Origin: an uncultured Clostridia bacterium
GTDB taxonomy: Bacteria; Bacillota; Clostridia; Christensenellales; Aristaeellaceae
Direction of reading: 5' to 3'
Length of the DNA: 64,000 nt
Assembly: GCA_946542235.1 (NCBI GenBank)
Contig: CAMNKK010000003.1
Coordinates: 1 to 64,000 of the forward strand
Below, piece by piece: positions 1 through 64,000 of this stretch (its first letter is position 1; every line of letters begins with the position of its first letter). Under the pieces are notes generated by a model. The model was not told the DNA's origin. It did not search any database and worked only from the letters and a program-made list of their open reading frames with translations. The translations under genes were made by a program, and so were the position numbers.

Positions 1-707
1 CCGAACACCGCCGCCGTAAAGGCCTTGATGCCGGGCATGGAGCCGGTGGTCGGCATCAGCGTCGGATAGGCCGAGCACAGCAGGATGCCCGCCACCGCCG
101 CCAGGGCTGAGCCGATGGCGAAGGTGGCGGAGATGGTCCGGTTCACATTGATGCCCATCAGCTCCGCGGCGCCCCGGTCCTCGGACACGCAGCGCATGGC
201 CTTGCCCAGCTTCGTCCGGCTGATAAAGGCGGTCAGCAGCGCCATGATCACCAGGTTCGCCAGGATGGCGATCAGCGTGACTCCGCTGATGTTCAGCCGG
301 CCGCCGAAAAGGGAAATGGTGGAGATCGGAATCATGGTCGCCGCCGGAAAGCTCTTGGGATTCGGGCCCCAGATCAGCAGCGCCAGGTTCTGCAGCAGAT
401 AGCTCATGCCGATGGCGGTAATCAGCACCGCCAGGCCCGTCGCCTGGCGCAGGGGGCGGTAGGCCAGCCCTTCAATGGTAATGCCCAGGACCGTGCACAG
501 CACCATGGCGGCCAGCAGCGCCGCCACCGGGGGCAGACCCCAGTACTGCAGCGCGCAGAAGGCCACGTAGGCGCCCACCATAATCACGTCCCCGTGGGCA
601 AAGTTCAGCATCTTGGCGATGCCGTACACCATGGTGTAGCCCAGGGCGATGATCGCGTAGATGCTCCCCAGGCTGATCCCGTTCACCAGGTTGGACAGAA
701 AAATCAT
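1..707 (-). CDS. livH: Branched-chain amino acid ABC transporter permease LivH, 3' end off window
   Basis: This is the membrane permease that pairs with LivM to move branched-chain amino acids or related substrates. I translated it by hand from the ATG at 707, preceded by GAGGAG. About 235 codons are open to the left edge, so the C-terminus is missing. The N-terminus (MIFLSNLVNGISLGSIYA) and the segment GYTMVYGIAKMLNFAHGDV are the hallmark of LivH and closely resemble the second LivH at 9260-10183. It lies 161 bp downstream of its binding-protein gene, with a terminator-like hairpin between them. The partner livM, livG and livF genes are presumably beyond the left edge. The family call is very secure; the substrate is inferred. 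Confidence 0.92.
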   Translation of the reverse strand, partial: MIFLSNLVNGISLGSIYAIIALGYTMVYGIAKMLNFAHGDVIMVGAYVAFCALQYWGLPPVAALLAAMVLCTVLGITIEGLAYRPLRQATGLAVLITAIGMSYLLQNLALLIWGPNPKSFPAATMIPISTISLFGGRLNISGVTLIAILANLVIMALLTAFISRTKLGKAMRCVSEDRGAAELMGINVNRTISATFAIGSALAAVAGILLCSAYPTLMPTTGSMPGIKAFTAAVF

Positions 708-803
708 GGTCCAACTCCTCTCCTTCCCATCCTCCGCATATCCGATCCGGCCGGTTTTTGACCAGATATCTCATGCGTCAGCGGCTCTGAAAAAACGAGC
801 GAA

Positions 804-829
804 TCCGCTCCCGGAAAACCGGGAGCGGA
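804..829 (-). terminator. Attenuating hairpin between livK and livH (first copy)
   Basis: A perfect 11-bp stem (TCCGCTCCCGG with its complement) closes a four-base loop. On the minus strand a run of six T follows about nine bases after the stem. Its position between the binding-protein gene and the permease gene suggests partial termination, which would give more binding protein than permease. That role is inferred. Confidence 0.6.
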
Positions 830-868
830 CCGCAATACCTTGCCTCAGACCGGGTCAGGCGACCCGTC

Positions 869-2005
869 TCACTTGTTGAATCCGACATAGACGCCGTTTT
901 CGATGATGACGGCGGTGGGGGTCTTGGTCACTTCGCCGTTGGCGGCCCAGGTCATGGTGCCGGTCACGCCGTCAATCTCGATTTCCTGCATGGCCGCGAT
1001 GAGCCGGTCGCAGATGTCCTCGGCCTTCTCGCCTTCCTTCACATCCGCCTTTTCGGCCGCCGCCACCAGGGCGTACACGCCGTCATAGGCGTCCGCGGCA
1101 AACTGGTTCGGGATCTCGTCATACAGCTCCTTGTAGGTCGCCACGAACTTCTGGGTCTTCTCGTCCTCCGCGTCCGCGGAGAAGGGGGTCAGCAGCATGA
1201 CGCCCTCGGCCAGGGAGGTGTCAAAGCCTTCGATGCTCAGGATGCCGTCCATGCCGTCCACGCCGAACCACACGGGCTTGTAGCCGATGCTGTTGGCGGT
1301 GATCAGGATCTGGGAAGCGGGGGTGTAGTAGATGGGCAGGAACACCAGCTCCGCGCCCTTGTTCTGGGCATCCGCCACCTGGACGGAGTAGTCCGTGGTT
1401 TCATCGGTGAAGGTGGTGGTGGACACGATTTCCAGGCCCACTTCCGGAGCCTTCTCCGCGAAGGTCTGGTAGATGCCGGTGGAATAGGCGTCCGCGTTGT
1501 TGTAGATCACGGCGACCTTGGTGGCCAGCTCGTGCTCCGCGATGTATTCGGCGGAAGCGGATCCCTGCGCCGGGTCGGTGAAGCAGACCTGGTAGACATT
1601 GTCCTTGTCCGCGGTGACCGCGGTGGAGGAGGCGGAGGGCGTCAGCATGAACACGCGCTCCTCATAGGCCACGGCGCCCACCGCGATGCAGGGGGTGGTG
1701 GTCGTGGTGCCGATGATCATCTGGGCGCCCGCGTCCATGGCGCTGTTGTACGCGTTCACGGCGACTTCCGCGTCATGGGTATCATCTTCGTCAATAATTT
1801 CCACCTTATACTTGCCGCCCTTGGCGTTGATCTCGTCCGCGGCGATCTTCGCGCCGCGGCTGGTGGCCGTGCCGTACACGGCGGCCGCGCCCGTCAGCGG
1901 ACCGATATGCGCAATCTTCAGCGTAATGGCTTCCTCCGCGCCCGCGAACGCGAACACGCTCAGGCACATCGCCAGCGCCAGCGCCAGTGCAATGATCTTC
2001 TTCAT
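869..2005 (-). CDS. livK: Branched-chain amino acid ABC transporter substrate-binding protein
   Basis: This is the extracytoplasmic binding protein of a Liv-type (type I periplasmic fold) transporter. I chose the ATG at 2005 (MKKIIALALALAMCLSVFA) because GGAGGGAAAG lies just upstream and a signal peptide starts there; a longer frame to 2041 has no such site. After the signal, KIAHIGPLTGAAAVYGTA and GAKIAADEIN are typical of the family. The mature protein is about 355 residues, the usual length. It heads an operon with livH at 1-707. It is a paralogue of the binding protein at 10315-11478, but the ligand-pocket region differs, so the two may bind different ligands. Confidence 0.92.
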   Translation of the reverse strand: MKKIIALALALAMCLSVFAFAGAEEAITLKIAHIGPLTGAAAVYGTATSRGAKIAADEINAKGGKYKVEIIDEDDTHDAEVAVNAYNSAMDAGAQMIIGTTTTTPCIAVGAVAYEERVFMLTPSASSTAVTADKDNVYQVCFTDPAQGSASAEYIAEHELATKVAVIYNNADAYSTGIYQTFAEKAPEVGLEIVSTTTFTDETTDYSVQVADAQNKGAELVFLPIYYTPASQILITANSIGYKPVWFGVDGMDGILSIEGFDTSLAEGVMLLTPFSADAEDEKTQKFVATYKELYDEIPNQFAADAYDGVYALVAAAEKADVKEGEKAEDICDRLIAAMQEIEIDGVTGTMTWAANGEVTKTPTAVIIENGVYVGFNK

Positions 2006-2057
2006 TTTTCTTTCCCTCCATTCTTTCTCTGGGAAACCCATCCGGTTTCTCCGCGAT

Positions 2058-2086
2058 ATTATAATCCCCGAAGGGCCTGCCGTAAA
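2058..2086 (-). promoter_or_regulatory. Sigma-A promoter for the first livK-livH operon
   Basis: On the minus strand TTTACG (2086-2081) is followed by 17 bases and a perfect TATAAT (2063-2058). The start codon of livK is about 50 bases downstream. Confidence 0.7.
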
Positions 2087-2196
2087 GCGCCGCGCTTGTT
2101 CCTTTCTTGTTTTTTAGCGTCCTCCCGCGGCCGCCGGAAGCCGTCCGCCCTCCCGGGGACCGGGACATCCGCCCCCCGGGCGCCGGGAAAGGTCTG

Positions 2197-2225
2197 TGGC
2201 TTTTTGGCGGGGAATATGGTAAGAT
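2197..2225 (+). promoter_or_regulatory. Possible promoter for rarA
   Basis: TAAGAT (2220-2225) is preceded by TGG, an extended -10 arrangement. The -35 element, TGGCTT at 17 bases, is poor. It is placed about 37 bases before the rarA start. Confidence 0.4.
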
Positions 2226-2261
2226 GGGATTATTCGGAAGCGAAAGGAAAGGAATAGTGAC

Positions 2262-3602
2262 ATGCCGGATCTGAGTCCCCTGATTCCCCCGGACAGCGCC
2301 GCCTTTGCCGGCCAGCCGCTGGCCGCCCGGATGCGGCCCGAAACCCTGGAGGAATTCGCCGGCCAGAAGCATCTGATCGGCGAGGGAAAGGTGCTGCGCA
2401 GGCTGATCGCCTCGGATACGATTTCCTCCATGATCTTCTGGGGGCCGCCCGGAGTGGGGAAGACCACCCTGGCCCAGATCATCGCCCGGCAGACCCGGGC
2501 CACCTTCATCAACTTTTCCGCCGTCACCAGCGGCATCAAGGAAATCCGCCAGGTCATGAACCAGGCGGAGGAAAACCGGATCTACGGGATCCGGACCATC
2601 GTCTTCGTGGACGAAATTCACCGGTTCAACAAGGCCCAGCAGGACGCCTTTCTGCCCTATGTGGAAAAGGGGAGCATCGTGCTGATCGGCGCCACCACGG
2701 AGAACCCGTCCTTCGAGATCAACAGCGCGCTGCTGTCCCGGTGCAAGGTGTTCGTGCTGCAGGCCCTGACCCGGGAGGATATCCTGGGGCTGCTTCGCCG
2801 CGCCCTGACGGACGAGCGGGGCTTCGGCCGGGAGCATGTGGAGATCACGGAGCAGGCCCTGGAGGCCATCGCGGACTTCAGCAACGGGGACGCCCGGTCC
2901 GCCCTGAGCACCCTGGAGATGGTGGTGCTCAACGGGGACGCGGATGAAAAGGGGATCACCGTCACCGACGAAACCCTGGCCCAGTGCCTCTCCCGGAAAA
3001 GCCTGATGTATGACAAGGACGGGGACGAGCATTACAACCTGATCTCCGCCCTGCACAAGTCCATGCGGAACTCCGACCCGGACGCGGCGGTCTACTGGAT
3101 GATGCGCATGCTGGAGGGCGGGGAGGATCCCCTGTACATCGCCCGGCGGGTGCTCCGCTTCGCGGCGGAGGACGTGGGGCTGGCGGATCCCCGGGCCATG
3201 GAGGTCGGGGTCGCCGCCTACCAGGCCTGCCATTTCATCGGCGTGCCGGAATGCAACGTGCACCTGGCGGAAGCCGTGGTCTACATGTCCCTGGCCAGCA
3301 AGTCCAACGCGATGGAAATGGCCACCATGGAAGCCCGGGCCGCCATCGAGAAGGAACCGGACGCCCCGGTTCCCCTGCACATCCGCAACGCGCCCACCAC
3401 CCTGATGAAAAATCTGGACTACGGCAAGGGATATCAGTATGCCCATGACTACGCGGAAAAGATGACCGCCATGGAATGCCTGCCCGACAACCTGAAGGGC
3501 CGGCGCTTCTACCACCCCACGGATCAGGGGCAGGAAGCGCGCTACCGGGAGCGTCTGGAGCAGATCCTCGCCTGGAAGGAAAGCAAAAGGCAGCAGTCCT
3601 GA
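2262..3602 (+). CDS. rarA: Replication-associated recombination protein A (RarA/MgsA AAA+ ATPase)
   Basis: RarA is a clamp-loader-like AAA+ ATPase that acts at stalled replication forks. The 446-residue length is normal. Walker A is GPPGVGKT at residues 61-68 and the Walker B core is DEIH at 117-120. The segments ATTENPSFEINSALLSRCKV and FYHPTDQGQEARYRERL are characteristic of the family. The ATG at 2262 follows the purine-rich AAAGGAAAGGAATAG. The next gene starts 44 bp downstream on the same strand, so the two are probably co-transcribed, although the functions look unrelated. Confidence 0.97.
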   Translation: MPDLSPLIPPDSAAFAGQPLAARMRPETLEEFAGQKHLIGEGKVLRRLIASDTISSMIFWGPPGVGKTTLAQIIARQTRATFINFSAVTSGIKEIRQVMNQAEENRIYGIRTIVFVDEIHRFNKAQQDAFLPYVEKGSIVLIGATTENPSFEINSALLSRCKVFVLQALTREDILGLLRRALTDERGFGREHVEITEQALEAIADFSNGDARSALSTLEMVVLNGDADEKGITVTDETLAQCLSRKSLMYDKDGDEHYNLISALHKSMRNSDPDAAVYWMMRMLEGGEDPLYIARRVLRFAAEDVGLADPRAMEVGVAAYQACHFIGVPECNVHLAEAVVYMSLASKSNAMEMATMEARAAIEKEPDAPVPLHIRNAPTTLMKNLDYGKGYQYAHDYAEKMTAMECLPDNLKGRRFYHPTDQGQEARYRERLEQILAWKESKRQQS

Positions 3603-3646
3603 TTCCCCTTCCGGCGGCCGGTTCCATCCCACAGGAGGAAACAAAC

Positions 3647-5392
3647 GTGCTGAAGCTGAAACGAATTCCCGCCCTGCTGCTCTGCCTGCTTCTGCTGCTG
3701 ACAGCCGCCCTTCCGGCCGGGGGCGCGGAGGAGGATCCCGCCCCCACCGTCCGGGTCTGGCTGCAGCGGCTGGCGCTGACGGACCGGATCGATCTCCGCC
3801 TGCAGAGCGAATACCTGGCCTCCTGGGGAAAGGAGAGCCGGATGCTGATTCCCCGGGGGGCGGAAATAACGGTGCAGGTCCGCCGGGATCACCTGGTGCT
3901 GTTCTATCGGGACGCCGCGGTGGACTGCGGGGAAACGCTGGACCTGACCCGCACCCGCGATCCGCAATCCGGCACCGGCTCCGCCGGGCTGTGCGTCCTG
4001 CCCTGGGACGGGCTCTATCCGGGGGACCTGCGGCTCAGCGTCTCCGGCGGACAGCTCCGCCCCATCCTCACCGCCAGCGTGGAGGACTACCTGCTGGGCG
4101 TCCTGCCCTATGAGATGAGCGAGGACTTTCCGCTGGAAGCCCTGAAGGCCCAGGCGGTCTGCGCCCGCAATTACGCCCTGAGCCGGGTGAATCCGAAGCG
4201 GGACTACGATCTGGTGGACACCACCAACGACCAGGTTTTCCGCCCGGTGCTGTCCTCCCAGGCCCGGACCGCTCAGGCGGTTCGGGAGACCGCGGGGCTG
4301 GTGGTCACCTCCGGGGGCGCGCTGGCCAGCTGCTACTACAGCGCCTCCAACGGCGGGCAGACAGAGCTGCCCTCCCATGTGTGGAGCGGCGCGGAAGCCA
4401 GCAGGTGCTATGCGATCACGGAGGATCCCTACGATCTCGAAAACCCCGAATCCATTCGGAAAAAAGCGGATCTGCGGAAGGACGGCACCCGGCTTCCGGA
4501 GGACTTTCTGGCCATCCTGCGGGAGGAGGTTTTCGCGCAGCCGGAAATGAAGGAATACTGTCAGGATCCGGAGGCCTTCCGGGTGGATGAAATCCGCTCC
4601 GTCGCCCTGACCACCCCCCGCTTTCCCGCCCCCAGCCGGCTGATGACCCGGATGGAGATCACCGTTTCCGTGTCCGGAAGAAAATATCTGCCCGCGGACA
4701 CGCCGGAGCCGGCCCTGTCCTTTGAGCCCGACGAGGACGACGCCACCGGCACGCCCCCGCCGTCCCCGACGCCGGTGCCGGCGCTGCGGCTCGGCGATTT
4801 CCAAAGCGCGGGCACCTTTGCCCTGACCTTCGATCTCTTTCCCCGGATCGTCCAGGCCCTGAATCTGAGCATCTACGGCGCCAACAACGAAATCATCACC
4901 GTCTCCGAAGGCGGGGACGCCTTCCGGCTCTCCGCCGGCCGATACGGCCACGGCGTGGGCATGAGCCAGCGGGGCGCCCAGTGGATGGCCGGCCATTACC
5001 ATAAAACCTTCGAGGAAATCCTGGCCTTCTACTTTCCGGGCATGAAGCTGCAGAAGGCCGCCGCCGGCGCCCTTCCCATCCCCACGCCGGATCCCGTGCT
5101 GGCGGAAACCCCCGGACCCGCCGCCACGCCCACCCCGCGGCCCACGCAGATGCCCGTCACGGAGGACAATCTGCCGGAGGGCGCGTGGCTGGCCAGCGTG
5201 GAGCACATCGCGGACGACAGCACCCTGAACCTGCGGGCGGAGCCTTCCTCCGCCGGGGAAATCCTGATGCGGCTGTACCGGCACCAGAAGCTCATCGTGC
5301 TGGAGACCTGCGAGGACCCCGTCTGGGTGCATGTCCGCACGGACGTGATCGAGGGCTATGTCATGGTCTCCTTCCTGGAGCCGGTCTCCTGA
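3647..5392 (+). CDS. Secreted SpoIID/LytB-domain protein with C-terminal SH3 domain
   Basis: SpoIID-domain proteins cleave glycan strands of peptidoglycan that lack stem peptides. The start is the GTG at 3647, which follows AGGAGGAAACAAAC and opens a signal peptide (LLLCLLLLLTAALPAGG); the frame is open further upstream but there overlaps rarA. The 581-residue protein has a SpoIID domain at about 140-465, with SVEDYLLGVLPYEMS near 143 and YGHGVGMSQRGAQ near 434. Two proline/threonine-rich linkers follow, near 366-380 and 474-510. A bacterial SH3 domain ends the protein (about 520-581, STLNLRAEPSSAGE). The SH3 fusion suggests a cell-wall protein rather than spore-specific SpoIID itself, which is shorter. 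Confidence 0.88.
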   Translation: MLKLKRIPALLLCLLLLLTAALPAGGAEEDPAPTVRVWLQRLALTDRIDLRLQSEYLASWGKESRMLIPRGAEITVQVRRDHLVLFYRDAAVDCGETLDLTRTRDPQSGTGSAGLCVLPWDGLYPGDLRLSVSGGQLRPILTASVEDYLLGVLPYEMSEDFPLEALKAQAVCARNYALSRVNPKRDYDLVDTTNDQVFRPVLSSQARTAQAVRETAGLVVTSGGALASCYYSASNGGQTELPSHVWSGAEASRCYAITEDPYDLENPESIRKKADLRKDGTRLPEDFLAILREEVFAQPEMKEYCQDPEAFRVDEIRSVALTTPRFPAPSRLMTRMEITVSVSGRKYLPADTPEPALSFEPDEDDATGTPPPSPTPVPALRLGDFQSAGTFALTFDLFPRIVQALNLSIYGANNEIITVSEGGDAFRLSAGRYGHGVGMSQRGAQWMAGHYHKTFEEILAFYFPGMKLQKAAAGALPIPTPDPVLAETPGPAATPTPRPTQMPVTEDNLPEGAWLASVEHIADDSTLNLRAEPSSAGEILMRLYRHQKLIVLETCEDPVWVHVRTDVIEGYVMVSFLEPVS

Positions 5393-5506
5393 TCGGCCCC
5401 CGTCCGGGCGTCTTCCCTTCCATCCTGCTTTTCCCCCGGGCCATCCCGGGAAAACATAACCAGGCGCAGGCATATCCATCCATTCGGCAAAAGGAGGAAA
5501 CACGGC

Positions 5507-6532
5507 ATGAGAAAGGTATTGTTTATCGGCGGAACCGGAACCATCAGCGCGGCCATTACCCGCAGGCTGATCCGGGAAGGGAACTGGGAAGTCTGGCTGC
5601 TGAACCGGGGCAGCCGGCCCGAGGCGGTTCCCGAAGGCGCCCGCAGCGTGGTCGCGGACATCAATGACGAGGCGGATGTCCTGCGGAAGCTGGAGGGCAT
5701 GAACTTTGACGTGATCGGAGAATTCATCGGCTTCACCGTGGATCAGGTGGAGCGGGACTACCGCCTCTTCCGGGGACGGACGAAGCAGTATATCTACATC
5801 AGCTCCGCCTCCGCCTATCACAAGCCCGCCGCGGATTTCCGCATCACCGAGGGAACCACCCTGGCCAATCCCCACTGGGAATATTCCCGGAACAAGATTG
5901 CCTGCGAGGAGTTCCTGATGAAGAAGTACCGGGAAGAGGGTTTCCCGGTCACCATCGTCCGCCCCAGCCACACCTATGACGAGCGGAGCATTCCCGTGGG
6001 CATCCACGGCCAGAAGGGCCCCTGGCAGGTGATCCGGCGGATGCGGGAAGGGAAGCCCGTCCTGATTCAGGGCGACGGAACCTCCCTCTGGCACCTGACC
6101 TTCAACGAGGACTTTGCCATCGGCTATACCGGCCTCATGGGAAACCCGCATGCCATCGGGGAAGCCTTCCACATCACCGGCGATGAGGTCCTGACCTGGA
6201 ATCAGATCCATGCCGCCATCGCCGACGCGCTGGGCGTGGAGCTGAAGCCCTACTATGTTTCCTCCGCCTTCCTGGCGGAAGCGGGCAAAAAGTACGGCTA
6301 TGACTTCGGCGGAAGCCTGCTGGGGGACAAGGCCGTCTCCGTCTTCTTTGACAACACGAAAGTGAAGCGCCTGGCGCCGGATCTGACCACCCATATTCCC
6401 TTCGACCGGGGGGTCCGGATCGCCCTGGACTACATTCTTTCCCATCCGGAATGCCAGCAGCCCGATCCGGAATTCGACGCCTGGTGCGACCGGGTTATCG
6501 CGGCGCTGGAAAAGGCAAAAGGGGAGATCTGA
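5507..6532 (+). CDS. NAD-dependent epimerase/dehydratase family protein
   Basis: This is an extended short-chain dehydrogenase/reductase acting on a nucleotide sugar or similar substrate. The N-terminus VLFIGGTGTIS (residues 4-14) is the dinucleotide-binding glycine motif. The active site is visible as Tyr126 and Lys130 in YSRNK, with SSAS just before. Length (341) fits the family. The ATG at 5507 follows AAAGGAGGAAACACGGC. It ends next to a hairpin shared with the convergent liv operon. Its substrate cannot be told from the sequence, and no sugar-nucleotide genes adjoin it. Confidence 0.85.
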   Translation: MRKVLFIGGTGTISAAITRRLIREGNWEVWLLNRGSRPEAVPEGARSVVADINDEADVLRKLEGMNFDVIGEFIGFTVDQVERDYRLFRGRTKQYIYISSASAYHKPAADFRITEGTTLANPHWEYSRNKIACEEFLMKKYREEGFPVTIVRPSHTYDERSIPVGIHGQKGPWQVIRRMREGKPVLIQGDGTSLWHLTFNEDFAIGYTGLMGNPHAIGEAFHITGDEVLTWNQIHAAIADALGVELKPYYVSSAFLAEAGKKYGYDFGGSLLGDKAVSVFFDNTKVKRLAPDLTTHIPFDRGVRIALDYILSHPECQQPDPEFDAWCDRVIAALEKAKGEI

Positions 6533-6566
6533 TTCCCTGCCGGCCCGGCCGGCGCAAAGAACACAA

Positions 6567-6599
6567 AGCAGGGAGCGGACAGGCTGTCCGCTCCCTGCT
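6567..6599. terminator. Bidirectional hairpin between convergent genes
   Basis: A perfect 16-bp inverted repeat (AGCAGGGAGCGGACAG and its complement) surrounds one central base. It lies between the stop of the epimerase gene and the stop of livF, which run toward each other. There is no long T-run, only CTTATT on one side, so termination is inferred from position and stem strength. Confidence 0.65.
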
Positions 6600-6604
6600 C
6601 TTAT

Positions 6605-7330
6605 TCATGCTTCCTTGCTGCTCTTTCCCAGATAGGCTTCCTGGATCGCCGAGCTGGCCAGCAGCTCCTCCCCGGTTCCGCTCATGGTGATCCGCCCGGT
6701 CTCCAGCACATAGGCGAAGTCGCAGGCGTGCAGCGCGGCATTGGCGTTCTGCTCGATCAGCAGCACCGTCATGCCCGTTTCCTTCAGCGTCTGGATAATC
6801 CGGAAAATATCCTTCACGACCAGGGGCGCCAGGCCCAGGCTGGGCTCATCCATCATGATCATCTTCGGACGGGTCATCATCGCCCGGCCCACCGCCAGCA
6901 TCTGCTGCTCGCCCCCCGACAGGGTGCCCGCCAGCTGCCAGGAGCGCTCCCGCAGCCGGGGGAACAGATCGTAGATATACTCGATATCCTGCTCGATGAC
7001 ATCCCGGTCCCGGCGCAGGTACGCGCCGATCCGCAGGTTTTCCAGCACCGTCAGGTTCGGGAAGACCCGCCGTCCCTCCGGCACCATGGCGATGCCGGTT
7101 TCCACAATCTTCTGGGTGCCGTAGTCCGTAATGTCCCGGCCCTCGAAATAGACCCGGCCTTCCTTGCCCCGGACCAGGCCGGAGATCGTCCGCAGGGTCG
7201 TGCTCTTTCCCGCGCCGTTGGCGCCGATCAGGGTGACAATCTGCCCCTGTTCCACCTCGAAGGAGATTCCCTTCAGGGCCTCAATGCCGCCGTAGCTGAC
7301 CACCAGATCCGTCACTTTCAGCAGGCTCAT
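6605..7330 (-). CDS. livF: Branched-chain amino acid ABC transporter ATP-binding protein LivF
   Basis: LivF is one of the two ATPases that drive the Liv permease. It shows Walker A GANGAGKST, the signature LSGGEQQMLAVGRAL-like segment (here LSGGEQQMLAVGRAMM) and Walker B MIMMDEPSLGLAP, the last typical of LivF rather than LivG. At 241 residues it has the usual length. It is the last gene of the livK-H-M-G-F operon and overlaps livG by four bases. Confidence 0.96.
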   Translation of the reverse strand: MSLLKVTDLVVSYGGIEALKGISFEVEQGQIVTLIGANGAGKSTTLRTISGLVRGKEGRVYFEGRDITDYGTQKIVETGIAMVPEGRRVFPNLTVLENLRIGAYLRRDRDVIEQDIEYIYDLFPRLRERSWQLAGTLSGGEQQMLAVGRAMMTRPKMIMMDEPSLGLAPLVVKDIFRIIQTLKETGMTVLLIEQNANAALHACDFAYVLETGRITMSGTGEELLASSAIQEAYLGKSSKEA

Positions 7331-8148
7331 TCTTCATCCACCCCCAGATAAGCGGCAATGACCACGGGATTCTGCTGTACCTCCTCCGGCGTGCCGTTGG
7401 CGATCGGCTTGCCGAAGTCCAGCACATAGATCCGGTCCGAGATGTCCATTACCAGATTCATATGGTGCTCAATCATGAACACGGTCAGGTTGAACTCATT
7501 CTTGATCCGGACAATGAACTGCCCCAGCTCGTTGGTTTCCTGGGGATTCATGCCCGCCGCCGGCTCATCCAGCAGCAGCAGGGTCGGCTCCGTAGCCAGC
7601 GCCCGGGCGATCTCCAGCAGCCGCTGTTTTCCGTAGGGCAGGCTGGTGGCCATTTCCTCCGCCACGTCCGTCAGCCCCACGGTTTCCAGCAGTTTCCAGG
7701 CCTTCTCCCGGTTTTTCTTTTCCTCCTCCGCGTTCAGATGCAGCACCTGGGTCAGCAGACCGCTCTTCCGGCGGAGATGCATGGCCGTCATGATATTGTC
7801 AAACACGGTCATGCCGGAGAACAGCCGGATATTCTGGAAGGTCCGGGCGATCCCCTGCTCCGTAATCCTGTCCGGCGTCACGTGCATCTTCTCCCCGCCG
7901 ATCTCCTTCCCGTGGAAGTAGATATGCCCGCTGGTGGGCTGATACACGCTGGTCACACAGTTGAAGGCCGTCGTCTTTCCCGCGCCGTTGGGGCCGATCA
8001 GGGCGACGATTTCCCCCCGGTCGATATGCATGGAAAAATCATTCACCGCGATCACGCCGCCGAACTGCATCGTCAGATGCTCCAGCTTCAGCACGGTCTC
8101 GCCGTCCGTCTCCATGTCCGGGACGGTTTTGATTTCCATCTCGCTCAT
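7327..8148 (-). CDS. livG: Branched-chain amino acid ABC transporter ATP-binding protein LivG
   Basis: LivG is the second ATPase of the transporter. Walker A is GPNGAGKTT, the helical-domain signature region reads SLPYGKQRLLEIARAL, and Walker B is LLLLDEPAAGMNP, all diagnostic of LivG. It has an N-terminal extension of about 20 residues before the ATPase fold (MSEMEIKTVPDMETDGE). The ATG at 8148 follows AAGGAGGCGGCGAA. It overlaps livM and livF by four bases each, so the genes are translationally coupled. Confidence 0.96.
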   Translation of the reverse strand: MSEMEIKTVPDMETDGETVLKLEHLTMQFGGVIAVNDFSMHIDRGEIVALIGPNGAGKTTAFNCVTSVYQPTSGHIYFHGKEIGGEKMHVTPDRITEQGIARTFQNIRLFSGMTVFDNIMTAMHLRRKSGLLTQVLHLNAEEEKKNREKAWKLLETVGLTDVAEEMATSLPYGKQRLLEIARALATEPTLLLLDEPAAGMNPQETNELGQFIVRIKNEFNLTVFMIEHHMNLVMDISDRIYVLDFGKPIANGTPEEVQQNPVVIAAYLGVDEE

Positions 8149-9242
8149 TTCGCCGCCTCCTTCCGCTTCCGCCGGAACAGATCCGGCAGCTCTCTCGTGC
8201 CCATGATGCCCTTCCGGAAGAACAGCACCACCACCATGATGATGATGGAGAACACCACCAGCCGGAAGCCGTTGCGCAGCAGCGGCACTTCGAAGTTTCC
8301 GATCATCTGCTTCTCATCCAGGAACCGCAGCCACCACTCGCTGGCCGCCACGAACAGGAAGGAGCTGAACACGCTGCCCGTTACCGAGCCCACGCCGCCG
8401 ATCACCACAATCAGCAGAATCTCATAGGTCATGGCGGTGGTAAAGAACTTCGCCTGCACCGTCGTCTGGTACATGGCCAGCATCGCGCCGCCGATGCCCG
8501 CAAAGAAGGAGGAAATGCAGAAGGCCAGCCGCTTGTGATGCGCCAGGTTGATGCCCATGGCCTCCGCCGCGATCTCGTCATCCCGGATGGACTTCAGCGC
8601 CCGGCCGTATCCGGAGTGGAGCAGCAGCACGATCAGCCCGATGCAGATCCCGGCAATCAGGAAGGGCACCAGCGTGGACAGATACAGGGTCACATTGCCC
8701 TCCGCGTCCCGGATGTTGAAGTCGTTGAAGCTGGGGAACATCCGCAGCATGTTGGCCCCGTTGGTGATGGGCCCCATGGGATCCCACTGTACAATGACGC
8801 GGATGATTTCCGCGAAGCCCAGGGTCGCGATCGCCAGATAGTCGCTCTTCAGCCGCAGCACCGGCAGACCGATCAGCAGCGCGAAGAACGCCGCGGCCAG
8901 CCCGGCCAGAATCAGGGCCACCGCCACCGGCACCGTGAACTGGATCAGCCCGCCCTCATAATACTGATAAACCACCGGCCGGCTTTCCACCGGGATGGTA
9001 AAGATTCCGTACACATAAGCCCCGATCAGCATGAAGCCGGCCTGGCCCAGGGAGAAAATCCCGGTGAAGCCGTTCAGCAGGTTCATGCTCACCGCCACCA
9101 GGGCGTAGGTGGCGCCCTTTTTCAGCACGGTAAAGAGCATGGAGGACGGGGGCAGAATCTGCTCCGCCGCGAATACCGCCGCATACACCGCCGCCACGAT
9201 CACCCAGGTCAGGACGGCGGGTTTTCTTGATTTCGTCTTCAT
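8145..9242 (-). CDS. livM: Branched-chain amino acid ABC transporter permease LivM
   Basis: LivM is the second membrane permease. The 365-residue protein is largely hydrophobic with many membrane segments. Family marks include LNGFTGIFSLGQAGFMLIGA and LRLKSDYLAIATLGFAEIIR. The cytoplasmic loop SIRDDEIAAEAMGI is the ATPase-coupling segment. The ATG at 9242 follows GGGAGGCGGAGCG. It overlaps livG by four bases and lies 17 bp after livH. Confidence 0.96.
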   Translation of the reverse strand: MKTKSRKPAVLTWVIVAAVYAAVFAAEQILPPSSMLFTVLKKGATYALVAVSMNLLNGFTGIFSLGQAGFMLIGAYVYGIFTIPVESRPVVYQYYEGGLIQFTVPVAVALILAGLAAAFFALLIGLPVLRLKSDYLAIATLGFAEIIRVIVQWDPMGPITNGANMLRMFPSFNDFNIRDAEGNVTLYLSTLVPFLIAGICIGLIVLLLHSGYGRALKSIRDDEIAAEAMGINLAHHKRLAFCISSFFAGIGGAMLAMYQTTVQAKFFTTAMTYEILLIVVIGGVGSVTGSVFSSFLFVAASEWWLRFLDEKQMIGNFEVPLLRNGFRLVVFSIIIMVVVLFFRKGIMGTRELPDLFRRKRKEAAK

Positions 9243-9259
9243 GATTCGCTCCGCCTCCC

Positions 9260-10183
9260 TTACACCTTGTCCGTCGTTTTTTCACCGAAAAGGCCGGTGG
9301 GTTTGACAACCAGAATAATGATCAGCAGCGCGAAGGTGAAGGCATCGGAGAAAATGGCCAGACCCAGGGGTCTGCTGATGGCTCCGGCCTTGAAAAGGAT
9401 CACGTCCAGGCCCTTGATCAGATTCTCCATAATGCCGATGATAAACGCGCCGATCACCGCCCCGGGAATGGAGCCGATGCCGCCGAACACCGCCGCCACA
9501 AAGGCCTTCAGGCCGGGCATGGCGCCGGAGGTCTGGATCACCGTGGGATAGTTGGTGAAGTAAAGCACGCTGCCCACGCCCGCCAGGAAGGAGCCGATCA
9601 CGAAGGTCGTGGAGATGACGCTGTTGATCTTGATGCCCATCAGCTGCGCGGTTTCAAAGTCCTTGGAAACCGCCCGCATGGCCATGCCGATCTTGGTCCT
9701 GTTGATCAGCATCACCAGCCCGACCACCAGCAGGATCACCAGCACCGGCGTCACGATCGTCACGACCTTGGTGGTGGCGGAGCCGATTTTGACGGAGTCG
9801 GAGATCACCGGGATGGCCGGATACTGCTTGTTCAGGCCGCCGGTGATGTAGAGCACCAGGTTCTGCAGGGTGTAGCTGACCCCGATGGCGGAAATCATCA
9901 CGGACATCCGGGGCGCGGTGCGCAGCGGCTTATAGGCCACCCGCTCAATCACAAAGCCGACCAGCGCCGTAATGATCAGCACCAGCAGCACGGAAATCCA
10001 GACGGGCAGCCCGCTGGCGGCGATATAGACCATGATAATTCCTGCGACCATGAAAACATCGCCGTGGGCAAAGTTGATCAGGCGCAGGATGCCGTACACC
10101 ATGGTATATCCGATGGCGATCAGCGCGTACTGTCCGCCTACCGAAATACCGGAAAGCAGGTAGGGAAAAATGGTATCCCACAT
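9260..10183 (-). CDS. livH: Branched-chain amino acid ABC transporter permease LivH (second copy)
   Basis: This is the LivH permease of the complete operon, 307 residues. The segment GYTMVYGILRLINFAHGDVFM matches the first copy at 1-707. RAVSKDFETAQLMGI is the conserved loop that contacts the ATPases. The ATG at 10183 follows GGAAGGG. It lies 131 bp after its livK gene, with a GC-rich hairpin between, the same layout as in the first copy. Confidence 0.96.
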   Translation of the reverse strand: MWDTIFPYLLSGISVGGQYALIAIGYTMVYGILRLINFAHGDVFMVAGIIMVYIAASGLPVWISVLLVLIITALVGFVIERVAYKPLRTAPRMSVMISAIGVSYTLQNLVLYITGGLNKQYPAIPVISDSVKIGSATTKVVTIVTPVLVILLVVGLVMLINRTKIGMAMRAVSKDFETAQLMGIKINSVISTTFVIGSFLAGVGSVLYFTNYPTVIQTSGAMPGLKAFVAAVFGGIGSIPGAVIGAFIIGIMENLIKGLDVILFKAGAISRPLGLAIFSDAFTFALLIIILVVKPTGLFGEKTTDKV

Positions 10184-10252
10184 GACCGAAACCCTTCCTT
10201 TCGGATCATTCTTTCGTTCCGGGCGCCGGGCCCGGGATATCGGGGAACAGAA

Positions 10253-10282
10253 GCGCGGCGGAGGCAGCCGCCCCCGCCGCGC
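10253..10282 (-). terminator. GC-rich hairpin between livK and livH (second copy)
   Basis: A nine-base perfect stem (GCGCGGCGG with CCGCCGCGC) closes a 12-base loop that can itself pair further. No T-run follows on the minus strand. It may be an attenuator or an mRNA-stability element; its place mirrors the stronger hairpin at 804-829. Confidence 0.4.
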
Positions 10283-10314
10283 CGGAGTCTACTTTCATCG
10301 GATCGGTTTCGGAA

Positions 10315-11478
10315 TTATTCCACCGTCTGCTCAGCGACAAACTCCCAGTCACCGGTCTCGTTGTTCGCCTTCTTCACGAAAGCGGAGGTGCGGATGGCAT
10401 CGCCGGTCTCGTCAAAGGCGATATGGCCGGACACGCCGTCGATCTCCACCGCGGGCAGGGCGGCCATCACCGCCGCGCTGTCGATGGATCCCGCCGCCTG
10501 CAGCGCCGCCAGGGCGGTCATGTATCCGTCGTAGCCCATGCAGGTCACGCCGGCGATCATGTCGTTGCCGCCGTTGTTGGTCAGGGCCTCGGCGTCCTCC
10601 GCCAGCCAGGCCTTGAAGCCGTTGTCGAATTCCGCGTTGGCGCCTTCCTGATAGAAGGTGGTCACGATCAGGTCAATGCTGGTTCCCTTCGCCGCAGCCG
10701 CCACCACGTTGCTGTCCAGCGTATCGCCGCCCAGCACCGGGATCGAGATGCCCTGGCTGGCCGCCTGGGAAACGATCTGGGTGGAATAGGCAATGGAGAC
10801 GGGGCAGAAGATCAGGTCCGCGCCGTACATCTGCGCATTGCTCAGGAAGGAAGTAAAGTCGGAGTTGTTGGTCTGGAAGGAGTCGGTGTAAACCATGCCG
10901 CCCAGGCCCGTAAAGGCTTCCTGGAAGAACTTGATCAGGCCCTGATCATAGTCGTTGCCGGCTTCGCCCAGGCAGTAGGCGGTCTTGGCGCCCAGCTCCT
11001 TGAAGGCGTAGTTGGCCAGCACGGTGCCCTGGAAGGGATCCAGGAAGCAAACCCGGAAGTAGTGGCTGTTGCCCGCGGTCACCTGCGGATTGGTGCAGGT
11101 CAGGCCGATGGCCGGGATATTCGCGTTCTTGAAATACTCGGAGCCCGCGATGGACACGCCGGAGCCGTAGGAACCCAGCACGATGCTGACGTTCTCGGAA
11201 ACCAGCTTCTGCGCGGCGGAGGGAGCCTTGTCCGCGGAAGAACCGTTGTCCGCCATCACCAGCTCCACCTTGTATTCCGTGTCGCCCACCTTCACCGTGG
11301 GAGCCACCCTGTTGGCATACTGAACGCCCAGGGTCTCCTGCTTTCCGCCGGCGCCGGAATCTCCGGAAGCGGGCTCAAACACGCCGATTTTCACGACGGG
11401 CAGATCCTCGGCCACCGCCATGGCCGCGCAGCTCAGCGCCAGAATCAGCGCCAGGACGATCATTGCAATCTTCTTCAT
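10315..11478 (-). CDS. livK: Branched-chain amino acid ABC transporter substrate-binding protein (second copy)
   Basis: This extracytoplasmic binding protein heads the complete Liv operon. The 387-residue precursor has a signal peptide (MKKIAMIVLALILALSCAAMA). The mature part opens with VVKIGVFEPASGDSGAGGKQ, the Leu/Ile/Val-binding fold. The ATG at 11478 follows AAAAGGAGGAAAACATC. It differs from the 869-2005 paralogue in the region after the first strand (EPASGDSGAGGKQ against GPLTGAAAVYGTA), where ligand contacts lie. A strong promoter is just upstream. Confidence 0.93.
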   Translation of the reverse strand: MKKIAMIVLALILALSCAAMAVAEDLPVVKIGVFEPASGDSGAGGKQETLGVQYANRVAPTVKVGDTEYKVELVMADNGSSADKAPSAAQKLVSENVSIVLGSYGSGVSIAGSEYFKNANIPAIGLTCTNPQVTAGNSHYFRVCFLDPFQGTVLANYAFKELGAKTAYCLGEAGNDYDQGLIKFFQEAFTGLGGMVYTDSFQTNNSDFTSFLSNAQMYGADLIFCPVSIAYSTQIVSQAASQGISIPVLGGDTLDSNVVAAAAKGTSIDLIVTTFYQEGANAEFDNGFKAWLAEDAEALTNNGGNDMIAGVTCMGYDGYMTALAALQAAGSIDSAAVMAALPAVEIDGVSGHIAFDETGDAIRTSAFVKKANNETGDWEFVAEQTVE

Positions 11479-11525
11479 GATGTTTTCCTCCTTTTCATTG
11501 TTCCTCCAAATAAAAGGACCGTTTT

Positions 11526-11554
11526 AGTATAAGCAGTTCCATTTTGGATGACAA
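11526..11554 (-). promoter_or_regulatory. Sigma-A promoter for the complete liv operon
   Basis: On the minus strand TTGTCA (11554-11549), 17 bases and TATACT (11531-11526) form a near-consensus promoter about 50 bases before the livK start. Confidence 0.8.
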
Positions 11555-11675
11555 CCTGAAAAACAAAAAGAAGACAATCAAAATCGGCCGTTTTTCCGAA
11601 ACGGCGCCCGAAAAAAAAGGAACATCCCCCTTCCGGCAGGATTTTTGCTCCGTCCTGAAGAATTATTCTATTCAT

Positions 11676-11691
11676 GCGCCTGATCAGGCGC
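11676..11691. repeat. 16-bp perfect palindrome upstream of the FakA-like gene
   Basis: GCGCCTGATCAGGCGC is a perfect palindrome 43 bases before the start codon at 11735. It could be an operator for a dimeric regulator or a short leader hairpin. No convincing promoter was found next to it. Confidence 0.45.
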
Positions 11692-11734
11692 CGCATTACA
11701 CGGCAGGCTCCCGCCTGAAGAGAGGAAGAAAACC

Positions 11735-12034
11735 ATGAGTGAACTGACCCGGAGCGAACTGGAAGAAATCGAGGAGTTTCAGAAATATAAGTTCGATACC
11801 CAGCTGCTGATTGAGAGAACGGAAGAGGATCTGGACGACTTTGAAATCCGGGACTATATCTCCGAGCATTTTGAGGGCAATGAGCTGCTGGTTGTCGGAG
11901 ACGAGGATCTGATCAAGATTCATTTCCACACCAACGAGCCCTGGCTGGTTCTGGCCTGGTGCGCCACCAAGGGCGATATCTACGACGTCGTCGTCGAAAA
12001 CATGTTCCGTCAGGCCCAGGGGCTGCAGGGGTAA
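11735..12034 (+). CDS. Stand-alone FakA middle-domain-like protein
   Basis: This 99-residue protein resembles the middle (linker) domain of FakA/YloV, the ATP-binding subunit of bacterial fatty acid kinase. I see FDTQLLIE, the acidic region, ELLVVGDEDLIKIHFHTNEP and the terminal GDIYDVVVENM, which correspond to that domain's conserved blocks. The HxH motif (His63, His65) that helps bind metal in FakA is kept; the Cys expected near residue 20 is replaced by Phe. The DhaL-like kinase domain and C-terminal domain of FakA are absent. An ATG preceded by GAGAGGAAG and a good terminator behind it indicate a real single-gene unit. Its function is unknown. Confidence 0.8.
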   Translation: MSELTRSELEEIEEFQKYKFDTQLLIERTEEDLDDFEIRDYISEHFEGNELLVVGDEDLIKIHFHTNEPWLVLAWCATKGDIYDVVVENMFRQAQGLQG

Positions 12035-12057
12035 GGCACCCGGAGCCCTTCGTTTCC

Positions 12058-12082
12058 GCCGCGCTTTTCCGCGCGGCTTTTT
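12058..12082 (+). terminator. Intrinsic terminator
   Basis: GCCGCGC, a six-base loop TTTTCC and GCGCGGC form a perfect 7-bp stem followed by five T. It ends transcription of the small FakA-like gene. Confidence 0.85.
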
Positions 12083-12153
12083 CTGTTTCCCGGAGCGCCC
12101 CGGGGTTCGGAAGCCCCGGCGCCCTTCCGTTTTCCCGGGCTTTCCGGCCGGGC

Positions 12154-13068
12154 CTACCGCGCCATTCGGTTCCGCAGGGTTTCCGGGGACAGCTCCGGAT
12201 TGATGGTTTCCTCGCTCTCCACGGCAACCGCCGCGGCCGCGGCCGCGGCGCGGCAGGTTTCCCCGAGGTCCAGGCCCTCCTGCCAGGCCCAGACAAGCGC
12301 CGCCATGAAGGCATCCCCGGCGCCGGTGGCATTCCGCATCCGGGCCGGGCAGCAGGGCGCGTGGATCATCCGCCGGCCGTCCGCCGCCAGCACCCCTTCT
12401 TCGCCCATGGTGATAAACACCCGGCCGAGCCCCGTCTCCAGCAGCTTCTCCGCCGCGGCCCGAAGGCTTTCCTCCCCCGTGATCCGAATCCCGGAAAGGA
12501 GCTCCGCCTCCAGGCGGTTGGGCTTCAGCGTATGGATCCGGGAAAGCACGGAACGCAGCTTTCCCGCTTTGGCCGCGGAGACCGGATCGGCAAAAACCGG
12601 AACCCGGCAGTGCTCCGCCGCAAAGGCCAGCGATTCCTCCGGAATGTTGGCATCCAGAACCACCAGGTCCGCGCCGGACAGCACGTCCATCCGCTGCGCC
12701 AGATATTCCGGCGTAATCCGGTCGCAGACAGCCATGTCGGACAGGGCCAGCGCCATATCCCCGTCCGCGTCGTCCAGATAGATATAGGTGGAGGTTGCTT
12801 CCCCCGGCACGGTCAGCGCATGCCGGACGTCAATCCCCAGCTCCGCGCAGGAAGCCAGAATCCGCTGGGCGGGCAGATCGTCCCCCAGCGCCGTCAGCAG
12901 GCAGACATCCCGGCCCAGCAGGCTCAGGTTATGGGCGATATTCCTGCCGACGCCCCCCAGGCTGATGGTCACCCGGCCCGGATTGGAATCCTTCGCCGCC
13001 AGGGGGGCAAAGGGCCGGCCGCCGATATCCATATTCACACCGCCGACCACTGCAATATAGGAATTCAT
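12154..13068 (-). CDS. psuK: Pseudouridine kinase (PfkB family)
   Basis: PsuK phosphorylates pseudouridine to pseudouridine 5'-phosphate, the first step of its breakdown. The 304-residue protein carries the family pattern seen in E. coli YeiC: VVGGVNMDIGG near the start, DSNPGRVTISLGGVGRNIA at 27-45 and HTLKPNRLEAELLSGI at 179-194. The catalytic GAGD is at 249-252, with Asp252 as the base. The usual partner psuG (pseudouridine-5'-phosphate glycosidase) is not adjacent. The gene begins 85 bp after the end of polA on the same strand and could be read from the polA promoter. Another PfkB sugar kinase is possible, but the N-terminal block argues for PsuK. Confidence 0.85.
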   Translation of the reverse strand: MNSYIAVVGGVNMDIGGRPFAPLAAKDSNPGRVTISLGGVGRNIAHNLSLLGRDVCLLTALGDDLPAQRILASCAELGIDVRHALTVPGEATSTYIYLDDADGDMALALSDMAVCDRITPEYLAQRMDVLSGADLVVLDANIPEESLAFAAEHCRVPVFADPVSAAKAGKLRSVLSRIHTLKPNRLEAELLSGIRITGEESLRAAAEKLLETGLGRVFITMGEEGVLAADGRRMIHAPCCPARMRNATGAGDAFMAALVWAWQEGLDLGETCRAAAAAAAVAVESEETINPELSPETLRNRMAR

Positions 13069-13153
13069 TTCTGTCCGTTACTCCGCCTTTTCAGAATGGG
13101 TATGTCCTCCGGATCCGGCGGCCCGCCGCATGCGCGCCTGCGGGCCCCTCCGT

Positions 13154-15721
13154 TTACTTGGCTTCAAACCAGTTGCTTCCCCGGTGCACCTCCGCCACCA
13201 GGGGCACCTTCAGGGCAATCACCTGCTCCATCGCTTCCTGCAGCAGCTTCGCCGCCGCGTCCGCCTCCTCCGGCGGGCATTCCAGCAGCAGCTCATCATG
13301 CACCTGCAGAATCAGCCGGCTTTGCAGATGCTCCCTTCGGAGCGCTTCATCCACCCGGACCATGGCCAGCTTCATGATGTCCGCCGCCGTGCCCTGGATG
13401 GGCGTGTTCATGGCGGCTCTTTTGCCGAACTCCCGGATGGGCGCCTTCGGGCTCCGCAGCTCCGGCAGGTATCTCCGCCGTCCCATCATCGTCTGGGCAT
13501 ATCCCTTCTGCGCCCCTTCCGACGCAGCTTCGTCCATGAACCGCTTGACCCCCGGATACTTTTCAAAATACTTCTCGATAAAGGAGGCCGCTTCCCTGCG
13601 GCTGACGCCGGTATTCCGGCTCAGGCCGAAACCGCTGATGCCGTAAATCAGGCCGAAATTCACCGCCTTGGCCCGGCTGCGCAGCTCCGGCGTCACCCAT
13701 TCCGGCGGCACCTCAAAGATTTCACTGGCCGTCCGGGCATGGATATCCTCTCCGTTCCGGAATGCTTCCACCAGCGCCGGATCCCCGGAAAAATGCGCCA
13801 TCAGCCGCAGCTCAATCTGGCTGTAGTCCGCGTCCAGCAGCACCCAGCCCTCCCGGGGAACAAAGACCTTCCGCAGCTCCCGGCCCTCCTCCGTCCGCAC
13901 GGGGATGTTCTGCAGGTTGGGCTCCGAGGAGGACAGGCGCCCCGTGGCCGTCGCCACCTGGTCAAAGGTGGAATGGACCCGCCCCTTCGCATCGATCAGC
14001 GGCAGCATCCCCTCCACATAGGTTCCGTTCAGCTTCATCAGCTTCCGGTAGCGCAGCAGGGGCTCTATGATTTCCGGCGCGTCCCAGCGAAGCCCTTCCA
14101 GCACCTCCACCGCGGTGGAATAGCCCTTGCTGGTTTTCTTTCCGTGGGGCAGATTCAGCCGGTCGAAGAGCACCTCTCCCAGCTGCTGCGTGCTGTTCAG
14201 ATTGAATTCTCCCTGGCCGCAGGCATCGATCACCTCCTGCCGCCGCTGGGCGATCTCCCGGGTATATTCCCTGCCCAGCTCCCGCAGATAGTCCGCGTCC
14301 ACCGCGAAGCCTTCCTTCTCCATGCGGAACAGGGTATGGCTCAGGGGCATCTCCACCTGCAGCATCAGGTTCTCCATGCCCTCCTCCCGGATTTTCTCCC
14401 GCTGCCACCGCCACAGGGAGCAGACCGCCGCGGCATCCTCTTCCCAGTCCGGGCAGAGCGCCTTCAGCCGGTAGCTCTTTTCCTGGGGATTCAGGAGGTA
14501 CGCCCCCAGCATGGTATCCCATTCCAGCTTCTCCGGCAGGGGCAGCTTCATCCGATCCAGCTGATGCAGCAGGTGCTTTCCGTCGTGCACCACCGCTCTG
14601 CCCGACTGCAGCAGGGGGGACAGCAGCGTCATGACCTCCAGGGGATCCAGCCCCGGCATCAGCAGATCCCCGCCCAGGGAAACCCGAAGCCGGTCCCCCG
14701 TCTCCGCCGCCAGCGTCACCCGGGTATCGCCCGCATGCAGGCACAGCGTTCCGGGATGGGCCGCAATCCACGCCTCCAGCTCCCCGGGCGCCGCGGCCTC
14801 CTGCCATTCCCCGAAGGGCAGCAGCTCCGGTCCCTGCTCCGGCGCAGCGGCCGCCGCGGCCCCGCCCCGATCCTCATTGATCCGCCGGACCAGTGAAAAC
14901 AGCTTCAGCTTCTCCAGCGCCGGCACCGCGTTTTTCAGGTCCGGCAGGCCGCATTTTTCCAGGCTGAAGGAGACCGGCGCATCCCGGTGAATGGTCGCCA
15001 GCTCCTTGCAGAATCTGGCCTGATCCGCCCAGGCAGCCAGCTTTTCTCCCAGCTTTCCCTTGACTTCCCCCGCATGGGCCAGCACCTCTTCCAGCGTGCC
15101 GTACTCCTGCAGCAGCCTGACCGCCGTTTTGTCTCCCACCCCCGGCACGCCGGGAATATTGTCGCTGCTGTCGCCGGCCAGGCCCTTCCAGTCCGTCACC
15201 TGCTGCGGGGTAAATCCGTATTCCTCATAAACCTTCTCCGGCGTAAAGCGAATGGTTTCGCTGATGCCCTTCCGGGTAAACATCAGCTCCGTCCCGCCGC
15301 CGACCAGCTGCAGCGCGTCCCGGTCCCCCGTCAGCAGCAGGGGCGTAACCCCCGCCTCCGCCCCCCGCAGGCTCAGGGTGCCCAGCAGGTCATCCGCCTC
15401 CCAGCCCTGCAGGGAGAAGCGGGCAATGCCCATCCCGTCCAGCAGCGTCCGGATGGTTTCCAGCTGCTGGCGCAGCTCCGGCGGGGTTGCGCTCCGCCCT
15501 GCCTTGTATTCCGGATAAATATTGTGCCGGAAGGTCGGCCCGTGCTCGTCAAAGCAGACGGCCAGATACTGAACATTCTCCTCCCGGATCACCTTCAGCA
15601 GCATGCTCAGGAAGCCGTAGATCGCATTGGTGTAAACCCCGTCCGCGTCCATCAGCGGCAGGGCATGAAACGCCCGGTGGATCAGACTGTTTCCGTCCAC
15701 AATCAAGAAAAGATCCTTCAT
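13154..15721 (-). CDS. polA: DNA polymerase I
   Basis: This enzyme fills gaps and removes RNA primers. I chose the ATG at 15721 (MKDLFLIVDGNSLIHRAFHA), preceded by AAGGAGCGG, which gives 855 residues; the longer frame adds 64 unlikely residues. The N-terminal third is the 5'-3' nuclease (GWEADDLLGTL, DWKGLAGDSSDNIPGVPG). The C-terminal polymerase has motif A (DYSQIELRLMAHFSGD), motif B (RAKAVNFGLIYGISGFGL) and motif C (QVHDELLLE). In the middle, the first acidic proofreading motif (DxE) is missing where LCLHAGDTRV occurs, so 3'-5' proofreading is probably lost, as in several Gram-positive Pol I enzymes. Confidence 0.97.
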   Translation of the reverse strand: MKDLFLIVDGNSLIHRAFHALPLMDADGVYTNAIYGFLSMLLKVIREENVQYLAVCFDEHGPTFRHNIYPEYKAGRSATPPELRQQLETIRTLLDGMGIARFSLQGWEADDLLGTLSLRGAEAGVTPLLLTGDRDALQLVGGGTELMFTRKGISETIRFTPEKVYEEYGFTPQQVTDWKGLAGDSSDNIPGVPGVGDKTAVRLLQEYGTLEEVLAHAGEVKGKLGEKLAAWADQARFCKELATIHRDAPVSFSLEKCGLPDLKNAVPALEKLKLFSLVRRINEDRGGAAAAAAPEQGPELLPFGEWQEAAAPGELEAWIAAHPGTLCLHAGDTRVTLAAETGDRLRVSLGGDLLMPGLDPLEVMTLLSPLLQSGRAVVHDGKHLLHQLDRMKLPLPEKLEWDTMLGAYLLNPQEKSYRLKALCPDWEEDAAAVCSLWRWQREKIREEGMENLMLQVEMPLSHTLFRMEKEGFAVDADYLRELGREYTREIAQRRQEVIDACGQGEFNLNSTQQLGEVLFDRLNLPHGKKTSKGYSTAVEVLEGLRWDAPEIIEPLLRYRKLMKLNGTYVEGMLPLIDAKGRVHSTFDQVATATGRLSSSEPNLQNIPVRTEEGRELRKVFVPREGWVLLDADYSQIELRLMAHFSGDPALVEAFRNGEDIHARTASEIFEVPPEWVTPELRSRAKAVNFGLIYGISGFGLSRNTGVSRREAASFIEKYFEKYPGVKRFMDEAASEGAQKGYAQTMMGRRRYLPELRSPKAPIREFGKRAAMNTPIQGTAADIMKLAMVRVDEALRREHLQSRLILQVHDELLLECPPEEADAAAKLLQEAMEQVIALKVPLVAEVHRGSNWFEAK

Positions 15722-15781
15722 GGCTGAATACCCGCTCCTTCTTTTTCCGTTCCGGGAACGATCGGTGTTTCTCTGCGCTTC

Positions 15782-15810
15782 ATTATATGCTTTTTCCATT
15801 TTCCTGTCCA
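15782..15810 (-). promoter_or_regulatory. Sigma-A promoter for polA
   Basis: On the minus strand TGGACA (15810-15805), 17 bases and a perfect TATAAT (15787-15782) lie about 60 bases before the polA start. Confidence 0.75.
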
Positions 15811-15934
15811 ATCCCCGGATGCCTCTCCGCGCCCTCCGCCGCTTCTCCGGGGGAGAAACCCGTCCCGGCGGGGCCGGAAGGCGCCCTGCCGGCGGCCCGG
15901 TTGTAAAAAACAATCGAAAAACATTCCGGAGGGA

Positions 15935-15964
15935 TTGACAGCGCGGTCTCTCCTGTGGTATTTT
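15935..15964 (+). promoter_or_regulatory. Sigma-A promoter for the T-box/ECF operon
   Basis: A perfect TTGACA (15935-15940) is followed, after 18 bases, by TATTTT (15959-15964). Transcription would begin near 15971, just before the T-box leader. Confidence 0.75.
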
Positions 15965-15980
15965 TTCCGCAAATAAAGCA

Positions 15981-16242
15981 AACCTTTGAAGCGAAGATCA
16001 AACCGGGAGGGACGCCCACAGAGAGCGGGGGCAGCTGAAAACCCGCGGAAGGTTCACCGGCAAATGGATCGCTGAGGGAAAGGGGAAAGGGGCTTCGCCC
16101 CGAGTATCCGGACCGTGTGCCCGCGTTAAGGGCAGAGGGTGTGTTGGCACTCTCGTAAGAGTGGGGTCTCTCCGGAGGCCCGGCAAAGGTGGTACCATGG
16201 GTTTGTGTTTGCAGGCTCGTCCTTTGGGGGACGGGCCTTTTT
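15981..16242 (+). promoter_or_regulatory. T-box riboswitch leader
   Basis: T-box leaders bind an uncharged tRNA through a specifier codon and the tRNA acceptor end, then allow read-through. The T-box motif is AAAGGTGGTACCATGG (16185-16200). Its AAAGG can pair with CCTTT at 16221-16225, and ATG with CGT beside it, to form the antiterminator around the TGGTACC bulge. The competing terminator is at 16214-16242. Stem I runs from about 15989 to 16072: GCGA pairs with TCGC, CCGG with CCGG, and distally GCGGG with CCCGC. The specifier region CAAATGGA (16061-16068) can be read as AUG (Met) or UGG (Trp). The variable T-box base is U, matching tRNAs with A before CCA, which favours Met; the downstream transporter shows a Trp-transporter-like motif. 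Confidence 0.9.
16214..16242 (+). terminator. Regulated terminator of the T-box leader
   Basis: GGCTCGTCCT pairs with GGGACGGGCC (two G-U pairs) around a four-base loop and is followed by five T, then C and four more T. Its 5' arm shares CCTTT with the antiterminator, the expected mutually exclusive arrangement. Confidence 0.88.
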
Positions 16243-16354
16243 CTTTTCCACCTTTCCTCTTTCCCCACGCGGGGACGGCATCCCGCGGACAACAGGTTTC
16301 TGTTTTCTCCATCGACCGATTTCCGAAAAGGAAGGAAAGAAAGGAAGGATTCCC

Positions 16355-16894
16355 ATGGCAGAAAAAAGGATCATCAACACCCAGGAGACCAAAGGCTTTT
16401 CCATTCAGGATCTGATTCTGGTGGCCGTTCTGCTGGCCGCCGGCGCCGTGCTGAAGCTCTTCGTGGGCAGCGTCATCAATTTCTTCGGCATGAAGCCGAA
16501 CTTCATCATTGCGGCCTACTGTCTGGCCATTCTGCTGATCCGTCCCGGGCTGGCGGGCAGCGCCATCATCGGGATCCTCGCCGGCGCCATCTGTCAGTTC
16601 CTGCCCGGAACCCCGTGGCTCAATCTGATCTCGGAGCTGCTGGGCGCGGTGGTCATGAGCCTGATGATCCGGGTTCCCCTCCGGGTGAAAAAGCTGGATC
16701 TGAATCCCCTGCTGGCAACCTTTGTCTCCACCGTGGTCTCCGGCGGCAGCTTCGTGGTCTGCCTCTTCGCGTTCATGCACATGGAAACCAGCGGACTGGT
16801 GGCCTATATCCCGATCGTGCTCGGAACCGCCGCCATCGGCAGCGTCCTGGTTCAGCTGCTGTACCTGCCCCTGAAAAAGGTGCTGAAGAAGTAA
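16355..16894 (+). CDS. ECF transporter S component, amino-acid type (Trp or Met)
   Basis: S components are small membrane proteins that bind the substrate of an energy-coupling-factor importer. This one has 179 residues and about five or six membrane segments. The ATG at 16355 follows AAGGAAGGATTCCC; the frame is open upstream only through the T-box leader. The segment FFGMKPNFIIAAYCLAILL resembles the GMKPD region of the tryptophan transporter TrpP (YhaG). Control by a T-box means the substrate is an amino acid or a precursor of one. The leader permits a Met or a Trp reading, so I leave the substrate open. Three ECF module genes follow directly. Confidence 0.82.
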   Translation: MAEKRIINTQETKGFSIQDLILVAVLLAAGAVLKLFVGSVINFFGMKPNFIIAAYCLAILLIRPGLAGSAIIGILAGAICQFLPGTPWLNLISELLGAVVMSLMIRVPLRVKKLDLNPLLATFVSTVVSGGSFVVCLFAFMHMETSGLVAYIPIVLGTAAIGSVLVQLLYLPLKKVLKK

Positions 16895-16999
16895 TCCCGT
16901 TTCCCTTCCGGACGCGCCGCGCTTCGGATCAGATTCCCCGGAGCGCGGGCGCTCATCCCGGATGCCGATCCCAAATTGCCGGAGAGAGGAGCCCGGACC

Positions 17000-17839
17000 A
17001 TGATCGATATACAGTCCTTTTCCTTCACCTACAAAAATGAGGCGGAACCCGCCCTGCGGGATGTAAGCATCTCCGTGCCCGAAGGCGGTTTTCTCGGCAT
17101 CATCGGCCCCGCCGGCGCCGGCAAAACGACGCTGGCCCGGGCCGTATGCGGCATCATACCGCATCACTATCCCGGGGATTATTACGGCCGGATCTCCGTC
17201 GGCGGCCTGGATCCCGTGGAAGCCTCCCTGACGGATCTGTCCCGCCTCGTCGGTCTGGTTTTCCAGGATGTGGACAGCCAGATCATTTCCACCATGGTCG
17301 AGGATGAGATCCTCTACGGCCTGGAGAATTTCGGCATCCCTCATGCGGAAATTCCGGAGCGCATCCGTCTCGCCCTGGCACAGGCCGGCATCGCGGACCT
17401 GCAGGACCGCACCGTCGCCTCCCTCTCCGGCGGCCAGCGCCAGAAGGTGGCCATCGCCTCCATTCTCGCCCTGCGTCCCCGGGTCCTGGTGCTGGACGAA
17501 CCGACCGGGGAGCTGGATCCCGTCAGCAGCCGTCAGGTTTTCTCCCTGCTGAAGCAGCTGCGGAAGGAGCACGGCGTCACGGTGATCGTGATCGAGCAGA
17601 AAATCATGCTGCTGTGCGAGTTTGCGGAGCAGCTGGCCGTGCTGGATCACGGGGCCGTCCTCCGCCAGGGGCCCACCCGGGAGGTGCTTGCCCACGCGGA
17701 GGAGCTGCTGGCCCTCGGGGTCAACTGCCCCCGGGTCACCACCCTCAGCCGGCTGCTTTCCCGGCGTCTGGGGCGGGAGCTTCCCGTCTGCGTGAATCTG
17801 GAGGAAGCGGAAGAAACGGCAAGGAGGCTGATGACATGA
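17000..17839 (+). CDS. ecfA1: ECF transporter ATPase subunit A1
   Basis: This is one of two ATPases that power the ECF module. It shows Walker A GPAGAGKTT, the Q-loop GLVFQDVDSQIIS, the signature LSGGQRQKVAIAS and Walker B VLVLDEPTGELDP. I start it at the ATG at 17000 (MIDIQSFSFTY) behind GAGAGGAG; an in-frame start eight codons earlier has weaker support. The 279 residues fit the family. The coding region is 105 bp after the S component and overlaps the second ATPase gene by four bases. Confidence 0.95.
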   Translation: MIDIQSFSFTYKNEAEPALRDVSISVPEGGFLGIIGPAGAGKTTLARAVCGIIPHHYPGDYYGRISVGGLDPVEASLTDLSRLVGLVFQDVDSQIISTMVEDEILYGLENFGIPHAEIPERIRLALAQAGIADLQDRTVASLSGGQRQKVAIASILALRPRVLVLDEPTGELDPVSSRQVFSLLKQLRKEHGVTVIVIEQKIMLLCEFAEQLAVLDHGAVLRQGPTREVLAHAEELLALGVNCPRVTTLSRLLSRRLGRELPVCVNLEEAEETARRLMT

Positions 17840-18651
17840 TACAGCTGGATCAGGTCAGTTTTGCATACCCGTCCCAGGGACCCACGGTCCGGGATCTTTC
17901 CTTTCATATTCGGAAAGGGGAGTTCGTCGCCCTTCTCGGCGCCAACGGCGCGGGAAAAACCACCACGGTCCGGCTGATTGACGGCCTGATCAGGCCGACC
18001 TCCGGCCGGGTGCTGATCGGCGGCGCGGACACCGCCGGATCCTCCGTAAGCCAGCGGGCCCGCCGGGTCGGATTCCTCTTTCAGAATCCGGACCGCCAGA
18101 TCTGCAAAAACACCGTCCGGGAAGAAATCCTTTTCGGCCTGAACGCCGTGCGGGCGGAAGAAGGCCCGGAAAAGCTGGCTGCCCGGACAGACCGGGTTCT
18201 GGCGGATTTCGGCTTCACCGGCGATGAAGAGCCCTTCTCCCTGAGCCGGGGGCAGCGGCAGCGGGTGGCGCTGGCCTCCATCCTGGCCGCGGAGCCGGAG
18301 GTGCTCATTCTGGATGAGCCCACCACCGGCCTGGACTATCAGGAATGCTGCCATATCATGGATCGGATCCGCCGGATGAACCGGGAACAGCAGGTCACCG
18401 TCATCATGGTCTGCCACGACATGGAGGTGGTGCTGGACTATGTGGACCGGGCGCTGGTCATGGCCGGGGGACGGCTCCTGGCGGACGGTCCCGTCCGGCA
18501 GATCTTCCGGGATGCCGCCCTGATGGAGCGGGCCTCCATCCTTCCGCCCCAGATGATCGACCTGTCCCTCCGGCTGGACCTGCCCGGGGCGGATTCCCCG
18601 GAAACCATGGCGGACGCCATTCTCGCCGCGAAAGGAGGAAAGCCGGCATGA
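17836..18651 (+). CDS. ecfA2: ECF transporter ATPase subunit A2
   Basis: This is the second ATPase of the module. Walker A is GANGAGKTT, the Q-loop region reads GFLFQNPDRQICKNTV (typical of CbiO/EcfA proteins) and Walker B is VLILDEPTTGLD. The signature is LSRGQ, with Arg in place of the first Gly of LSGGQ, a known tolerated variant. The true start is the ATG at 17836 inside the ATGA overlap with ecfA1; the 222 bases upstream in the same frame are not coding. 271 residues. Confidence 0.95.
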   Translation: MIQLDQVSFAYPSQGPTVRDLSFHIRKGEFVALLGANGAGKTTTVRLIDGLIRPTSGRVLIGGADTAGSSVSQRARRVGFLFQNPDRQICKNTVREEILFGLNAVRAEEGPEKLAARTDRVLADFGFTGDEEPFSLSRGQRQRVALASILAAEPEVLILDEPTTGLDYQECCHIMDRIRRMNREQQVTVIMVCHDMEVVLDYVDRALVMAGGRLLADGPVRQIFRDAALMERASILPPQMIDLSLRLDLPGADSPETMADAILAAKGGKPA

Positions 18652-19394
18652 AGGAGCTTTTTCAGTATGTTCCCGGCCAGTCCCTGCTTCATCGGCTGAA
18701 CCCGGTCACCAAGCTGATCCTGACCATCATGATCTGCGCAGCCGCCTTCATCACCTCCAGCGTTTTTTTCCTGCTGGGACTGCTGGCGGTGGATCTGGCC
18801 ATCGGGCTGATCGCCGGGGTTGCCAGGAAGACCCTCGGCATCCTGCGGGGCCTGATGAAAATTGCCGTATTTCTCTTTGTGCTCCAGGTGCTGCTGAGCC
18901 GTCAGGGTACGCCTGTTTTCTGGATCATCACGGATCGCGGGCTGCTGACCGCAGCCACCGTGGTGCTGCGCCTGGTGGTCGTATGCATGCCCCTGGCCCT
19001 GGTGCTGGCGGTCACCCGGGTTTCCGACCTGTCCAACGCGCTGGTGCAGGTGCTGCACGTGCCCTATAAATATGCCTTTACCCTGACCACCGCCATCCGT
19101 TTCATCCCCCAGTTTCTGGAGGAAATGAGCGATATCATGGAAGCCCAGACCGCCCGGGGCATTGCCTTTGATCAGGCCCGAGGCCTGAAAAAGCTGGGCA
19201 TGATGCTGCCGCTGTGCGCGCCCCTGCTGATTTCCTCCGTCCGCCGCACGGACCAGACCGCCGCCGCGGCAGAGATACGGGGGTTCAGCCTCCGCACCTC
19301 CGCCTCCGCCTTCCGGCGTTATCCCTTTCACCTGGAGGACGCGCTGGTTCTGGGCTTCTGCGTTCTCCTGATCGCAGCCTCCATCCTCCTGTAA
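18648..19394 (+). CDS. ecfT: ECF transporter transmembrane subunit T
   Basis: EcfT is the membrane scaffold that links the S component to the ATPases. The 248-residue protein has several membrane segments in its first half. It carries two Arg-Gly coupling motifs near the end, AQTARGI and AEIRGF, which dock into the ATPases. The ATG at 18648 overlaps the stop of ecfA2 and follows AAAGGAGGAAAGCCGGC. It ends the operon, with a strong terminator behind it. Having its own T subunit means this is a dedicated rather than shared ECF system. Confidence 0.95.
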   Translation: MKELFQYVPGQSLLHRLNPVTKLILTIMICAAAFITSSVFFLLGLLAVDLAIGLIAGVARKTLGILRGLMKIAVFLFVLQVLLSRQGTPVFWIITDRGLLTAATVVLRLVVVCMPLALVLAVTRVSDLSNALVQVLHVPYKYAFTLTTAIRFIPQFLEEMSDIMEAQTARGIAFDQARGLKKLGMMLPLCAPLLISSVRRTDQTAAAAEIRGFSLRTSASAFRRYPFHLEDALVLGFCVLLIAASILL

Positions 19395-19417
19395 GCTTTC
19401 CCCCCTTCCGGGAACGG

Positions 19418-19458
19418 AAAAAGGAGCCGTGATGCCAGGGCATCAGGCTCCTTTTTTT
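19418..19458. terminator. Strong bidirectional terminator
   Basis: AAAAAGGAGCC-GTGATGCC pairs with GGCATCA-GGCTCC and is followed by seven T; the A-run on the left gives a T-run on the minus strand. It separates ecfT from the convergent gene ending at 19497. Confidence 0.92.
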
Positions 19459-19496
19459 AACACTCCCCGCAGGGCTTTATTCCCGGAAAACCCGGC

Positions 19497-20585
19497 TTAC
19501 TGCCACGGTACATAATACCTGTGGATCTGCTTCAGCTCTCCGTTTTCGTCAAAGGTGGCATTCACATTCAGCTGATCAAAGCCGATGCCGTCCTTTTCCT
19601 CCGCGGCCAGCGCCGCAAAGAAATCCTCCGCCGTCATTTCCCTGTTCTCCTCCAGGGGGCTGCCGGCTTCCGGATCGACGCCTTCCAGATAGACCATTCC
19701 GTCCGGCACGGTCAGCGTCAGCTGCGCCGCTTCCTTCATAATCGGATAATCGTTGTAGGTGACGGCCGTATACAGGCCGTCCTCGTTTTTCCGCAGGAAA
19801 TATTCATCATTGATGATTGCGTCATACCCTTCGTAGGCCAGGGTCTCGATCAGAACGTCCTCCGTGCCGATCCGGATGGTGTCCCCTTCCTTCACGGAGA
19901 TCACATCCCACTCCAGCAGGGTATAGGGAACCAGCAGGGTCAGATCCACGGTCTTCGCGGCCGCGTCAAAGCCGGTAATGCTGACGTCGAAGGTTTTCCC
20001 CTCGATCTTCAGCGCTTCCTCCTCCGCGCCGGCAATGAAGTCCAGATCCGACAGGAAGGCATTTCCCATCGCGATTTCATCTTCCGTCAGCTTCTGTTCC
20101 GGGGCCTGCTTCCCGGGGGTCATGACGAACTCGATAAAATATCCCGCATAGATCGAGAAGATGCTCAGATAATCATAGCTGTCCGCCACGGTGCGGCAGA
20201 CCAGCAGCCGGGTGCCGTGGGCGGTCTCATCATAGGTGATGTTGGCGTAGGGATCGGTATCCGTAAAGGTTTTTTCCAGAATCATCAGCGCTTCGTCATC
20301 CAGATCGTTGATCCGGACCACGCCGGCATAGGTCTCGTCATAGGCGACGGACAGCACCATCTGCGGCTTTGCCGGATCCTCGGTGACCATGGAACACAGA
20401 AGCGCTTCATCATTCTGCATGAACGGCACGACCCGGTATCCTTCCGGCACCGTTCCCTTCAGGGTAAATTCCCCGTTCACCCGGACCGTCCCGAAGTTAT
20501 ACTTCTCCGCTGCTTCCTCCGCGCTTCCGGCGGCACAGCCCAGCAGCAGAACCAGGCTCAGCAGCATGGCAATGATTTTTTTCAT
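19497..20585 (-). CDS. Secreted or lipid-anchored protein of unknown function
   Basis: I do not recognise this 362-residue protein. It opens with MKKIIAMLLSLVLLLGCAAG, a signal peptide with a plausible lipobox (LLGC), so it may be a lipoprotein. The rest is soluble and acidic, rich in Asp and Glu, with EGYRVVPFMQNDEALLCSMV early and QIHRYYVPWQ at the end. The ATG at 20585 follows GAAGGAGGATTCC. It is the last of three consecutive secreted-protein genes on this strand, 51 bp after the SH3 protein. The three may form an operon from the promoter at 23395-23423. Confidence 0.75.
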   Translation of the reverse strand: MKKIIAMLLSLVLLLGCAAGSAEEAAEKYNFGTVRVNGEFTLKGTVPEGYRVVPFMQNDEALLCSMVTEDPAKPQMVLSVAYDETYAGVVRINDLDDEALMILEKTFTDTDPYANITYDETAHGTRLLVCRTVADSYDYLSIFSIYAGYFIEFVMTPGKQAPEQKLTEDEIAMGNAFLSDLDFIAGAEEEALKIEGKTFDVSITGFDAAAKTVDLTLLVPYTLLEWDVISVKEGDTIRIGTEDVLIETLAYEGYDAIINDEYFLRKNEDGLYTAVTYNDYPIMKEAAQLTLTVPDGMVYLEGVDPEAGSPLEENREMTAEDFFAALAAEEKDGIGFDQLNVNATFDENGELKQIHRYYVPWQ

Positions 20586-20636
20586 GGATGGAATCCTCCT
20601 TCATTTCCTCATGCTCCGGTTCTTTTCCGGGCCGGT

Positions 20637-21254
20637 TTATTTCTGGGCAAACCGCTTGTGAATGTACCCGACATCCCCGGTGTCCGGATCCTGCACCTGC
20701 AGATAATGCGCGGTTTCCTTCAGCACGATCAGTTCCTCGGTCGTCGTATACCGCGCGATCTCCATGCCCGTTTCGCTGGGAATCCAGCGCATGCTCACCC
20801 AGCTGGTAACCCGGGCGGGCCTGGCCGTCACACGGTAGGGGGTGACCTCCGCCGCCGTGGCAAACTCCGCGTTGATATCCGTCATCGGATCTCCCGTATA
20901 GGCTTCCTTCTCGCTTTCCAGCAGCGCGTCGATCTCTTCCGGCGCGATATCGGACAGATAGCGCCAGTTCACATAGGCCGTCCAGTCGCCCTCCCCGTTC
21001 TGCGGATGATTGTAATGGAAGATGATTTCCGCCCACCTGTCCCCGGTGACGGACAGGACCTTCACTTTTTCGCCGTATTCCAGCCGGCCGACAATCTGTC
21101 CCTGCGGCTCCGTGCGTACGCTCAGCGGCTGATGGTTTTCCGTGTATACATAGCATTCCCTGGCTTCCGCTTCTTCCTCGCCAAGCGCCGCGGAAACCGC
21201 CGTCCCCAGCACCAGCAGGGCCGCCAGCGCCAGCATCAGAATCTTTTTCATCAT
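20637..21254 (-). CDS. Secreted SH3-domain protein
   Basis: This is a small exported protein (205 residues) with a signal peptide (MMKKILMLALAALLVLG). An SH3-like domain is visible near 40-95 (PLSVRTEPQGQIVGRLEYGE, then KVKVLSVTGDRWAEI). A second SH3-like segment is near the C-terminus (WIPSETGMEIARYTTTEEL and GDVGYIHKRFAQK). Such domains commonly bind peptidoglycan. I chose the ATG at 21254 behind AAGGAGGGAAAAAAG; a second ATG directly follows it. No catalytic domain is present. It lies 53 bp after the Ig-like repeat protein. Confidence 0.8.
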   Translation of the reverse strand: MMKKILMLALAALLVLGTAVSAALGEEEAEARECYVYTENHQPLSVRTEPQGQIVGRLEYGEKVKVLSVTGDRWAEIIFHYNHPQNGEGDWTAYVNWRYLSDIAPEEIDALLESEKEAYTGDPMTDINAEFATAAEVTPYRVTARPARVTSWVSMRWIPSETGMEIARYTTTEELIVLKETAHYLQVQDPDTGDVGYIHKRFAQK

Positions 21255-21307
21255 CTTTTTTCCCTCCTTGTCTCCGTGCATTTCTCAGGAAGCGCCCCGG
21301 ACCGGTC

Positions 21308-23326
21308 TCAGTAATCCTTTTTGGTGCGGTGTCTCTCCCGGATCGTCTTGATCCAGTCGTTGTCAATCTGGAACTGGTACAGGGTAATCGTACCGCTGGT
21401 TTTCTTGATGCCCTGGGACGGCGCCGAATAGTTGACCATCTTCCAGTGCCTCGTGCCGGTGGTCTCGCCGGGCTGCAGCGCGCCGCTCCAGACGATGTCC
21501 ACCTTGTTGGAGCCGTCCTTGGTGTTCACCGCCACGCCCTCGCGTCCGTCAAAGACCTCCAGGGAGGCCACGATCCGCGTAATGGTGAATGCGGAATCAT
21601 TCCGGACGGACAGCCAGAAATTGCCGTCCTTGTCATAGTCAAAGCTCCGGAAGGTCAGGCTGCGGTCAAAGTCGCCCACGGTCACCCGGAGGGAGGTCTG
21701 GAAGCCGCCGTCCTCCGTGGTTCCGGTGACGGTTGCTTCTCCGTATCCGACGCCCTTCAGCTTCATTTTGGAATTGGTCTTTCCGTTCGCGGTTACGACG
21801 CTTTCATCGGAGCTGACCCAGGTCATGTTCTTGTTGGTGGCATCCTTCGGATAAATGGTCGCGCCGGCCGTGGCCGTTTCGTTCAGATCGATATAGGCAT
21901 GCTCCCGCACCATCTGGACCCCTGTCACATGCTCGCCGACCCTGACCTGGATCTGGGCCTTCCGCCTGGAGCCGTCCACGGTCGTCGCCGTGATGCTGGC
22001 GTTGCCCCGGGATACGCCGGTTACCACGCCGTTTTCATCCACCACCGCCACCTTGGGATTGGAGCTCTGGAAGGTCACCCCGGGATTGGTGGCATTGGCC
22101 GGTTCCGTAATCCAGCTCAGCTGCGTTGTTTCCCCGGCATAGGCCGCCGCGGATTTTTCCGTAAAGGCGACGCTCTTCACCGGCTGCTGCACATGAACCT
22201 TCAGCTCCGCGCTGACGCTTTCCAGCGCTTCCGCCCGGCAGGTCACCACGCATTCGCCCGGCGCCACCCCGGTGATCCTCCCGTCCTTTCCGACCTTCGC
22301 AATGCTCTCGTCCGAGCTGGACCAGATCACCCGCTTGTTATCCGCGTCCACCGGAGCCACCGTATATTTTGTCACCTGGTTCCGGCCCACATCCACGGTC
22401 ATCTCTTCGCTGCCCAGCGTAATGGCTTCCGGATTCTGAACCACCTTCAGGCTGAAGTTGGCCCGGATATTGCTTCCGTCCGCCGCTGTGGCAACCAGCC
22501 GGCCGTTTCCCCGCTTCAGGCCCGTAACCACGCCCTGGGCGTCCACCGTCAGGATCCGCTCGTCCCCGCTGGACCAGATCACCTGCGGAATGGAAGCGTT
22601 CTCCGGCATCACGGAAGCCTTCACGGTGACCTGACCGCCCACGGTCACAGCCTGCCCGGAGGCTTCCACCGTCAGCCGGGTCACCGGCTGAATCACCAGC
22701 ACCCGATACCGGACGCTGACCTCCGGATTGGATGCGCTGGCCACCGTCAGCACGGCCTCCCCGGGAACCAGCCCGGTCAGCCCGTTCCCCTGTACCTTCA
22801 GCACGCTGTCATTGTCGCTTTTCAGGACAAATTTCCTGTTGCTGGCATCCTGGGGCAGCACGGTCACCTGCAGGTTGATCTGCTTCTTCACGGAAACCAG
22901 CAGCACCGGCAGATCCTCCCCGCCGGCCTGCAGCAGGGGGGCAACCAGCGGATCGTCCGCCGGATACAGCGGCAGCTTTGCCGTCTGTACCTGAACCTCC
23001 GCCGCCTTCCGGTCCACGAACAGGTTCAGCTGGTTCCGATAGGTCTTTCCCTCCGCGGTCACTGTCGCCGTGATATTGGTCTGGCCCTTGCTGACCCCCG
23101 TCACCACGCCGTTTTCATCCACCGTCGCCACTTTTTCGTTGGCAGAGGTATAGCTCAGCTCCCCGCCGGCCGGCGCGCCCTCCCGGATCAGCACGGTCTG
23201 CAGCGTCTCTCCCTCGAACACCCTGTTCACGTTCCGGTCGAACTGCAGAACGTTGTTTTCCGCCAGCGCGGAAAAGCCGAAGCAGAGCAGGGCTGCGGCC
23301 AGCAGGAGAATGAGAATTTTTTTCAT
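21308..23326 (-). CDS. Secreted protein with six bacterial Ig-like (Big_2) repeats
   Basis: This 672-residue surface or secreted protein starts at the ATG at 23326 (MKKILILLLAAALLCFGFSA), behind AAAGGAGGCTGACGGA. Six Ig-like repeats are marked by their closing motif: GVVTGVSKGQTNITATV, GLTGLVPGEAVLTVAS, GVVTGLKRGNGRLVATA, GRITGVAPGECVVTCRA, GVVTGVSRGNASITATT and KLKGVGYGEATVTGTT. A different domain of about 120 residues ends the protein (FDRSLTFRSFDYDKDGNFWL onward), resembling an FxLYD-type fold. I see no sortase signal. It likely has a structural or adhesive role; partners are unknown. Confidence 0.85.
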   Translation of the reverse strand: MKKILILLLAAALLCFGFSALAENNVLQFDRNVNRVFEGETLQTVLIREGAPAGGELSYTSANEKVATVDENGVVTGVSKGQTNITATVTAEGKTYRNQLNLFVDRKAAEVQVQTAKLPLYPADDPLVAPLLQAGGEDLPVLLVSVKKQINLQVTVLPQDASNRKFVLKSDNDSVLKVQGNGLTGLVPGEAVLTVASASNPEVSVRYRVLVIQPVTRLTVEASGQAVTVGGQVTVKASVMPENASIPQVIWSSGDERILTVDAQGVVTGLKRGNGRLVATAADGSNIRANFSLKVVQNPEAITLGSEEMTVDVGRNQVTKYTVAPVDADNKRVIWSSSDESIAKVGKDGRITGVAPGECVVTCRAEALESVSAELKVHVQQPVKSVAFTEKSAAAYAGETTQLSWITEPANATNPGVTFQSSNPKVAVVDENGVVTGVSRGNASITATTVDGSRRKAQIQVRVGEHVTGVQMVREHAYIDLNETATAGATIYPKDATNKNMTWVSSDESVVTANGKTNSKMKLKGVGYGEATVTGTTEDGGFQTSLRVTVGDFDRSLTFRSFDYDKDGNFWLSVRNDSAFTITRIVASLEVFDGREGVAVNTKDGSNKVDIVWSGALQPGETTGTRHWKMVNYSAPSQGIKKTSGTITLYQFQIDNDWIKTIRERHRTKKDY

Positions 23327-23394
23327 TCCGTCAGCCTCCTTTTTTATTCTTTCCATTTATTCATACCTGGATATGTCCTCTTTCCCGCAAAGCT

Positions 23395-23423
23395 ATTTTA
23401 GCGCTTTTCGGGGTCAATTTCAA
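23395..23423 (-). promoter_or_regulatory. Promoter for the three secreted-protein genes
   Basis: On the minus strand TTGAAA (23423-23418), 17 bases and TAAAAT (23400-23395) lie about 70 bases before the Ig-repeat gene. Confidence 0.7.
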
Positions 23424-23475
23424 GTGCCGGCGTCCCGCTCCCGCGGGAAGCGCAGCGCCGGCGGAGCCGCCCGTC

Positions 23476-25356
23476 TCAGGACAGCTGCAGCTGATAAAGC
23501 TTTTTGTAGATCCCGTCCCTGGCCAGCAGCTCCTGATGGGTTCCGGACTCCCGGATCCGCCCGTGATGCATGACAAGGATCCGGTCGCAGTGCTGGATCG
23601 TGGACAGCCGGTGCGCCACCATGATGCTGGTCCGCCCCCGCATCAGCCGGGCCACCGCCTCCTGAATCCACTGCTCCGTCTCCGTGTCAATATTGGCGGT
23701 CGCCTCGTCCAGAATCAGGATGGCCGGATCATAGGCCAGCGTCCGGGCAAAGGACAGCAGCTGCCTCTCTCCGGCGGAGAAGGTCGCGCCCCGCTCCGTC
23801 ACCCGGGAGGCGTATCCGTCCGGAAGGCGTTCGATAAACCGGGCCGCGTTGACTTCCCGGGCCGCCTCCCGGATTTCCTCATCCGAAATGCTTTCGTCCC
23901 GGAGGCGGATGTTGGAAGCGATGTCCCCGGTGAACAGGAACACATCCTGCTGCACCTGGCCCACCGCCCGGCGGATCTGCTCCCGGCTCATCAGCCGGAT
24001 GTCCGTGTCATCGATCCGGATCGTTCCCTTCTGGACATCATAGTATCTGCCGATCAGGTTCAGGATGGAGCTCTTTCCGGCGCCCGTGGCGCCCACAAAG
24101 GCGACGGACTGGCCGGGCTCGATCTCGAAGCTGACATCCTTCAGCACCCAGTCTCCCTCCCGGCCGGTATAGGAAAACCAGACATGATCAAAGGTGATCT
24201 TTCCGCGGATTTCCGGCAGCAGCACCGGGGATTTCTCCTCGGCGATGTCGGGCTCCGTATCCATCAGGGTAAAGATTTTCTCCGCGGCGGAGATGGCGCT
24301 CTGCAGGGTGGTAAACTGCTCCGCCAGCTCCTGAATCGGCTCAAAGAAGCTGTTGATATACTGCAGGAAAATATACAGCGTTCCGATCGTGATCGCCCCG
24401 CCCAGCACCTCCCGGCCGCCGGTAAGCATGATGATCATCAGGGCCAGGACGCTCAGCAGATAGATCCCCGGCCGGAAAACGGCGAAAACCATCATTTCCC
24501 GGAAGCTGGCGTTGTACAGGCTGGCGTTTTTCTGTTCAAACTCGTCATATTTCTTCTGTTCCCGGCCGAAAATCCGGATGACCTTCATGCCCGACAGATG
24601 CTCGGACAGGAAGGTATTGAGCGCCGTCAGACGGGTTCGCACCAGCCGGTAGGTCTTCCGGCTGATCATCCTGAAAACCAGCGTCAGGGCCGCCACCACC
24701 GGGAGCAGAATAAAGCTGTAAAGCGCCATTCGGGGATTCAGCGAAATCATGATCACCGCCAGCCCCGCCATCTTCACCACATTCCGGAAAAGCTTCACCA
24801 GAATATTGGAGAAGACCTCGTTGATCGCTTCCACATCGTTGGTCAGCCTGGTCACAATCTTCCCCACCGGGGTAATATCAAAGAAGCGCATGGTCAGGCT
24901 TTCCGTATGCCGGAAAAGGTCATTCCGAATCTCATAGATGATGTCCTGCCCCATTTTCTGCAGCAGGAGCGTCTGGCTCCGGTTCAGGATCATCAGCAGA
25001 ACCAGCGCCGCCAGATACAGGCCGCCCGCCGTCAGCACGCCCCGGAAGCGCTCCTCCGCCCGCTCGCCGGGCGCCCATTCCTCCCGGCCTTCCTCCTGCA
25101 GGATTTCACTGCTCTCTCCCGTAATATACCGGTCTATGGCCTGCCCGATAATCATGGGCTTCACCAGTTCCAGCCCCGTCAGCCCCAGCACCAGCACCAG
25201 GCACAGGATAAACACCTTCCTGTGCGGCTTCAGGTACTCCAGGAGCCTCCGCATGGGCTTCCCGCGGTAATGAATGTCCTCCCGCTCCTCGTCCTGAGGG
25301 CGGAAAAGAGACATGAACCTTTCCTTCAGGGACGGCTTCCTTTCCGTACCGCTCAT
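23476..25356 (-). CDS. ABC exporter half-transporter, canonical ATP site partner
   Basis: This is a type IV (MsbA/LmrA-like) ABC exporter half: membrane domain at about 45-340 and ATPase domain at about 370-626. It shows Walker A GATGAGKSS, Walker B LILDEATANID with the catalytic Glu, and a divergent signature FSAGERQLLSFAR. The upstream gene encodes a half with a degenerate Walker B, so the two form a heterodimer with one hydrolytic site, as in BmrCD or TM287/288. The ATG at 25356 overlaps the upstream stop and follows a perfect AAGGAGGTGA. The substrate is unknown; drugs, peptides or lipids are possible. Confidence 0.9.
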   Translation of the reverse strand: MSGTERKPSLKERFMSLFRPQDEEREDIHYRGKPMRRLLEYLKPHRKVFILCLVLVLGLTGLELVKPMIIGQAIDRYITGESSEILQEEGREEWAPGERAEERFRGVLTAGGLYLAALVLLMILNRSQTLLLQKMGQDIIYEIRNDLFRHTESLTMRFFDITPVGKIVTRLTNDVEAINEVFSNILVKLFRNVVKMAGLAVIMISLNPRMALYSFILLPVVAALTLVFRMISRKTYRLVRTRLTALNTFLSEHLSGMKVIRIFGREQKKYDEFEQKNASLYNASFREMMVFAVFRPGIYLLSVLALMIIMLTGGREVLGGAITIGTLYIFLQYINSFFEPIQELAEQFTTLQSAISAAEKIFTLMDTEPDIAEEKSPVLLPEIRGKITFDHVWFSYTGREGDWVLKDVSFEIEPGQSVAFVGATGAGKSSILNLIGRYYDVQKGTIRIDDTDIRLMSREQIRRAVGQVQQDVFLFTGDIASNIRLRDESISDEEIREAAREVNAARFIERLPDGYASRVTERGATFSAGERQLLSFARTLAYDPAILILDEATANIDTETEQWIQEAVARLMRGRTSIMVAHRLSTIQHCDRILVMHHGRIRESGTHQELLARDGIYKKLYQLQLS

Positions 25357-27149
25357 GCCGGCTCACCTCCTTCCGGCCCGGATTCCCCCTGCTCCTTCGC
25401 CAGCTGGGCCTCCAGCTGCTGCTTGTCATAGATGGAGCGGTACAGGCCTCCCGCCTTCATCAGCTCCTCATGGGTTCCGTACTCCGCGGTCCGCCCGTCC
25501 TCCAGCACCAGAATGTGATCCGCGTGCTGAATGGTGGAAATCCGGTGGGCAATAATCAGCGTGGTCCTGTTCCGGCGCAGCTCCTGCAGCCGGGACAGGA
25601 TCCGTTCCTCCGTGTCCGTATCCACGGCGCTGAGAGAATCGTCCAGAATCAGCACCGGCGCGTCCTTCATCAGCGCCCGGGCGATGGAAATCCGCTGCTT
25701 CTGGCCGCCGGAAATCGTGACGCCCCGTTCCCCCAGCAGGGTCTGGTACTGGTTCGGAAATTCCATGATATTGTCATGCACATCCGCCGCTTCGGCCGCC
25801 GCCATGATCTCCTCCCGGGAAGCCTGCTGCACGCCGAAGGCAATATTGTTTTCAATGGTATCGCTGAACAGGAAGGAATCCTGGGGAACGCAGGCCAGAT
25901 CCCGGTGAAGGACATGCAGGGGGATCTCCCGCAGGGGGTGTCCGTCCATCCGGATCATATCCGGATCCTCCGTATCCCACAGCCTTTCCAGCAGATTCAC
26001 CAGGGTTGTCTTGCCGCATCCCGTGCGCCCGATCACCGCCAGGGTTTCCCCGGGGCGCACCCGCAGGGAGATTCCCTGCAGCGCCGGGTGATCTTCCGCT
26101 GACCCCGGATACCGGAAGGTCAGATCCCTCAGTTCAATCTCTCCCCGCAGCGACGTAATGGAGGGATCTCCCTCCTCCCGGATTTCCGGCTTTTCATCCA
26201 GGATCGTCCGGATCCGGCGCAGGGAAGCCAGGCCCTGGCTCAGGTTGGAAACGCTCTCTCCCACGGCAATCATGGGCCACACCAGCATGGTCACATAGCT
26301 GTTGAAGGCCACAAACTGGCCGATGGTAATCTCTCCGTAAATCGCCATCCGCCCGCCGAAAACCAGGGTCAGCAGCAGGCTGATTCCGATGACCAGGTCC
26401 AGGAGCGGCAGCACCAGGGCCATCAGCCGGACCACCGCCAGATTCTTTTCCCGGCTGTTGGCGTTCGCCCGGGCAAAGGCCGCCAGCTCCTTCCGTTCCT
26501 GCACGAAAGCCTTGATGACCCGGATGCCGGAAATCGCTTCCTGCGTCTGGTCCGTCAGGGCGGAAAAGGCTTCCTGCCTGGCCAGGAACCTGCGGTGCAT
26601 GGCCTTCCCGAACCAGATGTCCCCGAAGATGATCAGAATCAGCGGAATGACCGCGATCATGGTCAGCCGGAAGCTGACAAACCGGATCATGCTGATCAGG
26701 ACCAGAACCAGCATGACCGTCGCGTCAAAGGTGGAAATCACCGTCATGCCCATGAGCCCCCGGACGGCGCCCAGGTCGTTGGTGAAGTGCGCCATCAGGT
26801 CCCCTGTCTTGTGCTCGTTGTACCAGGACATGGAAAGGGTTTCCAGATGGGCAAACAGCTCTCCCCGCAGGTCCCGCTCCACCAGCCTTGCCGCCCCGAA
26901 AAGGCATACCCGCCAGCCGAACCGGCCCAGCATGATCAGCGATCCCATCCCCAGCAGCCGCAGCACGATATTCCACACGCCGCTCATATCCAGCCTGCCC
27001 GCCGCCAGCCCGTCCGTCAGCTCCCCGGACAGCAGCGGAACGTTCGCATTGATCTGATCCACCGCAAACAGGGCGATCAGCCCCAGCACATACCGCCACC
27101 AGTATTTCCTGACATAGCGTCCCGCCAGCTTCAGTTCTTTTCTCATCAT
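25353..27149 (-). CDS. ABC exporter half-transporter, degenerate ATP site partner
   Basis: This is the first gene of the exporter pair, 598 residues, with six expected membrane segments and a C-terminal ATPase. Walker A is GRTGCGKTT, the signature is ISGGQKQRISIARAL and Walker B is LILDDSLSAVD, where Asp stands in for the catalytic Glu. That substitution is the mark of the non-hydrolysing half in heterodimeric exporters. The ATG at 27149 touches its GGGAGGA ribosome-binding site; the next in-frame ATG at 27146 may be the real start. A strong promoter is at 27194-27222. Confidence 0.9.
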   Translation of the reverse strand: MMRKELKLAGRYVRKYWWRYVLGLIALFAVDQINANVPLLSGELTDGLAAGRLDMSGVWNIVLRLLGMGSLIMLGRFGWRVCLFGAARLVERDLRGELFAHLETLSMSWYNEHKTGDLMAHFTNDLGAVRGLMGMTVISTFDATVMLVLVLISMIRFVSFRLTMIAVIPLILIIFGDIWFGKAMHRRFLARQEAFSALTDQTQEAISGIRVIKAFVQERKELAAFARANANSREKNLAVVRLMALVLPLLDLVIGISLLLTLVFGGRMAIYGEITIGQFVAFNSYVTMLVWPMIAVGESVSNLSQGLASLRRIRTILDEKPEIREEGDPSITSLRGEIELRDLTFRYPGSAEDHPALQGISLRVRPGETLAVIGRTGCGKTTLVNLLERLWDTEDPDMIRMDGHPLREIPLHVLHRDLACVPQDSFLFSDTIENNIAFGVQQASREEIMAAAEAADVHDNIMEFPNQYQTLLGERGVTISGGQKQRISIARALMKDAPVLILDDSLSAVDTDTEERILSRLQELRRNRTTLIIAHRISTIQHADHILVLEDGRTAEYGTHEELMKAGGLYRSIYDKQQLEAQLAKEQGESGPEGGEPA

Positions 27150-27193
27150 TCCTCCCGGAAGTACCGCTCATTTCTGATTCCGAACGAGAAAGA

Positions 27194-27222
27194 AGTCTAT
27201 CGGGAACACCCGGAAAAGTCAA
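27194..27222 (-). promoter_or_regulatory. Sigma-A promoter for the exporter pair
   Basis: On the minus strand TTGACT (27222-27217), 17 bases and TAGACT (27199-27194) precede the exporter genes by about 45 bases. Confidence 0.75.
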
Positions 27223-27254
27223 TAGAAAACCGGCTTTCGGCGCAAAACTTCTTC

Positions 27255-27282
27255 TTGCTTTTTCAGCGCGTTATGCTATGCT
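27255..27282 (+). promoter_or_regulatory. Probable promoter for the GH5 gene
   Basis: TTGCTT (27255-27260), 16 bases and TATGCT (27277-27282) lie about 40 bases before the GH5 start. It is back to back with the exporter promoter. Confidence 0.5.
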
Positions 27283-27323
27283 TTTCAAAAACGGATCCCT
27301 CCCGGGATCGGAAGGAACGGAAC

Positions 27324-28271
27324 ATGCTGAAGGGGCTTGCTTTTGAAAGGGGAATCAACCTGGGCGGCTGGATGAGCCAGTGCGACTATTCAGAGGACCG
27401 GCTGAACCATTTCATCACGGAGGAGGATATCGCCCGCATCGCCTCCTGGGGGCTGGATCACGTGCGCCTGCCCGTGGACTACAATGTGCTGGAGACGGAG
27501 GACGGCTCCGAATACCGGGCGGACGGCTTTGCGCGGATCAGCCGGGCTTACGGCTGGTGCCGGGCCCATGGGCTGAACCTGGTGATCGACCTGCACAAAA
27601 CCGCCGGCTTCTCCTTTGACGCCGGAGAACAGGAAACCGGTTTTTTTGAGAGCGCCTCCTGCCAGGAACGGTTTTACCGCCTCTGGGAACAGATCGCGGC
27701 CCGCTGCGGGGAAAGCCCGGAGCATGTGGCCTTCGAACTGCTCAATGAGGTCACGGACCCTGCTTTCATCGGCGCCTGGAACCGGATCGCCCGTACCTGC
27801 ATCCGGCGGATCCGCGCCATCTGCCCCCGCCATCTGATCCTGGTGGGCAGCTATCACAACAACAGCGCCGCGGCGGTGCCCGCCCTGGATCCGCCCTTGG
27901 ACGACCGGGTGATCTACAACTTCCACTGCTATGAGCCCCTGGCTTTTACCCATCAGGGAGCCCACTGGGTGCCGCAGCTGGACCGGGATCGGCGGATCTC
28001 CTTTGAGGAAGCCGGGATTCCGGAGGATTATTTCGACCGGCTGTTCGCTCCGGCCCTGGAGGCTGCCCGGAAGAACGGGACGGAGCTCTACTGCGGCGAA
28101 TACGGCGTCATCGATCAGGCCGAGCCGGAATCCGCCGTAAAGTGGTTCCGTCTGATTCACGCCGCCTTCGCCCGATACGGGATCGGCCACAGCATCTGGA
28201 GCTACCGGGAAATGGACTTCGGCCTGGCAGACGCCCGGATGGACGGCTATCGGGAGCAGATTCTGGAATAA
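27324..28271 (+). CDS. Glycoside hydrolase family 5 (cellulase-like) enzyme, no signal peptide
   Basis: This is a (beta/alpha)8-barrel retaining glycosidase. The acid/base Glu is Glu142 in FELLNE and the nucleophile is Glu259 in YCGEYG. GINLGGWMSQCD near the start and HVRLPVDYNVLE fit GH5. It begins at the ATG at 27324 behind GGAAGGAACGGAAC, giving 315 residues and no signal peptide, so it probably acts in the cytoplasm on imported oligosaccharides. It is followed by glgA, which has its own promoter. Whether it is an endoglucanase or an exo-acting member cannot be told. Confidence 0.87.
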   Translation: MLKGLAFERGINLGGWMSQCDYSEDRLNHFITEEDIARIASWGLDHVRLPVDYNVLETEDGSEYRADGFARISRAYGWCRAHGLNLVIDLHKTAGFSFDAGEQETGFFESASCQERFYRLWEQIAARCGESPEHVAFELLNEVTDPAFIGAWNRIARTCIRRIRAICPRHLILVGSYHNNSAAAVPALDPPLDDRVIYNFHCYEPLAFTHQGAHWVPQLDRDRRISFEEAGIPEDYFDRLFAPALEAARKNGTELYCGEYGVIDQAEPESAVKWFRLIHAAFARYGIGHSIWSYREMDFGLADARMDGYREQILE

Positions 28272-28307
28272 TCCGATCCGCCGCAGGCATGTGTTTTTTG
28301 ATTTTCA

Positions 28308-28336
28308 TTGTCTTTCCCTTCCTTCTGTGTTATATT
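28308..28336 (+). promoter_or_regulatory. Sigma-A promoter for glgA
   Basis: TTGTCT (28308-28313), 17 bases and TATATT (28331-28336) lie 46 bases before the glgA start. Confidence 0.8.
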
Positions 28337-28382
28337 GGAAGCGCCGAAACCGGTAAAAAATCAGAAGAAGAGGGCTGGACAA

Positions 28383-29846
28383 ATGTCAGAGATGAATGAA
28401 AAGAAAACCCGGGTTGCCTTTGTCGGATCCGAATGTTACCCCTTTGTAAAAACAGGCGGGCTGGGTGATGTCATGTATGCCCTGCCCCGTGCTCTGGTGC
28501 GGGAAGGCTGCGAGGTGCGCGTTTTCCTGCCCCTGTACAGCTGCATTCCCCAGAAGTACAAGGATCAGATGAACTGGAAGGGCTCCTTCATGATGGACCT
28601 GACCACGGACGGACGGACCTTCTTCGTGGGCATCATGGAGCTGTCCATGAACGGCGTCATCTACGACTTCATCGAAAACAGGGAATTCTTTGACTGGGGA
28701 AATCCCTATACCGGCCTGTGGGAGGACATCCCGAAATACTGCTATTTCTCCAAGGCCGTCCTGGCGGCGCTGAACTATCTGGAGTGGATTCCGGATGTCA
28801 TCCACTGCCATGACTGGCAGGCCTCCCTGACCCCGGTTTATCTCCGGACCCGCTTCGCCGGAACCCCCGTAGGCGCCGCCCGCAGCATGCTGACCATTCA
28901 CAACCTGCGGTTCCAGGGCATCTGCAGCATCGACCATCTGAAATACTGGTCCGGTCTTCCGGATGACCTTTTCAATTATCCCGTCTTCAAGATCAATGAA
29001 AATGAAGCCAACATGTTCAAGGGCGGCCTCGCCTTCGCGGACCGGATCACAACCGTCAGTGAAACCTATGCCCATGAAATTCAGACCGATTTTTACGGGG
29101 AAGGGCTGAACAGCCATCTGTCCTACCATTCCGTCAAGCTCCGGGGCATCGTCAACGGCATCGATGTGGAGCAGTGGGACAGCCGGACAGACGCGCTCCT
29201 GCCCGCTCCCTACGGCCGGGAAAACGCGCTGGCCGCCAAGGGAGAAAACAAGCTGGCGCTGCAGCGCCGTCTGGGCCTGGAGGAGGATCAGGGCAAATTC
29301 GTGATCGGCCTTGTTTCCCGTCTGACGGATCAGAAGGGCCTGGATCTGGTGGACGCGATCTTCGAGCAGATGCTGGATGAGAACACCCAGGTCGTCGTGC
29401 TGGGGACCGGCGATCCCCGGTATGAAGGCGCCTTCCGCTATTATGAAAGCGTTCACAGAGGTCAGGTCTGCTCCTGCATCATGTATGACGAAAGCCTGGC
29501 TCATCTGATTTACGCCGGGGCGGATGCCCTGCTGGTACCCAGCCTCTTTGAGCCCTGCGGACTGACCCAGCTGATCTCCATGCGCTACGGCACCGTGCCC
29601 ATCGTTCGGGAAACCGGCGGCCTGAAGGATACCGTGGCTCCCTTCAATCCGGAAAACGGAGAGGGGAACGGCTTCACCTTCGATGCCTACCGGGCCGATC
29701 TGCTGCTGGACGCGGTGCGGCGGGGCAGGGAAGTCTATCTTGGGGACCGGGACCGCTGGAACGCCATCGTTCTGCGGGATATGGACAGGGATGTTTCCTG
29801 GACCCATTCCGCCCTCCAGTATCTGGAGCTGTACCGGGAGGGCTGA
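28383..29846 (+). CDS. glgA: Glycogen synthase
   Basis: GlgA (GT5) extends alpha-1,4-glucan from ADP-glucose. The ATG at 28383 follows GAAGAGGG and yields 487 residues, the normal length. The ADP-glucose-binding KTGGLGDV is at 23-30. The C-terminal motif SLFEPCGLTQLISMRYG and ETGGLKDTV are diagnostic. The other glycogen genes (glgB, glgC, glgP) are not in the window. It is followed 45 bp later by the GH127 gene on the same strand, probably in one transcript. Confidence 0.97.
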   Translation: MSEMNEKKTRVAFVGSECYPFVKTGGLGDVMYALPRALVREGCEVRVFLPLYSCIPQKYKDQMNWKGSFMMDLTTDGRTFFVGIMELSMNGVIYDFIENREFFDWGNPYTGLWEDIPKYCYFSKAVLAALNYLEWIPDVIHCHDWQASLTPVYLRTRFAGTPVGAARSMLTIHNLRFQGICSIDHLKYWSGLPDDLFNYPVFKINENEANMFKGGLAFADRITTVSETYAHEIQTDFYGEGLNSHLSYHSVKLRGIVNGIDVEQWDSRTDALLPAPYGRENALAAKGENKLALQRRLGLEEDQGKFVIGLVSRLTDQKGLDLVDAIFEQMLDENTQVVVLGTGDPRYEGAFRYYESVHRGQVCSCIMYDESLAHLIYAGADALLVPSLFEPCGLTQLISMRYGTVPIVRETGGLKDTVAPFNPENGEGNGFTFDAYRADLLLDAVRRGREVYLGDRDRWNAIVLRDMDRDVSWTHSALQYLELYREG

Positions 29847-29891
29847 CGCCTTTCCCCGGGCTTTCAAATCAATTCATCCGGAGGTATCCCG

Positions 29892-31907
29892 ATGCAGACA
29901 TCCTTTTCCTCCCCGCTGCCCCTGACGCAGGTTCATATTACGGACGCCTTCTGGAAACGGGAGATGGATCTGATCCGAAATACGGTGCTGCCCTACCAGT
30001 GGGCCGCGCTGAACGACCGGGTGGAAGGCGCTGTTCCCAGCTGGTGGATGCACAACATGCGGGCCGCGGCCCGGGTCGTTGCAGCCCGAAAGGCGGGGAA
30101 GGCGCTCCCTTCCCGCCAGCAGGTGCCGGGCATGGTTTCGGAAGGTCCTTCTCCCGATCAGGCGGACCCGGATTTCTTCTATGGCTGGGTCTTTCAGGAC
30201 AGCGACGGATACAAATGGATTGAAGCCGCCTCCTGCCAGCTGTCCGTCCTGCCGGACGAAGCCCTCCGGAGTCAGGTTCAGGAAGCGGTGGACGCGATCC
30301 GTGCCGCCCAGGAGGAAGACGGCTACCTGGATACCTTCTATACCATCACCGGCATCGAAAACGCCTTCACCAACCTGAAGGACCATCACGAGCTCTATTG
30401 CTTCGGGCATCTGGCGGAAGCCGCCGTTGCCTGGTGGCAGGCGACCGGAAACGACGACCTGCTCCAGGTGACCCGCCGCTTTGCCGCCTGTATCGCCCGG
30501 CGCTTCGGCCCGGGAAAGGAGCGGGGCTGCCCCGGCCATGAAATTGCGGAGATGGCCCTGTTCCGCCTCTATGAAGCAACGGGCGAGCAGGAATGGATGG
30601 ATCTGGCGCAGTTCTTTCTGGATGTGCGCGGAACGGATCCCAGCACCTTCGCCCTGGAAGAGAACGTCCGGCGGAAGCGTTCCGGTCAGCCGGAGCTTCC
30701 GGTCACCGCCGACCGATATGAATACTATCAGGCCCATCTTCCCGTCCGGCAGATGAAGGAAGCCACCGGCCACGCCGTCCGGCAGATGTATCTGTGCAGC
30801 GGCATGGCGGACTCTGCCCGGCTGCGGAAAGACGCCGCCCTTCGGGAAGCCTGCGAACGGCTCTGGCATTCCGCCGTTGCCGAAAAGATGTACGTAACCG
30901 GGGGCGTCGGCGCCACCCATGTGGGGGAAGCCTTCTCCCGTCCGTGGGATCTTCCTTCCGATACCGCCTATTCTGAAACCTGCGCCGCCATCGGCCTGGT
31001 TTTCTTCGCCCGCCGTATGCTGCAAATGCAGGCGAAAGGCGAATATGCCGACGTCATGGAGCGCGCCCTGTACAACACCGTCCTGTCCGGAATGGCGCTG
31101 GACGGAAAGAGCTTCTTCTATGTCAATCCCCTGGAGGTGGATCCTGCCGCCTGTGAAAAGGATACCCGCCTTTCCCACGTAAAGCCCGTCCGGCAGAAGT
31201 GGTTCGGCTGCGCCTGCTGCCCGCCCAATATCGCCCGGCTGCTTTCGTCCCTGGGCGCCTATCTTGTCACATGCCGGGAGGATACGATCTGTTTCCATCT
31301 TTATATCGACAGCGAAATCGAAGCTTCCCTCGCAAACAGTCCCCTTCGTCTCCGGCTTTCCGCCAATCTGCTGAAGGACGGAAAAGTTCAGCTGACGATC
31401 CTGTCCGGCAGCGGGGAAGGCACCCTTGCCTTCCGGATTCCGGAATGGTCCGGCGCCTGGCATTGCAGCGCGCCCGGAAAGGAAGCCCGGGAAGAGGAGG
31501 GTTATCTGTTCCTTCGGGGCCGCTGGCAGGAAGGGGATACCGTATCCCTTGATTTTTCCATGCCGGTGCGGGCGCTCACGGGACATCCCCTGATCCGGGA
31601 AACGGCCCATCAGGTCTGCTTCTCCCGGGGGCCGCTGGTCTACTGCGCGGAGGAAAAGGATAACGGTCCCCTGCTGCATCTGCTGCGGGCGCTTCCGGAG
31701 GCGGAAGCCCGGGTCGAGTGGCAGGAAATCGGAGGCGTTGATCTGCCCGTGCTTCGGATGGACGCCCTCCGCCAGGAGGTGACGGACGGAGCCCTTTACC
31801 GTCCTCTGGCCGCGCCCCGGGAATCCGGGGTTACCCTCCGCCTGATTCCCTATTTTGCCTGGGCCAACCGGGGAAAAGGCGAGATGCGGGTCTGGCTGTA
31901 CCGCTGA
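29892..31907 (+). CDS. GH127-family beta-L-arabinofuranosidase-like protein
   Basis: The family (formerly DUF1680) removes beta-L-arabinofuranose from plant glycans with a catalytic Cys. The residues known from HypBA1 are visible: Glu362 and Cys364 in YSETCAA, and Cys440, Cys442 and Cys443 in FGCACCPPN. The 671-residue length is usual. The ATG at 29892 follows CCGGAGGTATCCCG. No signal peptide is seen, so it acts inside the cell. A short hairpin follows the gene. The exact sugar specificity within the family is not certain. Confidence 0.9.
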   Translation: MQTSFSSPLPLTQVHITDAFWKREMDLIRNTVLPYQWAALNDRVEGAVPSWWMHNMRAAARVVAARKAGKALPSRQQVPGMVSEGPSPDQADPDFFYGWVFQDSDGYKWIEAASCQLSVLPDEALRSQVQEAVDAIRAAQEEDGYLDTFYTITGIENAFTNLKDHHELYCFGHLAEAAVAWWQATGNDDLLQVTRRFAACIARRFGPGKERGCPGHEIAEMALFRLYEATGEQEWMDLAQFFLDVRGTDPSTFALEENVRRKRSGQPELPVTADRYEYYQAHLPVRQMKEATGHAVRQMYLCSGMADSARLRKDAALREACERLWHSAVAEKMYVTGGVGATHVGEAFSRPWDLPSDTAYSETCAAIGLVFFARRMLQMQAKGEYADVMERALYNTVLSGMALDGKSFFYVNPLEVDPAACEKDTRLSHVKPVRQKWFGCACCPPNIARLLSSLGAYLVTCREDTICFHLYIDSEIEASLANSPLRLRLSANLLKDGKVQLTILSGSGEGTLAFRIPEWSGAWHCSAPGKEAREEEGYLFLRGRWQEGDTVSLDFSMPVRALTGHPLIRETAHQVCFSRGPLVYCAEEKDNGPLLHLLRALPEAEARVEWQEIGGVDLPVLRMDALRQEVTDGALYRPLAAPRESGVTLRLIPYFAWANRGKGEMRVWLYR

Positions 31908-31922
31908 TCATCCTGACGGCAG

Positions 31923-31944
31923 GATCTTTCCTCCCGGAAAGATC
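31923..31944 (+). terminator. Probable terminator after the GH127 gene
   Basis: GATCTTTCC, loop TCCC and GGAAAGATC form a perfect 9-bp stem 15 bases after the stop codon, followed by a pyrimidine-rich TCCCTTTC rather than a pure T-run. Confidence 0.55.
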
Positions 31945-31960
31945 TCCCTTTCATCCCCGT

Positions 31961-31983
31961 AAAAAACCTCCCGCTTAGGGCGG
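31961..31983 (-). terminator. Minus-strand terminator at the left edge of the sugar island
   Basis: On the minus strand ACCGCCC pairs with GGG-GGT positions (one mismatch) and ends in six T. Its last 14 bases (GCGGGAGGTTTTTT) recur exactly, in the opposite orientation, at 41030-41043 on the other side of the island. Confidence 0.55.
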
Positions 31984-32045
31984 TGTCCGTAACCCAGTAT
32001 GAAACAAATTTCAGAGGAAAAGGCATCCCCGTACAGGATTGGTCA

Positions 32046-32310
32046 TTATAATTCCTGGGTGCTTCCATCCTGTAGGAGCCACTGGATCAAATTTCTCTGC
32101 AGGACGCCAGACATGGTATTAGGCATTTCCGGATCAAGAGACAAAACGATCTTTTTATATTGATCGCTCCAAATCTACGCGAAAAGAATTAATAACCTTT
32201 TCCCATCCTTTGACCAGTTGCAGTTCATCGACAAACAGATACATTCTCTTTCCCGGACGTGCGCACTTGATGACATATTCATGAAATACGTTCCTGCCAT
32301 GCCGTCAAAA
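32046..32310 (-). pseudogene. Remnant of an AAA ATPase of the DUF4143 type
   Basis: Two coding pieces of one gene family are joined here after an internal deletion and a frame change. The first, CARPGKRMYLFVDELQLVKG followed by WEKVINSFRVDLE, matches the Walker B region of AAA_14/DUF4143 ATPases (typically FLDEVQ...GWEKVVNSLR). The second, SDQYKKIVLSLDPEMPN to NLIQWLLQDG, matches their C-terminal end (typically Y.KYVLSMD...INIIDWLL). About 250 residues between them are missing. It lies immediately downstream of the 598-residue enzyme gene and marks the left border of the sugar island. The family match is from memory of the pattern. Confidence 0.65.
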
Positions 32311-32353
32311 GTAACCGGGCTAGCCAAATTTGAATTTTTCGATATTCTCTCCA

Positions 32354-34150
32354 TCAATCTCGCTGGAAATAATAATATAGGCCCCAGTCCTGGTCATTTG
32401 CCCAGGGATCATAAAAATGTGCCTGCTCCCCATTCACGCTTCTGGGATAAACCATCGCGCAGCTGGCGCTGCCATCCTCAAAAAACAGCGGAAGACTTCC
32501 CCGCAGGTTTTGTTCCGCCCGATCCAGCCAGGCTTTTTCTCCCGTGATTTGCCCATATCGCGCAAAGGCAATGCCGCTCAGGCTGCTCCAATAATGAGGA
32601 AAAGTATCCCCCAGCATCCGACGCTTGCCAAACCAGTAACCGTCCCAATGGCGAATCGCTACCTCGTTCAGGTGGTAATCCGGCTGCATTCCCTGGAAAA
32701 GGAGCAACAGGTTCATCTGTTCCTGGGTTGCCTCCAGCAGCTTCTGCTTTCCGCTGAGTTGATATCCCATCAGCAGCATATTCACCGCAGGAGCTACGAT
32801 GCTCTGCTCATAATCCACCTCGCTGGTCGGATAATGAATGCCGACTTCCGCAATCTTCTCCGCATGCCGGACAAAAAGCTCCCGTAATTCTTCCGCGCGA
32901 TCTTTCCTCCCCGCCTCGCGAAGCAGCGCCACCAGGTCCGTCATGGGAATTCCGATCGCGTAGAACTTATCTCCCCCCCACTGATAATAGCTTTCCATCA
33001 CATCGGCGGCCCGGTCAATCCAGACCGGTTCCCGGGTCAATCGATACATCTCCATAAAGAAGATCGCCGTCCAGGGTTCATTATACAGGCGATGTCTTTC
33101 CTCCGCGTACCCCGCATCGTCGTAAACCGTATGGGTGGATTCCTCATAGACTTCTCTCAGGATGAAATCCGCGTACCGACGCAGACTCCGGGATGCCTCC
33201 GAATCCTGATTGTGCTGCAGATAGATCGCCACGAGCGCGCCCATCCCCAGCCGCTCTCTGGCGCTGTTGTGATCCGGGATTTCGTGGCTGTAGCAAAGTT
33301 TTCCCGTCTCATTATCATAAATCAGATATGCCCCGTCCAGTCTGCTGTCCGAATCATTGCACTGCTGCTTCGTCACAATAAAACGCGCCCGCTGCTGAAG
33401 CAGTTTTTCCGGCGATGGCATAACTCTCCATGTCGCGTGCGTAGTCCTTCCATTGACCTGCCAGGTTCGGCTGACCTCGCCAATCCTGTCGGTATCCACT
33501 TCGCCGCCGGTCCATTTGATCTTTTCGCCTTGAAATGGTACCCACTGATCCGATGTAATATAAAGGGGGCCGAATTTTTCCTTCAGAATCCGTTCTCCGT
33601 CCGCCCGACCCTCGTAACGGAAAAGCCGCCACTGGATCACTTTGGTTTCTCCGGGAGAAAGTGAAAAGGATACCGGATGAAGCAGAAAGACGCCCCGGGT
33701 ATTGCTGACGCAGTGGCTCTCCGTCAGGCTTCGGTGAACGCTGTAACTTCCTATCGCTCCCTCTGTCAGCCAAAGCCCCAGATGCGGCGCCTGGCCGCCC
33801 ATGCGAAGTGCCAGAATCCACGCAACTTCCCCGCCGCACCAGATATGCGCATGGCAGCGCTGTGTCAGGCAGATATCCGCCGCCAGATAATTATCATTCA
33901 GGGAAACCTCGATTGCGACACTGCCCTCCGGGCATCGGATTTCTTCTTGCATCGTGTTGGTAAAGGTATAGGTCTCCTCCACGGTCTCATCGTCCAACAC
34001 ACGTCTTTCGGCGTCGCGGGCAATCCCTTCCGGCGCGGTCATGCTGCCCCAGGGATGACCTTCGCTGACCCAGTTCATACCCCAGGGGTCGTCCGCAAAA
34101 GCAATGCGGCGGAGCGTTCCCTTTTCTTCTTCCAGTATCCAGCGGTTCAT
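32354..34150 (-). CDS. Unrecognised intracellular enzyme of a sugar-uptake locus, probable alpha/alpha-barrel
   Basis: I do not recognise the family of this 598-residue protein. It has no signal peptide. The N-terminal 240 residues look like a beta-rich domain (WGSMTAPEGIARDAERRVLD, LTQRCHAHIWCGGEVAWILA). The C-terminal 350 residues contain repeated helical segments with aromatic and acidic residues (NEPWTAIFFMEMYRLTREP, YDPWANDQDWGLYYYFQRD), which suggests a six-hairpin (alpha/alpha)6 barrel as in many glycosidases and lyases. It is the last gene of the permease operon, 13 bp after the second permease. A role in cleaving the imported sugar is inferred. The ATG at 34150 follows GGGAGGAATTCG. 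Confidence 0.7.
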   Translation of the reverse strand: MNRWILEEEKGTLRRIAFADDPWGMNWVSEGHPWGSMTAPEGIARDAERRVLDDETVEETYTFTNTMQEEIRCPEGSVAIEVSLNDNYLAADICLTQRCHAHIWCGGEVAWILALRMGGQAPHLGLWLTEGAIGSYSVHRSLTESHCVSNTRGVFLLHPVSFSLSPGETKVIQWRLFRYEGRADGERILKEKFGPLYITSDQWVPFQGEKIKWTGGEVDTDRIGEVSRTWQVNGRTTHATWRVMPSPEKLLQQRARFIVTKQQCNDSDSRLDGAYLIYDNETGKLCYSHEIPDHNSARERLGMGALVAIYLQHNQDSEASRSLRRYADFILREVYEESTHTVYDDAGYAEERHRLYNEPWTAIFFMEMYRLTREPVWIDRAADVMESYYQWGGDKFYAIGIPMTDLVALLREAGRKDRAEELRELFVRHAEKIAEVGIHYPTSEVDYEQSIVAPAVNMLLMGYQLSGKQKLLEATQEQMNLLLLFQGMQPDYHLNEVAIRHWDGYWFGKRRMLGDTFPHYWSSLSGIAFARYGQITGEKAWLDRAEQNLRGSLPLFFEDGSASCAMVYPRSVNGEQAHFYDPWANDQDWGLYYYFQRD

Positions 34151-34163
34151 CGAATTCCTCCCG

Positions 34164-35051
34164 TCATTCCTTCACGGATCCGATCATAATTCCTGTTACA
34201 AAATACTTCTGAATAAATGGATAAACCACCAGCATGGGGATGATGGTAATAAAGACTTTCGCTGCGTTCAGGGATTTATTGGAAAGCTGGTTCATCTTAA
34301 TCATCTGCTCCGTGGTCAGGTTCACGCCCATGGGAATGCTGACAACAATCTGACGGATATAGGTCTGTAAAGGATAGTGCGATTCCGTGTTGGACAGAAC
34401 CAGTCCCTGGAAATACTCATTCCAGTAGTAGACGCTGACAAACAGCGTAATCGTGGCGATCACGGATTTGGAGCAGGGTACAACGATCTGGAAAAGAGTC
34501 CGCCATTTTCCCGCGCCGTCCACAATCGCGGCTTCCTCCACATCCCTGGGAAAATTCCGGAAAAAGTTCATCATCAGAATTACATTGAACACCGGAAGGC
34601 TGCAGCTGAGAATCAGACCGGCCATATTGTCAATCATCCCATAGTTTTTCATGCACATATACCAGGGGATGGTTCCGCCATTAAATAGCATGCAGAAAAC
34701 CACGATCCACATGAATACATTTCTGCCGTGAAACTCCCGCTGACTGCGCGACAGCGGATACGCGATCATGATGACGATGAGCAGCGTCAGCGGCGTACCC
34801 AGGAAAACCCGCTCCACAGAAATCAGAAAGGAATTAAAGAACGCCTGATCCTTGATGATCTCCCCATAAGCAGACGTCGTAAACCCAATAGGATAGAAAG
34901 TGACCCAGCCCGCGTTTGTCGCCGCCTTGTCCGAGAAGGAAAGGCAGAAAGTATACCAGATTGGATACAGGCAGCTGAAGGCGAGCGCAATCAGCAGGAT
35001 GGTATTCACAACCAGAAAGACCCGCCGGGACAGAGATTTTGTTTCAATCAC
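34164..35051 (-). CDS. Carbohydrate ABC transporter permease, LplC/YtcP type
   Basis: This is one of two membrane permeases of a CUT1-like oligosaccharide importer. The coupling motif EEAAIVDGAGKWRTLFQIVVP is the EAA loop. I start it at the GTG at 35051 (VIETKSLSRR), which follows GAGGAGGCGAGCAAA; the longer frame overlaps the upstream gene and reads poorly. This gives 295 residues and six membrane segments. It ends YFVTGIMIGSVKE, typical of this subfamily. It lies 13 bp after the partner permease. No ATPase gene is in the locus, so a shared ATPase (MsmX-like) encoded elsewhere is expected. Confidence 0.92.
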   Translation of the reverse strand: MIETKSLSRRVFLVVNTILLIALAFSCLYPIWYTFCLSFSDKAATNAGWVTFYPIGFTTSAYGEIIKDQAFFNSFLISVERVFLGTPLTLLIVIMIAYPLSRSQREFHGRNVFMWIVVFCMLFNGGTIPWYMCMKNYGMIDNMAGLILSCSLPVFNVILMMNFFRNFPRDVEEAAIVDGAGKWRTLFQIVVPCSKSVIATITLFVSVYYWNEYFQGLVLSNTESHYPLQTYIRQIVVSIPMGVNLTTEQMIKMNQLSNKSLNAAKVFITIIPMLVVYPFIQKYFVTGIMIGSVKE

Positions 35052-35064
35052 TTTGCTCGCCTCC

Positions 35065-35979
35065 TCAGAAGATCGTGTAATCCGCGAACTTGTACGCCAG
35101 GGCATAGGAGATAACGATGAGCACAAAGCTGACCACTGATTTGAAGAGGCCTGCCGCAGTCGCCAGCGAGAATTGCAGTTTTGTCAAACCAATCCGGTAA
35201 ACCCAGGTATCCAGGATATCCACCGTGGAATAGACCATCGGATTATAGGTATTAAAAACCTGATCAAACCCCGCGTTCAGGATGTTTCCCAGCGCGAGCA
35301 CCGTCAGCAGCACGACCGTCGTGGACAGGCCCGGCAGCGTGATATGAAGCGTCTGCTTCCACCGGCCCGCGCCGTCAATCGCGGACGCCTCATACAGGGC
35401 GGGATTGATCCCCGTCAGCGCGGCCAGGTAGATCACCGCGTTGTAACCGAATTCCTTCCACACATCGGTCCAGATGATGAAGCCCCGAAAGAAACCCGCA
35501 TCGCTCAGAAATACCTTTTTTTCGTACCCGAACAGCCCTCCGATCAGGTTCACGATGCCGTCATAGCCAAAGATATTCGTCATCACGCTGGCCAGAATGA
35601 CCCACGACAGAAAGTGGGGAAGGTATACGATCGTCTGCACGGTTTTCTTAAACCGGATGCGGCGCACTTCATTCAACATCAGCGCAAAGGCCAGCGGGAC
35701 GATCATGTTCAGCACAATTTTCGCGAACGCGATGATGATCGTGTTCATAATCACGTTCTGTGCGTCCTTCATGGAGAAAAGATATTCAAAATTTTCCCAA
35801 CCGACGAACTTGGAGCCAAAGATTCCCCGCCTCGGCTTGAAATCCTGAAAAGCCATCAGAATTCCCGCCATAGGCACAATGGAAAAAAAGAACAGCCAAA
35901 GCATACCGGGCGCGCACATCAGGTAGTACGCCGCCTGATCTTTGATTCGAACCGCCAGATTCTTCTTACTCCCTTTCAT
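35065..35979 (-). CDS. Carbohydrate ABC transporter permease, LplB type
   Basis: This is the partner permease of the importer. The start is the ATG at 35979 (MKGSKKNLAVRIKDQ) behind GGAGGGGAGCGC; the longer frame overlaps the binding-protein gene. The 304 residues hold six membrane segments. The EAA loop reads YEASAIDGAGRWKQTLHITL. Hallmarks of the LplB group include FQDFKPRRGIFGSKFVGWEN and the ending YKFADYTIF. It sits between the binding protein and the second permease in one operon. Confidence 0.93.
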   Translation of the reverse strand: MKGSKKNLAVRIKDQAAYYLMCAPGMLWLFFFSIVPMAGILMAFQDFKPRRGIFGSKFVGWENFEYLFSMKDAQNVIMNTIIIAFAKIVLNMIVPLAFALMLNEVRRIRFKKTVQTIVYLPHFLSWVILASVMTNIFGYDGIVNLIGGLFGYEKKVFLSDAGFFRGFIIWTDVWKEFGYNAVIYLAALTGINPALYEASAIDGAGRWKQTLHITLPGLSTTVVLLTVLALGNILNAGFDQVFNTYNPMVYSTVDILDTWVYRIGLTKLQFSLATAAGLFKSVVSFVLIVISYALAYKFADYTIF

Positions 35980-36106
35980 GCGCTCCCCTCCGCTGCAAAA
36001 ATTCATTCCGCGCGATGAATGCGTTCTGCCTTCGCTTTTCATCGTGCGGTTTGAAAAGATTGTCGCTGCGGTTTCCCGCAGCGACATCCTGTAAAACCCG
36101 AATTCC

Positions 36107-37771
36107 TTACTTGGTGGCGTCATATTCTTCCTGCACGCTCTGCAGAATCTTGTCGCCGCCTTCCGCCATCCACTGTTCCGCGAAGGAATCGAAGGCGGAA
36201 ATATCTCTCTTGCCCGTAATGATGGACCTAATCACGCTGCCCTCCAGCGCTTCCAGGTTTGCCCAGTACCGATCGATCGTCTCGTTCGTCGTGTAGGTCA
36301 CAGAATAGACAGGGTTATTCAGCTCAACAGTTGCATACGGCCGATCACCAATCAACAGCGCGTACTGACGCTGGAAATTGGATTCCGTTTCCGGGGTATA
36401 GAGGAAGTCGGACCGATGAAGCGTCTCGCCCTGCTTATATCCGGGAACCATGCTGCGCACAACCGCTGTATCCGCCGCCAGCAGCTTGTAGTTGGGTTCG
36501 CTCTGCCAGTCTTCGGGCTCGGTTTCGCCGTTCAGTACGCTGATCTCCGCCTTATAGGTATATTCGCATTCATCCATGGCCGCCGTCACATTGCGCAGCG
36601 GATACCACTCAATGTCCTCCGCGGTCTCATTCTGGAACACGGATTCATTGGCCACCAGCACATTGTTCATGATCACAATCGCCTGAGCCACCTCCTCGGA
36701 CACTCCGCTGTTGACCAGGGTATAGGAGGTTCCCAGCGTCTTCATCTTCGCGTTCCAGATGCCGTCATCCGTAAAGAGCGGATAAGCCTGCCAGTCCACG
36801 GTCTCGCTGTTCTTGAAGGAATCTCCGTTGCCGTAGCCCAGCGCCCACCAGGGTCCGCAGAAAAAGCCGCACTCATTCGCGTTCACGATATCCTGAGAGT
36901 AATCCCGGGTCGCGAATTCCGGATCGATCAGGCCTTCCGCGTACCACTGCGCCAGCGTTTCCAGCGCCGTCCGCGTTTCCGCGGAAAGCGTGCCATACTG
37001 CACTTTTCCTTCCTCATCCAGCACAAAATATCCCGGATAAGCGTTCATCGCCGCAAAGATCGCGTCAAAACCAAAAGAGAAATTGGAGTGGAGGAAATCC
37101 GCGTACACCCGGCCGTCCTTCTGCGCACCCAGGATCGGGATGGTCCGATCCCCTGCGGGTTTCGCGTCACGAATGGCCGCCGCCGCGTCGTGCAGTTCCT
37201 GCACGGTGGTCGGCACCGCGATGCCCAGATCGTCCAGCCAGTTCTGCTGCATCATCAGCACCAGCACGCCGTCTGCCGCCACGGAAATGTTCGGCAGCGC
37301 CAGCATCTTTCCGCCATAGGTAACCAGTTCCGCCGCTTTGCCCGCGGTGGTCGCGTGAATCGCTTTCACCTGCTCAGAAGCGTACTGATCAAACACTTCT
37401 GTCAGATCATAGAGCATATCGTCCTCTGCCGCGGCGGTAAAGTAAGTTCTGTCACTCACCACCATGGCGTCCGGCAGGCTGTCGGAAGCGATTGTCAACG
37501 CCACTTTCTGATTGAAATCGTCTCCGGACGCTGCCGTCCAGTCCACGACCACCTTGATGTTGTAATTGTCCAGCAGGTAACGCGTGTAATAGTTGTTGTC
37601 CGCCGTGTCTCCATCTTCCAGGGTTACATCCGTCGGCTCTACCGCCATGCCGATATGGACTTCCACCACATGGTCGAATTTCTGGAAGGCCAGATCCTCA
37701 TCCGCGGCAGCCGCGCCGCACAGCCCGAGCAGGAGCGCAGCAGTCAGAAGTAGAGAAAGGAACTTTTTCAT
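36107..37771 (-). CDS. Extracellular sugar-binding protein of the importer
   Basis: This is a large solute-binding protein (554 residues) of the LplA type that goes with LplB/LplC permeases. It has a signal peptide (MKKFLSLLLTAALLLGLCGA); a Cys is present but its -1 residue is Leu, so lipid attachment is uncertain. GFDAIFAAMNAYPGYFVLDE and RDYSQDIVNANECGFF are typical of the group. The ATG at 37771 follows AAAGGAGGG. It heads the permease operon and lies 139 bp downstream of the two-component genes, which probably control it. Confidence 0.92.
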   Translation of the reverse strand: MKKFLSLLLTAALLLGLCGAAAADEDLAFQKFDHVVEVHIGMAVEPTDVTLEDGDTADNNYYTRYLLDNYNIKVVVDWTAASGDDFNQKVALTIASDSLPDAMVVSDRTYFTAAAEDDMLYDLTEVFDQYASEQVKAIHATTAGKAAELVTYGGKMLALPNISVAADGVLVLMMQQNWLDDLGIAVPTTVQELHDAAAAIRDAKPAGDRTIPILGAQKDGRVYADFLHSNFSFGFDAIFAAMNAYPGYFVLDEEGKVQYGTLSAETRTALETLAQWYAEGLIDPEFATRDYSQDIVNANECGFFCGPWWALGYGNGDSFKNSETVDWQAYPLFTDDGIWNAKMKTLGTSYTLVNSGVSEEVAQAIVIMNNVLVANESVFQNETAEDIEWYPLRNVTAAMDECEYTYKAEISVLNGETEPEDWQSEPNYKLLAADTAVVRSMVPGYKQGETLHRSDFLYTPETESNFQRQYALLIGDRPYATVELNNPVYSVTYTTNETIDRYWANLEALEGSVIRSIITGKRDISAFDSFAEQWMAEGGDKILQSVQEEYDATK

Positions 37772-37806
37772 CAGGGGGAACCCTCCTTTGCTTGTTTTAT
37801 ATGATG

Positions 37807-37815
37807 ATCATAGCA
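37807..37815 (-). promoter_or_regulatory. Possible extended -10 promoter for the binding-protein operon
   Basis: On the minus strand TGC-TATGAT forms an extended -10 element about 35 bases before the start codon. There is no good -35, which would fit activation by the adjacent AraC-type regulator. Confidence 0.4.
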
Positions 37816-37910
37816 AAAGAACATGGCAATCTACAGACCCTTTCTTTCCAAATACAACAAACAAAAGAGATTTTCTGGTACAAATGTTTGCCACATATTG
37901 AACAAATGAA

Positions 37911-38939
37911 TCAGTTCTCCTCGGTCTGAGATGCCTCAAACGCCCTCCTGAAATCCTTCGGCGTCTCCTTCCTGACTTCCTGAAACATCTTTTTATAATG
38001 CTGGTAGCTGTCGTATCCAACCCTGAGCGCGATCTCAGTCAGCGAAAGCTCCCCCTGCATGATCAGTTTCATGCTTTCGTAGATTCTTTTCCGGCGGGTA
38101 AACTCATTGGGCGTAATTCCAAAGTACCGGCTGAAGCAGCTGCTCAGGTAGCTTCTGCTCAGTCCGGATTCATCCGCAACTTCCTGAAGGAGAAACGATT
38201 CCTGATAGGATTTGTTGATCAGATCCGCCGCGACAATCAGTCTGGCTTCTGTGGTATTGGGGTCGCCATTTCCAGCCCTCTCCGTAATGGATTTTCGGCA
38301 TTCTTTCAGATATAGAATGACATCCTGCGCAGACCGAACCAGTCCAACCTCCGGCACCGCGTAGTGATCGTTAATTTCCAGGCGCATCAGCGCTTCCCTT
38401 AGCACCTTCTCCAATTGCGGAGCCGCATAATTCTTTTCCTCCAGCATTTTTTCCGTTTCCCACAGATACAGATCATCGCAAATCCAAAGCGGACTGGCCA
38501 GGCGCTCCGCGATCTCCTGCGCATTGTCCTTTCCCGTTTCCATCTCCGGCGCGTACATCCGCTGCTGCACAGTTTCCGAAATGCGGGACATCAGCGAATC
38601 CAGATCCTCTTCTTCCAGCTTCAGTTTGGAAATATAATCGATGACCCCCTGCCGAAGCGCTTCCTGGATATAGGAAAAATCCTCATGGAATGTCATGACC
38701 ACATATTGAATCTGCGGATGTTTTTCCCTGCATTTCTGAATGAACGTGAGACCATCCATGATAGGCATCGCCAGATCCAGCATCACCAAGTCCACCGCGT
38801 GATCCTCCAGAAAGCGAAGTCCTTCTCTTCCATTATATGCCTCTCCAACCACCTGCATCTGGTATTTTTCCCAGGGAAGCATCGCCTTGATCCCGGAGAG
38901 AGACAGCCTGTCGTCGTCAATGATGAGTACCCTGATCAT
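37911..38939 (-). CDS. YesN-like response regulator with AraC-type DNA-binding domain
   Basis: This is the transcriptional half of a carbohydrate two-component system. The receiver domain has DDD at 8-10, the phosphorylated Asp55 in VMLDLAMP, and the conserved Lys in SKLKLEEEDL. A middle linker follows to about residue 235. Two AraC helix-turn-helix motifs end the protein (YLSSCFSRYFGITPNEFTRR and ALRVGYDSYQHYKKMFQEVR). It is 342 residues and overlaps the kinase gene by 23 bases. The ATG at 38939 follows GGAAGGAGAG. It is expected to activate the divergent-function operon just downstream. Confidence 0.93.
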   Translation of the reverse strand: MIRVLIIDDDRLSLSGIKAMLPWEKYQMQVVGEAYNGREGLRFLEDHAVDLVMLDLAMPIMDGLTFIQKCREKHPQIQYVVMTFHEDFSYIQEALRQGVIDYISKLKLEEEDLDSLMSRISETVQQRMYAPEMETGKDNAQEIAERLASPLWICDDLYLWETEKMLEEKNYAAPQLEKVLREALMRLEINDHYAVPEVGLVRSAQDVILYLKECRKSITERAGNGDPNTTEARLIVAADLINKSYQESFLLQEVADESGLSRSYLSSCFSRYFGITPNEFTRRKRIYESMKLIMQGELSLTEIALRVGYDSYQHYKKMFQEVRKETPKDFRRAFEASQTEEN

Positions 38940-40650
38940 GAAAACTCTCCTTCCACATGTACAGCCTGATGGTTGCCCTTGTTCCCCCCTCGGGCCTGTT
39001 TTCCAGTTTCAGCAAAGCCGCATTCCCATAGAACTGCCGGAGCATGCTGACCGTGTATCTCAGGCCTATCCCGGCATGCTCCTGAATCTGTTCCATGGTC
39101 TGGAGCATCCGCAGTCTTTCAGGCTCAATTCCACATCCATCGTCTTCAATGGTGAGAATGGTTCCACTGTCATCCGGATGAACAGAGATACGCAGATGAC
39201 CGTCCGTATCCATTCCGTGGCTGACCGCGTTTTCCACCACAGGCTGAAGAAAAAGTCTGGGTGTCGGGGAATCCAAGTAGGATCCCTCCTCAATCTGATA
39301 ATCCACGGAAAAACTGTGCTTCATCTGTTCCAGAGCCAGATAATCCCGGATCACTTCCAGCTCCCGGCGCAGCGTCGGCCCCTTTCCGCTTCTGCCCAAC
39401 GAGTAGTTCAGCAGTTCCATCAGGTGATGGGTGTATTCGCTGATCTCCTTTTGATGATTCAGCCGCGCCAGCCAGTATAACGAATTCAGCGAATTCATCA
39501 GAAAGTGGGGATTGATCTGATAGTACAGTCTCTCCAGCTCCAGCTTCGCCTTCTGTTCTTCCTGTCTCTTGACCTCTTCGATCAGCTGGCGGGCGTATTC
39601 CAGCAGGTTTTCGAAACGTTCCATCAGGTTGTCGTATTCCATCATGCCCGTGCGCTGTGAAGTCATCCGCAGCTCCGGTCTGCTGACCGCGTTTACAGCG
39701 TCCACGATCATCTGAAGCTTTTGAAGAATCAGCCGGTTGAACAGATAGACCGCTGCAGCCACAAGAATCAGCGCGATCAGCACGCCTGTGATCAAATAAT
39801 CAAACCAATGAAGTACATGCTGATAAAAGACGCTGCGAGGAATCGCAAGCACATAGTAAAAACCGGAGGCGGACTGATTTTTACACCAGACCATCTCATT
39901 GGACATTCGGAATCCGTCTTCTCCGGAAAAGCAAATCTTTCCCGCCATTTCCTTGAGACAGGTTGGATTGCTGCAATAGCAGATTTCTTCCTCCGGCGTC
40001 AGTTGAAACAGCATGTAACCGTTCGTTTCCTCTGCGTTAACTTCCTCAAGCATTTCCGGAACGGATGTACGGGCCTCCACATAGATAATTAAATCCAGAT
40101 CAGATGCAAAAGTATCCGGCCAGGCCACGGAGAGGACGTCATGATTGCTGAATCTGGACTGAGATTCATGCACCGCGTGAAAGGTGACGCTCTTGGTCTT
40201 TCGGACCGTCCGAAGCCCCTCCGTGGGGCTGAAGGAATCCCTAGGCAGGAAGGTTGTCGCAAAAATGCTGCTGTTCTCCGGCATATAGTAAGTTGCGAGC
40301 TCCACCTGTTTTCCAATGGCGGTTACGGTTTGCAGATTGCGGATCATCGCTCTCTTTGCTTCCCCGAGATCATACATATCCTCGGATCGCAGGATCTCAT
40401 TCACCTGTTTTCCAACTACGCCGTGGGAAGTCATATGCTGGGAAATCTGCAGTACATGCTGGTATTCCTCGTCCATTTGGTGCGCAATCATGCGGGTGGA
40501 TGATTCCATATACGACTTTCCACGATTTTCAATCGTTGTCTGAATCATCTGGTACGAAAAGAACGAAAGCACAATCAGGATACTGAACACCAGCAAAATA
40601 ATGATCAGAATATATCGTCCGCGGACCGTTCGAATTGGCTGTTTTCTCAT
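38917..40650 (-). CDS. YesM-like sensor histidine kinase
   Basis: This membrane kinase pairs with the AraC-type regulator. It has two membrane segments, near 14-35 and 290-310, enclosing an extracellular sensor of about 250 residues. The phosphoacceptor region is INPHFLMNSLNSLYWLARL, and the ATP-binding N box is QPVVENAVSHGM, the His_kinase/HATPase layout of the LytS/YesM group. I start it at the ATG at 40650, seven bases from GGAGAGGA; a TTG two codons earlier is too close. A strong promoter precedes it. The sensed compound is presumably the transported sugar. Confidence 0.92.
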   Translation of the reverse strand: MRKQPIRTVRGRYILIIILLVFSILIVLSFFSYQMIQTTIENRGKSYMESSTRMIAHQMDEEYQHVLQISQHMTSHGVVGKQVNEILRSEDMYDLGEAKRAMIRNLQTVTAIGKQVELATYYMPENSSIFATTFLPRDSFSPTEGLRTVRKTKSVTFHAVHESQSRFSNHDVLSVAWPDTFASDLDLIIYVEARTSVPEMLEEVNAEETNGYMLFQLTPEEEICYCSNPTCLKEMAGKICFSGEDGFRMSNEMVWCKNQSASGFYYVLAIPRSVFYQHVLHWFDYLITGVLIALILVAAAVYLFNRLILQKLQMIVDAVNAVSRPELRMTSQRTGMMEYDNLMERFENLLEYARQLIEEVKRQEEQKAKLELERLYYQINPHFLMNSLNSLYWLARLNHQKEISEYTHHLMELLNYSLGRSGKGPTLRRELEVIRDYLALEQMKHSFSVDYQIEEGSYLDSPTPRLFLQPVVENAVSHGMDTDGHLRISVHPDDSGTILTIEDDGCGIEPERLRMLQTMEQIQEHAGIGLRYTVSMLRQFYGNAALLKLENRPEGGTRATIRLYMWKESFHDQGTHH

Positions 40651-40708
40651 CTGCAATTCCTCTCCGTATGGAAATTAACGCAAACTTCCTGTTCGAAAAA
40701 TCGCTGTT

Positions 40709-40737
40709 ATTGTAGACAGGATACAAGTCTCTGTCAA
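40709..40737 (-). promoter_or_regulatory. Sigma-A promoter for the two-component genes
   Basis: On the minus strand a perfect TTGACA (40737-40732), 17 bases and TACAAT (40714-40709) lie about 60 bases before the kinase start. The broken recombinase sequence begins four bases beyond the -35. Confidence 0.85.
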
Positions 40738-40740
40738 ATC

Positions 40741-40947
40741 GATCGGTCCAAATACATCACTGTCAGGCATACAAAAAGATCCCGAATTGACACGCTGGAC
40801 GGCTACGTTCTCCATGAGCTGATTGACGCCATCTATGTGGAGGCTCCCGATAAGAGCAGCGGACACCGTGTGCAGAGAATCCACATCAAGTACAACGGCA
40901 TCGGCTTCATCCCGATCAATGAACTGATGGCAAAGCGAACGGCGTGA
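40741..40947 (+). pseudogene. C-terminal fragment of a large serine recombinase (DUF4368 type)
   Basis: Only the last 68 codons of a site-specific recombinase remain. The translated piece LIDAIYVEAPDKSSGHRVQ followed by RIHIKYNGIGFI is the characteristic ending of Tn4451/TndX-like large serine recombinases. No start codon, resolvase domain or zinc ribbon is present. The TGA stop is at 40945-40947 and lies inside a perfect hairpin. It marks the right border of the sugar island and shows that a mobile element once sat or inserted here. The family assignment rests on pattern recognition and is quite secure. Confidence 0.82.
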
Positions 40948-40960
40948 CCGAAGTCACGCC
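40941..40960 (+). repeat. Hairpin containing the recombinase stop codon
   Basis: GGCGTGAC, loop CGAA and GTCACGCC form a perfect 8-bp hairpin that includes the TGA stop. No T-run follows. Such a stop-codon hairpin may be a remnant of the element's end. Confidence 0.5.
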
Positions 40961-41018
40961 GCAAGCCTTGAAAACATTGTGTTTTCACGAATATGAACCT
41001 AATACTGTTTTACGAAGC

Positions 41019-41043
41019 CCCCGCCTCATGCGGGAGGTTTTTT
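41019..41043 (+). terminator. Plus-strand terminator at the right edge of the sugar island
   Basis: CCCGC, loop CTCAT and GCGGG, then AGG and six T, form a terminator for the broken recombinase gene. It shares 14 exact bases, inverted, with 31961-31974. Confidence 0.7.
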
Positions 41044-41051
41044 CGCAGGGG

Positions 41052-41966
41052 TCAGACCTTCAGATATTTCTTCATTTCCTCGATGAACTGCAGCCCCAGG
41101 GCGGTATGTACGCTGTCCTTCCGGTCGATATAGACAATCTCCATCGTGGCATCCTGCCGGGATCCGTCCGGCTGGAAGGGCACCGCAATATAGTCCACAC
41201 CGCTCAGTTCCTCGCAGATAATCCCGGAACAGAGCGTATATCCCTTCAGCCCCACCATCAGGTTCAGCACCGTCGCCCGGTCGCAGCAGTGAATCAGGCG
41301 GGAATACTTTTCCGTGGACATCAGCTCCTCCGCGTAGTAGAAGGGCGCGTCCCCCTGTTCAAAGGCCAGGCACGGGTAAGGCCGCAGATCCTCCATGGTG
41401 ATGGATTTCCGCCCGGCCAGGGGATGCCCCTTCCACAGGTAAACAAACGCCCCGCACTCAATCAGCGGATGATAGTTCAGCCGCTCCTGATCCAGCAGCT
41501 TCATCAGCGGCTTCCGGTTGCTTTCGTTCAGGTAGATAACGCCGATCTCGCTTCGCAGGCTGCTGACATCCCGGATCACCTCCTGCGTTCGGGTTTCCCG
41601 GATGGCCAGCTCATATTCTGCCACATCCACCTGCTGGGTCATCTCCACAAAAGCCTTGACCACAAAGGAATAATGCTGGGAGGAAACCGCGAAGCTGGCC
41701 CGCTGCTTTTCCGCTTTTCCGAATTCCTCCAGCAGGGTCTGATGCTGTGCCTCCACAGCCCGGGCATAGGGGAGGAAGCGCAGGCCCTCCGTGGTCAGGG
41801 AAACTCCCTTGCTTGTCCGGAGAAACAGCTCCATCCCCAGCTCCCTTTCAAGCTCCTTGACCGATTTGGTCAGAGAGGGCTGGGAAATAAAGAGCTTCTC
41901 CGCCGCCTTCCCCAGGGATCCCGTTTCCGCAATGACAATCACATATTTCAGCTGCTGCAGGGTCAT
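41052..41966 (-). CDS. LysR-family transcriptional regulator
   Basis: This 304-residue regulator has the N-terminal winged helix (MTLQQLKYVIVIAETGSLGK, then AAEKLFISQPSLTKSVKELE) and a C-terminal effector domain. The ATG at 41966 follows GGAAGGAAGGAAACG. It lies between the mobile-element remnant and radA and has no obvious divergent target gene, so its regulon and ligand are unknown. The N-terminal block is of the CysL/CynR-like general type, which does not fix the ligand. Confidence 0.9.
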   Translation of the reverse strand: MTLQQLKYVIVIAETGSLGKAAEKLFISQPSLTKSVKELERELGMELFLRTSKGVSLTTEGLRFLPYARAVEAQHQTLLEEFGKAEKQRASFAVSSQHYSFVVKAFVEMTQQVDVAEYELAIRETRTQEVIRDVSSLRSEIGVIYLNESNRKPLMKLLDQERLNYHPLIECGAFVYLWKGHPLAGRKSITMEDLRPYPCLAFEQGDAPFYYAEELMSTEKYSRLIHCCDRATVLNLMVGLKGYTLCSGIICEELSGVDYIAVPFQPDGSRQDATMEIVYIDRKDSVHTALGLQFIEEMKKYLKV

Positions 41967-42047
41967 TTTTTCGTTTCCTTCCTTCCCGTTTTATCTGCCC
42001 GGCCGGACGGTTTCCGCGTTCGGGAAAAAGGCCCCGGGGCTTTCAAG

Positions 42048-43424
42048 TCAGAAAAGGACGCTCAGCGCCTGCATAACCGTATCCACACCCACAATTCGCA
42101 CCCCTTCCGGCGTTTCCCGGAGGCGCCGGGCATTTTCCCGGGGCACGATCAGGGTCGTGAAGCCCAGCCTGGCGCATTCCGCCACCCGCCGTTCACACTG
42201 GGGAACCGCGCGGATTTCTCCCGCCAGACCTACTTCCCCCATGACGGCTACCTCCGAACCCACCGCCTGATCCTTGAGGCTGGAGGCCACCGCGGCGCAC
42301 AGGGCCAGATCCGCCGCCGGCTCACTCAGCTCCAGGCCGCCGGCCACATTGATATAAACGTCCTGATTGTAGGTTCGCTGCCCGGCCCGCTTCTCCAGCA
42401 CGGCCAGCAGCATGGCGATCCGCCCCGCATCCGCTCCGTTGACAGTCCGGCGGGGCGAATTCAGATAGCTCTGGCTGGTCAGCGCCTGCACATCGCAGAG
42501 CAGCGGTCTGCTGCCCTCCAGCCCGCAGAACACCGTGCTGCCGCTGGCACCCTGCGCCCGGCGGCTCAGCAGCTCCTCGCTGGGATTGGGCACCACCTGC
42601 ATCCCTTTTCCGGTCATGCGGAAAACCCCCAGCTCATTGACGGAGCCGAACCGGTTCTTGACCGCCCGGAGCAGCCTGTAATCCTGCTGCCGGTCCCCTT
42701 CGAAATACAGCACCACATCCACCATATGCTCCAGCATCCGGGGCCCGGCAATGGCTCCGTCCTTTGTCACATGGCCGACCACAAACATGGCTGTTCCGGT
42801 CTCCTTGCAGATGCGCATCAGCAGGCTGGTGCTCTCCCGGATCTGGGAAACCGATCCCGGAGCCGATGCCATCTCCGGGCGGTACATGGTCTGGATGGAA
42901 TCCACCACCGCCGCGTCCGGCTGCATCTCCCGCAGCCGGGTCTCCACGGCGTCCAGCGCGTTTTCCGCCAGAACATACAGCCCCGGTGTCTCAATCTCCA
43001 GCCGCCGGGCCCGAAGCTTGATCTGACGCGCGCTCTCCTCGCCGGAAATATACAGAATCCGCTTTCCTTCCGCCGCCAGATTCGCGCAGACCTGCAGCAG
43101 CAGCGTGCTCTTTCCGATGCCCGGATCCCCGCCGATCAGCATCAGCCCGCCTTCCACGATTCCTCCTCCCAGAACCCGGTCCAGCTCGCTGATTCCCGTC
43201 GGCGTCCGCAGCGCGGTATCCTCCGGGATATCCTTCAGCTGCAAAGGTGCCGCGCCCGTTCCGGGACGCTGGTTGGCGGCCAGCTTTGCCGGTCCCTTTT
43301 CCGGAGCGGAAGACAGGCTTTCCTCCAGCGTGTTCCAGGCCCCGCAGCTCGGGCACCGCCCCACCCAGCGGGGCGTCTCATATCCGCAGGCCGTACAGGC
43401 ATAAACCGATTTTACCTTTGCCAT
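42048..43424 (-). CDS. radA: DNA repair protein RadA
   Basis: RadA is a RecA-like ATPase helping branch migration in recombination. All its parts are present in 458 residues: the zinc finger with Cys10, Cys13, Cys24 and Cys27, Walker A GGDPGIGKST, the RadA-specific KNRFG motif, and the C-terminal Lon-protease-like domain (YINVAGGLELSEPAADLAL). The ATG at 43424 follows GGGAGGTACGGAT. It is 52 bp downstream of the rhodanese-TtcA fusion on the same strand. Confidence 0.97.
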   Translation of the reverse strand: MAKVKSVYACTACGYETPRWVGRCPSCGAWNTLEESLSSAPEKGPAKLAANQRPGTGAAPLQLKDIPEDTALRTPTGISELDRVLGGGIVEGGLMLIGGDPGIGKSTLLLQVCANLAAEGKRILYISGEESARQIKLRARRLEIETPGLYVLAENALDAVETRLREMQPDAAVVDSIQTMYRPEMASAPGSVSQIRESTSLLMRICKETGTAMFVVGHVTKDGAIAGPRMLEHMVDVVLYFEGDRQQDYRLLRAVKNRFGSVNELGVFRMTGKGMQVVPNPSEELLSRRAQGASGSTVFCGLEGSRPLLCDVQALTSQSYLNSPRRTVNGADAGRIAMLLAVLEKRAGQRTYNQDVYINVAGGLELSEPAADLALCAAVASSLKDQAVGSEVAVMGEVGLAGEIRAVPQCERRVAECARLGFTTLIVPRENARRLRETPEGVRIVGVDTVMQALSVLF

Positions 43425-43476
43425 ATCCGTACCTCCCTGAGATTGGTTCCGATGGCTGACGCTTTCCCTGTTCCGT

Positions 43477-44610
43477 TCAGAATTTCTCCAGAAAGCTGTG
43501 CTCTTCGCCGTGCAGCCGGTAGCCCAGTACGGTATCCAGATTCACGCACCGGGCGCTGTTGAACAGATGCGCTTCCACATCCGGATTTGTTTCATGCAGC
43601 TTTCGGATCAGCTGCTTGGTTTCCATCCGTTTGGAAACGGACACCCCATCCTCCCGGCAGGAGGAACAGGTATCCGTAAAATGGCACGCGCACTGGATGA
43701 AGTGCAGCCCATGATGATCCCGCCAGGCCTTGATTTCATCCTCCCGGATCAGCGTCATGGGGCGGATCAGCTCCATCCCCTCAAAGTTTTTGCTGCGGAC
43801 CCGGGGCATCATGGTTTGAAACTGGCCGCTCCACAGCATCCCCATCAGAATGGTTTCGATGACATCGTCATAATGATGTCCCAGCGCGATTTTATTGCAT
43901 CCAAGCGCCTGCGCCTGTTTATACAGGTGGCCGCGGCGCATCCGGGCGCAGAGATAGCAGGGGGATTTGGGAATATTGTCCACGATGTCAAAAATATCCG
44001 ATTCAAAAACGGTGATGGGAATTCCCAATGCGGCCGCATTGGATTCAATGATCAGCCGGTTCAGTTCATTGTATCCCGGATCCATCACGAGAAACACCAG
44101 TTCAAAGGGAAATTTCCGGTGGCGCTGCAGCTCCTGAAAAAGCTTGGCCATCAGCATGGAATCCTTGCCTCCGGAGATGCATACGGCCACCCTGTCCCCG
44201 GGCTGCAGCAGGCTGTAGGTACGGATGGCCTTCGTGAAGGGCGTCATCAGGTTCTCCCGAAACCGCCGCACCCGCCGCAGGGCTTCCTCAATTTCCTCCT
44301 GCCGGCTTTCCCGGGACAGGTTTTTCCGCAGCCACGCGCCGTATCCATCCTGCAGGCTCACCGCGTCATAGCCCTTCTCCTGCAGCTCCTCGGCCAGGGG
44401 CAGGCTCTGGGTTCCGTGCATGCAGAACAGGACAAGCTTCCGGTCCCCCGGAAGCTGCCCGTTTTCCGCCCGGACAGACAGATCCGGAACATGCAGCGCT
44501 CCCGGAATCGTCCCATAGGTATAGGAAGCTTCATCTCTTACATCAATCAGAACCCGGGCCTTCTCCGGAATATCCGCCAGTTGCTCCAGGGTTATTTCCA
44601 GGTTTTCCAC
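43477..44610 (-). CDS. Rhodanese domain fused to a TtcA-like tRNA thiolation enzyme
   Basis: TtcA-type enzymes put sulfur on a tRNA cytidine using ATP and an iron-sulfur cluster. Residues 1-100 form a rhodanese domain with the persulfide Cys63 in LFCMHGTQS. Residues about 125-377 form the PP-loop domain, with SGGKDS at 146-151, CYLC at 218-221 and ALGHHYDDVIET. A later cysteine group (Cys307, Cys309, Cys315, Cys318) is also present. The fusion suggests that the rhodanese hands sulfur directly to the thiolase. Ordinary TtcA lacks it. The sulfur acceptor could be a tRNA or another molecule; the C-terminal cysteines are unlike E. coli TtcA. Confidence 0.85.
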   Translation of the reverse strand: MENLEITLEQLADIPEKARVLIDVRDEASYTYGTIPGALHVPDLSVRAENGQLPGDRKLVLFCMHGTQSLPLAEELQEKGYDAVSLQDGYGAWLRKNLSRESRQEEIEEALRRVRRFRENLMTPFTKAIRTYSLLQPGDRVAVCISGGKDSMLMAKLFQELQRHRKFPFELVFLVMDPGYNELNRLIIESNAAALGIPITVFESDIFDIVDNIPKSPCYLCARMRRGHLYKQAQALGCNKIALGHHYDDVIETILMGMLWSGQFQTMMPRVRSKNFEGMELIRPMTLIREDEIKAWRDHHGLHFIQCACHFTDTCSSCREDGVSVSKRMETKQLIRKLHETNPDVEAHLFNSARCVNLDTVLGYRLHGEEHSFLEKF

Positions 44611-44662
44611 GCTCTTTCTCTCCTGTCCGCCGGCTTTCAGTGTGTTTTTTCCTTCCGGACCC

Positions 44663-46468
44663 TTACATCAGCACGCTGCTGGTGGCTTCTTCCTCATACT
44701 GCCTTGTATACAGGCGATAGTAGTATCCCTTCGCCTTCAGGAGCTCCTTATGCGTTCCCTGTTCCACGATCTTTCCGTCGTTGACCACCAGGATCAGATC
44801 CGCGTTCTTTACCGTGGAAAGCCGGTGGGCAATGACCAGGGAGGTCCGTCCGGCAATCACCGTTTCAATGGCGGACTGGATTTTCTGCTCTGTCAGGGTA
44901 TCCACGGATGCCGTTGCCTCATCCAGCACCAGGATCCGCGGATCCGCCAGAATGGCCCGCGCAAAGGAAATCAGCTGCTTTTCGCCGGTGGACAGCAGAT
45001 CTCCGCCCTCTCCCACATCCGCGTCCAGGCCTTTTTCCATTCGCTTTACGACCTCATCCGCGGAAACCAGCTTCAGCGCCTTCCAGATCTGATCCTCCGA
45101 AGCGTTCGGGTTGCCGTACAGCAGATTTTCCCGAATCGTACCGGAAAAAAGATGCGGTGTCTGCAGCACGTAGCCGATGGCGCTGTGCAGCCAGAGCTGG
45201 GAGCGTTCCCGGGCATCCTTCCCGTCGATCAGCACCTGGCCTTCGGTCGGTTCGAAAAACCGGCATACCAGGTTTACCAGCGTGCTCTTGCCCGCTCCCG
45301 TTTCTCCCACAATCGCAATGTTTGAGCCGAAGGGGATTCTGAGGCTGAAATGCTCCAGCACATACTCGTCCCCGTCCGGATACCGGAAGGATACGTCCCG
45401 GAATTCAATATCACCCCGGATGGGCTCCCAGTTTTCCTTCTTTGGATCAAAGCTGTCGCCGTAGATCCGGATCACCTCGTCGGAGTCCTTCACATCCGGT
45501 ACGGTACCCAGCAGCCGGGTCAGGCGTTCAATATTCACCTGGGTGGTAATCACGTCGGAGATCGCGTCCACAATCCAGCGGACCGGTTCCATCATTCCCT
45601 GGGCATAGTTCATGAACAGGGAAAAGGTACCGATCTCACTTTCCGCGATATATCCGCCCTTCCACAGGACAATCGCCAGCGCCAGGGAAGAGGCCAGGTT
45701 CATGGTCATGGCAAACATGCCCCGCAGCCGGGCCACATGAATTCCCTTTTTTCGCATTTCCGCGGTATCCGCCAGAAAATCCCGTCCCATCCGGTCCTCA
45801 ATGACCAGGGTTTTGATGGTCTTGGCTCCGGTGATTCCCTCATTGAAATCCCCGGTAATTTTGCTGTTCAGTTCACGGATCTGCCGGTTGGCCAGAATCA
45901 GCTTTCCCTGAAAGAGGGAATACAGAATCACGATCAGCGGCAGAATCAGCATCACCATCAGCGCCAGGCGGGCATTGATCAGCAGCATGACCGTAACGGA
46001 TCCGATCAGATAGCTGGTATGCCAGACGCCGTCCATCATGGTCCAGGACACCAGGGAGCCTATCCTGCTGGTGTCGCTCATCACCCGGGAATGGATGTAT
46101 CCCACCGCATTCTGATTGAAATAGCTGAAGGACAGCTTCTGCAGATGGTCAAAGGCGCTGGATCGCAGATCCCTGTTTACCCGCACCTCCGTGGACATGG
46201 CCCCCCGGGTGGAAATATAGTTGACCGCCGCTCCGAAAAGAAGAATGGCAACGTAGATCACAATATACAGGGGCAGACCCTCCAGGGTTCTCTCCGCCAC
46301 ATAGCGGTTCAGCGCATAGCGCTGCAGCAGGGGAATCGCCAGATCCATACCGGTTCCGCCCAGCCCGCAGATCAGCATGATCAGCAGCGTCCTGCGATAC
46401 TTCCGGATATAGGGGAAGAGCCGGGGTATCCCGAAAAAGGGCAGGGAAGTCTTCTGATTTTCCATCAC
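44663..46468 (-). CDS. ABC exporter half-transporter, canonical ATP site partner (second pair)
   Basis: This 601-residue half-exporter has a membrane domain (about 20-330) and an ATPase. Walker A is GETGAGKST, Walker B is LVLDEATASVD with the catalytic Glu, and the signature is LSTGEKQLISFARAI. It overlaps the upstream partner gene by four bases. With that partner it forms a heterodimeric exporter of the same design as 23476-27149, but the two pairs differ in sequence. The substrate is unknown. Confidence 0.9.
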   Translation of the reverse strand: MMENQKTSLPFFGIPRLFPYIRKYRRTLLIMLICGLGGTGMDLAIPLLQRYALNRYVAERTLEGLPLYIVIYVAILLFGAAVNYISTRGAMSTEVRVNRDLRSSAFDHLQKLSFSYFNQNAVGYIHSRVMSDTSRIGSLVSWTMMDGVWHTSYLIGSVTVMLLINARLALMVMLILPLIVILYSLFQGKLILANRQIRELNSKITGDFNEGITGAKTIKTLVIEDRMGRDFLADTAEMRKKGIHVARLRGMFAMTMNLASSLALAIVLWKGGYIAESEIGTFSLFMNYAQGMMEPVRWIVDAISDVITTQVNIERLTRLLGTVPDVKDSDEVIRIYGDSFDPKKENWEPIRGDIEFRDVSFRYPDGDEYVLEHFSLRIPFGSNIAIVGETGAGKSTLVNLVCRFFEPTEGQVLIDGKDARERSQLWLHSAIGYVLQTPHLFSGTIRENLLYGNPNASEDQIWKALKLVSADEVVKRMEKGLDADVGEGGDLLSTGEKQLISFARAILADPRILVLDEATASVDTLTEQKIQSAIETVIAGRTSLVIAHRLSTVKNADLILVVNDGKIVEQGTHKELLKAKGYYYRLYTRQYEEEATSSVLM

Positions 46469-48309
46469 GCGGTCTCCTCCTCTCTGCTCAGGCTCTGGAT
46501 TCTGTCAATTTCCTGATACAGCCCGGGCTGGTTCCGAAGCTCTTCCGGAGTTCCCAGCTGAGCCACCCTGCCGTGATCCAGTACCAGGACCTGGTCCGCT
46601 TTGGACAGGGTCGTCATCCGATGACTGATCAGAATAATCGTTGCCTGGCCAAATTTCTTTTCCAGCGCCTGCCGGATTTTCGCGTCGGTTTCCGTATCCA
46701 CCGCCGACAGGGAATCGTCAAAAATCATGATGGGCGCCTTCTGCGTCAGCATCCGGGCAATGGCCGCCCGCTGCTTCTGTCCGCCGGACAGGGTGACCCC
46801 CCGCTCTCCCACAAAGGTTTCATATCCCTTCGAAAATCCCAGGATCGTTTCTTCCAGACAGGCGGCCCGGGAAGCTTCCTTCAGTTCGCGCTCCTGCAGA
46901 TTCGGAGAAGCAATCATCAGGTTCTCCCGCAGGGTACGGGAAAACAGAAAGGGCTCCTGCAGCACGATGCCGATGCCGCCCCGCAGATGGGACAGGCGCA
47001 TCTGCTGAATATCCACTCCGCCGATGGTAATTCTTCCGCCGGAAGCAGGAAGAGGATACAGCCGGTCCAGCAGATACATCATGGTGCTCTTTCCGGAGCC
47101 GGTTCCTCCCAGAATGCCCAGGGTGCTTCCCGCAGGAATGGTCAGGCTCACATCGTGGAGCATTTCCGGCGCGCCTTCGTAGCCGAAGGTTACATGCTCG
47201 AACCGGATGTCTCCGTTCAGCGGAGGCGCAGCCCCCGCGGGATCATCCTTTTCCTCTTCCGCGTCCATGATCTCCCCGATGCGTTCCATGGAAACGCCGG
47301 CCTTGCTCATTTCACTGATCATCCGGCCCAGCTGGCGGATGGGCCAGACCAGCATGCCGTTATAGCTGATAAAGGCGATATATTCCCCGCTGGTCATCTC
47401 ATTCCGGAGACAGAATACCACCCCGAATACCACGACCAGCATCACCTGGATTCCCGACAGCACATCGCTGGTGCTCCAGAAGCGGGACATGATTTCTCCC
47501 ATCCGGACCCACAGGGAGGTATAATACTCATTCTGCCGGTCAAACCGATCCCGCTCATAGCGCTCCCGTCCGAAAGCCCTCACAACCCGGACCCCCGTCA
47601 GGTTTTCCTGAACCATCGCGGAGAGCTTTCCCTCGTTCTCATCGCATTTCTGGAATCCTTCCCAGATCTGATGATGAAAATAAATGGAATAACCGATAAT
47701 CAGCGGTACCGGGATCATGGCGATCAGCGTCAGGGAAACATTCATTCCCAGCATGAATACCAGGCTCATCACAAGCAGGATCAGAATCCGGATCAGGTTT
47801 GTCAGCTGCTCGGAAACAAAGTTCCGGGTGGTTTCAATATCGCTGGTGCAGCGCTGAATGATATCCCCGGTATGATGCATCATATGCCACTGGAACGGGA
47901 GCCGCTCAATATGGGTATACAGCGTGTCCCGCATGGTTTTGACCAGCGTTTCTCCTCCCCAGGCGTTATATACTCTGAATCCGTACTGGGAAGCAGCCTT
48001 GATCAGCGCCACCGCCATGACGGCCGCGGCCAGAATCCAGAGATTTGCCCGCAGATACTCCGCTCCGCCCGCCCGGGCCAGCAGAGACCGAGCGATCGGG
48101 CTCAGGCTTTCCGTTCCGTTCTTTCCCAGCACCTGATCCACCGCGACGCGGATAATCTGGGGGGTCACCATCTCCGCCAGGGCGGAAAACACCGCGCAGA
48201 GCATGCACAGCAGAAAAAACCCCCGGCTTCCCTTCAGAAAATGCCAGATCAACCCGCTCCTTCGGGAGCGGGGAGCATGATTCGGCGTTGTGTTGCTTGT
48301 TTCGCTCAT
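46465..48309 (-). CDS. ABC exporter half-transporter, degenerate ATP site partner (second pair)
   Basis: This 614-residue half-exporter opens with a short polar tail (MSETSNTTPNHAPRSRRSG). Walker A is GGTGSGKST, the signature is LSGGQKQRAAIARML and Walker B is MIFDDSLSAVD, with Asp in place of the catalytic Glu. That makes it the non-hydrolysing half. The ATG at 48309 follows GGTTGGAGAGAG. No clear promoter was found in the 100 bases upstream; a terminator for gap lies there. Confidence 0.9.
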   Translation of the reverse strand: MSETSNTTPNHAPRSRRSGLIWHFLKGSRGFFLLCMLCAVFSALAEMVTPQIIRVAVDQVLGKNGTESLSPIARSLLARAGGAEYLRANLWILAAAVMAVALIKAASQYGFRVYNAWGGETLVKTMRDTLYTHIERLPFQWHMMHHTGDIIQRCTSDIETTRNFVSEQLTNLIRILILLVMSLVFMLGMNVSLTLIAMIPVPLIIGYSIYFHHQIWEGFQKCDENEGKLSAMVQENLTGVRVVRAFGRERYERDRFDRQNEYYTSLWVRMGEIMSRFWSTSDVLSGIQVMLVVVFGVVFCLRNEMTSGEYIAFISYNGMLVWPIRQLGRMISEMSKAGVSMERIGEIMDAEEEKDDPAGAAPPLNGDIRFEHVTFGYEGAPEMLHDVSLTIPAGSTLGILGGTGSGKSTMMYLLDRLYPLPASGGRITIGGVDIQQMRLSHLRGGIGIVLQEPFLFSRTLRENLMIASPNLQERELKEASRAACLEETILGFSKGYETFVGERGVTLSGGQKQRAAIARMLTQKAPIMIFDDSLSAVDTETDAKIRQALEKKFGQATIILISHRMTTLSKADQVLVLDHGRVAQLGTPEELRNQPGLYQEIDRIQSLSREEETA

Positions 48310-48417
48310 CTCTCTCCAACCTCATTTATCAGCTGCAGTTTTTATCCCGATTCCGGAGATCCTTTTTCCGGGAGCGGCTCTCTTTTTATATGAAAGGAAT
48401 CCGTCTGCAGGCACAAA

Positions 48418-48457
48418 AGGAGCCCATTCTCCTTTTATACCGGAAGAATGGGCTCCT
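48418..48457 (-). terminator. Intrinsic terminator after gap
   Basis: A perfect 13-bp stem (AGGAGCCCATTCT and its complement) encloses a 14-base loop and is followed on the minus strand by four T. It lies about 110 bases after the gap stop. Confidence 0.8.
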
Positions 48458-48564
48458 CAACATCCCGTTTTTCCTTCGGTCTCCGGAAGAGACGGAAAGA
48501 ATGAACGAATCGGCTCGCGTCCGGGATCCGCGCCGCGGCGCAGGCCCGGAGAAGCAGTCCTGGA

Positions 48565-49635
48565 TTACTTCAGTTCCGCGAAGTACTTGATGGTACGGAC
48601 CATCTGGCTGGTGTAGCTGTTCTCGTTGTCATACCAGGACACGACCTGCACCTGATAGGTGTCGTCGTCAATCTTGGTCACCATGGTCTGGTTGGCATCG
48701 AACAGGGAGCCGTAGGTCATGCCGATGATGTCGCTGGAAACCAGCTTCTCGGTGGTATAGCCGAAGGACTCAGAGGTCTGGGCCTTCATGGCAGCGTTGA
48801 TGGATTCCTTGGTGATGTCCTTGCCCTTGACAACAGCCACCAGAATCGTGGTGGAGCCGGTGGGCACGGGCACGCGCTGGGCGGAGCCGATCAGCTTGCC
48901 GTTCAGTTCCGGAATAACCAGGCCGATCGCCTTGGCGGCGCCGGTGGAGTTGGGAACGATATTGGCGGCGCCGGCACGGGCACGCTGCAGATCGCCCTTG
49001 CGATGGGGGCCGTCCAGGATCATCTGATCGCCGGTGTAGGCATGCACGGTGGTCATGATGCCGGAAACGATCGGATACGCATCATTCAGCGCCTTGGTCA
49101 TGGGAGCCAGGCAGTTGGTGGTGCAGGATGCGGCGGAAATCACGGTATCCTCGGGCTTGAGGACATTGTGGTTCACGTTGTACACGATGGTGGGCAGGTC
49201 ATTTCCCGCAGGAGCGGAAATAACGACCTTCTTGGCGCCGGCATCGATATGGGCCTGGCTCTTGGCCTTGGAGGTGTAGAAACCGGTGCACTCGAGCACG
49301 ACGTCCACATCCAGCGCTTTCCAGGGCAGGTTCGCAGCCTTGGGCTCGGCATAGATCGTGATTTCCTTGCCGTCCACGGTGATGGAGCCGGGAACCTTCA
49401 CGGTCTTTCCGTCTTCTTCGAAAACGGGCTCCTTGGATTCCACAGTGTGCTTATTCTCGCCGATCACGCCGCAGTAACCCTTCTGGGCGGTATCATACTT
49501 CAGCAGGTGGGCCAGCATCGCAGGGCTGGTCAGGTCGTTGATTGCAACGATCTCATACCCCTCAGCGCCGAACATCTGACGGAAAGCCAGACGGCCGATC
49601 CGACCGAAACCATTAATTGCTACTTTCACTGCCAT
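48565..49635 (-). CDS. gap: Glyceraldehyde-3-phosphate dehydrogenase
   Basis: This is the glycolytic enzyme making 1,3-bisphosphoglycerate. The N-terminus [20 protein letters not shown] is the NAD-binding motif, and the catalytic Cys171 is in [12 protein letters not shown]. At 356 residues it is slightly longer than the usual 335, with extra residues around 60-85. The ATG at 49635 follows CAGGAGGGATTTTCCA. It has its own promoter and terminator and so is a single-gene unit, unlike the gap-pgk-tpi operons of many Firmicutes. Its codon use looks strongly biased, as expected for high expression. Confidence 0.98.
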
Positions 49636-49690
49636 TGGAAAATCCCTCCTGTATTAATTCATCAAGTGAGGTCCTGCAGACCCGTCTCTT

Positions 49691-49719
49691 ATAATAACTG
49701 TTTTTTCTTTGTTTGGCAA
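49691..49719 (-). promoter_or_regulatory. Sigma-A promoter for gap
   Basis: On the minus strand TTGCCA (49719-49714), 17 A-rich bases and TATTAT (49696-49691) lie about 55 bases before the gap start. Confidence 0.8.
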
Positions 49720-49787
49720 CCTTTTTATTTAAAATTCCGCGGGTGCCGAAGAATGCGAATCAACCGGCAAAGCCCTTTTCTCCCCGG

Positions 49788-49816
49788 TTGACGTTTCCTT
49801 CTTCTGATGGTATTTT
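49788..49816 (+). promoter_or_regulatory. Sigma-A promoter for the phosphodiesterase gene
   Basis: TTGACG (49788-49793), 17 bases and TATTTT (49811-49816) lie 45 bases before the start codon and point away from the gap promoter. Confidence 0.75.
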
Positions 49817-49860
49817 ATCAGCAGCAGTTCAGTCCCGGACGGGAAGAAGGCAGGAATGAT

Positions 49861-51081
49861 ATGAGAAAAGCTGTTCTGGTTTCCCTGGATGCCTTTTTTG
49901 ATTCGGATTTTCAGCATCTGCGGCCGGACGGAGGGCTCTCCCGGATGGTGCAGGAGGGCTGTGTCTGCCGTCATGTAAAAACGGTTTTTCCCGCGCTGAC
50001 CTATCCGGCCCATGTAACGCTGATTACCGGGTGCGACCCGGCTGACACCGGCATCGGCCAGAATCAGCCCTATCAGCCGGACGTCCCCGGTCCCGGCCGG
50101 GTCTGGTACTGGGAAAGAAAGCATATCCGGGTTCCGACGCTCTTTGATGCGGTCAGATCAGCGGGAGGGAAAAGCTGTTCCGTTCTGTGGCCGGTCTGCT
50201 GCCGGAATCCGGCGGCAAACTGGTGTTTTCCGGAAGTTCATCCGCTGCCGGGGGAGAATATCGTCCTCAAAACGCTCCGGTACGGAAACCCCCTGTTCAT
50301 TCTCGGCTCGGAACTCCGTTACGGATCCCTGCGGAAGGGGATCTCGGAGCCCGGCCTGAGCGATTACGCCTCCGCCATTACCATCCGGACCGTCCGGACC
50401 AAAAAGCCGGATCTGACGGCGGTTCACCTGATTGATCTGGACGAAATGCGTCATCATCACGGGACCTTCAGCCCGGAAGCCGTCTCCGCGATCCATCGGA
50501 ATGAGGACCGGCTTGAAATGATCCGGAAAGCGATGACAGAGACGCCCGGCATGGAGGATGCCCTCCTGATCGCGGTCAGCGACCACGGGCAATCCGATAT
50601 TTCCGTCACGGTCAATCTGACGGACGGCCTGAAAAAGCTTGGGCTCTCCGACGAATTCGGCGTTCAGAGCAACGGCGAAAGCGCCTATTTTTTCCCGAAG
50701 AAAACGGACGCGGATCCGGACAGAGCCATGAAGCTTCTGCAGGATCATCTCCGGGAATACGGGATTCTCCGGCTCTATTCCCGGGAGGATCTGGACCGGA
50801 TGCATGCCGTATCAGGCGTTTCCTTTGCCTGCGAGGCAGCGGATCAGGTGGTTTTCAGCGACGGGCTGGACGAAGAAAAACGGGAGAAGGCAACCCATGG
50901 ATTCGGACCCGGACACAAGGCTGAAAACTGCCTCTTCGCGGTCTGGGGAAAGGGAATCCGGGCCGGAACGGAGATTCCCGGCATGCCCATGCGGGATGTC
51001 GCTCCGACCATCGCCGGACTGATGGGTCTTTCCTTTCCTTCCGCCAGGGGAACGGATCATTCCCGGGAAATCTGTCTGTAA
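49861..51081 (+). CDS. Alkaline-phosphatase-superfamily phosphodiesterase/nucleotide pyrophosphatase
   Basis: This is a metal-dependent phosphodiesterase of the type I nucleotide pyrophosphatase group. The ATG at 49861 (MRKAVLVSLDAFFDSDFQ) follows GGCAGGAATGAT and gives 406 residues without a signal peptide. The first metal Asp10 is in SLDAF. The nucleophile region is FPALTYPAHVTLITG, with the Thr expected at the centre. Further metal ligands appear in DLDEMRHHHG, SDHGQSD and GFGPGHKAEN. It is a single-gene unit with its own terminator. The physiological substrate is not clear. Confidence 0.9.
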   Translation: MRKAVLVSLDAFFDSDFQHLRPDGGLSRMVQEGCVCRHVKTVFPALTYPAHVTLITGCDPADTGIGQNQPYQPDVPGPGRVWYWERKHIRVPTLFDAVRSAGGKSCSVLWPVCCRNPAANWCFPEVHPLPGENIVLKTLRYGNPLFILGSELRYGSLRKGISEPGLSDYASAITIRTVRTKKPDLTAVHLIDLDEMRHHHGTFSPEAVSAIHRNEDRLEMIRKAMTETPGMEDALLIAVSDHGQSDISVTVNLTDGLKKLGLSDEFGVQSNGESAYFFPKKTDADPDRAMKLLQDHLREYGILRLYSREDLDRMHAVSGVSFACEAADQVVFSDGLDEEKREKATHGFGPGHKAENCLFAVWGKGIRAGTEIPGMPMRDVAPTIAGLMGLSFPSARGTDHSREICL

Positions 51082-51087
51082 ATCCCA

Positions 51088-51117
51088 CCGGTGGGTTTGA
51101 CCCACCGGTTTTTTTTT
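51088..51117 (+). terminator. Intrinsic terminator after the phosphodiesterase gene
   Basis: CCGGTGGGT, a three-base loop and ACCCACCGG form a perfect 9-bp stem followed by nine T, seven bases after the stop codon. Confidence 0.95.
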
Positions 51118-51165
51118 AATTTATTTGTTTTTTTGGGATTTTTGTAGTTTTTTTGTGGTAAATAT

Positions 51166-51194
51166 TTGACAAAAGTGGGAACACATGTTAATAT
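51166..51194 (+). promoter_or_regulatory. Near-consensus promoter of the MBL-fold gene
   Basis: A perfect TTGACA (51166-51171), 17 bases and TAATAT (51189-51194), preceded by an A/T-rich stretch that could act as an UP element. It is the strongest promoter in the window by sequence. The leader to 51342 would be about 140 bases. Confidence 0.88.
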
Positions 51195-51214
51195 TTCCCT
51201 CACATGACGGGTTC

Positions 51215-51239
51215 GCCGCCTCTGCTCCGGGTGGCTTTT
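51215..51239 (+). promoter_or_regulatory. Leader hairpin before the MBL-fold gene
   Basis: GCCGCC and GGTGGC form a 6-bp stem (one G-U pair), followed by four T. It is only about 15 bases after the expected transcription start and may be a weak early terminator or a leader structure. The rest of the 140-base leader shows nothing I recognise. Confidence 0.35.
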
Positions 51240-51341
51240 GAATAGATTGATGGGTTTTTCTCGTTATTCTGACAGATGTCACTCCTTTTCCTTTTCCTTT
51301 TCATGAGGAGAATTCTGCCATGGCGGAGGTGCATTGATTCA

Positions 51342-52241
51342 GTGGATCTTCAACTCAGGATTACACATTATTATCACAGCGGATTTTCCGTGGAAGCCGA
51401 TGATCTTCTTTTTGTCTTTGACTACTGGCGCGGCGAAAAGCAGGAGCTTCACGGGCGTCTTCAGATTATGCCGGAACAGCTTTCCAAATACCGGCATGTC
51501 TATGTTTTTATTTCTCATGAGCATATTGACCACCTGGATCCGGTGGTATTCACCTGGAAAGACAGTGCCAGCGTTACCTATATCGTTTCTTCCGACATGC
51601 CCGTGGGAACCCGCGGCAAGAGGATGGCTCCGGGGGATACCCTGGAGCTGGAGCCGCAGGTTTCCGTGACCGCTTTTGATTCCACTGACCTGGGGGTTTC
51701 CTTTCTCCTGAATATTCAGGGAAAAAAGATCTTTCACGCCGGAGATCTGAATTTCTGGCACTGGCGGGATGAATCTTCCCTGAAGGAGATCGAAGAGGCT
51801 GAAATGGAGTTTATCCGCGCTGTCAAACCCATCAGCAAGGAATCCGTCGACATTGCCTTTTTCCCGGTGGATCCCCGCCAGGGAACCATGTTCGAAGCAG
51901 GAGCCAATTACTTTATTCTTCAGGTGAAGCCCCGGCTGCTGATTCCCATGCACTATTTTCACAAAACGGAAATCATTCTTGAATATGCGAGGACTGCCAG
52001 CTCCCGGACAACGGAAGTTCTGGCCATGCCCGGAATCGGCGACAGTATTCTGGTTCAGTTTGATCAATCCGGTTTCATGAATATTTCCTTTCCCCGGGAT
52101 GAAAAAAATGATTCCGAAGAGATGGAAGAAACCCTGGAAGTCATTTCGGAAGATAATCCCTTTTCCGAATCAGATCTTCCTCTTTCCCAGCTTGTGGATA
52201 AGAACGACGCGGATTCTGACGGCGCTGATCCTTTGCCGTAA
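51342..52241 (+). CDS. Metallo-beta-lactamase-fold hydrolase
   Basis: This is an MBL-fold metal hydrolase related in pattern to UlaG/YtkL-type proteins. The metal motif HEHIDH is at 59-64; further ligands are Asp in FHAGDLNFW and His in IPMHYFH. I start it at the GTG at 51342, 11 bases after GGAGGT; an ATG at 51303 has no ribosome-binding site. This gives 299 residues. The last 50 residues are an acidic tail (Asp/Glu-rich) not needed for the fold. It lies between a very strong promoter and the origin region. Its substrate is unknown. Confidence 0.85.
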   Translation: MDLQLRITHYYHSGFSVEADDLLFVFDYWRGEKQELHGRLQIMPEQLSKYRHVYVFISHEHIDHLDPVVFTWKDSASVTYIVSSDMPVGTRGKRMAPGDTLELEPQVSVTAFDSTDLGVSFLLNIQGKKIFHAGDLNFWHWRDESSLKEIEEAEMEFIRAVKPISKESVDIAFFPVDPRQGTMFEAGANYFILQVKPRLLIPMHYFHKTEIILEYARTASSRTTEVLAMPGIGDSILVQFDQSGFMNISFPRDEKNDSEEMEETLEVISEDNPFSESDLPLSQLVDKNDADSDGADPLP

Positions 52242-52266
52242 AGGGTTTTCCCTCTTTTTGCACAGG

Positions 52267-52665
52267 TTTTCCACAGTCTGTTTCAGCTTATCCACAGTTT
52301 TGTACAAAACCCCGAAGGCCTTCAAATACAAGACCTTCGGGGTTTTACTTCTGAAGAATCACGGTTTTTCAATCGTTTCAAACTGTGGATAACTTTCTGG
52401 TTTGCTTTTTTATCGCTTTTGACAAAACTCTGATCAATTCTTTCAGCCTGGCCGATCCGGAAACGACCTTCCACTTTCCCGGAAAAAAGAAGCTCCCGAT
52501 TCATATCTTTATCCACAGTTCATCCACAGCCGGTGCAGAAAACTTGGAAACAAGCCATCCTGCCATGCTGTGGAAATCTCTGTACTTTTCCACAATTTTC
52601 TGTTGATTCATCCTTCAAACCGTTGATTTATAAGGTTTCTCGTCCTGTTAATAACTTGTGGATAA
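52267..52665. other. Origin region, left DnaA-box cluster
   Basis: Four perfect DnaA boxes (TTATCCACA) occur at 52288-52296 (+), 52384-52392 (-), 52509-52517 (+) and 52657-52665 (-). Boxes with one mismatch lie at 52267-52275, 52520-52528 and 52586-52594; a weaker one is at 52569-52577. The stretch is A/T-rich and carries no gene. Lying next to recF and dnaN, this is very likely part of oriC. A specific unwinding element could not be singled out by eye. Confidence 0.88.
52306..52346. terminator. Bidirectional terminator inside the left origin cluster
   Basis: AAAACCCCGAAGG and CCTTCGGGGTTTT form a perfect 13-bp stem around a 15-base loop, with T-runs usable on both strands. It lies between two perfect DnaA boxes and would stop transcripts of the MBL-fold gene from running into the origin. 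Confidence 0.8.
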
Positions 52666-52776
52666 TTTTTGCCCTGTGACGCACATCTTCCATCGTCGTT
52701 CACCGGACCGTGCAGAACTGCCGCAGCCATCTTTTTTCCATCCCTCATCAGATCATCCCCTGTTTTTCGGCAGCTC

Positions 52777-52792
52777 TGTTTCACGTGAAACA
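52777..52792. promoter_or_regulatory. Perfect parS site
   Basis: TGTTTCACGTGAAACA matches the conserved 16-bp palindrome bound by ParB/Spo0J. parS sites cluster near bacterial origins. It sits 12 bases beyond the recF stop codon. Confidence 0.95.
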
Positions 52793-52804
52793 ATCAATTC
52801 GTTT

Positions 52805-53968
52805 TCAGGAAAAATCAGGTTCATGCAAAACCGGCGTTTTCATTTCCACTCCCGCTTTGGTCATCGTCATCTTTCCTTTTTCCTGGACGCTCTGTACCTG
52901 ATAGGTACGATAATTATGATAATCCGCAAGATCTCCTTCATCGGAACAGGTGATAAACGTCTGCACGCCTTCAATCATCTTCAGCAGATTCATTCTTCTG
53001 TCCAGATCCAGTTCACTTAATACATCATCCAGGAGCAGAACAGGATATTCTCCCGTAATATGCTGAAAAATGTCCATCTGCGCAAGCTTCAGGCTCAGCG
53101 CCGCCGTTCTCATCTGTCCCTGGGACGCATAGAGCTTCATGCTTTTATGATTCAGACTCAGAAGCAGATCATCCCGATGAGGTCCGACGGAAGCTGTTCC
53201 CTGCCGAAGATCGTCATCCCGGTTTTTCTCCAGCAGCTTTTCCATCGACTCCGTCTCATCATCCCATGAATAGGAAGGATGATAAGCAATCGAAAGGTTT
53301 TCCGTTTCCCGTCCGCTGATCTTCCGGTATATTTCATTTCCCTTTTCGGATATCAGATCGGTTATTTTTTTTCTTTCCCGATAAATCGCCTGTCCGTATT
53401 CAGCCATTTCCTTTTCAAAATCCGCAATCATGGAATCCGGTCTTCTGTTTTCAAGCCTGGCCTGTCTTAATATGGCGTTTCTCTGATTATAGGCAATCCT
53501 GTACTGCTGAAGGGCAATAAAATAGGACCGGCTGATCTGACTGATCATCATATCAAGAAACTTTCTGCGGACAGCAGGCCCTTCCTTGATCAGATTCAGA
53601 TCCTCCGGACTGAATATCACGCATCGAAGAATTCCCATCATCTCGGACAGCCGTCCGATTTTCTTCTGATTGATCCATACGGTCTTCACCGTTTCAACGC
53701 CGGGCTGCAGCCGTATCTCAATTTCATTCTTCACGGAGCTGCCTTTGATTGTCAGGCTGCAGGAGGCTCCCTTTTTTCCGATCATCACCGCATTCTGGTC
53801 CTGAGAAATCCGATGGCTTTTTCCGAGAGAACAGTAATGAACCGCTTCCAGCAGATTTGTTTTTCCAGATCCGTTCTTTCCGAAAAATATATTGATTCCC
53901 TCATGAGGTTGCAGGAACAGTTCCTCATAGTTTCTGAAGTAATGTAAACTGATCTTCTCAATGATCAT
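52805..53968 (-). CDS. recF: DNA replication and repair protein RecF
   Basis: RecF helps load RecA at gaps. The start is the ATG at 53968 (MIIEKISLHYFRNYEELFLQ) behind GATGAGGTGCCGA; the longer frame adds unlikely residues. Walker A is GKNGSGKT at 30-37. The signature is seen in YASQGQMRTAALSLKLAQ and Walker B in PVLLLDDVLSELD. The 387 residues include a C-terminal tail of about 20 residues past the usual end. It follows dnaN by 71 bp on the same strand, the common dnaN-recF order. Confidence 0.96.
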   Translation of the reverse strand: MIIEKISLHYFRNYEELFLQPHEGINIFFGKNGSGKTNLLEAVHYCSLGKSHRISQDQNAVMIGKKGASCSLTIKGSSVKNEIEIRLQPGVETVKTVWINQKKIGRLSEMMGILRCVIFSPEDLNLIKEGPAVRRKFLDMMISQISRSYFIALQQYRIAYNQRNAILRQARLENRRPDSMIADFEKEMAEYGQAIYRERKKITDLISEKGNEIYRKISGRETENLSIAYHPSYSWDDETESMEKLLEKNRDDDLRQGTASVGPHRDDLLLSLNHKSMKLYASQGQMRTAALSLKLAQMDIFQHITGEYPVLLLDDVLSELDLDRRMNLLKMIEGVQTFITCSDEGDLADYHNYRTYQVQSVQEKGKMTMTKAGVEMKTPVLHEPDFS

Positions 53969-54039
53969 TCGGCACCTCATCAAGAAAAGCAGCGCGGCTG
54001 AACTCAGTACGCGCTGCATGATGCAAACTGATAATCGGA

Positions 54040-55158
54040 TTACTGGAAAACACGAACCGGCAGAATCAGATAAATATATTCTTCACCGGAAGGCGGCATG
54101 ACGACGCAGGGGCTTACGCTGCTGTTGAAATTCATGTACAGCTCTTCTCCCTCCACATTCCGGATCACATCAACGATATATCTGGAATTGAAGGCGATAT
54201 CGATGGGATCTCCGATCAGATCCGCTTCCATCTCTTCTTCCACGTCCCCCAGTTCCGCATTGGAGGTAACCCGCAGAGTGTTTTCATGAAAACTCATTTT
54301 GATCAGATTGTTTTTTCCTTCCCGGGCCATCAGGCTTGCCCGGTCGATCGCGTCCGATACTTCGCTTCTCTTCGCTTTTGCGCGGGTTTTGAATTCACTC
54401 GGAAGAATTCTTCTGTAGTCGATATATTCTCCGGCCAGCAGCACGGAACTCAGCCTGATATTTCCGAATGTACACTGCATTCTTCCCTGATCGAAAATCA
54501 GGCTGCAGAATGCCTCATCATCCGGAAGAATACGGCTCAATTCGTTAATCACCTTTCCGGGAATAATGGCCTTCACAATTTCCTTGTCTTCCGGAAGTTC
54601 AAAAGGCTGGAAAATCTTCTGCATGGCAAGGCGGAATCCATCCAGCGCCACCAGTCTGGCTTCGCTGCGGCTCACTTCGAGCAGGCATCCCGTCAGGATC
54701 TGCCTGTTTTCATCGGTAGCGATCGCAAAACTGACATGAGAAATCATTTCCTTCAGTTTTTTCTGAGGAATTTTGATCGGAAAACGATTTTTGACTCCCA
54801 TGATTTCGGGATACTCCGCAGCATTCATGATCGCCAGATTGCTTTTTGCCCGCTGGCAGCGGACAGAAGCTGTCCTGCTGTTTGCCGTCAGAGAAATTTC
54901 AACCTCTCCGCCGGGCATTTTTCTGATCAGCTCGGAAAACAGCCTGCCCGGCAGCACAGTCTGTCCTTCCTCAACTACATCCGCCACGTTCGTATATTCA
55001 ATGGAAAGGGATCCATCCGAACAGGTCAGATTAATCCTGTTATCCTCCGCTACGATCAGCACTCCATCCAGAATCTGTTTGGCCGGTCTGGCTGACAAAG
55101 CTCTGGTAACTGTGTTGAGACCTTCCAGCAGATCCTGATTGTTCATCCGAAATTTCAT
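54040..55158 (-). CDS. dnaN: DNA polymerase III beta subunit (sliding clamp)
   Basis: DnaN is the ring-shaped clamp that tethers the replicase. The 372-residue length and the sequence (MKFRMNNQDLLEGLNTVTRA, GVLIVAEDNRINLTCSDGSL, ending YIYLILPVRVF) fit the family. The ATG at 55158 follows GAAAGGATGAAGCAG. In most Firmicutes dnaA lies just upstream; here a DnaA-box cluster and then pgsA are found instead. A TATAAT is present near 55208-55213 on the minus strand but without a clear -35. Confidence 0.97.
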   Translation of the reverse strand: MKFRMNNQDLLEGLNTVTRALSARPAKQILDGVLIVAEDNRINLTCSDGSLSIEYTNVADVVEEGQTVLPGRLFSELIRKMPGGEVEISLTANSRTASVRCQRAKSNLAIMNAAEYPEIMGVKNRFPIKIPQKKLKEMISHVSFAIATDENRQILTGCLLEVSRSEARLVALDGFRLAMQKIFQPFELPEDKEIVKAIIPGKVINELSRILPDDEAFCSLIFDQGRMQCTFGNIRLSSVLLAGEYIDYRRILPSEFKTRAKAKRSEVSDAIDRASLMAREGKNNLIKMSFHENTLRVTSNAELGDVEEEMEADLIGDPIDIAFNSRYIVDVIRNVEGEELYMNFNSSVSPCVVMPPSGEEYIYLILPVRVFQ

Positions 55159-55253
55159 ATAACTGCTTCATCCTTTCGAAGGCCCCGTCTCCTGAGAGAG
55201 GACCATTATAATAAATAATACTAATCAGTCATCGTAATAGGCACTGTGAAATC

Positions 55254-55494
55254 TGTGCATAACCCGCGAAAACAAGGTAACACCACTGTTCTGCCGGTGA
55301 AAAACCTGTGCATAATTCTTCGAATTATCAACAGTTTTCCCGTATCTATTCCCTGTTCTTCAGGAAAAATCCTTTTTTTTCCTTTCCGGAGGAAAAGAAA
55401 AAAGGAGAAAATGTTACACGTGAAACATTTTGGAAACAAGTTTTTCCCCGAAATCACAGATTTCACAGGGATGTGGATAACAGGGTGTGGATAA
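55254..55494. other. Origin region, right DnaA-box cluster
   Basis: On the minus strand DnaA boxes lie at 55254-55262 and 55307-55315 (TTATGCACA form) and at 55472-55480 and 55486-55494 (perfect TTATCCACA). A one-mismatch plus-strand box is at 55325-55333. The stretch between dnaN and pgsA is A/T-rich and contains no gene. It also holds a parS-like site. With the left cluster it brackets recF-dnaN, a two-part origin arrangement. Confidence 0.82.
55412..55427. promoter_or_regulatory. parS-like site with one mismatch
   Basis: TGTTACACGTGAAACA differs from the parS consensus at one of 16 positions. It lies 2.6 kb from the perfect parS site and inside the second DnaA-box cluster. Confidence 0.85.
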
Positions 55495-56022
55495 TTACTT
55501 CAGCAGATTCAGGTTTCGAATGAAGTAATCACATCCGCTCCAGAGGGTAATCAGGCATACCCAGATTCCAAGAATGATTCCCGCAGGAAAGGAAAACAGG
55601 GGGATCCGCAAAATCAGAAGAAGAAGGATCATGATCATCTGGCTCACGGTTTTCAGTTTTCCCAGAGGTCCGGCAGCAATGACACAGCCTCTGGAAATGG
55701 CGACGAGACGAAGCCCGTCTACGCTCAGCTCTCTGGTCAGAATCAAAATTCCCGTCCAGGCCGGAATCAGCTGCAGGGAGATCAGCATGATCAGCGTGGA
55801 AAGTACAAGCAGCTTATCCGCAACCGGATCAATGAACTTTCCGAAAACGGTAATCCACTGTTTTTTTCTGGCCAGATATCCGTCCAGAAAATCCGTCAGG
55901 GAAGCCACCGCAAAGAGCGCAACCGCGGCCCATCTGCACCAGGGTGCGGACAGGGAAAGCAGCAAAACCAGCACCGGAACACACAGAACCCGGAGAATAC
56001 TCAGACGATTCGGCCAGTTCAT
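55495..56022 (-). CDS. pgsA: CDP-diacylglycerol-glycerol-3-phosphate 3-phosphatidyltransferase
   Basis: PgsA makes phosphatidylglycerol phosphate in the membrane. The complete CDP-alcohol phosphotransferase motif is present: Asp44, Asp47, Gly48, Ala51, Arg52, Gly61, Asp65 and Asp69. The 175-residue protein has several membrane segments and the usual length. The ATG at 56022 overlaps the rimO stop and uses AGGAGAAATGAT inside rimO. The stop at 55495 directly follows two DnaA boxes. Confidence 0.95.
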   Translation of the reverse strand: MNWPNRLSILRVLCVPVLVLLLSLSAPWCRWAAVALFAVASLTDFLDGYLARKKQWITVFGKFIDPVADKLLVLSTLIMLISLQLIPAWTGILILTRELSVDGLRLVAISRGCVIAAGPLGKLKTVSQMIMILLLLILRIPLFSFPAGIILGIWVCLITLWSGCDYFIRNLNLLK

Positions 56023-57335
56023 ATCATTTCTCCTGTCAAATCATAGGTTTTCGCGTCTGTAATACGAACCTGCACGAAGGAACCGATGTCCGGTTTACGG
56101 GATCCGCAGGTGAAAAGAATTTCTCCGTCGGTTTCGGGAGCCTCGGTTCTGCTTCTTCCCAGAGCCATCCCGTCTTCATTCAGGTCGGTGACCAGGACGG
56201 TTTCGACGGATCCGATTCTCTTTCTGTTGTTTTTCAGGGAAATCCGGCTCTGCAGGGTCATCAGGCGATCCAGCCGTTCCTGCTTGATTTCTTCAGAAAT
56301 CTGATCCTTCATCCTGGCTGCGGGCGTATTTTCCTCAGGGGAATAGGCAAAGGCTCCCAGCCGGTCGAATTCCGCTTCCTCAACGAAATCAAGCAGCTCC
56401 TGGAACTGCTCCTCTGTTTCTCCCGGAAAACCCGTGATCAGGGTGGTCCGAAGCGTCAGTCCTCTGGCTTTTGCACCCCTTACGCAGCGAAGGATATCCT
56501 CCCGGGTTCCGCGCCGATGCATTCTTTTCAGAATGTCGGAGTTAATGTGCTGAATCGGGATATCCAGATAGGGACATATATTCGGAGTGCCGGCCATCAG
56601 ATCCAGCAGTTCGTCGTTGGTTTCATCGGGGTAGCAGTAAAGAACCCGAAGCCAGTCTACCCCGGGAATATCCGCGATTTTTTTCATCAGGGAGGGAAGG
56701 AGCGTATGCCCCCCCTCATCCGTGCCCCACCGGGTGGTATCCTGGGCGACCAGAATATGTTCCCTTACACCGCGGGAAGCAAAGCTGCGGACTTCATCGA
56801 GAATGTTTTTTTCCCCGCGGCTGCGGTAGGGACCCCGAATCATGGGAATGGCACAGAAGGTGCACCGGTTGGAGCATCCTTCCCCGATTCGGATATAGGC
56901 GGAGTAGAAGGGAGTGGTCAGAACTCTGTCATGCTCATAATAGCTGAAATCATCCTGGCAGGAATGCAGGGCGGATCCATGCAGGGCTTTTTCGATCCGA
57001 TCCGGAAGGGAAGCATACTGATTCACACCCAGCATCAGATCAATCTCAGGCAGTTCCTGAAGCAGCTCCTTTTCATATCGCTGAATCAGGCAGCCCGTGA
57101 CAACAAGCAGCCTGCATCTGCCGGAAGTTTTGTATTCAGCCATTTCCAGAATGGTATTGATGGATTCCTCTTTGGCCGGATCAATAAAACCGCAGGTATT
57201 GATCATGATAATATCCGCGTCAGCCGGATCGGAAACAATGCGGAAACCCCTTTCCTTCAGAAGACCCAGAGCGGTTTCGGTATCCACCCGGTTTTTATTG
57301 CATCCCAGAGAAACGGCGCCGACAGAATACGCCAT
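56019..57335 (-). CDS. rimO: Ribosomal protein S12 methylthiotransferase RimO
   Basis: RimO is a radical-SAM enzyme adding a methylthio group to an Asp of ribosomal protein S12. The ATG at 57335 (MAYSVGAVSLGCNKNRVDTE) follows AAGGAGGAAGAAAG and gives 438 residues. The N-terminal cluster Cys12, Cys48 and Cys82 and the radical-SAM Cys154, Cys158 and Cys161 (CSNRCTFC) are all present. A TRAM domain ends the protein. SLGCNKNRVD is diagnostic of RimO rather than MiaB. It is translationally coupled to pgsA. Confidence 0.95.
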   Translation of the reverse strand: MAYSVGAVSLGCNKNRVDTETALGLLKERGFRIVSDPADADIIMINTCGFIDPAKEESINTILEMAEYKTSGRCRLLVVTGCLIQRYEKELLQELPEIDLMLGVNQYASLPDRIEKALHGSALHSCQDDFSYYEHDRVLTTPFYSAYIRIGEGCSNRCTFCAIPMIRGPYRSRGEKNILDEVRSFASRGVREHILVAQDTTRWGTDEGGHTLLPSLMKKIADIPGVDWLRVLYCYPDETNDELLDLMAGTPNICPYLDIPIQHINSDILKRMHRRGTREDILRCVRGAKARGLTLRTTLITGFPGETEEQFQELLDFVEEAEFDRLGAFAYSPEENTPAARMKDQISEEIKQERLDRLMTLQSRISLKNNRKRIGSVETVLVTDLNEDGMALGRSRTEAPETDGEILFTCGSRKPDIGSFVQVRITDAKTYDLTGEMI

Positions 57336-57368
57336 AAAGCTTTCTTCCTCCTTCATAAGATGGAAGAA

Positions 57369-57397
57369 AGTATATCATGAATTGACACCTTTGAAAA
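57369..57397 (-). promoter_or_regulatory. Promoter for rimO-pgsA
   Basis: On the minus strand TTTTCA (57397-57392), 17 bases and TATACT (57374-57369) with a TGA just before the -10 form an extended promoter about 35 bases before the rimO start. Confidence 0.7.
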
Positions 57398-57530
57398 GTT
57401 TTCTTTTAGTCCTCTTTCGGGTCTTTCCGATCTGGGCCGGGCTGTCCGGAGAGCCGGGGAAAAGGGAAAGACGGAGATGAAACGCAAAACGCGGGACATC
57501 GGGGAAATCGGATTCCAGCAGAGCTCCTTG

Positions 57531-57559
57531 TTGAAACTTGTCCGAAAGAGGAGTATGAT
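57531..57559 (+). promoter_or_regulatory. Promoter for the small protein genes
   Basis: TTGAAA (57531-57536), 17 bases and TATGAT (57554-57559) lie about 100 bases before the start at 57658. The region 57398-57530 shows no other feature. Confidence 0.75.
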
Positions 57560-57657
57560 GGAACGGAAACGGCAGCGTGTGATTGTGAAAAGGCATTCCG
57601 ATTTCCGGTTTTCGGGAACGGTCCGGAAAACAGGAACAGATGAAGGAGGAAGATAGG

Positions 57658-57882
57658 ATGGCTTTATCTCTTTTTCGGCATCAGGTCAAAAGGGAGGAAT
57701 ATGACCATGATCGGTTTACTCCTGTCATTCGAAGCAGCATCTGTACAGGGGAAAAGGTGGCGGGATTTAAGGATCGGGAGACAGGAAAAATAGAGGAAAT
57801 CATGCTGATCCGTTCCAGGGAGGATCTGGAGGCTTTTCAGCAGAGATACGGAATAGAGGGAGAAATACAGACGATATACTGA
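57658..57882 (+). CDS. Small conserved Clostridia-type protein of unknown function
   Basis: This 74-residue soluble protein starts at the ATG at 57658 (MALSLFRHQVKREEYDHD), behind AAGGAGGAAGATAGG. The block PVIRSSICTGEKVAGFKD and the ending EGEIQTIY recur, as far as I recall, in small Clostridia proteins that are often labelled aspartate dehydrogenase without good reason; it is far too short for that enzyme. No signal peptide, membrane segment or metal motif is evident. It is the first of three unknown genes on this strand. Confidence 0.7.
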   Translation: MALSLFRHQVKREEYDHDRFTPVIRSSICTGEKVAGFKDRETGKIEEIMLIRSREDLEAFQQRYGIEGEIQTIY

Positions 57883-57964
57883 AATAGAAGGGCTGCGGTT
57901 TTCAATTTGCGGGATGGGTAAAACGGGATACGGTCCTTTCTCCGGGACGAAAGGAATTCAAAAA

Positions 57965-58390
57965 ATGATGCTGACGGAAGAATTGAATGAAATACTGAAA
58001 GAATATGATCTGGCGGTTCAGGAAGTGCAGAAAAAAAGAAAGTTCATGGACGGTGTATTCGGGTTTGGAAATCATCCCGGAAATGCCGCCTGCCATGAAC
58101 AGCTGGATCAGAAAATGGAATCGCTTTGCCGGCGGGCCGCGGAAAGCGGGGATGAACAGGAAATATACGCGCTGACAAAAGCGGTTTTTGAGGCAGGGGA
58201 CAGATGGGAAGGGCCGGAATATGCAAGGCTGATGCTGGTCGCGGTTCAGCGCCATGCGATGGATCTGATTCCGATGCTCTCCTCTGAAAGCAGGAAGGAG
58301 CTGGCCGCTGCGTATGATCGGAAATATCCGCGCCGAAAACGGCTGCCGGTGCAGGAAACTCTGTACCGTGAGCTGACCGGCAAAAAATGA
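57965..58390 (+). CDS. Hypothetical protein
   Basis: I do not recognise this 141-residue protein. The start is taken at the ATG at 57965, directly followed by a second ATG, behind AAAGGAATTC. The N-terminal third is helical and charged (LTEELNEILKEYDLAVQEVQ). A Gly/His-rich turn follows (GFGNHPGNAACHEQLDQ), where the His and Cys could bind a metal. The C-terminus is basic (RKYPRRKRLPV). It lies 82 bp after the small protein and is probably co-transcribed with it. Confidence 0.6.
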   Translation: MMLTEELNEILKEYDLAVQEVQKKRKFMDGVFGFGNHPGNAACHEQLDQKMESLCRRAAESGDEQEIYALTKAVFEAGDRWEGPEYARLMLVAVQRHAMDLIPMLSSESRKELAAAYDRKYPRRKRLPVQETLYRELTGKK

Positions 58391-58493
58391 AGGAGCAGGC
58401 AGCTTTTCCGCGGGAAATCCGGATCCGGTCAGGCCGGCATAAGGCAAAAAAAGAAAAGAAGCATTTTTCACTGGACAAGCTCCATGGATCATG

Positions 58494-58502
58494 TGTTATA
58501 CT
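58494..58502 (+). promoter_or_regulatory. Extended -10 promoter
   Basis: TGT followed by TATACT is an extended -10 element; TGGACA lies 19 bases upstream of the -10. It would drive the gene at 58602 with a leader of about 95 bases. Confidence 0.55.
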
Positions 58503-58601
58503 AGGCAGGATCAGATTCGGTGGAGAACAGCGGGAAACGGGCAATCTGAGTCTGAGAAGCAAAAGAAAACGGAAAGCAGAATTTCTGAAGGGAGAAATAA
58601 G

Positions 58602-59210
58602 ATGAAAACAAATGAAATTGTAGTTTCAAGCAAAGGCCGTGAAATGGAGAAAGCCCTTCATGAAGTGGAGAAGGTTGCGGTTTATAATGACCTGTCTCCC
58701 AAAAATGCGCTGCATCTTCGTCTGCTGACAGAGGAAATGATGGGCATGATGCGTTCACTGACCGGGGAAACGGAAGGAATATTCTGGATTGAAAACAAGG
58801 AGAATGAATATTTCCTGCATCTGCAGGTGGAAACCCGTATGGACAGCGGAAAGCGGGATCAGCTTCTGGCAGCGTCCACCAGCGGGAAAAATGAATCCGC
58901 CAAAGGTCTGATGGGCCGTCTGCGGGATTTCTTTGACCGGGGAACGGACGAGGATGTAGCTTCCTTCAGCCCCATGCTTCTTTCCGGATTGTATGAGGAG
59001 GCTGCGACCTCTCCGCAGGCCTGGGAATGGTCCATGACGAGATATCAGAGCGCGCTTTCCGATGAGAGCCGTCAGTGGGAGGAGCCCAGGAGGAAGGAAG
59101 CGTGGGATGAGCTGGAAAAATCGGTGGTTGCCCATGTAGCGGATGAAGTGAAGGTTTCGATTCGCGGGCAGTCGGTGGAAATGGTGATTATCAAAAAGAT
59201 GGCAGCCTGA
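58602..59210 (+). CDS. Uncharacterised protein with an ATPase-like (GHKL/anti-sigma type) N-terminus
   Basis: This 202-residue soluble protein begins at the ATG at 58602 behind AAGGGAGAAATAAG. HLRLLTEEMMGMMRSLTGE (about 38-56) resembles the N box of GHKL-type ATPases such as anti-sigma kinases. TSGKNESAKGLMGRLRDFF and the ending VSIRGQSVEMVIIKKMAA recur, as far as I recall, in unnamed Clostridia proteins. A true G box is not obvious, so ATP binding is doubtful. Its stop and that of the convergent HD-GYP gene share a 7-bp inverted repeat (AGCCTGA/TCAGGCT, 59204-59227). Function unknown. Confidence 0.65.
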   Translation: MKTNEIVVSSKGREMEKALHEVEKVAVYNDLSPKNALHLRLLTEEMMGMMRSLTGETEGIFWIENKENEYFLHLQVETRMDSGKRDQLLAASTSGKNESAKGLMGRLRDFFDRGTDEDVASFSPMLLSGLYEEAATSPQAWEWSMTRYQSALSDESRQWEEPRRKEAWDELEKSVVAHVADEVKVSIRGQSVEMVIIKKMAA

Positions 59211-59220
59211 TTTCAGCTTT

Positions 59221-60912
59221 TCAGGCTACGGAGCGGTAGTAGGCTTCCAGCCTGGGCCGCGCCCGCCGGTAAGCGGATTCCAGGTTTGGATCAAACTGGG
59301 ATCCCATCCCTTCCAGAATAATGCTGTTTGCTTTTTCAAAGGACATTTTTTCCTTATAAACACGCTTGCTGACCAGCGCGTCATATACATCGGCGATAGC
59401 CATAATACGGGCTTCCAGGGGAATTTCCTCCCCCTGCAGTCCGTCGGGATATCCTTTTCCGTCCCATCGCTCATGATGATAATGCGCGACATTCTCCGCA
59501 ATCCTCTGAAATTCCGTGTCATCTGTATTCTTCAGAATCTCATGGACAATGCGGGCGCCTTCCGGCGCATGGGTTTTCATGATTTCATATTCCTCGGGGG
59601 AAAACCGGCCCGGCTTCCGGAGAATGGCGTCGTCTACGGATATTTTACCAAGGTCGTGCATGGGCGCGGCCTTGATCAGTTTTTTGCAGAAATCATCCTC
59701 CAGGGGACAGTCCGGGTTCTTTTTCATTTCGTCGATCAGGATGCGGACGCCCTCGCTTGTCCGACGGATATGCCCGCCGGTGGAATTATCCCGGCTTTCC
59801 ACCATGGTTGCCATTCCCAGAATCAGCTGGTCATGCATTTCGATGATATGGACGGTGGCTTTGTCCACCTGCGTTTGCAGGTCTGAATTGAACTGGTTCA
59901 GCAGGCGGATATAGTTTTGATCCTGGGTGTTGTCCGTAATGACCATCTCATATCCTTTTTTCTTTCTGCCGTTATAGAGCCAGGAAAGATCAAAGAGATA
60001 AATTTTATCGCCGATTTCATGATTTTGCCGGTGATCCGTTTCATTTTCCTCGAAGGATCTGATCCATGGGAGCAGCAGGCCGGCGATTTCGGTATTTTTT
60101 TTCAGGGGAAAATCCACCGTCATCAGATTCAATTCGGGGAAGAGCTCTTTGGCGGCTTCGTTGCTTCCCAGATACCGGTATCTGAAGTCAAAGTGAATAA
60201 ACCCTGTTTTACCGGAGCGCATCAGGGAGTCCACCGCCGTATCGGTGATATCGTACAGGCCGATCCGATGGACAATCATCAGATACATGACCTGGGCCAG
60301 AAGATAGGCAGCCGGCATGAGATCCAGATCCGGGATCAGGATCCGGCCTCCGAAATAGCAGAACATGCTGATGATTTCAGGCAGAAAAAGAAAAAACAGA
60401 ATGATTCTGGAAACCTGGTTTTTCCGGCAGAAGGTATAAATGATGGCGATCATGCTTGCGGCAAAGTACAGAATCACCATCGCGACAAAGATATGATGCA
60501 GATATCCGTATTCCCGCTGCAGAATGCTCAGATTATTCTTCCGCAGAAAGGAAACGGATGTATAAAAGTCGGATTGTTCTCCCTGGCTCAGCGACAGAAA
60601 GAATACCACGTTACTGAGGGCCAGCAGCCCGGTTTTGACCAGGCGGTTCATCGGAAGTCCGCAGAGGCTGAATACGGTCAGCAGAACCATCAGCTGAAGA
60701 AAACAGCCGCCCAGATAGGTAATTTTATGCGCCAGCAGCGCTTCCTCCAGCCCCTGGGAGCGGGACAGAAGCCAGAATCCAAGGTTGACGATGGGGACCA
60801 GCACGAATACCAGGGTGATATGGACATCAAAATGGCGGTGCCAGATGAACATATACAGACCTGTCAGGAGAACGGACAGGATGAAGGTGAAAAAATAGTA
60901 GAGCTCGCTCAT
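59221..60912 (-). CDS. Membrane HD-GYP protein with 7TM and PAS-like domains
   Basis: HD-GYP domains break down cyclic di-GMP or related signals. The ATG at 60912 (MSELYYFFTFILSVLLTGLY) follows GGAAAGGAAATTT and gives 563 residues. About seven membrane segments fill residues 1-220, as in the 7TM N-terminal domain of some histidine kinases. A PAS-like segment follows (GKTGFIHFDFRYRYLGSNEA) and then a short coiled linker. The HD pair is near 418 in MHDLGKI, and the GYP motif near 485 in WDGKGYPDGL. Both motifs are intact, so the enzyme should be active. The sensed signal is unknown. Confidence 0.9.
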   Translation of the reverse strand: MSELYYFFTFILSVLLTGLYMFIWHRHFDVHITLVFVLVPIVNLGFWLLSRSQGLEEALLAHKITYLGGCFLQLMVLLTVFSLCGLPMNRLVKTGLLALSNVVFFLSLSQGEQSDFYTSVSFLRKNNLSILQREYGYLHHIFVAMVILYFAASMIAIIYTFCRKNQVSRIILFFLFLPEIISMFCYFGGRILIPDLDLMPAAYLLAQVMYLMIVHRIGLYDITDTAVDSLMRSGKTGFIHFDFRYRYLGSNEAAKELFPELNLMTVDFPLKKNTEIAGLLLPWIRSFEENETDHRQNHEIGDKIYLFDLSWLYNGRKKKGYEMVITDNTQDQNYIRLLNQFNSDLQTQVDKATVHIIEMHDQLILGMATMVESRDNSTGGHIRRTSEGVRILIDEMKKNPDCPLEDDFCKKLIKAAPMHDLGKISVDDAILRKPGRFSPEEYEIMKTHAPEGARIVHEILKNTDDTEFQRIAENVAHYHHERWDGKGYPDGLQGEEIPLEARIMAIADVYDALVSKRVYKEKMSFEKANSIILEGMGSQFDPNLESAYRRARPRLEAYYRSVA

Positions 60913-60968
60913 AAATTTCCTTTCCGGAAAGCCGGGCAGGCATTCCGCCGCTGCATGCTGATGGGCAC

Positions 60969-60997
60969 AGTGTATCACACCTGATAGTGCTTTTCAA
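60969..60997 (-). promoter_or_regulatory. Sigma-A promoter for the HD-GYP gene
   Basis: On the minus strand TTGAAA (60997-60992), 17 bases and TACACT (60974-60969) lie about 57 bases before the start codon. Confidence 0.8.
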
Positions 60998-61077
60998 GGC
61001 GGCGGAACCGGCGCCTGTCCGCTCCCGGCATGATCCGGGAATCAACGTCCTTTTCAGCGGCTCGGCCGGCTGACGCA

Positions 61078-61106
61078 TTGCCAGTCAGGTTCTTTTCTGG
61101 TAAAAT
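61078..61106 (+). promoter_or_regulatory. Sigma-A promoter for the zinc-ribbon/TPM operon
   Basis: TTGCCA (61078-61083), 17 bases and TAAAAT (61101-61106) precede the operon. The leader to 61261 is about 150 bases and shows no structure I recognise. Confidence 0.78.
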
Positions 61107-61260
61107 CAGAGAAAGCACTGAAGGAGCGGAAAGGCGGATTTCGTCTGCATAAGGAAGGATTCCGGTTTCATCCGAATGCGGCGGCATCCGGCGGGAGCCA
61201 TGGAGCGCAGGCTCGGAAGGTGTCCGGTGAAGGGAAAACCGAAAGGAGAGAAGGAAAAAC

Positions 61261-62895
61261 ATGACGGAGCAGGGAGCCGCAACCCGGCGGTTTGGCTGTC
61301 CCTCCTGCGGCGGAGGGCTGCAATATGATATTTTGTCCGGAAAAATGAAATGCGACCGATGTGACAGGCTGACGGCCGTTTCGTCGCTGCAGGAGGAAAA
61401 AGCAGAGGATACCATGGAGGTTACGGAATATCACTGCCCCCAGTGCGGAGCGGCGATTTATTCCACCGATACCGAGGTGACCAGCTTCTGCAGCTTCTGC
61501 GGCAGCGACGTGGTACTGACGGGGAAAATGGGCAGGACAAAGCGTCCGGCCCGGATTGTTCCCTTTGCGGTGACGCGGGAGAAATGCGAGGAAGCCTACC
61601 GGAATCATCTGAAAAAATATCGGCTGGCGCCGGGAGATCTGAAAAAGGCGGAAACGCTGTCCCATTTTCGTCCGGTTTACGTTCCCTTCTGGTCCTATTC
61701 GGTGGAGGCGGAAGGCCCGGCCAGGCTGGAAGGGAAGAGAAGCTATACCCAGGGGGACTACAGGTATGATGAGACCTACGACCTGAGCATGGATGCGGAA
61801 ATCCGGCAGAAGGGAATCCTGTATGATGCGTCCTCTGCCTTTGAGGATGAGACCGCCGCCATGCTGCAGCATACGACCCGGGAAGCCGTTCCCTTCCATT
61901 CGGCCTATCTCAGCGGCTTTTACGCCCAGGGGGCGGATGTGCCGGGAGATACCTATCATCAGGAGGCGGCGGCGACCGCGGTGCGGATGTTCATGGACCA
62001 GGTCAAAAAAGAGCAGAAGATGGACTCTGTGACCATGAAGGGGGATATTTCCGAAAACTTTGGCCTTCCCCACGCGCGGTATCAGGAGGAGCTGGTGATG
62101 ATGCCGGTCTGGCTGCTGGCGCACCGGCAGGGGCAGCGGGTCGTCTATACCGCCGTCAACGGGGACAGCGGAGATGTTGTCTGTGATGTGCCTGTCAGCA
62201 ACGGAAAGGAGATTGCGGTTACCGCGGTGCTGGCGGTGATCATTTTCTTCCTGCTGCAGATGTTCCTGACCATGCGTCCGGAGATCCTGATGGCCCTGTG
62301 CGCGCTGCTGAGCCTGATTATCCAGTTCCAGTTCAGCGGGACGCAGAAGCGGCTTTTCAACCGCAGAACCAGGGCTTTTGAACCCCATAAGGAGGATACG
62401 GGAATGTCCTCCTTTGTGGGTCCCGCCCAGGCCATGCTGAATGTGAAAAAGGACGGCATTGAGGAGAAAAGCACGGTGGCTGCCGGGCTGGGAGAGAAGC
62501 TGGCCGGCGTCGGCCGCGCGCTGACCTGGATTGCGGTGATCCTTGGCTTCGGCCTGCTGCCCAGGCTGATTTCCCGCACCGGCACCAGCGCGGATCGAAG
62601 GCTGGTGATCCTCGTAATTCTGGTTGCTTCCCTGGCGGTGATGGTGATTCATACCATCCGCAGAATCCGCAAACCGGAGGCAGGCCCTCTGTGGCCCCGG
62701 ATTCTGTCGGTTCTTGCATGCGGTGCGGCGCTGGTGAGCATGCTGGCCGGCCAGGTGGAGGATCTGCTCTACTATGGCTGTGCCGGGGTCATGCTGCTGG
62801 CCAGTGCGGTGGAGCTGGTGATGATCAACCGGGCGCATAACGAATATGCTTCCCGGCCTGTGCCTTTCTTTGACAGGGAGGAGGATGCAGAATGA
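61261..62895 (+). CDS. Membrane protein with two N-terminal zinc ribbons
   Basis: I know this type only as TFIIB-like zinc-ribbon membrane proteins of unknown role. The 544-residue protein has two zinc ribbons, Cys13/16/31/34 and Cys59/62/77/80. A soluble domain runs to about 310 (HFRPVYVPFWSYSVEAEG is its best-conserved-looking part). Membrane segments follow at about 322-360 and 410-520. The ATG at 61261 follows AAAGGAGAGAAGGAAAAAC. It overlaps the TPM gene by four bases, so the two products very likely work together at the membrane. Confidence 0.8.
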   Translation: MTEQGAATRRFGCPSCGGGLQYDILSGKMKCDRCDRLTAVSSLQEEKAEDTMEVTEYHCPQCGAAIYSTDTEVTSFCSFCGSDVVLTGKMGRTKRPARIVPFAVTREKCEEAYRNHLKKYRLAPGDLKKAETLSHFRPVYVPFWSYSVEAEGPARLEGKRSYTQGDYRYDETYDLSMDAEIRQKGILYDASSAFEDETAAMLQHTTREAVPFHSAYLSGFYAQGADVPGDTYHQEAAATAVRMFMDQVKKEQKMDSVTMKGDISENFGLPHARYQEELVMMPVWLLAHRQGQRVVYTAVNGDSGDVVCDVPVSNGKEIAVTAVLAVIIFFLLQMFLTMRPEILMALCALLSLIIQFQFSGTQKRLFNRRTRAFEPHKEDTGMSSFVGPAQAMLNVKKDGIEEKSTVAAGLGEKLAGVGRALTWIAVILGFGLLPRLISRTGTSADRRLVILVILVASLAVMVIHTIRRIRKPEAGPLWPRILSVLACGAALVSMLAGQVEDLLYYGCAGVMLLASAVELVMINRAHNEYASRPVPFFDREEDAE

Positions 62896-63656
62896 AAAAA
62901 AGAACGGCAGCGGTGCTGTTTTCGGGATTTCTGATGATTTGTTTCTGCCTGATGGGGTGGGCTGCGGCAGAGCGGGAGCCGGTTATTCAGGATGATGCGG
63001 ATCTGCTGACATCGGAGGAAGAAGCGGCGCTGTATCAGGAAATGCTTCCGCTGTGTGAATACGGAACACCGATGTTCTGGACCACGACGGAGGCCGGAGA
63101 TTATGAAACCCTGTCGGAGAATTTTCTTCACAGCCGGGTTGGACAGGGCGGAGACGGCGTCGTGTTTACCATCAATATGCTGTACCGGCAGCTGGTCATC
63201 AGCGCGGACGGCGCGGTTTACCGGGTTGTGAACAGGGCAGAAGAAGAAACCATCACGGACAATGTGTTCCGGATGGCTGGAAGGGGCGAATATTATGCCT
63301 GCGCCAGCAGCGCCTTTCAGCAAATGCTTCAGCTGCTGAAGGGAGAGCAGATTGACCGGCCCATGAAGACGGCCGGCAACGTGCTCCTGGGGCTGGTTTT
63401 GGCGCTGCTGGGCGTGTACATTTATGTCAGTACCAGATATGAAACCCGTCCGAAATTCGGAAAGGCCGGAGCTGCTCTGCCGGTCACCGCCGCCGCGGCG
63501 GCGACCTTCGCCGCCGTGAATCTCAACAGGGAAAGAAAAATGATCAAACAGAAGAAAACCGATATCAGTTCAAATTCCCATGACGGCGGGGGCGGCGGCT
63601 TTTCCGGCGGCGGCGGAGGCGGAAGCTCCGGCGGCAGCGGAAGTCACGGATTCTGA
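62892..63656 (+). CDS. Secreted/membrane TPM-domain protein with glycine-rich tail
   Basis: TPM (YgcG-like) domains are extracytoplasmic folds, some with phosphatase activity. The 254-residue protein has a signal peptide (KRTAAVLFSGFLMICFCLMG), then a TPM domain at about 30-150 (VIQDDADLLTSEEEAALYQE and GGDGVVFTINM). A membrane segment follows near 163-183, a second hydrophobic Ala-rich stretch near 195-215, and a glycine/serine tail (GGGGGFSGGGGGGSSGGSG). Gly-rich tails are usual in this family. It is translationally coupled to the zinc-ribbon protein. Its target is unknown. Confidence 0.82.
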   Translation: MKKRTAAVLFSGFLMICFCLMGWAAAEREPVIQDDADLLTSEEEAALYQEMLPLCEYGTPMFWTTTEAGDYETLSENFLHSRVGQGGDGVVFTINMLYRQLVISADGAVYRVVNRAEEETITDNVFRMAGRGEYYACASSAFQQMLQLLKGEQIDRPMKTAGNVLLGLVLALLGVYIYVSTRYETRPKFGKAGAALPVTAAAAATFAAVNLNRERKMIKQKKTDISSNSHDGGGGGFSGGGGGGSSGGSGSHGF

Positions 63657-63662
63657 CAGAGG

Positions 63663-64000
63663 TCAGCCGAGAAATTCTTCCCGCAGGGTTACGCCGAATT
63701 CCTTTGCGATGGCGCGGAGACCGTCGTCGGTGATGGTCTGCAGCTCCGGAAGGCCTGTGCTCTTCTGGAGAACCCAGATCTGTGCGCTCTTTTCGATGGT
63801 GTGCATCAGGCCGAAGGTAATGTCAAAGTCCGGGCCGGAAACGAACAGGCCGTGCTGAGCCCAGACGGCGGCTTCGAATTCCTTCATCTTCTCGCAGGTG
63901 GCCAGGGCGATGTCCGCGCCGCCGGGAACCATCCACGGCACAACACCGACGCCGCCGGGGAAGACGACGGGGCATTCGGTCGCGCTCTTCCACAGGGCCC
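63663..64000 (-). CDS. rhaD: Rhamnulose-1-phosphate aldolase, N-terminus off window
   Basis: RhaD splits L-rhamnulose 1-phosphate into dihydroxyacetone phosphate and lactaldehyde. The 112 C-terminal codons are present and stay open to the right edge when translated by hand (ATECPVVFPGGVGVVPWMVP). These match the E. coli RhaD block around [20 protein letters not shown]. The zinc-ligand His is in AQHGLF, followed by DITFGLMHTIEKSAQI. The stop is six bases from the convergent TPM stop. The rest of the rhamnose genes may lie beyond the window. Confidence 0.9.
   Translation of the reverse strand, partial: ALWKSATECPVVFPGGVGVVPWMVPGGADIALATCEKMKEFEAAVWAQHGLFVSGPDFDITFGLMHTIEKSAQIWVLQKSTGLPELQTITDDGLRAIAKEFGVTLREEFLG

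Follow-up and report, generated by a model that had tools for sequence, protein, structure and literature searches.

A PL27-family lyase encoded with an LplABC-type importer and a two-component system in an uncultured Clostridia bacterium

Results

Gene content of the lyase locus

The window, a 64,000-nucleotide stretch of contig CAMNKK010000003.1 from an uncultured Clostridia bacterium, carries a six-gene run on the minus strand, composed of a sensor kinase, a response regulator, an LplA-type binding protein, two LplBC-type permeases, and a lyase that closes the run. A GH127 gene lies nearby on the plus strand. Identities below refer to two rumen-type metagenome-assembled genomes (MAGs), L002 and L003.

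29892..31907, plus strand: GH127 beta-L-arabinofuranosidase-like enzyme; Pfam GH127 domains; closest PDB entry 4qjy (E=1.3e-174)
32354..34150, minus strand: PL27-family lyase, predicted L-Rha-alpha-1,4-D-GlcA lyase; 598 aa; assigned by phmmer, profile, Foldseek, and AF2
34164..35126, minus strand: LplC-type ABC sugar permease; Pfam BPD_transp_1; 90-92% identical in L002/L003, same order
35065..36123, minus strand: LplB-type ABC sugar permease; Pfam BPD_transp_1; 82-88% identical in L002/L003
36107..37771, minus strand: LplA-type solute-binding protein; Pfam SBP_bac_1; 91% identical in L002/L003
37911..38939, minus strand: response regulator with AraC-type DNA-binding domain; Pfam Response_reg and HTH_18/HTH_AraC; 73-76% identical in L002/L003
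38917..40656, minus strand: sensor histidine kinase; Pfam PF06580 His_kinase and PF02518 HATPase_c; 70% identical in L002/L003

The 598-residue protein described in an earlier note on this DNA is encoded by an intact ORF (34150..32354), which starts at ATG and spans 598 codons with internal stops absent. The plus strand across 32354-34150 is broken by stops; that note had named no strand. No hydrophobic N-terminus or signal peptide is visible in the 598-aa sequence, which makes the protein probably cytoplasmic, in line with the intracellular location proposed earlier.

Adjacent ORFs of the run overlap or are separated by no more than about 140 bases, and the six genes likely form an operon. 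The LplABC-type importer and dedicated two-component control ascribed to the locus are both present, as a binding protein (37771-36107) with two permeases (36123-35065 and 35126-34164) and as a kinase-regulator pair (40656-38917 and 38939-37911). The importer genes are not accompanied by their own ATPase gene in the run; LplABC-type importers usually have none. The nearest solved relatives of the binding protein are AlgQ1/AlgQ2 and other family-1 binding proteins (phmmer 1y3n, E=6.7e-13). The listed permease ORF 34164..35126 starts at TTG, and its true start may be internal; the listed kinase ORF 38917..40656 also starts at TTG.

The GH127 ORF (29892..31907) is convergent with the lyase gene and is absent beside the lyase in L002, L003, and a third MAG, L004, which excludes it from the operon. 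A functional relationship to the lyase is possible. Against the NCBIfam aceric acid hydrolase model it scores 379 bits, far under the cut-off of 950. No GH105 gene adjoining the lyase gene was found at the locus. Also on the plus strand, the GH5 match of a GH5-family ORF (26595-28271) begins near residue 270, so the true start probably lies downstream of the listed GTG.

Assignment of the protein to PL27

A scan of the lyase against Pfam and NCBIfam returned no model above cut-off. The only Pfam hint in the HMM search was a sub-threshold match to GH76 (E=0.038, 13.9 bits versus a cut-off of 25.9). This absence of a model accounts for the earlier impression of an enzyme that fits no known glycoside hydrolase or lyase family. 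Solved structures gave a different answer: BACCELL_00875 (PDB 5no8/5nok), a characterised PL27 L-rhamnose-alpha-1,4-D-glucuronate lyase from Bacteroides cellulosilyticus (PMC8377490), is the single phmmer match (E=2e-127) and, with a profile built from 37 sequences, again the sole PDB match (E=7.9e-187). The two proteins share 41.6% identity over 543 aligned residues, and the homology is full-length, extending across the catalytic region. Among the alignable residues that are invariant in the clade, 64 of 76 are identical in BACCELL_00875, a count that excludes the invariant D21 and W27, which fall outside the alignment. The stretches RHWDG.WFGK and GDTFPHYW are common to both. Several residues that are fixed in the clade, as defined among the sampled Clostridia and Bacilli relatives, differ in BACCELL_00875 (query/BACCELL_00875: R298/A393, S137/E201, R140/E204, and Y505/H598).

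An AlphaFold2 model, computed from the window lyase and 36 relatives, reached a mean pLDDT of 92.4 and a pTM of 0.91. Residues 1-244 are strand-rich and paired helices extend from there to the C-terminus, bearing out the predicted beta-rich front and six-hairpin back half. PL27 enzymes combine an (alpha/alpha)6 barrel with a beta-sandwich (PMC8377490), and the model superimposes on this two-domain fold, with 5nok and 5no8 ranked top by Foldseek (TM-score 0.93 by query length) and the other entries listed reaching at most 0.39. The model shows two short low-confidence stretches, residues 144-147 and 502-505, the latter within the otherwise invariant RHWDGYWFGK segment, among the most invariant of the protein. 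Residues 502-505 may represent a mobile active-site loop.

The 598-aa protein is a recognisable PL27 member rather than the founder of a new enzyme family, a possibility ruled out by the full-length PDB match to BACCELL_00875. The suggestion of a new activity likewise gives way to this clear match to a characterised family. A GH76 identity is rejected by the Pfam score and by the poor fold match to the GH76 structure 6u4z (TM 0.27 by query length).

The remaining mechanistic alternative, an (alpha/alpha)6-superfamily hydrolase or phosphorylase working by a mechanism unrelated to PL27, would draw on the GH76 hint and on remote structural matches to GH94, GH116, and sugar epimerases. Those matches reach TM-scores of only 0.21-0.39 by query length versus 0.93 for PL27, and the sequence searches return PL27 only, making this alternative highly improbable.

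Relatives and conserved gene context

A scan of species genomes for the lyase yielded 265 confirmed stretches, the best 80 of which were kept for comparison. Within these 80, three rumen-type Clostridia MAGs stand at 73% identity and the remaining relatives at about 39-45%, the latter belonging to Lachnospiraceae, other Clostridia, Bacillus, Paenibacillus, and a few lactic-acid-bacteria records; relatives come mainly from gut and rumen Clostridia and from Bacilli. L002 and L003 carry all six genes in identical order; between these and the window, the binding protein is 91% identical, the lyase only 73%, and the kinase only 70%. At L004:8001-9797, a PL27 gene of 73% identity lacks the importer and two-component neighbours present in L002/L003.

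Sets of regulator, importer, lyase, and GH42 genes are present in several other Clostridia. PL27 and a GH42 beta-galactosidase share a locus with an LplABC-type importer and a divergent kinase-regulator pair in L051, L055, and L069. The GH42 assignment comes from a family scan of L054, carried over to these three loci by clustering and matching N-terminal sequence. GH127, GH43, and arabinofuranosidase genes lie near PL27 in single loci; the GH127 gene of Paenibacillus ihumii (L077) comes one gene after the lyase, and its product shares 46% identity with the window's GH127. A GH28 gene neighbours the PL27 relative in L076.

The lyase gene was not found in the 24 other same-genus genomes searched, several of which are incomplete, a distribution that suggests an accessory gene within the genus. 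A same-order genome holds a weak partial match (L082, G039:C5:29208-29627; 26% identity, residues 49-195, E=1.1e-8) within a 522-aa open frame that may encode a divergent relative.

Discussion

Proposed pathway and substrate

Family, fold, conserved residues, and gene order directly support a PL27 lyase set beside its own importer and regulators; from these we infer the substrate, uptake, regulation, and downstream steps. PL27 enzymes free rhamnose from gum arabic via beta-elimination (PMC8377490). Characterised members of the family take rhamnose off the glucuronic acid tips of plant arabinogalactan. A cytoplasmic PL27 lyase that couples sensing and import to beta-elimination of Rha-GlcA is, in our assessment, a well-supported and probable explanation of the whole locus. 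The kinase and AraC-type regulator would sense an arabinogalactan-derived sugar and switch the operon on, and the LplABC-type importer, energised by a shared ATPase encoded elsewhere, would take in rhamnose-capped fragments that contain glucuronate and might be the Rha-alpha-1,4-GlcA disaccharide. The intracellular lyase would then cut the Rha-GlcA bond by beta-elimination, yielding L-rhamnose and a 4,5-unsaturated glucuronate. From a disaccharide substrate, the unsaturated sugar would open unaided to give a KduI-type substrate; from a longer one, a cellular GH88/GH105 enzyme would take off the unsaturated residue. The window's own genome contains four GH88/105 matches, two KduI matches, and one match to the rhamnose mutarotase family RhaM, and the GH88/105 and KduI matches would fit the processing of unsaturated uronates. 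No match to a RhaA-family rhamnose isomerase was found in this genome, estimated to be 86% complete.

Judged by sequence and gene context, the enzyme most likely acts on imported arabinogalactan fragments at their Rha-alpha-1,4-GlcA ends, or perhaps on the free disaccharide. Of the plant or mucin glycan target proposed in the earlier note, the plant glycan is probable, and the novelty of the activity is not retained. Because several clade-fixed residues differ in BACCELL_00875, the exact substrate could differ: the protein would still be a PL27-family lyase acting by beta-elimination at a uronate, but its target would be a different oligosaccharide of the Rha-uronate or hexose-uronate type, such as one derived from a pectin fragment or from a bacterial exopolysaccharide, instead of arabinogalactan caps. 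The lack, in the query, of the N-terminal ~65 residues present in the BACCELL_00875 chain and the GH28 gene in L076 also point this way. The sharing of 64 of 76 alignable invariant residues, including both conserved stretches, argues against such a shift, and the nearby GH42 genes, with the single-locus GH127, GH43, and arabinofuranosidase genes, fit arabinogalactan. We regard a shifted substrate as unlikely and favour Rha-GlcA ends of arabinogalactan.

Comparison with known enzymes

BACCELL_00875 resembles the query in full-length homology (~42% identity) and two-domain fold. Its PDB chain is longer (694 versus 598 aa), and the query, unlike BACCELL_00875, has no visible signal peptide and lies beside an ABC importer and a two-component system. 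FoRham1, the L-Rha-alpha-1,4-GlcA lyase of Fusarium oxysporum, which we take to belong to PL42, is expected to catalyse the same reaction as the query. Its fold is a seven-bladed beta-propeller and its sequence is unrelated to PL27, at 3-5% identity (PMC8377490). The GH145 alpha-L-rhamnosidase BT3686 also targets the Rha-GlcA linkage of gum arabic (PMC8377490) but differs in being a hydrolase with a beta-propeller fold.

FoRham1 acts better on the free Rha-GlcA disaccharide, and its unsaturated product opens non-enzymatically (PMC8377490). By analogy, a similar disaccharide preference would explain why the lyase gene is accompanied by an importer but not by a GH105 gene. We tentatively raise the possibility, at present a doubtful one, that the PL27 clade of Clostridia and Bacilli forms a cytoplasmic branch dedicated to the imported disaccharide Rha-GlcA or another uronide. 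If true, this would constitute a scavenging route with dedicated uptake and sensing, in which the lyase needs no partner enzyme to produce rhamnose and a uronate that opens spontaneously.

The literature search on PL27 in Firmicutes returned nothing specific among the papers it covered. The protein represents, in Firmicutes, a probably cytoplasmic and ABC-coupled version of a lyase known in Bacteroides, which provides a concrete annotation for a gene, and its relatives, left blank by Pfam and NCBIfam. Conservation of the regulator, importer, and lyase genes as a set suggests a way for Gram-positive gut bacteria to import rhamnose-capped arabinogalactan fragments, perhaps released by other organisms.
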